Below, in pieces: positions 1 through 13,705 of a stretch of 13,705 bases of DNA. The DNA is from an uncultured Ruminococcus sp. (GTDB taxonomy: Bacteria > Bacillota > Clostridia > Oscillospirales > Ruminococcaceae), in the NCBI GenBank assembly GCA_947174965.1, contig CAMWKY010000023.1, forward strand, positions 1 through 13,705, given 5' to 3'. A program made the position numbers and the translations under genes. Positions within the stretch are counted from its first letter, which is position 1. Each line of letters begins with the position of its first letter. The notes beneath the pieces are model-generated. The model saw only the letters and a program-made list of their open reading frames with translations. It had not been told where the DNA came from and made no database searches.

Positions 1-2
1 AA

Positions 3-1123
3 GACTTCCCTCACTTTTTCAATTTGCTACATCCGCTTAAGTGTACGCATATGCCCGAAGCCGCCGATGTCGTCCGCCGTATTTTTGAGATGAGAGCTAC
101 AGGATACAATGTCACAAAGATTTCCGAAACGCTGAACAGTGAGGACATTCTTCCTCCGCAGGATTATAAGTACAGCAAACTCGGAAAGGAAGCACCGCAA
201 TATTCACATCATCTGTGGAGTCCGACTGCGGTCAAACGTATCCTCATCAATCCAATTTATCTTGGTAACCTTGCTCAACTTAGTACAACGACTGTGAGCT
301 ACAAAAACCACAAGACCATTCAGAAAAGTGCAGACGAATGGGTGGTTATTGAGAACAACCACGAACCTATTGTTTCGCAGGAGTTGTGGGATAAAGTGCG
401 TGAGATTGAAGCGTCCGTAAGTACAGGCAAGCAGATAAAAAAAGGAATTACAATGCCGTTGTCGGGCTTGGTATATTGTGCTGACTGCGAAACGAAAATG
501 AAGAATTATTCTTCCGGAGCAAAAGCTCCTTATGGCTATGTGTGTGGCTTTCACGCTCGTTTTGGTAAAGAACACTGCACCTCGCACCATATCAATTATA
601 CTGATTTGGAAAACATTATCATGCAGGATATACGCCGACAAATCGACTTTGTGATGGACGATGATAAGGCTCGTGAAAAATATCTTGCCCGTAAGCGTGG
701 AGAAGCAGTCATTAGCAGCAATGCTGATGAGAAAAGACAAAAAGATATTGAAAAGCGTATTGCTGACCTCGACAAGCTGATTCAGAAAATCTATGAAGAC
801 CGTGTTCTCGGTAATATGCCCGACAAGACTTGTATATACCTTCTCACAAAGTATCAGCAGGAAAAAACACCTTGCAGACTGAACTTGACATACTTGTTAA
901 GAAAGTCAATGCGGACAAGCAGGACAAAACAGATGTAGATGAGTATATCCGTCGTTTGAAGTCCTATATAGGTGCTGAGGAGCTTACACGAGAGATATGC
1001 CTTGACCTGATTGAATATTTTACAGTCAATGCCTATCAGGGCAGAAAGGTTATCCGTGATATTCACATTTATTATAAGCTGATTGATAAACCGCTTAAAA
1101 ACAAGAAAAATGCCCTTGCCTAA
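3..1123 (+). pseudogene. Large serine recombinase relic 1 (no catalytic domain, frameshifted)
   Basis: This is the C-terminal two thirds of a large serine recombinase. The frame is open to the left window edge, but family-like sequence begins only near base 51 (PEAADVVRRIFEM, start of the Recombinase domain). The preceding residues do not look like the catalytic domain, so a deletion joint near base 50 is likely. Visible parts are the Recombinase domain (SPTAVKRILINPIYLGN), the NNHEPIVSQELWDKV segment and a zinc-ribbon beginning YCADCETKM. A coiled-coil region follows. The frame breaks in the A-run at 862-867: reading on in frame gives nonsense up to 938, while adding one A restores QQEKNTLQTELDILVKK and continues cleanly to the stop at 1121-1123. 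The C-terminus (LTREICLDLIEYF, then IHIYYKL) is typical of the family. No serine nucleophile is present, so it cannot recombine DNA. It is a relic of an integrated element. The class is confident; the left end is not. Confidence 0.85.
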
Positions 1124-1149
1124 TGGCAAGGACAATACGGAAAATATTG

Positions 1150-1965
1150 TTTGTCCTTTTTGTACTCTTATCCTTTTTAACGAATGGTACGCAGCAAGCA
1201 CATCAAAGAAAATCCTTGCTGTTATGCAGGCGAACGCAAGACAGGGCAAATATACAGCTTCGATTGTAGCATACGGTTACATTGCAGAAACGGACGAAAA
1301 CCTCTCACCGATTATTGACGAAAATACTGCTCCGAACGTCTGAAGAATTTTTGAAATGTGTGCAAAGGGTGCAAGTTCTCTGCAAATTGCAAAGGCTCTG
1401 AATGCAGATAAAATTATCATTCCAGTAAGTTACAAAAACCACAGGAAATATATCCGTGATGAATCGAAATGGATAACTGTTGAGAATGCTTTTGAACCGA
1501 TTATTTCCCTTGAACTCTAGGATAATGTGCAGGAAATAAACAAGTCTGTAAGTCGTGGAAAACGACAAAAAAAGGTGAAATTCTTCCGCTTTGTGGATTA
1601 ATGTACTGTGCAGACATCGGCAGGATTCCCGATGAATTAAGTACAAAAATGCTTGAAAAATATGTCGCTGAACAGAAAGCTCTTGTTGACAAAACTGCGG
1701 AATTGAAAAAATCGGAAATTCAGGCTGACAAAGAAAAAAATGATGTTGATGAATTTATCAGCCGACTGACAAAATATTATGATGCACCTTGCCCTTACTC
1801 GTGAGATGTGCCTTGAACTTATTTGAGTATATTATAGTATATGAACGTCCTGAAAAGTACGGCGTACCTCGTAAGATTGACATCTAATACAAGTTTATGA
1901 GCAATCAGCTTGCGGACAGCAGAAATCTCTATCTTCCGCAGAACAGCGTTCAAATCAATGATTAA
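1150..1965 (+). pseudogene. Large serine recombinase relic 2 (multiple stops and deletions)
   Basis: A second large serine recombinase relic starts just after relic 1, in the same orientation. Recognisable pieces in order are FNEWYAASTSKKI (the hinge after the catalytic domain, about 1170), VAYGYIAETDENLSPIIDE, then RIFEMCAKGASSLQIAKALNADK after an in-frame TGA at 1341. VSYKNHRKYIRDESKW and ENAFEPIISLEL follow, then a TAG at about 1518 where the family has Trp. Next come a short YCAD zinc-ribbon start fused to a late coiled coil (LSTKMLEKYVAEQKALVDKT), and finally LTREMCLELI and VPRKIDI. The last readable frame runs to a stop at 1963-1965. The catalytic N-terminus, about 40 residues of the Recombinase domain and most of the zinc ribbon are missing. 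Compared with relic 1 it is more decayed, so it is probably the older one. Start and end are approximate. Confidence 0.8.
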
Positions 1966-2520
1966 AAATAGTTTACCTTTTGGGTGGGCATTAGTTCTGC
2001 CTTTGTTGACAACAAGGCTCAGTAAACTGATAATCGAAGAAATAACTGCAAGACTCAAACCCAATATAGTATCTTTTATCAAACTGTCCTTGCAAAAAAT
2101 TTCTTGCTTTAAGTTTATACTGCTGTCTTTGTATAACAATAAAGCTCTTGGCAGAAGTATGATATTCGCCAATATCAGAACCAGACAATATGTATTCAGA
2201 TTAGCATATGTTAAGATAAATTCCGCTTTTGACGAGCAAGCCGAGTGTTCGCCCTCTGTCATATATTATACCAGACCCTATTGAAAAAGTCAATCACCTG
2301 AAAAGAAAAAGCCTTATCCCCATATTACAGGAACAAGACCATTTCAAAACATCGTCAATTAAGAACTTTATATCATAACCTCATTTATAACGGTTGATTC
2401 GTCCTTAAATCCTGCCTTTTAAGGTGTCCTTTCGGTAATTATTTAGCTTGCTGTACCAGTATTACAATGTTTCTTTAAAACTTCTATATGGATACTGTTC
2501 TAAAGCGTTGCCCTGTTTTT
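1966..2520. other. Gene-poor stretch between relic recombinase and ATPase relic
   Basis: No gene here is well supported. Overlapping open frames exist on both strands. The most protein-like is leftward (2262 to 1819) and would encode two hydrophobic segments, but its first codon lies upstream of the expected transcription start of the promoter at 2265-2293, and it runs into the tail of the recombinase relic. The opposite plus-strand frame (1910-2284) has no ribosome binding site. From about 2284 to 2520 both strands are full of stops and nothing is recognisable. The stretch probably consists of eroded mobile-element or flanking DNA. Confidence 0.5.
2265..2293 (-). promoter_or_regulatory. Strong sigma-A-type promoter, leftward
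   Basis: On the minus strand, TTGACT (2293-2288) and TATAAT (2270-2265) are separated by exactly 17 bases, a near-consensus housekeeping promoter. The expected transcript starts near 2258 and runs left into a stretch without a convincing gene. Seen directly in the sequence; activity is inferred. Confidence 0.65.
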
Positions 2521-3257
2521 TTATTTCTTCAAGTATCGTTTCAGCAAAAAAGCACAGAAATACGGAAATGTATATATATCCTCGCTGTAGCCTATATTTC
2601 CGCCAGTGAACTTTATTCTGTAATTAATATCGGGATAGCGTTCAGAACTTATAAGCGTTCTGAGTGACTTAGCCCTTCCGTTTGTAGCCTTAACTTCAAC
2701 AGGTATCAGGTTATTGACAGTGCGTACAAAGAAATCCTGCTCCAGTACAGAGTCATCTCTTTTATAGTAGTATAAGTCATAACCGCTTTTCGCAAGTGTT
2801 TCAGCGATAATACTTTCATACAATGCTCCTTTATATACACCAAGATTTTTATTAGCTCTCAAATCGTCCTGTAATTCGTCATCAAGCATTGACACAAGAA
2901 GTCCCGTATCGGCAAAGTACAGCTTATATTTATCTTCAATGAAGTTGCAATATCGGGAAACTTCTGAATCTCATCGAAAAATATCAACGTTTCGCCCTCT
3001 ATGAATCGCTTTGACGGGTCTATGAGTGATATATTCTTGATAATGTCAGAAGCCTTGTAGCCATCTGAAATAATCATCTCGTACTTTGGTTCTTCGACAA
3101 AATTTATCTCAATCACGCTTGAATAGTTTTTCTCTGCAAACTTGCGTATAGATGCAGTCTTACCGACTTGCCGTGAACCTTTGACAATAAGCGGTTTGCG
3201 ATCTGCACTCGCTTTCCATTCAGTAAGAAAACCGTCAATCTTACGTTTCAGATTCAT
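2521..3257 (-). pseudogene. AAA_14/DUF4143 ATPase with internal deletion
   Basis: The first half is a good AAA_14 ATPase N-terminus starting at ATG 3257-3255, behind an AGGTGAT ribosome binding site. It has Walker A GSRQVGKT (residues 27-34) and Walker B LIFFDEIQ (91-98). Just after the DEIQKFPDIATSLK segment, near 2935-2950, the sequence jumps to the start of the C-terminal DUF4143 domain (KYKLYFADTGLLVSML) in another frame. That domain then continues to the stop at 2521 with the nuclease-like DFFVR and LIPVEVKATNGRAKSLRTL segments and the usual FCAFLLKRYL end. Intact family members are about 400-450 residues, so roughly 200 are missing and the two halves are out of frame. The intact family is often associated with mobile elements and toxin-antitoxin-like contexts, but its cellular role is not settled. 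The promoter and ribosome binding site look sound, so a truncated ATPase fragment ending at 2859 could still be made. Confidence 0.85.
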
Positions 3258-3279
3258 AAAGCAATCACCTCTTACTCTT

Positions 3280-3308
3280 ATTATACAATAATTACAACGA
3301 AAAATCAA
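3280..3308 (-). promoter_or_regulatory. Promoter of the AAA_14 ATPase relic
   Basis: On the minus strand, TTGATT (3308-3303) and a perfect TATAAT (3285-3280) are spaced by 17 bases. The -10 box lies about 23 bases upstream of the ATG at 3257, leaving a short leader that contains the ribosome binding site. Confidence 0.65.
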
Positions 3309-3362
3309 TAGCAAATTACATTTTTTTAACGAATTTCTAATATGGATTTACAATTTTTACTA

Positions 3363-3590
3363 TTAATCAGATAAAGCACAATAGATATTGACAATCCGTT
3401 CAAAACCTTGTCCAATGTGTTTGGGCTTATCGGTATAGCTGTACTTATTATTTTTTCCATATTTTACAGGCTTGTCTGCTGTTTTTATTGCATCAACAGC
3501 AAGTCCAACAAATCCCGACTTACAGCCGTTTTCAGCACTATAGAACATTACCTTTACCGATGTAGGTGTATCAGTAACTATTTTGCACAC
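3363..3590 (-). CDS. Short orphan ORF, possibly the 3' remnant of an interrupted gene
   Basis: This 75-residue frame has ordinary protein composition (GFVGLAVDAIKTADKPVKYGKN, ending HIGQGFERIVNIYCALSD), but I do not recognise its family. It begins with GTG at 3590 with no ribosome binding site, an in-frame TAA directly precedes that codon, and the poly-T tract of the recombinase terminator (3602-3607 on the plus strand) lies only about a dozen bases upstream. There is therefore no room for a promoter of its own. I infer that it is the C-terminal piece of a longer gene cut off when the neighbouring element arrived. It could instead be a spurious frame; the opposite strand is also open over much of it (3408-3680), but that frame overlaps the real recombinase end. 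Confidence 0.35.
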   Translation of the reverse strand: MCKIVTDTPTSVKVMFYSAENGCKSGFVGLAVDAIKTADKPVKYGKNNKYSYTDKPKHIGQGFERIVNIYCALSD

Positions 3591-3600
3591 TTATTTTTGC

Positions 3601-3639
3601 CAAAAAACAGCCTGTTCCGCATTGACCGTGGAGCAGGCT
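3601..3639 (-). terminator. Intrinsic terminator of the recombinase operon
   Basis: A 10-bp stem with one G-T pair (3609-3618 with 3630-3639) and an 11-base loop is followed on the minus strand by six T (3607-3602). It lies 11 bases after the stop codon of the large serine recombinase. Confidence 0.85.
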
Positions 3640-3649
3640 ATTCCCATAT

Positions 3650-5239
3650 TCAAATCAGATATTCAAACTTTACTTTATAGTTTTTCCCTCTGCCTGACGT
3701 ACTGTAACGAAGTCTAACAGCTGGAACATATTTCAGCTTTATCTCAAGTATTTTTTTATTGTAAACTGTAATTTTTTCCAGAACTTCACCGCAGATATGT
3801 TCGTCAGCAGTTTCAAAATCAAGATACTTTTTTACACATTCAATGCACTTCTGCATTTTTCTTTTCTGACAATCAAGCTCCGACTGCATTTTCTGGTGAT
3901 GTTCTATTTTCATTCTGATTTCAGAAATCTGATTATCATAATACTGATTCTGTTTTTTATAATCCTCAGCACTGACTCTATCTTCCAGATATTTATCAAG
4001 AAGCTTGCGTTTCTTGTCTTCAATATTGTCAATATCTTTCTGAAACTTTTTTATATCTATTTTTTCAGGAACACTACACACAGTATGTATCTCTGAAATC
4101 ATTTCTGAAATCAGCTCTTTCTGATTGATTTTCATAATGCTCAGTACATACGCTGTACCCTCAAGTAATACCACTTCATTGACAGAATTATTGTCACAGC
4201 CTATAACCTCACCGAATTTATTTACTTTTCCTGCACCATGCTTTGCATTATTCGCACATCTCCACGCTTTATAAACAGAACCGTCTTTACATTTTTTTGT
4301 ACGGCTTACAAATCTTTCACAGCACTCTCCGCATACTATTTTACCACTGCACCAATAACGACAACTATGTCTTGACTTCTGTTCATCTGTAAGCGTGCGT
4401 GTTGCAAGTATTTCCTGTGCTTTCTCCCACGTAATCCGGTCAATGATTGGTTCATGGTGATTTTTTATGTATATTTTTTCTTTCTCTCCTCTGTTGTACT
4501 TCTTTTTATGTGTAAGATAATTAGGAGTAAAAGTTTTCTGCTGGCAAAGGTCACCAACATATTTTTCATTACGTAAAATTCTCAGAATAACTGTATTGCT
4601 CCATTCCTTTACACGCATAGGCTTTATGCCTGCTTCCATTAGTTCTCTAGCAATTATATGAGTTCCCTTGCTCTCATTTACATACTTATGAAAAATCAGT
4701 CTGACAATTTCAGCACCCTCTTCATTTATATGCAATTCACCGTTTTTTACATCATACCCCAGCATACTTCTTCCGAAAACTACCCCTTGTTTCATACGTT
4801 GTTTCTGTCCCCATATTACACGCTCAGAAGTCTTACGGCTTTCCTCCTGTGCAATAGTTGACATAATTGAAAGTCTCATTTCTCCGTCTCGTTCAAGAGT
4901 ATTAATGTTGTCATTAATGAATACTACCCCTACGCCTTTTTCTTTCAGCTTTCTTGTATATTCAAGAGTATCGACCACATTTCTTGAAAATCTACTTACT
5001 TCCTTTGTAATGATAAGATTGATTTTACCTGCATATGCGTCATCAATCATTCTGTTGAAACCATCACGGTGAAGTGTTGACGTACCGCTTACGCCCTCGT
5101 CATAATATACTTCTACCAATGTCCATTCTTCGTTTCGATTGATGTAATCTGTAAAATATCTTCGCTGACTTTCAAGAGAATTGACCTGCGAATCCTTATC
5201 CGTTGAAACTCTGCAATATGCGGCAACTTTTAATGACAT
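3650..5239 (-). CDS. Large serine recombinase (site-specific integrase), intact
   Basis: This 529-residue protein has the full large serine recombinase plan. The resolvase-type catalytic domain spans residues about 4-145, with the nucleophile Ser12 in YCRVSTDKDSQ and the arginine-rich EVSRFSRN near 80-87. The Recombinase DNA-binding domain (about 160-270) contains IIARELMEAGIKP and ILRNEKYVGD. A zinc ribbon has cysteines 303, 306, 328 and 348. A coiled coil lies at about 396-455, followed by a basic tail. Such enzymes cut and rejoin attachment sites through a 5'-phosphoserine link to integrate or excise phages and conjugative or mobilisable elements. The ATG at 5239 overlaps the previous stop by 10 bases, so it is the last gene of a coupled three-gene operon that ends in the terminator at 3601-3639. 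All motifs are intact and the enzyme is probably functional. The target site is unknown. Confidence 0.95.
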   Translation of the reverse strand: MSLKVAAYCRVSTDKDSQVNSLESQRRYFTDYINRNEEWTLVEVYYDEGVSGTSTLHRDGFNRMIDDAYAGKINLIITKEVSRFSRNVVDTLEYTRKLKEKGVGVVFINDNINTLERDGEMRLSIMSTIAQEESRKTSERVIWGQKQRMKQGVVFGRSMLGYDVKNGELHINEEGAEIVRLIFHKYVNESKGTHIIARELMEAGIKPMRVKEWSNTVILRILRNEKYVGDLCQQKTFTPNYLTHKKKYNRGEKEKIYIKNHHEPIIDRITWEKAQEILATRTLTDEQKSRHSCRYWCSGKIVCGECCERFVSRTKKCKDGSVYKAWRCANNAKHGAGKVNKFGEVIGCDNNSVNEVVLLEGTAYVLSIMKINQKELISEMISEIHTVCSVPEKIDIKKFQKDIDNIEDKKRKLLDKYLEDRVSAEDYKKQNQYYDNQISEIRMKIEHHQKMQSELDCQKRKMQKCIECVKKYLDFETADEHICGEVLEKITVYNKKILEIKLKYVPAVRLRYSTSGRGKNYKVKFEYLI

Positions 5240-5490
5240 TTCATACTACCCCGTTTCTGTTTCTCCATAAGTGCCATAAGCTGTGAGTAACTTATAACCC
5301 CTTCAGAATACAGACTTTTATACACGCCGATTTTTATAAGAGTCTTGAACTCAGCCTGATTACTTGCTTCAATAGCTGTCTCCTTTATCTGATTATTCTT
5401 CATTCTACCAACTCCCATGTTCACATTATATGTGACCGGAATCGATATATTCTTTGTGATTTGTACTGTATTTTCAACACAAGCATTCAT
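5230..5490 (-). CDS. Small accessory protein between resolvase and recombinase (SHOCT-like C-terminus)
   Basis: This 86-residue protein starts at ATG 5490, four bases before the resolvase stop (ATGA overlap). It has a very strong ribosome binding site (AGGAGG, seven bases upstream), so the start is secure. Its stop overlaps the start of the large recombinase by 10 bases. Residues 47-79 (EFKTLIKIGVYKSLYSEG, then VISYSQLMALMEKQKRG) resemble the short helix-turn-helix pattern of SHOCT-like domains: an amphipathic helix, a GVIS turn and a second helix. Small proteins of this kind are often encoded next to serine recombinases in gut Firmicutes elements. Position and coupling suggest a partner of one of the two recombinases, for example a directionality or assembly factor, but no function can be read from the sequence alone. 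Confidence 0.8.
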   Translation of the reverse strand: MNACVENTVQITKNISIPVTYNVNMGVGRMKNNQIKETAIEASNQAEFKTLIKIGVYKSLYSEGVISYSQLMALMEKQKRGSMKCH

Positions 5491-6104
5491 AATTTTTCCT
5501 CCTCAGAATGTCTTTTGATAAGATTGTAATATGTACCTTTTTTAAGTCCCATTTCTCTCATCGCATCAACAGGACGAATGATACCCCTGTTAACCTTTTC
5601 CATAACGCTGTCCCAATTAGCTGGCTTTTCTGCATTTGGTCTGCCGAACTTAACTCCTCGCTGTTTCGCCGAATCAATACCCTCTCGCTGTCTCTGCCTG
5701 ATTTTTAGACGTTCTGCCTCTGCCATACTGCCGAGTACCTCAATAAGAATTGTATTAATCATATCCATAACCCACTCCTGCTCTGCTGAAAATTCTGCAA
5801 GCGTAGTAGGAATATCAAGTATCTTCACACGTATATGATGTTCCTTGAAATACTCCAGTTCGTTTCTGATGTCCGCCTTACTTCTGCTGAGACGGTCAAG
5901 CTCCTTGACTACAAGAGTATCACCGCTTCTCAGCATAAAATTTTTCAGTGAAGCATACCCATCACGTTTCATATCCCTGCCTGACTTCTTGTCAACTATG
6001 ATGTTATGCTCGTCTACCCCATACTCAATCAATGCCTGTACCTGCCTGTCTGCGTTCTGCTCTTTACTTGATACTCTCGCATATCCGTAAACCCTGTTTT
6101 CCAT
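5487..6104 (-). CDS. Small serine resolvase/invertase
   Basis: This 205-residue protein has the classic resolvase/invertase layout. The catalytic domain begins VYGYARVSSKEQNADRQ with nucleophile Ser12, and contains KELDRLSRSKADI (active-site arginines about 71 and 74). A long E-helix runs through AEAERLKIRQRQREGID (about 128-144), followed by FGRP and a C-terminal helix-turn-helix (about 165-198, IIRPVDAMREMGLKKG and TYYNLIKRH). The family resolves cointegrates or inverts DNA between short paired sites. The ATG at 6104 has a good GGAGGT ribosome binding site. It is the first gene of a coupled trio with the 86-aa protein and the large recombinase. A 28-bp perfect palindrome about 100 bases upstream could be part of its recombination or control site. 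Length and motifs are complete. Confidence 0.95.
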   Translation of the reverse strand: MENRVYGYARVSSKEQNADRQVQALIEYGVDEHNIIVDKKSGRDMKRDGYASLKNFMLRSGDTLVVKELDRLSRSKADIRNELEYFKEHHIRVKILDIPTTLAEFSAEQEWVMDMINTILIEVLGSMAEAERLKIRQRQREGIDSAKQRGVKFGRPNAEKPANWDSVMEKVNRGIIRPVDAMREMGLKKGTYYNLIKRHSEEEKL

Positions 6105-6207
6105 TTCATATGACCTCCAAATAGTCTGTAATTGTCCCTGTTACTTTTTGGACGTTCATAATCTATCATCTTAACTTTTATATACGGCTTTTCAGGTCTT
6201 TCAAGAC

Positions 6208-6235
6208 AGTTCATAAAACTATACTTTTATGAACT
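6208..6235. repeat. 28-bp perfect inverted repeat upstream of the resolvase
   Basis: Arms AGTTCATAAAA (6208-6218) and TTTTATGAACT (6225-6235) are exact reverse complements around a six-base centre. It sits in the 137-base gap between the HTH-like gene and the resolvase. No poly-T tract follows in either direction, so it is not a standard terminator. An operator or a crossover or accessory site for the resolvase fits its position. Confidence 0.75.
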
Positions 6236-6241
6236 ATTCTC

Positions 6242-6877
6242 CTAACGCCCTATGATTTTACCAAGAAGTCTCAGCTTATCCATATTAACAGCATTATCTG
6301 AAATCAGATTTTGTTTAAGTACACTGAAAATATATGTCAGCTTATCTGCATCAAGTCTGCAAAAATTTTCTTTCATAGTAATTTGATTATACGACTTGAA
6401 AAACTCAAGTTCTTCTTTGATTTCAGAAAACTCGTACTGATTTTCACTGCAACAGCCTTTATTCTCAATACTGCGGATTACTGTATCAGGAATAAAATTC
6501 TCAACCCTGTCATACCCCTTTGTCAAAACTCTTGCGAGTACAATTGTGCGGTCGCAAATACGCTTACTGCCTGAAATAATACCCTCAAAAACATCGTCCC
6601 CGAAAATATCATATAATCGCTTTGAAGCCTTACTTCTTGCACCTCGAACAGTATTCGGAGAGATACCCTGATACTTCGCTGCATCAACTGCCCTCATATT
6701 TATATAACGCACCATTTGTCTGGTTTTCTCCGTGTCGCACCATGCACATGACATTACTGCCGTTTTCATCTCTCTTAAAGCGGTCAGTCTGTAGCCGTAC
6801 TGCTTACGTTCCTCGTCAGTCTCGGACAGAATAAGGCTCTCCGTTTCTGCAATCTGATTGAAAAAATTCTGTGACAT
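6242..6877 (-). CDS. Unknown protein with sigma-region-4-like HTH, next to recombinases
   Basis: This 211-residue protein does not match a family I can name. The start at 6877 is chosen because a GGGAGGTGA ribosome binding site lies just upstream; a GTG at 6907 is in frame but poorer. Residues about 62-92 (RAVDAAKYQGISPNTVRGA, then RSKASKRLYDIF) have the spacing and residues of a sigma-70 region 4 or LuxR-like helix-turn-helix, with GISPNTVR as turn and recognition helix. The N-terminal 50 residues are helical and contain CAWCDTEKTRQMV; the C-terminal half is helical (EFSEIKEELEFFKSYNQI) and otherwise featureless. It reads in the same direction as the resolvase operon, 137 bases upstream and separated by the palindrome, so a role as transcriptional activator or repressor of the recombination genes is a reasonable inference. 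It is probably part of the same mobile element. Confidence 0.75.
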   Translation of the reverse strand: MSQNFFNQIAETESLILSETDEERKQYGYRLTALREMKTAVMSCAWCDTEKTRQMVRYINMRAVDAAKYQGISPNTVRGARSKASKRLYDIFGDDVFEGIISGSKRICDRTIVLARVLTKGYDRVENFIPDTVIRSIENKGCCSENQYEFSEIKEELEFFKSYNQITMKENFCRLDADKLTYIFSVLKQNLISDNAVNMDKLRLLGKIIGR

Positions 6878-6907
6878 TCCGTCACCTCCCATCGTTTTTG
6901 TAATCAC

Positions 6908-7240
6908 CTAATTTTTTACTTCTTTTTCCGCTAGATACCCCATAAATAGCACACTGTACGGAATACATAAGGCAAAAATCAGTTTTTGATTGATTTACAA
7001 TCACTTAAATAATCACATATTTCAATCGTCATGTGACACCTGATAATTCAAAATTTTCTATATTGAATCACTTTTCTTAGTTTTATTCTGCATAACAATA
7101 CAACACCTATATATCACCTTTTTCATCTTGGTTTCAGTCTGAATTGCTACTTATATTTCAATCGGAATAAAGCAAAACGGCATAAGTTTGTGTGGCAAAA
7201 AAGGTATTCGTATGGATTTAAATATGACACCTCTCTCCGC
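6908..7240. other. Non-coding gap upstream of the HTH-like gene
   Basis: AT-rich DNA of about 330 bases with no supported gene. Only leftward frames of about 15-25 codons occur, without conserved features. It presumably carries the promoter of the leftward gene at 6877, but I see no -35/-10 pair good enough to mark. A small imperfect symmetry (TGATT, TAC, AATCA near 6990-7003) and one copy of the TACCCC hexamer (6936) are the only notable items. Confidence 0.5.
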
Positions 7241-7282
7241 AAATATAAAAAGCCTGCCGAACCTCGAAAGGCTCGACAGGCT
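7241..7282 (-). terminator. Intrinsic terminator of the unknown gene at 7291-7866
   Basis: A 10-bp stem with one mismatch (7251-7260 with 7273-7282) encloses a further three-base-pair CCT/AGG stem. On the minus strand it is followed by TTTTTATATTT. It starts nine bases after the stop codon at 7291. Confidence 0.8.
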
Positions 7283-7290
7283 AAACCGTC

Positions 7291-7866
7291 TTATTTAAGG
7301 AATGTATTTTCAATCAGTCTGAAACGCTTGTGAAACTGCACTGCTGCACTTTCTCTGTCAAGAAGCGTTACCGTTTTTTTCATCGAATCTACAATTATAC
7401 CCCATTTTATATTCGGTACATAATTCCTTTCGGCATCTTCCACTTTGCAGTCCATAATAACCGCTGTCATCTCCTCAAAATACCTGTCTGCTTTTTCAAT
7501 AATCTGTATCAGCAACTCGAGAAAATTATACTCTCTAATCCCAAAAAATCTATAAAAGCTGTATCTGCACTTATTTCTCATAACAGTATAAACCATCGGT
7601 TTTCTGTAGATATTAGGTACAATGCAAAGATGGTTAATTATGCGGTATTCCTTGATATAAGACATTCTATCGATTTCATCTTCTACATATCGGCTTCGTG
7701 GAAAATTTCTCATAAATCCGTCAACAGAATACTTGCCATAACTGTCAAGTATAATCGTATCAGGTCTGCCGAAAGTTCTCATATAGCTGAGTTCCTCGTT
7801 ATCCTCGAAAACAGGCATTTTCTTTGAAATTGATGACGGTTCTGAATCTGGTAATTTAATTGGCAT
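7291..7866 (-). CDS. Unknown cytosolic protein
   Basis: I do not recognise this protein. From ATG 7866 it has 191 residues with no signal peptide or membrane segment. It is rich in Tyr, Arg and Phe, with a basic aromatic middle (PNIYRKPMVYTVMRNKCRYSF, then YRFFGIREYNFLELLIQII) and a C-terminal portion (PNIKWGIIVDSMKKTVTLLDRE) that looks like a beta-hairpin. The start at 7866 has a perfect AAAGGAG nine bases upstream. The same frame extends 24 codons further to a TTG at 7938, and those residues (ISVQVKYGKHTFIIKEFEF) are protein-like, but that TTG has no ribosome binding site and lies within eight bases of the preceding terminator's T-tract. The gene is flanked by hairpins on both sides, so it is probably a single-gene transcript. 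A link to the RNA-repair genes further right is not shown. Confidence 0.65.
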   Translation of the reverse strand: MPIKLPDSEPSSISKKMPVFEDNEELSYMRTFGRPDTIILDSYGKYSVDGFMRNFPRSRYVEDEIDRMSYIKEYRIINHLCIVPNIYRKPMVYTVMRNKCRYSFYRFFGIREYNFLELLIQIIEKADRYFEEMTAVIMDCKVEDAERNYVPNIKWGIIVDSMKKTVTLLDRESAAVQFHKRFRLIENTFLK

Positions 7867-7945
7867 AAATTCAAACTCCTTTATAATAAATGTATGCTTA
7901 CCATATTTCACCTGCACGGAAATCTCGGTAATTTTCAATCTGCAT

Positions 7946-7983
7946 AAAAAATAACCGTTCCAAAAGCGTATCTTGGAACGGTT
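7946..7983 (-). terminator. Hairpin with T-tract, leftward terminator after the repeat array
   Basis: A perfect 10-bp stem AACCGTTCCA (7953-7962) and TGGAACGGTT (7974-7983) has an 11-base loop and is followed on the minus strand by TATTTTTTATG. It would stop leftward transcripts that begin inside the 42-bp repeat region, since the Thg1 operon already ends at 8415-8454. On the plus strand no T-run follows. Confidence 0.7.
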
Positions 7984-7992
7984 TAAGTTAAA

Positions 7993-8301
7993 TTTAAAAC
8001 AGCAAAAGACAAAACAGAAACAATTTTAGTCAAACTTAAAACAGCAGAAGACAAAATGAAAACAATTTTAGTCAAACTTAAAACAGCAAAAGACAAAATA
8101 GAAACAATTTTAATCAAACTTAAAACAGCAAAAGACAAAATAGAAACAATTTCAGCTAAACTTAAAACAGCAGAAGACAAAATAAAAACAATTTTAGTCA
8201 AACTTAAAACAGCTAAATACAACTTAAAAACAATTCAAGATAACGTTGAAACAGCTTCAGACAAATTGGTAACAGACAAATACAACTTGAAAACAGTCTA
8301 A
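7993..8301 (+). repeat. 42-bp tandem repeat array, coiled-coil-coding in one frame
   Basis: Unit starts are 7993, 8035, 8077, 8119, 8161, 8203 and 8245, with a decayed eighth at 8287. The first five units are nearly identical and drift increases to the right. Each 42-bp unit splits into two related 21-bp halves. In the plus frame through 8056 the units read as two heptads of the type LKTAKDK-IETILVK, with Leu/Ile/Val or Ala at the a and d positions kept even in the diverged copies. The frame is open from about 7955 to the TAA at 8299-8301. The only ATG is at 8056, inside the second unit, with no ribosome binding site and no visible promoter. The leftward frame (8222-7983) is also open but starts at TTG, and a stop appears when it is extended into unit 7. 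This is either a relic of a coiled-coil gene that has lost its start or a non-coding array of 21-bp spaced sites. Confidence 0.8.
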
Positions 8302-8559
8302 GATAATCTCAAAACAGAGAAAAATATTATAAAAATCATCATTTTGGAATCTGCATTTTTGAGTTATAACATACCCCTGAAAAACAGCAGAATTTTACGG
8401 CTTATCTCGACGGTATTAAAAAGCCTGAGATACCCATTTTTGGACATCTCAGGCGAAATCTGAGCATTTTTTAAGTAAAATACCAATCGAATACCATTTC
8501 GACTACAGAACTAAAATACCCCCAAATTAACTGGCGGTTTTGATACCCCTGTATATCAT
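8302..8559. other. Intergenic DNA with terminator and three TACCCC motifs
   Basis: Apart from the terminator at 8415-8454 there is no gene. The coiled-coil register continues weakly for about ten codons beyond the stop at 8301. Three TACCCC hexamers occur at 8372, 8517 and 8544, the densest cluster in the window, and a short direct repeat (ATACCA, TCGAATACCA) lies near 8480-8500. Confidence 0.5.
8415..8454 (-). terminator. Terminator of the RNA ligase-Thg1 operon
   Basis: A perfect 9-bp stem GCCTGAGAT (8423-8431) and ATCTCAGGC (8446-8454) is followed on the minus strand by TTTTTAATACC. It lies about 105 bases after the stop codon of the Thg1-like gene. Confidence 0.85.
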
Positions 8560-9306
8560 CTACTTTACTCGAAAATAAACGCAGTCCTCAACATAGTCTC
8601 TGTTCTCGCTGAAAACAGGGATTTCCATATCAAGTACCCACTTCATTCTCAGTGCTTCATTAGCCGTACCCTCATTGATTACAAAAGGCTTTTTTATACA
8701 GCATACCCCTCTCTTTAAATTCAAAGGAAAGCCATTCCAGTCAACATTTTTCTCAGACAGAAGCATTTCTACCGCTTTATTGCAGTTTACGCCAAGTAGC
8801 TGACTGTGACTGAAATATGCCTGAGCAGTCGCCTGAATAGAGTTACGGATTGCATCTTGCTGTCTCCATATCATATAGTTGTTTACTTCCTCTTTCGGAA
8901 TACTGAATGCTCTGCTGTCAAAATTAGCCTTGTCAATGCGTTTCTGATATATACCGTCCGCATTTTCTGCTGCATTTCTGAAATATTTGTTAAACGCAGA
9001 TGTCGCCAGACTTGCGGTAATACTGCAAATTTTAAGCAGTCCGTTACCGAACCAAGCATCTGTATCAAGTTTCTGATAATCGCACATCACAAGGGAAATC
9101 TCGTCCGACTGCGTATAACCTATTACACAACCCTCAACATTCTCGCACAGTTCTTTCATAGTCTGATACATGACATTCGTCAAAATATCGTCAAAAGGAC
9201 GGACAAATCCCCTTGTAAAGCTGTGGAATCCCTTGCCGTCAAGACGTACAATTACAGGAGTTCTGCGTGTCAAATAGTACCTTGTAATGTTCTCATAGCC
9301 TTTCAT
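8560..9306 (-). CDS. Thg1-like 3'-5' RNA polymerase (tRNAHis guanylyltransferase family)
   Basis: Thg1-family enzymes add nucleotides to the 5' end of RNA, in reverse of normal polymerases. Bacterial Thg1-like proteins repair 5'-truncated tRNAs in a template-dependent way. The palm-domain motifs are clear: PVIVRLDGKGFHSFTRGF with metal-binding Asp23, YTQSDEISLVM with catalytic Asp68-Glu69, and the bacterial-type MIWRQQDAIRNSIQA near residue 143. The length from ATG 9306 (248 residues) is close to the family's usual 240-270. The family's conserved LGDRMK start is present but lies upstream of this ATG: reading back gives TSDNLGDR before MKGYEN. The only plausible start there is ACG at 9330-9328, which shares one base with the ligase stop (TAACG) and has GGGAG upstream. 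That looks like a classic TAATG overlap with the T changed to C. Second gene of the operon with the RNA ligase. Confidence 0.92.
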   Translation of the reverse strand: MKGYENITRYYLTRRTPVIVRLDGKGFHSFTRGFVRPFDDILTNVMYQTMKELCENVEGCVIGYTQSDEISLVMCDYQKLDTDAWFGNGLLKICSITASLATSAFNKYFRNAAENADGIYQKRIDKANFDSRAFSIPKEEVNNYMIWRQQDAIRNSIQATAQAYFSHSQLLGVNCNKAVEMLLSEKNVDWNGFPLNLKRGVCCIKKPFVINEGTANEALRMKWVLDMEIPVFSENRDYVEDCVYFRVK

Positions 9307-9329
9307 GCGGTCGCCAAGATTATCACTCG

Positions 9330-10229
9330 TTACGTCTTCTCCCTCTTTTTTAAAATCTCTTTTGCAAGTCTTATGGAAACGCTGTTTGAGAACTTGCCGA
9401 AATTCTCAACCTGATTTACAACTTCCGGTACTTCCTTAACACAGTCGTGATATACCGCTGAGGGAAGTGTTTTATAAATCGTCTTCATATCTTTTGCGGA
9501 AAAATCTTCGGGCAGAATACCCTCGTCCACAAGTTTATACAGAATTTTTTCCACTCTCGCAGGTGTTACAACCGTCTCTGTAAGTTCTTCAAGACGTTTT
9601 TTCTCTTTGGGACTTTCTGAATGACGGCGGACTTTCTTCCATACCTCTTTAAAACGCTCGTGTACTATCTTTGTGTATACGACATCAGCAGAAAGGTCAT
9701 TCTGTTTCTTAATAACGATACCTTCGCCGATTTCTCCGCCCATTTCGGTTTTACCTACGAGTTGCTTATAATCTTCCCAAGCGGTAAACTCGCCCTCATA
9801 GAAAACAGGTACATAATTCAGTCCCAGCTTGTCAGCAAGACTTTTTACCTCGTTCTGCGGAAGCCAGCACTTATTTTCTGTATCGAAAACATCAAAACAG
9901 TACATTGTATTATAATGTTCTTCAGGATACTTCACGGTATGCTTTACAAGCCACTCGCCGAACATACGCAGTCTGTCGCCAAGAACAGACTTTACAAGTT
10001 CCTTGTCAAGTTTCTGCACCCACTCATAGTAACCCCTAAGCGTATTTTCAGCGGAAAGTATCTGATTACGGCTGAAACATTGCAGTAAATCCGTCTCGCT
10101 GTCGTACTGAAAGCTGACATTTGAACCGTCAATTTTCTCCTGAATAATAATCCTGTCACCCTTGTGAAACCTGTCACCTATTCCTCTGTTGAGAACCTCA
10201 ATCTCCATATAGTGTTTATGCTTTAACAT
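9330..10229 (-). CDS. Rnl2-like ATP-dependent RNA ligase
   Basis: This 299-residue protein has the nucleotidyltransferase motifs of the RNA ligase family. Motif I is EKIDGSN with adenylated Lys32. Motif III is RMFGEWL (about 88-94), followed by YCFDVFD (110-116). Motif IV is EGIVIKK (169-175). Motif V is in VYTKIVHERFKEVWKK (about 184-199). A helical C-terminal domain follows, as in T4 Rnl2-type ligases. Such enzymes seal a 3'-OH to a 5'-phosphate in broken RNA, often tRNA, through an AMP-RNA intermediate. The start at 10229 has an AGAGGAG ribosome binding site; longer in-frame extension to 10307 would cross the promoter. It is the first gene of a two-gene operon, its TAA overlapping by one base the apparent start of the Thg1-like gene. 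Expression is probably controlled through the operator at 10272-10288. No kinase or phosphatase for end healing is encoded nearby. Confidence 0.92.
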   Translation of the reverse strand: MLKHKHYMEIEVLNRGIGDRFHKGDRIIIQEKIDGSNVSFQYDSETDLLQCFSRNQILSAENTLRGYYEWVQKLDKELVKSVLGDRLRMFGEWLVKHTVKYPEEHYNTMYCFDVFDTENKCWLPQNEVKSLADKLGLNYVPVFYEGEFTAWEDYKQLVGKTEMGGEIGEGIVIKKQNDLSADVVYTKIVHERFKEVWKKVRRHSESPKEKKRLEELTETVVTPARVEKILYKLVDEGILPEDFSAKDMKTIYKTLPSAVYHDCVKEVPEVVNQVENFGKFSNSVSIRLAKEILKKREKT

Positions 10230-10263
10230 TATTTTTACTCCTCTAAAAAATTTTAAAAATCCC

Positions 10264-10292
10264 TTGTCAAGTACAGCAATATGCTGTATAAT
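10264..10292 (+). promoter_or_regulatory. Promoter of the XRE regulator, rightward
   Basis: TTGTCA (10264-10269) and a perfect TATAAT (10287-10292) have a 17-base spacer. Transcription would start near 10299, giving a leader of about 75 bases before the ATG at 10375. The spacer contains almost the whole inverted repeat. Confidence 0.75.
10272..10288. promoter_or_regulatory. 7-3-7 inverted repeat, probable operator
   Basis: TACAGCA (10272-10278) and TGCTGTA (10282-10288) are perfect reverse complements around ATA. The site fills the -35/-10 spacer of the rightward promoter, touches its -10 box and lies at the expected start point of the leftward ligase promoter. One bound repressor dimer could block both. 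The XRE protein encoded next to it is the obvious candidate ligand. Confidence 0.7.
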
Positions 10293-10295
10293 AGT

Positions 10296-10324
10296 ATCAT
10301 AGTACAAAAAGTTAATTCTGTCAA
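10296..10324 (-). promoter_or_regulatory. Promoter of the RNA ligase-Thg1 operon, leftward
   Basis: On the minus strand, a perfect TTGACA (10324-10319) and TATGAT (10301-10296) are separated by 17 bases. The start would fall near 10289, 60 bases upstream of the ligase ATG. It overlaps the rightward promoter, so two polymerases could not occupy both at once. Confidence 0.75.
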
Positions 10325-10374
10325 TGGATTATAGTTCAGGACTAAAATCCTCATATCTGAAAGGAGATACTTAT

Positions 10375-11052
10375 ATGAAAAACTTCGACAATGAAGCAGA
10401 AGAAGCACTCTGGAAAATGGCGTTTTCCAAAACGCTGAATGACCTGATATTCAAACATGACACCAATATCAATGAACTGGCAATTGCTATCAATGCCGAC
10501 CCAAAAACAATACGTAACTACATAAGCCAAAAAAGTGTACCTACGGCAATTATACTCATGAAAATCGCTGACTACTTTAATGTAGATACAGACTATCTGG
10601 TGACAGGCGGAAAAACGGGACGTGAATATCCTTTCTCCAAAAAAATCTATGAACTTGCAGTTCTGATAAAGAACCTCGATATAAAACTGAATAATATTGA
10701 CCAGCTTGATGACGGAAACTATCAGTCTGTATCTGTTACAATCAATGACCCTGTTCTTGCTCCGATTATTATTGAACTCTGCATGACTCCCGAAAAAGAC
10801 TTTATAAGCCATGTTGAAAAGATTATATCAAAATACAATAATATGGAAACGTCTGACCAGCATTTTGCCGATTATGCGATATTTCAGAACCTTATCAAGG
10901 ACAGGTATATTTTTGACGGATACGATGCAATGGACAATTTTACCGCTGATGATGAGATTGAAGAACGCCGTGAAAAATGGGAGGAAATGTCTCCGAATGA
11001 ACGTGAACACTGGTGGCGTAACTGGCTGAAAGAACATGGTCTGATTAACTGA
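10375..11052 (+). CDS. XRE-family transcriptional regulator of the RNA-repair operon
   Basis: This 225-residue protein starts at ATG 10375 with AAGGAG nine bases upstream; an in-frame ATG at 10324 lies inside the opposing promoter and is unlikely. Residues about 18-78 form a Cro/C1-type (XRE) helix-turn-helix: LNDLIFKHDTNINELAIAI, then DPKTIRNYISQKSVPTAIILMKIADYF, ending in the typical VDTDYLVTG. The remaining 145 residues have no family I recognise. They include a probable effector or dimerisation region and an acidic, tryptophan-rich tail (EMSPNEREHWWRNWLKEHG). It is divergent from the ligase gene with overlapping promoters and a shared inverted repeat, a layout typical of an autorepressor that also controls its neighbour. 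It probably senses RNA damage or another stress through the C-terminal region, but that is inference. A strong terminator follows directly. Confidence 0.9.
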   Translation: MKNFDNEAEEALWKMAFSKTLNDLIFKHDTNINELAIAINADPKTIRNYISQKSVPTAIILMKIADYFNVDTDYLVTGGKTGREYPFSKKIYELAVLIKNLDIKLNNIDQLDDGNYQSVSVTINDPVLAPIIIELCMTPEKDFISHVEKIISKYNNMETSDQHFADYAIFQNLIKDRYIFDGYDAMDNFTADDEIEERREKWEEMSPNEREHWWRNWLKEHGLIN

Positions 11053-11098
11053 AAAAACTCGCTTCTGCCCTCGTTATGAGAGTGAAGCGAGTTTTTTT
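11052..11098. terminator. Bidirectional terminator between converging genes
   Basis: A perfect 10-bp stem AACTCGCTTC (11056-11065) and GAAGCGAGTT (11084-11093) has an inner CTC/GAG pair in the loop. Seven T (11092-11098) follow on the plus strand, and the A-run at 11052-11057 gives six T on the minus strand. It serves both the XRE gene and the leftward lipoprotein gene, which converge here. Confidence 0.85.
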
Positions 11099-11100
11099 AT

Positions 11101-12798
11101 TTATGAATCTGCATTTTGTCCTATTTCGTCAATACAAATTTCATACAATTCTTCATAGCTGTAATTTTCTTTTTCCCAATCTTTAAACTCACCATCACTT
11201 TGATAAATCTTTGCTTTGGGATATGTAACAACGGCATCAGGATTATTCTTATTACGAACAACAATATAACTGGAACCGACAGAAAAATAGTCATAATCTT
11301 CAAGTATATTACTATCAAAAAAGTTAAGTTCGTTAGTCAGCGAATCATAAAAATCATCTATAATACTATCAGTGCTGCAATTATAATTTTTACTTTTATC
11401 TGAAGAAAGAATACATTTTAATTCAATATCATATCCCTGTCCTTGCAAATTTGCTAAAACAAAACCAGAAAATGTACTTATTTTGTTTGCATACTCATAA
11501 GCTTCAGCCTGAATCCTTTTAACCTCTGAACGTGAAAGTGCCTCATCATATTGTTTTTTATGAGAAGATTTCTGATTTTCTTTCATTTTCTTTGTAATCT
11601 CATCTTTGGAATTTACACAACTAATACCATTTTCATTAGCATAGCTTTCTGCATAAGAACCCTCTGGAGCAATCATAATAACGCTTGCATAAGTAGGACA
11701 TTCCGTTTCATGAATATCTGAACATATATAATTTGAACATTTGAAACAATTGAATTCATCTGCTATATGTGTACAGAAAGTATGTTCTGAAATATCTTCA
11801 AGACTTGACGGCAAATAAATTTCCGAAACACCTTTCTCAATTATAATATTTGAAGAACCACTATAATAAGGAAACTTCTGTGTACTCCTATTTTTTATTT
11901 TCTCTGTTATACCTGATATACTTGTCATTCCGTCTGCAATGTGAATAGAGTTTATATTTTCAGTATCTTCCAGCCAGTCCAAATCTACATGACCATTACT
12001 ATCAGGACAAATATATACATCTTCTAAACTTGAACAGTATTCAAAACATTCTTTATTACCATAGTTTCCTGGTTCAAGATAAAAATTAAAGGACTTTAAT
12101 TTTGTATTTGCAAAAAACGGATGATAACAATCCATATACAAATCTTTTTCGTTATCTGTACCATAAATTTCAACTGTTTCAAGGCTGTCACAGAATCCAA
12201 AAGCCATAAATCCAATGTAATTAACCGTAGCAGGAATACTGATACTTGTAATATCTGATACAAATTCATCATCTTCAAGATATTTGTCAATCAAATCCTG
12301 TCTATATTTATCATACATACTATCAATCTTTTCATCTAAATATATTGAATGACGGAGGTCGTTAGCTATATATGGTAAAGCATCAATATCTTCTTCATTT
12401 CCCTCTATTACATCTTCATACCAGGAATCATAATCTACTCCAGCAAACTCAAAAAGTTTATCTTCAAAATCTTCAGCATCATAATAATCTTTAAATTCAG
12501 TTTTTGAGTATGGACAAAACGCATAATCACCGATTGCAACAACAGGCTTATCCTGAATGGATTTAGGAATCACAACATCTGTCCTGTCTCCGACATAACC
12601 ATTAATTATAATGCCACCTATATTTTCAGGGGGCTGGTCATCATTGGCAGTAATTTCTTGCCACCTGAAATTACTTGCATCATTTGCCTCTAACTTCTTT
12701 TCCTTTGATTTCGGCGAACTGCTGTTATCTCCACAGCCATACAGTACCCCTGATACTGTCAACACCAATGACAGTACCCCTGCAAAAAATTTCTTCAT
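11101..12798 (-). CDS. BspA-like leucine-rich-repeat surface lipoprotein
   Basis: This 565-residue protein starts at ATG 12798 (GGAG nine bases upstream; an in-frame TTG two codons earlier is too close). A lipoprotein signal peptide comes first: MKKFFAGVLSLVLTV, then the lipobox LYGC with Cys22 as lipidated residue, followed by a Ser/Lys-rich linker. The body carries several BspA-type LRR_5 segments, such as DVVIPKSIQDKPVVAIGDYAF, ITSISIPATVNYIGFMAF, SLETVEIYG, SSLEDVYIC and VSEIYLPSSLEDISEHTF, and the EGSYAESYANENGI close typical of these proteins. An acidic insert of about 90 residues rich in Asp, Glu and Tyr interrupts the repeats. A five-cysteine patch lies near 11705-11780. The C-terminal 170 residues, after a basic helical segment, have no family I know. 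It is exported and membrane-anchored; such proteins are thought to act in surface binding. Second gene of an operon with the upstream partial gene. Confidence 0.88.
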   Translation of the reverse strand: MKKFFAGVLSLVLTVSGVLYGCGDNSSSPKSKEKKLEANDASNFRWQEITANDDQPPENIGGIIINGYVGDRTDVVIPKSIQDKPVVAIGDYAFCPYSKTEFKDYYDAEDFEDKLFEFAGVDYDSWYEDVIEGNEEDIDALPYIANDLRHSIYLDEKIDSMYDKYRQDLIDKYLEDDEFVSDITSISIPATVNYIGFMAFGFCDSLETVEIYGTDNEKDLYMDCYHPFFANTKLKSFNFYLEPGNYGNKECFEYCSSLEDVYICPDSNGHVDLDWLEDTENINSIHIADGMTSISGITEKIKNRSTQKFPYYSGSSNIIIEKGVSEIYLPSSLEDISEHTFCTHIADEFNCFKCSNYICSDIHETECPTYASVIMIAPEGSYAESYANENGISCVNSKDEITKKMKENQKSSHKKQYDEALSRSEVKRIQAEAYEYANKISTFSGFVLANLQGQGYDIELKCILSSDKSKNYNCSTDSIIDDFYDSLTNELNFFDSNILEDYDYFSVGSSYIVVRNKNNPDAVVTYPKAKIYQSDGEFKDWEKENYSYEELYEICIDEIGQNADS

Positions 12799-12815
12799 AT
12801 CCAACCACTCCTTAA

Positions 12816-13705
12816 TTATTTATCCGTACTGCTTACATCTACGTTGAGTTTCTCTATGATTTCATCATAGGTACAATAAGTAACTTTGGTAAACTCAGAT
12901 GAACATAAAGCATAAGTTTCATTATATACCGATTCAGTAACTTCTGTATCATTGATTGTATAAACGTTCCCGTCAGCCGTATGTGTAATTAAAAACGCAT
13001 CTGTCTGATTTACTGCTCCATTTTCAATCTCATATATATAGTATCCTTCTTTTTCTAACCACCACCAGTATACACCAAATATGCCACCTTTTTCAACATA
13101 TCCGTACATATTACATCTTAGTGTTAAATAGGTAAGCTCCACAGAAGAATCATTATGATATGTATACACACCGCCTTTTCTTGAATCTACTGGGTCACCA
13201 ATAATTAATTCCGGAATGTCATCATTATCAATATAAATGAGACTATACTCCATATCTGATTTCGTTGACTTTTCTTCTATCTGATTTATATAAGCTTTCT
13301 GCCAAGTATAAGTGATTTCGTTTATATCATCAATGAAAATAAACTCTTTGAAATCTTCTGGACTATAAATGTCATAGCTGTTAAATTCAGGTATCAGCTT
13401 TGTACCTGAGAGAAGTTCAGCCTCTTTAGCAATTGCCTCATCTCCTATAAGTTCATAGTTGCTGTCTTTTATTGAAATATGCCGTGTATACTCTGTATAT
13501 CCACCGCTGGTCTCTTTTGTATTCCAAGCCAACCAATATGTATTGTTTGGAGCATCATAGTAAGACTTGGACTCATAACCACCATTGCTCATATAATCAA
13601 TAAGTACTATACCATTATTATAAAAACTTATGCTACCAGCGTCACCGTCAAATATATCAAGTCCTTCTGAACTTGGTTTAACAATCGTTAATTCAGAATT
13701 AATGT
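12816..13705 (-). CDS. Unknown, probably exported protein (5' end outside window)
   Basis: The reading frame is open to the right window edge, so the start and any signal peptide are missing; at least 295 residues are present. I cannot name the family. A segment EYSLIYIDNDDIPELIIGD resembles the YxxIDxDxxPELI motif that recurs in exported proteins of clostridia and ruminococci and may bind calcium. Around it are GGVYTYHNDSSVELTYLTL, a Trp/Tyr-rich strand region (GVYWWWLEKEGYYIYEI) and DGNVYTINDTEV, all suggesting beta-structure with no membrane segments. An internal ATG at 13592 is not the start, because the frame continues upstream with normal sequence. The stop lies 17 bases before the start of the lipoprotein gene, whose ribosome binding site falls in the gap, so the two genes form an operon and probably act together at the cell surface. 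Confidence 0.8.
   Translation of the reverse strand, partial: INSELTIVKPSSEGLDIFDGDAGSISFYNNGIVLIDYMSNGGYESKSYYDAPNNTYWLAWNTKETSGGYTEYTRHISIKDSNYELIGDEAIAKEAELLSGTKLIPEFNSYDIYSPEDFKEFIFIDDINEITYTWQKAYINQIEEKSTKSDMEYSLIYIDNDDIPELIIGDPVDSRKGGVYTYHNDSSVELTYLTLRCNMYGYVEKGGIFGVYWWWLEKEGYYIYEIENGAVNQTDAFLITHTADGNVYTINDTEVTESVYNETYALCSSEFTKVTYCTYDEIIEKLNVDVSSTDK

Follow-up and report, generated by a model that had tools for sequence, protein, structure and literature searches.

A putative XRE-regulated RNA-repair cassette pairing an RNA ligase with a Thg1-like polymerase in an uncultured Ruminococcus sp.

The 13,705-nt stretch of DNA from an uncultured Ruminococcus sp. that we analysed (hereafter the window) carries a three-gene cassette, composed of a PF09414 RNA ligase, a Thg1-like 3'-5' polymerase (TLP) and a divergent XRE regulator, with a terminator at both ends (Table 1). 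Judging from the sequence, RNA repair is the likely role of this cassette, and we think it reasonably probable that it acts as a regulated system for RNA ends, in which repression by the XRE protein would give way to templated 5' rebuilding by TLP and nick sealing by the ligase. Domain matches and the comparison of loci within the genus place both RNA-end enzymes in a single operon whose neighbourhood is conserved, and the regulator shares with them the control region at 10230-10374. In these respects, as for the closing terminators and the adjoining recombinase genes, which belong to an element, the earlier note read the locus correctly.

Table 1. Features of the cassette and of the neighbouring element (positions in the window).
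Feature	Position	Strand	Remarks
RNA ligase gene, 299 aa	9330..10229	-	ATG at 10229
Thg1-like 3'-5' RNA polymerase (TLP), 248 aa from ATG 9306	8560..9306	-	PF04446, BtTLP 4kgk match
Divergent XRE-type regulator, 225 aa	10375..11052	+	weak HTH_3/HTH_19 matches
Intrinsic terminator, ligase-TLP operon	8423..8454	-	dG -21.6, z -7.0
Intrinsic terminator, XRE	11050..11100	+	dG -24.9, z -7.6, 0/200 shuffles
Predicted ligase-TLP promoter TTGACA-17-TATGAT	10296..10324	-	11/12 consensus matches
Predicted XRE promoter TTGTCA-17-TATAAT	10264..10292	+	11/12 consensus matches; faces ligase promoter
Candidate operator, palindrome TACAGCA-N3-TGCTGTA	10272..10288		overlaps XRE promoter spacer
Large serine recombinase (RES2), 529 aa, neighbouring element	3650..5239	-	PF00239, PF07508
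Small serine recombinase, 205 aa	5487..6104	-	PF00239 E 4.6e-30; 93% identical in L029 and L030
Element gene, unknown function, found with recombinases	6242..6907	-	8/125 genus genomes; no Pfam match
Probable recombinase-element end (attachment-like junction)	3556..3590		identity to L080 stops at 3556

Two details of the gene calls had to be revised. The enzyme genes, previously described as overlapping, are separated as annotated by 23 nt, the ligase stop being at 9330-9332 and the TLP ATG at 9304-9306. The TLPs of five sister loci (L005, L029, L030, L031 and L034) start 8 or 9 codons earlier, at most 8 bases from the ligase stop, a place where the window lacks ATG, GTG and TTG alike. Start codons were assigned by eye; the XRE start once put at 10324 is replaced by the ATG at 10375, the one preceded by AAAGGAG. 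Across the whole window, terminators exceeded chance (15 found, 7.1 expected) and consensus promoters did not (56 found, 48.7 expected); at the same scale, Rfam gave no family at gathering scores and ARAGORN no tRNA. The trailer that follows the ligase-TLP operon is kept in L029, L030 and L031 (85-93%), and at 72% in L058, where it lies 3' of an RlaP gene.

The ligase matches PF09414 with an E value of 4.6e-31 (108.7 bits against a cut-off of 27). Its residues K31-x-D33-G34, E91-W92, E168-G169-x3-K173 and K186 are invariant in 53 aligned sequences, including that of the window, and presumably correspond to nucleotidyltransferase motifs I, III, IV and V. The protein has the nucleotidyltransferase fold of T4 Rnl2 and NgrRnl, its core being closest to Naegleria RNA ligase and T4 Rnl2; the alignment to 2hvr runs over residues 1-295 with an rmsd of 14.3, and most rows of the fold comparison span only about residues 1-195. 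Searches by sequence were less telling than the fold: phmmer against PDB sequences returned nothing at 1e-3, a profile search against them gave seven weak matches, and two NCBIfam ligase models matched far under their cut-offs, the score for the DRB0094-type RNA ligases (TIGR02306) being 39.9 bits where 151.15 are required. By prediction, the protein should seal 3'-OH/5'-P RNA ends.

TLP matches PF04446 (E 5.5e-30, 104.4 bits against a cut-off of 29.2), and its nearest solved structure is BtTLP (4kgk, E 8.1e-64 over residues 1-245). The metal-binding carboxylates D23, D68 and E69, equivalent to BtTLP D30, D75 and E76, are kept in all 19 TLPs compared. From these matches we predict that TLP should rebuild broken RNA 5' ends. 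Nucleotide addition by characterised TLPs is templated (PMC6471195). Which RNAs the Thg1-like proteins of bacteria and archaea act on in nature is described as not fully settled (PMC6471195). The readings that compete with regulated repair are not mutually exclusive. One of them, raised for Thg1 in general (PMC2904730), would make TLP a 5'-activating partner, whose first step yields App-RNA that the ligase uses directly, with no net nucleotide addition. The position of BtTLP K43, a residue in contact with the activating ATP (PMC3701042), is occupied by Arg in four of five aligned ligase-linked TLPs (window, G302, G410:C77 and L005; Lys in G385; G301 was left out of this alignment). However, the ligase should not need outside activation because its own motif I lysine is kept in all 53 aligned sequences, and we regard this reading as quite improbable.

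Among the 125 genomes of the window's genus, nine loci hold a full-length ligase gene, with XRE divergently adjacent in seven and TLP adjacent in five, so that the association of both with the ligase is more than chance. The lack of a conserved neighbourhood had been named beforehand as what would refute the cassette, and the neighbourhood proved to be conserved. XRE matches occur in 25 of the 125 genomes; the count rests on eight full-length ones, seven of which lie beside a ligase. The shorter matches, which cover at most 117 query residues and mostly the HTH region, were set aside. More widely, of 20 cellular TLP loci compared, the window and five more have the ligase adjoining TLP on one strand, and in nine of the 20 a PF13671-type kinase stands instead of the ligase. 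The arrangement is not strict: L005 has ligase and TLP without XRE, L058 and L059 have XRE beside the ligase without TLP, and no XRE was seen within the stretch read at two full-length ligase loci (G388 and G000:C265).

An alternative is that XRE regulates the serine-recombinase element, and that ligase and TLP are passengers on it rather than a working pair. Both genes are indeed sparse, each being present in 10 of the 125 genus genomes. Outside the genus, with the window's own genome counted in each set, TLP occurs in 7 of the 297 genomes of the family (one a fragment below the cut-off) and in 3 of the 398 of the phylum, and the ligase in 3 of the 297. Among plasmids, 10 of 72,556 records were matched, all below 60% identity. 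The DNA around the cassette looks mobile: the window and L080 are 97.8% identical over 4,362 bp, up to position 3556, where L080 runs on into the spore-coat gene cotJC, next to which its 98.3% identical copy of the large recombinase ends, and related elements split this gene. In the window itself no cotJC half adjoins the element, the sequence shared with the cotJC side at 3556 amounting to only about 29 bp, and the C-half was not found in G000, a weak negative since that genome is 83% complete. In G345, the split cotJC gene encloses XRE and recombinases but neither ligase nor TLP, XRE being 75% identical to that of G385; given this occurrence, XRE may be an element regulator. Moreover, the G301 copy of the pair is interrupted by an in-frame TAG in each gene. 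Against the passenger reading, XRE adjoins the ligase at seven of the eight full-length XRE loci, including some whose large recombinase is no more than 33-34% identical (L029, L030 and L058) and some that lack TLP, and ligase and TLP are 85-94% identical between the window and L002-L004. We hold this reading to be rather unlikely.

The regulator itself is weakly matched by known families. It scores 22.7 bits with HTH_3, just short of the cut-off of 23, its HTH_19 match is also weak, and the phage_RstR repressor family (NF041951) gives an E value of 1.6e-8 but only 34.7 bits against a cut-off of 80; the predicted structure model has a pLDDT of 71.6 and a poor C-terminal part. Inspection by eye found sequence similar to the ligase-TLP promoter at the same place in sister loci, and the XRE promoter, read on the opposite strand as ATTATA-17-TNNCAA, in six loci. 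The palindrome has perfect 7-bp arms in the window and, with the same half-sites, 9-bp arms in L058 (G373). The half-sites are missing from L029, L030, L031 and L034, four of the six promoters compared, and a perfect 7-bp palindrome somewhere in a 145-nt stretch is not rare by chance (P about 0.11). Other inverted repeats occur in the same promoter stretches, a different one with 8-bp arms covering the same promoter in L034. The earlier note supposed that XRE switches the operon on; the position of the palindrome, over XRE's own promoter and facing that of the ligase, tilts slightly towards repression.

Ligase relatives were found with metallophosphatase, PARG, NADAR or RlaP genes. In G373 (L058), the same regulator, ligase and trailer enclose a gene of unknown function, PARG and RlaP in place of TLP. 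This suggests, tentatively, a modular chassis, in which an XRE-controlled ligase would stay constant and the gap-filling enzyme would be swapped in place (TLP in some strains, the nucleotidyltransferase RlaP plus an ADP-ribose enzyme in another), mobile elements thereby tuning the rebuilt side of the break to the nuclease met. The exchange is seen in one clear case, window versus L058, and its being single counts against the idea; so do an RlaP-family gene elsewhere in three TLP-ligase genomes (G000, G302 and G410) and two opposite-strand ORFs between RlaP and the ligase operon in G397. RlaP is not ligase-specific, matches to it being present in 49 of the 125 genus genomes. We consider such a chassis possible, though doubtful.

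No kinase, phosphatase, methyltransferase or MACRO gene was recognised in the window cassette. It had been called self-contained, which is not right because the same genome holds a near-complete Pnkp on another contig and a metallophosphatase gene at a second ligase locus, both of which could heal ends. The sequence establishes the gene identities, the retained catalytic residues, the layout, its conservation, the replacement of TLP in one sister locus and the presence of end-healing genes elsewhere; repression, signal, substrate and order of steps we infer as follows. XRE would most likely sit between the facing promoters and repress both, its own and that of the ligase, until a signal relieved repression and ligase and TLP were made together. 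RNA ends would be healed first, either by Pnkp or by the metallophosphatase that the second ligase locus encodes; TLP would then activate the 5'-phosphate and add the missing nucleotides 5'-ward opposite the intact helix strand, and the ligase, whose core most resembles nick-sealing ligases, would close the nick last. Several points count against this model: the palindrome is not rare by chance and is shared by few loci, the window TLP has no standard start at the sister position, G301 carries the TAG codons, and XRE and ligase each occur without the other at some loci.

Since TLPs need a template, helix breaks suit this repair better as substrates than breaks in anticodon loops. The earlier note favoured a counter-defence role, the pair rebuilding and resealing tRNAs whose anticodon loops have been cleaved by toxins or by nucleases that phage infection triggers. 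One review counts RNA ligases, RlaP and Thg1 among the means of counter-defence by tRNA repair (PMC7824862). Related ligases occur in 272 of 50,697 phage records and TLPs in 127; Bacillus phage FADO has both, far apart, and viral contigs L111 and L116 have both inside the stretch fetched. However, just two of 80 viral ligase loci have a TLP within the fetched flanks, and an unpaired loop offers no template for 5' addition, which leaves this role conceivable but not probable. PADLOC gave no clear defence-system match: the ligase was hit weakly by REase_II (E 0.009), XRE by RmrA (E 0.0013) and HTH_VI (E 0.0056), and TLP by no model. A toxin-antitoxin pair was also considered and set aside without a dedicated test.

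In the window, TLP and a ligase share a small operon accompanied by a dedicated regulator, and a relative combines the same chassis with another end-adding enzyme. This makes a natural comparison, which could show the RNA substrate and which breaks call for TLP and which for RlaP.

Several known systems resemble parts of this cassette. BtTLP (4KGK/4KGM) is of the same family as the window TLP, with the same catalytic carboxylates, whereas the window has Arg at the position of its K43; that paper (PMC3701042) uses neither the word ligase nor the word operon. T4 Rnl2 and Naegleria RNA ligase share about 17-19% identity with the window ligase, in a comparison that barely covers the C-terminal helical part (206-297). 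The bacterial Pnkp-Hen1 and Pnkp1-Rnl-Hen1 systems (PMC4411300) heal and seal broken RNA, and a near-complete Pnkp is encoded in the window genome too, outside the cassette, whose own genes include no recognised kinase, phosphatase or methyltransferase. RtcR-RtcBA is also a regulated bacterial RNA-repair operon, but its ligase is of another family and its activator has a CARF domain that binds tRNA halves, in contrast to the small XRE protein (PMC7790460). The RNA-repair systems of Burroughs and Aravind 2016, as related in PMC7824862 and PMC9503650, combine RNA ligases with phosphatases, enzymes of ADP-ribose metabolism and RlaP, partners also seen beside relatives of the window ligase. Within the open-licence literature, we found no paper naming the cassette in Ruminococcus. 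The closest precedent is the work of Anantharaman, Iyer and Aravind 2010 (PMC2904730), who proposed RNA repair for predicted bacterial operons in which Thg1 adjoins a gene for an RNA ligase, a polynucleotide kinase or a MACRO protein. These neighbourhoods share with the window a ligase beside Thg1 on one strand; their operons frequently, though not universally, include a kinase or a MACRO gene, the kinase being the most persistent Thg1 partner, whereas neither was recognised in the window operon. The XRE regulator, promoter layout, RlaP exchange and recombinase element seen in the window or its relatives have no mention in the consulted portion of that paper. The Thg1-ligase pairing was thus already published in 2010, and the window cassette is a variant of it.

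The cassette is real and conserved (features in the table below), and its named relatives (n=7) are all Ruminococcus, including two R. flavefaciens MAGs. The earlier note had described both RNA-end enzymes as catalytically intact, and the alignments bear this out. In the ligase, K31-x-D33-G34, E91, E168-G169-x3-K173 and K186 are invariant in 53/53 aligned sequences; the three carboxylates of BtTLP, the solved structure of a Thg1-like protein (TLP), which aligns with the window TLP over almost its full length, are kept in the window and in 19/19 aligned TLPs. The position of BtTLP K43, described in PMC3701042 as a contact to the activating ATP, is occupied by Arg in the window. Terminators were also found at both ends as claimed, a strong hairpin with a T-run closing the ligase-TLP unit and another the XRE unit. 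The proposed overlap of the ligase and TLP genes is absent from the window when standard start codons are used: in five sister loci TLP starts 8 or 9 codons further upstream, at most 8 bases from the ligase stop, and at that position ATG, GTG and TTG are all missing from the window. A single in-frame TAG was seen in the ligase of G301, and another in its TLP.

Cassette genes and predicted control elements in the window
Feature	Position	Strand	Remark
RNA ligase	9330-10229	-	annotation, Pfam
Thg1-like protein (TLP)	8560-9306	-	annotation, Pfam
XRE-type regulator	10375-11052	+ (divergent)	annotation, Pfam
Predicted ligase promoter	10324-10296	-	faces XRE promoter
Predicted XRE promoter	10264-10292	+	faces ligase promoter
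Palindrome TACAGCA-N3-TGCTGTA	10272-10288		overlaps 17-nt spacer of XRE promoter

We then considered the 125 genomes of the genus. TLP occurs in 10/125 (12 matches, representing 11 genes) and the ligase also in 10/125, as nine full-length loci in eight genomes, one fragment and one distant match. The neighbourhood proved to be conserved, the outcome on which the earlier note had made its reading depend: XRE adjoins 7/9 and TLP 5/9 full-length ligase loci, the latter in G000 (the window, C23), G301, G302, G410 (C77) and G385. A gene for the nucleotidyltransferase RlaP lies downstream in two others (G373 and G397, the latter with two opposite-strand ORFs between ligase and RlaP), and neither TLP nor RlaP was found within the stretch read at the remaining two, in G388 and on contig C265 of G000, which is cut by the contig end. 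XRE matches are present in 25/125 genomes and full-length in eight; in seven of these eight the gene divergently adjoins the ligase, namely at all five loci with TLP and both loci with RlaP. Taking genomes as independent, the sharing of XRE and ligase (seven of 8 and 8 genomes) has P ~8e-10 and that of ligase and TLP (five of 8 and 8, leaving out the distant TLPs of G382 and G348) P ~1e-5, values that are only indicative because the genomes are related. Between the window and the G301, G302 and G410 loci, XRE is 48-53% identical and ligase and TLP 85-94%.

The facing promoters recur, by eye, at six loci that combine ligase and XRE (the window, L029, L030, L031, L034 and L058); in L059 a 129-aa ORF precedes the ligase. 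The L058 (G373) palindrome has the half-sites of the window within 9-bp arms. This palindrome is absent from the other four loci compared; L034 (G385) has a different one over its XRE promoter, and additional inverted repeats are present in the compared control stretches. By shuffling, any perfect 7-bp palindrome within the 145-nt control stretch has P ~0.11, and the case for the palindrome therefore rests on the L058 match. The simplest reading, we infer, is that XRE represses both promoters.

L058 also provides a case of gene exchange. Besides the palindrome, it has in common with the window XRE (51-53% identity), the ligase (80-82%) and the trailer with its terminator (72% over 203 nt). DNA similarity is lost near the ligase end (window 9345) and regained in the trailer (window 8542), and between these breakpoints the window has TLP whereas L058 has a 219-aa ORF of no known family, a PARG relative and RlaP. 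As judged from sequence, TLP is replaced in place by PARG-RlaP in this one relative. RlaP is predicted in PMC7824862 to put back lost nucleotides prior to ligation; it is not rare (49/125 genomes), and a member of its family is found elsewhere in the TLP-ligase genomes G000, G302 and G410. Other RNA-end genes accompany the ligase: metallophosphatase and PARG after ligase and TLP in L034; a metallophosphatase in L029 (G301), which lies downstream of TLP there and matches PF00149 (E 4.8e-12); and metallophosphatase, ligase, two uncharacterised proteins, a PARG relative and NADAR in L060 (G388), where the first residues of a further ORF, itself without a Pfam match, are similar to those of the L029 phosphatase. 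A protein family with a PYYQ-RGKP-TEEQAF-like motif adjoins the ligase in L058 (9001-9660), L059 (5077-5922), L060 (8052-9417) and L061 (2940-3611); Pfam matched none of its members in L058, L059 and L060 (8052-8750).

End-healing enzymes are encoded elsewhere in G000. Contig C199 carries a near-complete bacterial Pnkp that is open where the contig begins and matches TIGR04075 with 1333 bits, over model positions 5-851 of 851. It has domains for kinase, phosphatase and adenylyltransferase, and the gene after it encodes an ECF-type sigma factor. Contig C265 (L061) carries a second ligase of the same subfamily, 65% identical to that of the window, with a metallophosphatase relative directly upstream and an uncharacterised protein after it. 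Because of this Pnkp and this metallophosphatase relative, RNA-end healing in trans may be possible for the window cassette.

Among 20 cellular TLP loci, from which a remnant in G135 was excluded, six have a ligase (the five genus loci and L005) and nine a PF13671-type kinase, called by Pfam in four (L038, L042, L044, L045) and by BLAST similarity in five. Four (L006, L007, L008, L032) pair TLP, without ligase, with a 171-174 aa protein that has no Pfam match in the two members scanned, and one has a gene with a Macro-like match (E 0.0047, below cut-off). In L035 (G356), TLP shares its strand with a Macro-like gene and with a NAPRTase/NAMPT-like gene, from which three small ORFs separate it, a setting of NAD salvage and ADP-ribose. 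Of 50,697 phage records, 272 have ligase relatives and 127 TLP relatives, all below 60% identity. We confirmed 124 viral ligase loci and kept 80; TLP lies in the flanks examined of two, L111, where one small gene separates the Pfam-confirmed TLP and ligase, and L116, which also has a Macro relative.

Downstream of the window cassette lie an uncharacterised gene (6242-6907) and two serine recombinases, one small and one large. The uncharacterised gene occurs in 8/125 genomes. It lies near the ligase in four (G000, G301, G302 and G373) and on a separate contig in G410; the other three, G345, G378 and G390 (a fragment), gave no ligase match. Identity to window 7913-3556 is 97.8% in L080 (G410), which beyond 3556 continues into cotJC and cotJB, unlike the window. 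In L081 (G345), cotJC halves flank a ~13 kb element with XRE and recombinases, from which ligase and TLP are absent, and in L034 the cotJC C-half adjoins XRE-ligase-TLP. Serine-recombinase elements were seen at cotJC, a spore-coat gene of the manganese-catalase family, in L081 (both halves) and in L034, L079 and L080 (one half each), with varying cargo; gene-intervening elements in sporulation genes are a known phenomenon. The large recombinases of G301, G302 and G373 are only 33-34% identical to that of the window, and cotJC was not found in the stretches examined there. Several other features of the window were observed. Between TLP and the next gene (7982-8306) lies a tandem array of six copies of a 42-nt unit (88% matches) plus related shorter units, which may break assemblies, since G410 contigs C77 and C38 both begin near the matching place. 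Upstream of the small recombinase, 6206-6238 matches L030, L058 and L080 also in reverse orientation; it is therefore an inverted repeat, perhaps a recombinase site. Left of the element end are a second, partial serine recombinase (24-938; 34% to the large one) and, within 2521-3314, an AAA_14 ORF (2859-3314) with another overlapping it, perhaps one split gene.

In the open-licence literature, a scope that leaves out a 2016 review, no description was found of the regulator layout, the TLP replacement by PARG-RlaP or the recombinase element. These parts, the replacement being seen in one relative, are possibly new. Altogether, the window carries a likely RNA-repair cassette, probably under regulation and a variant of a published kind.
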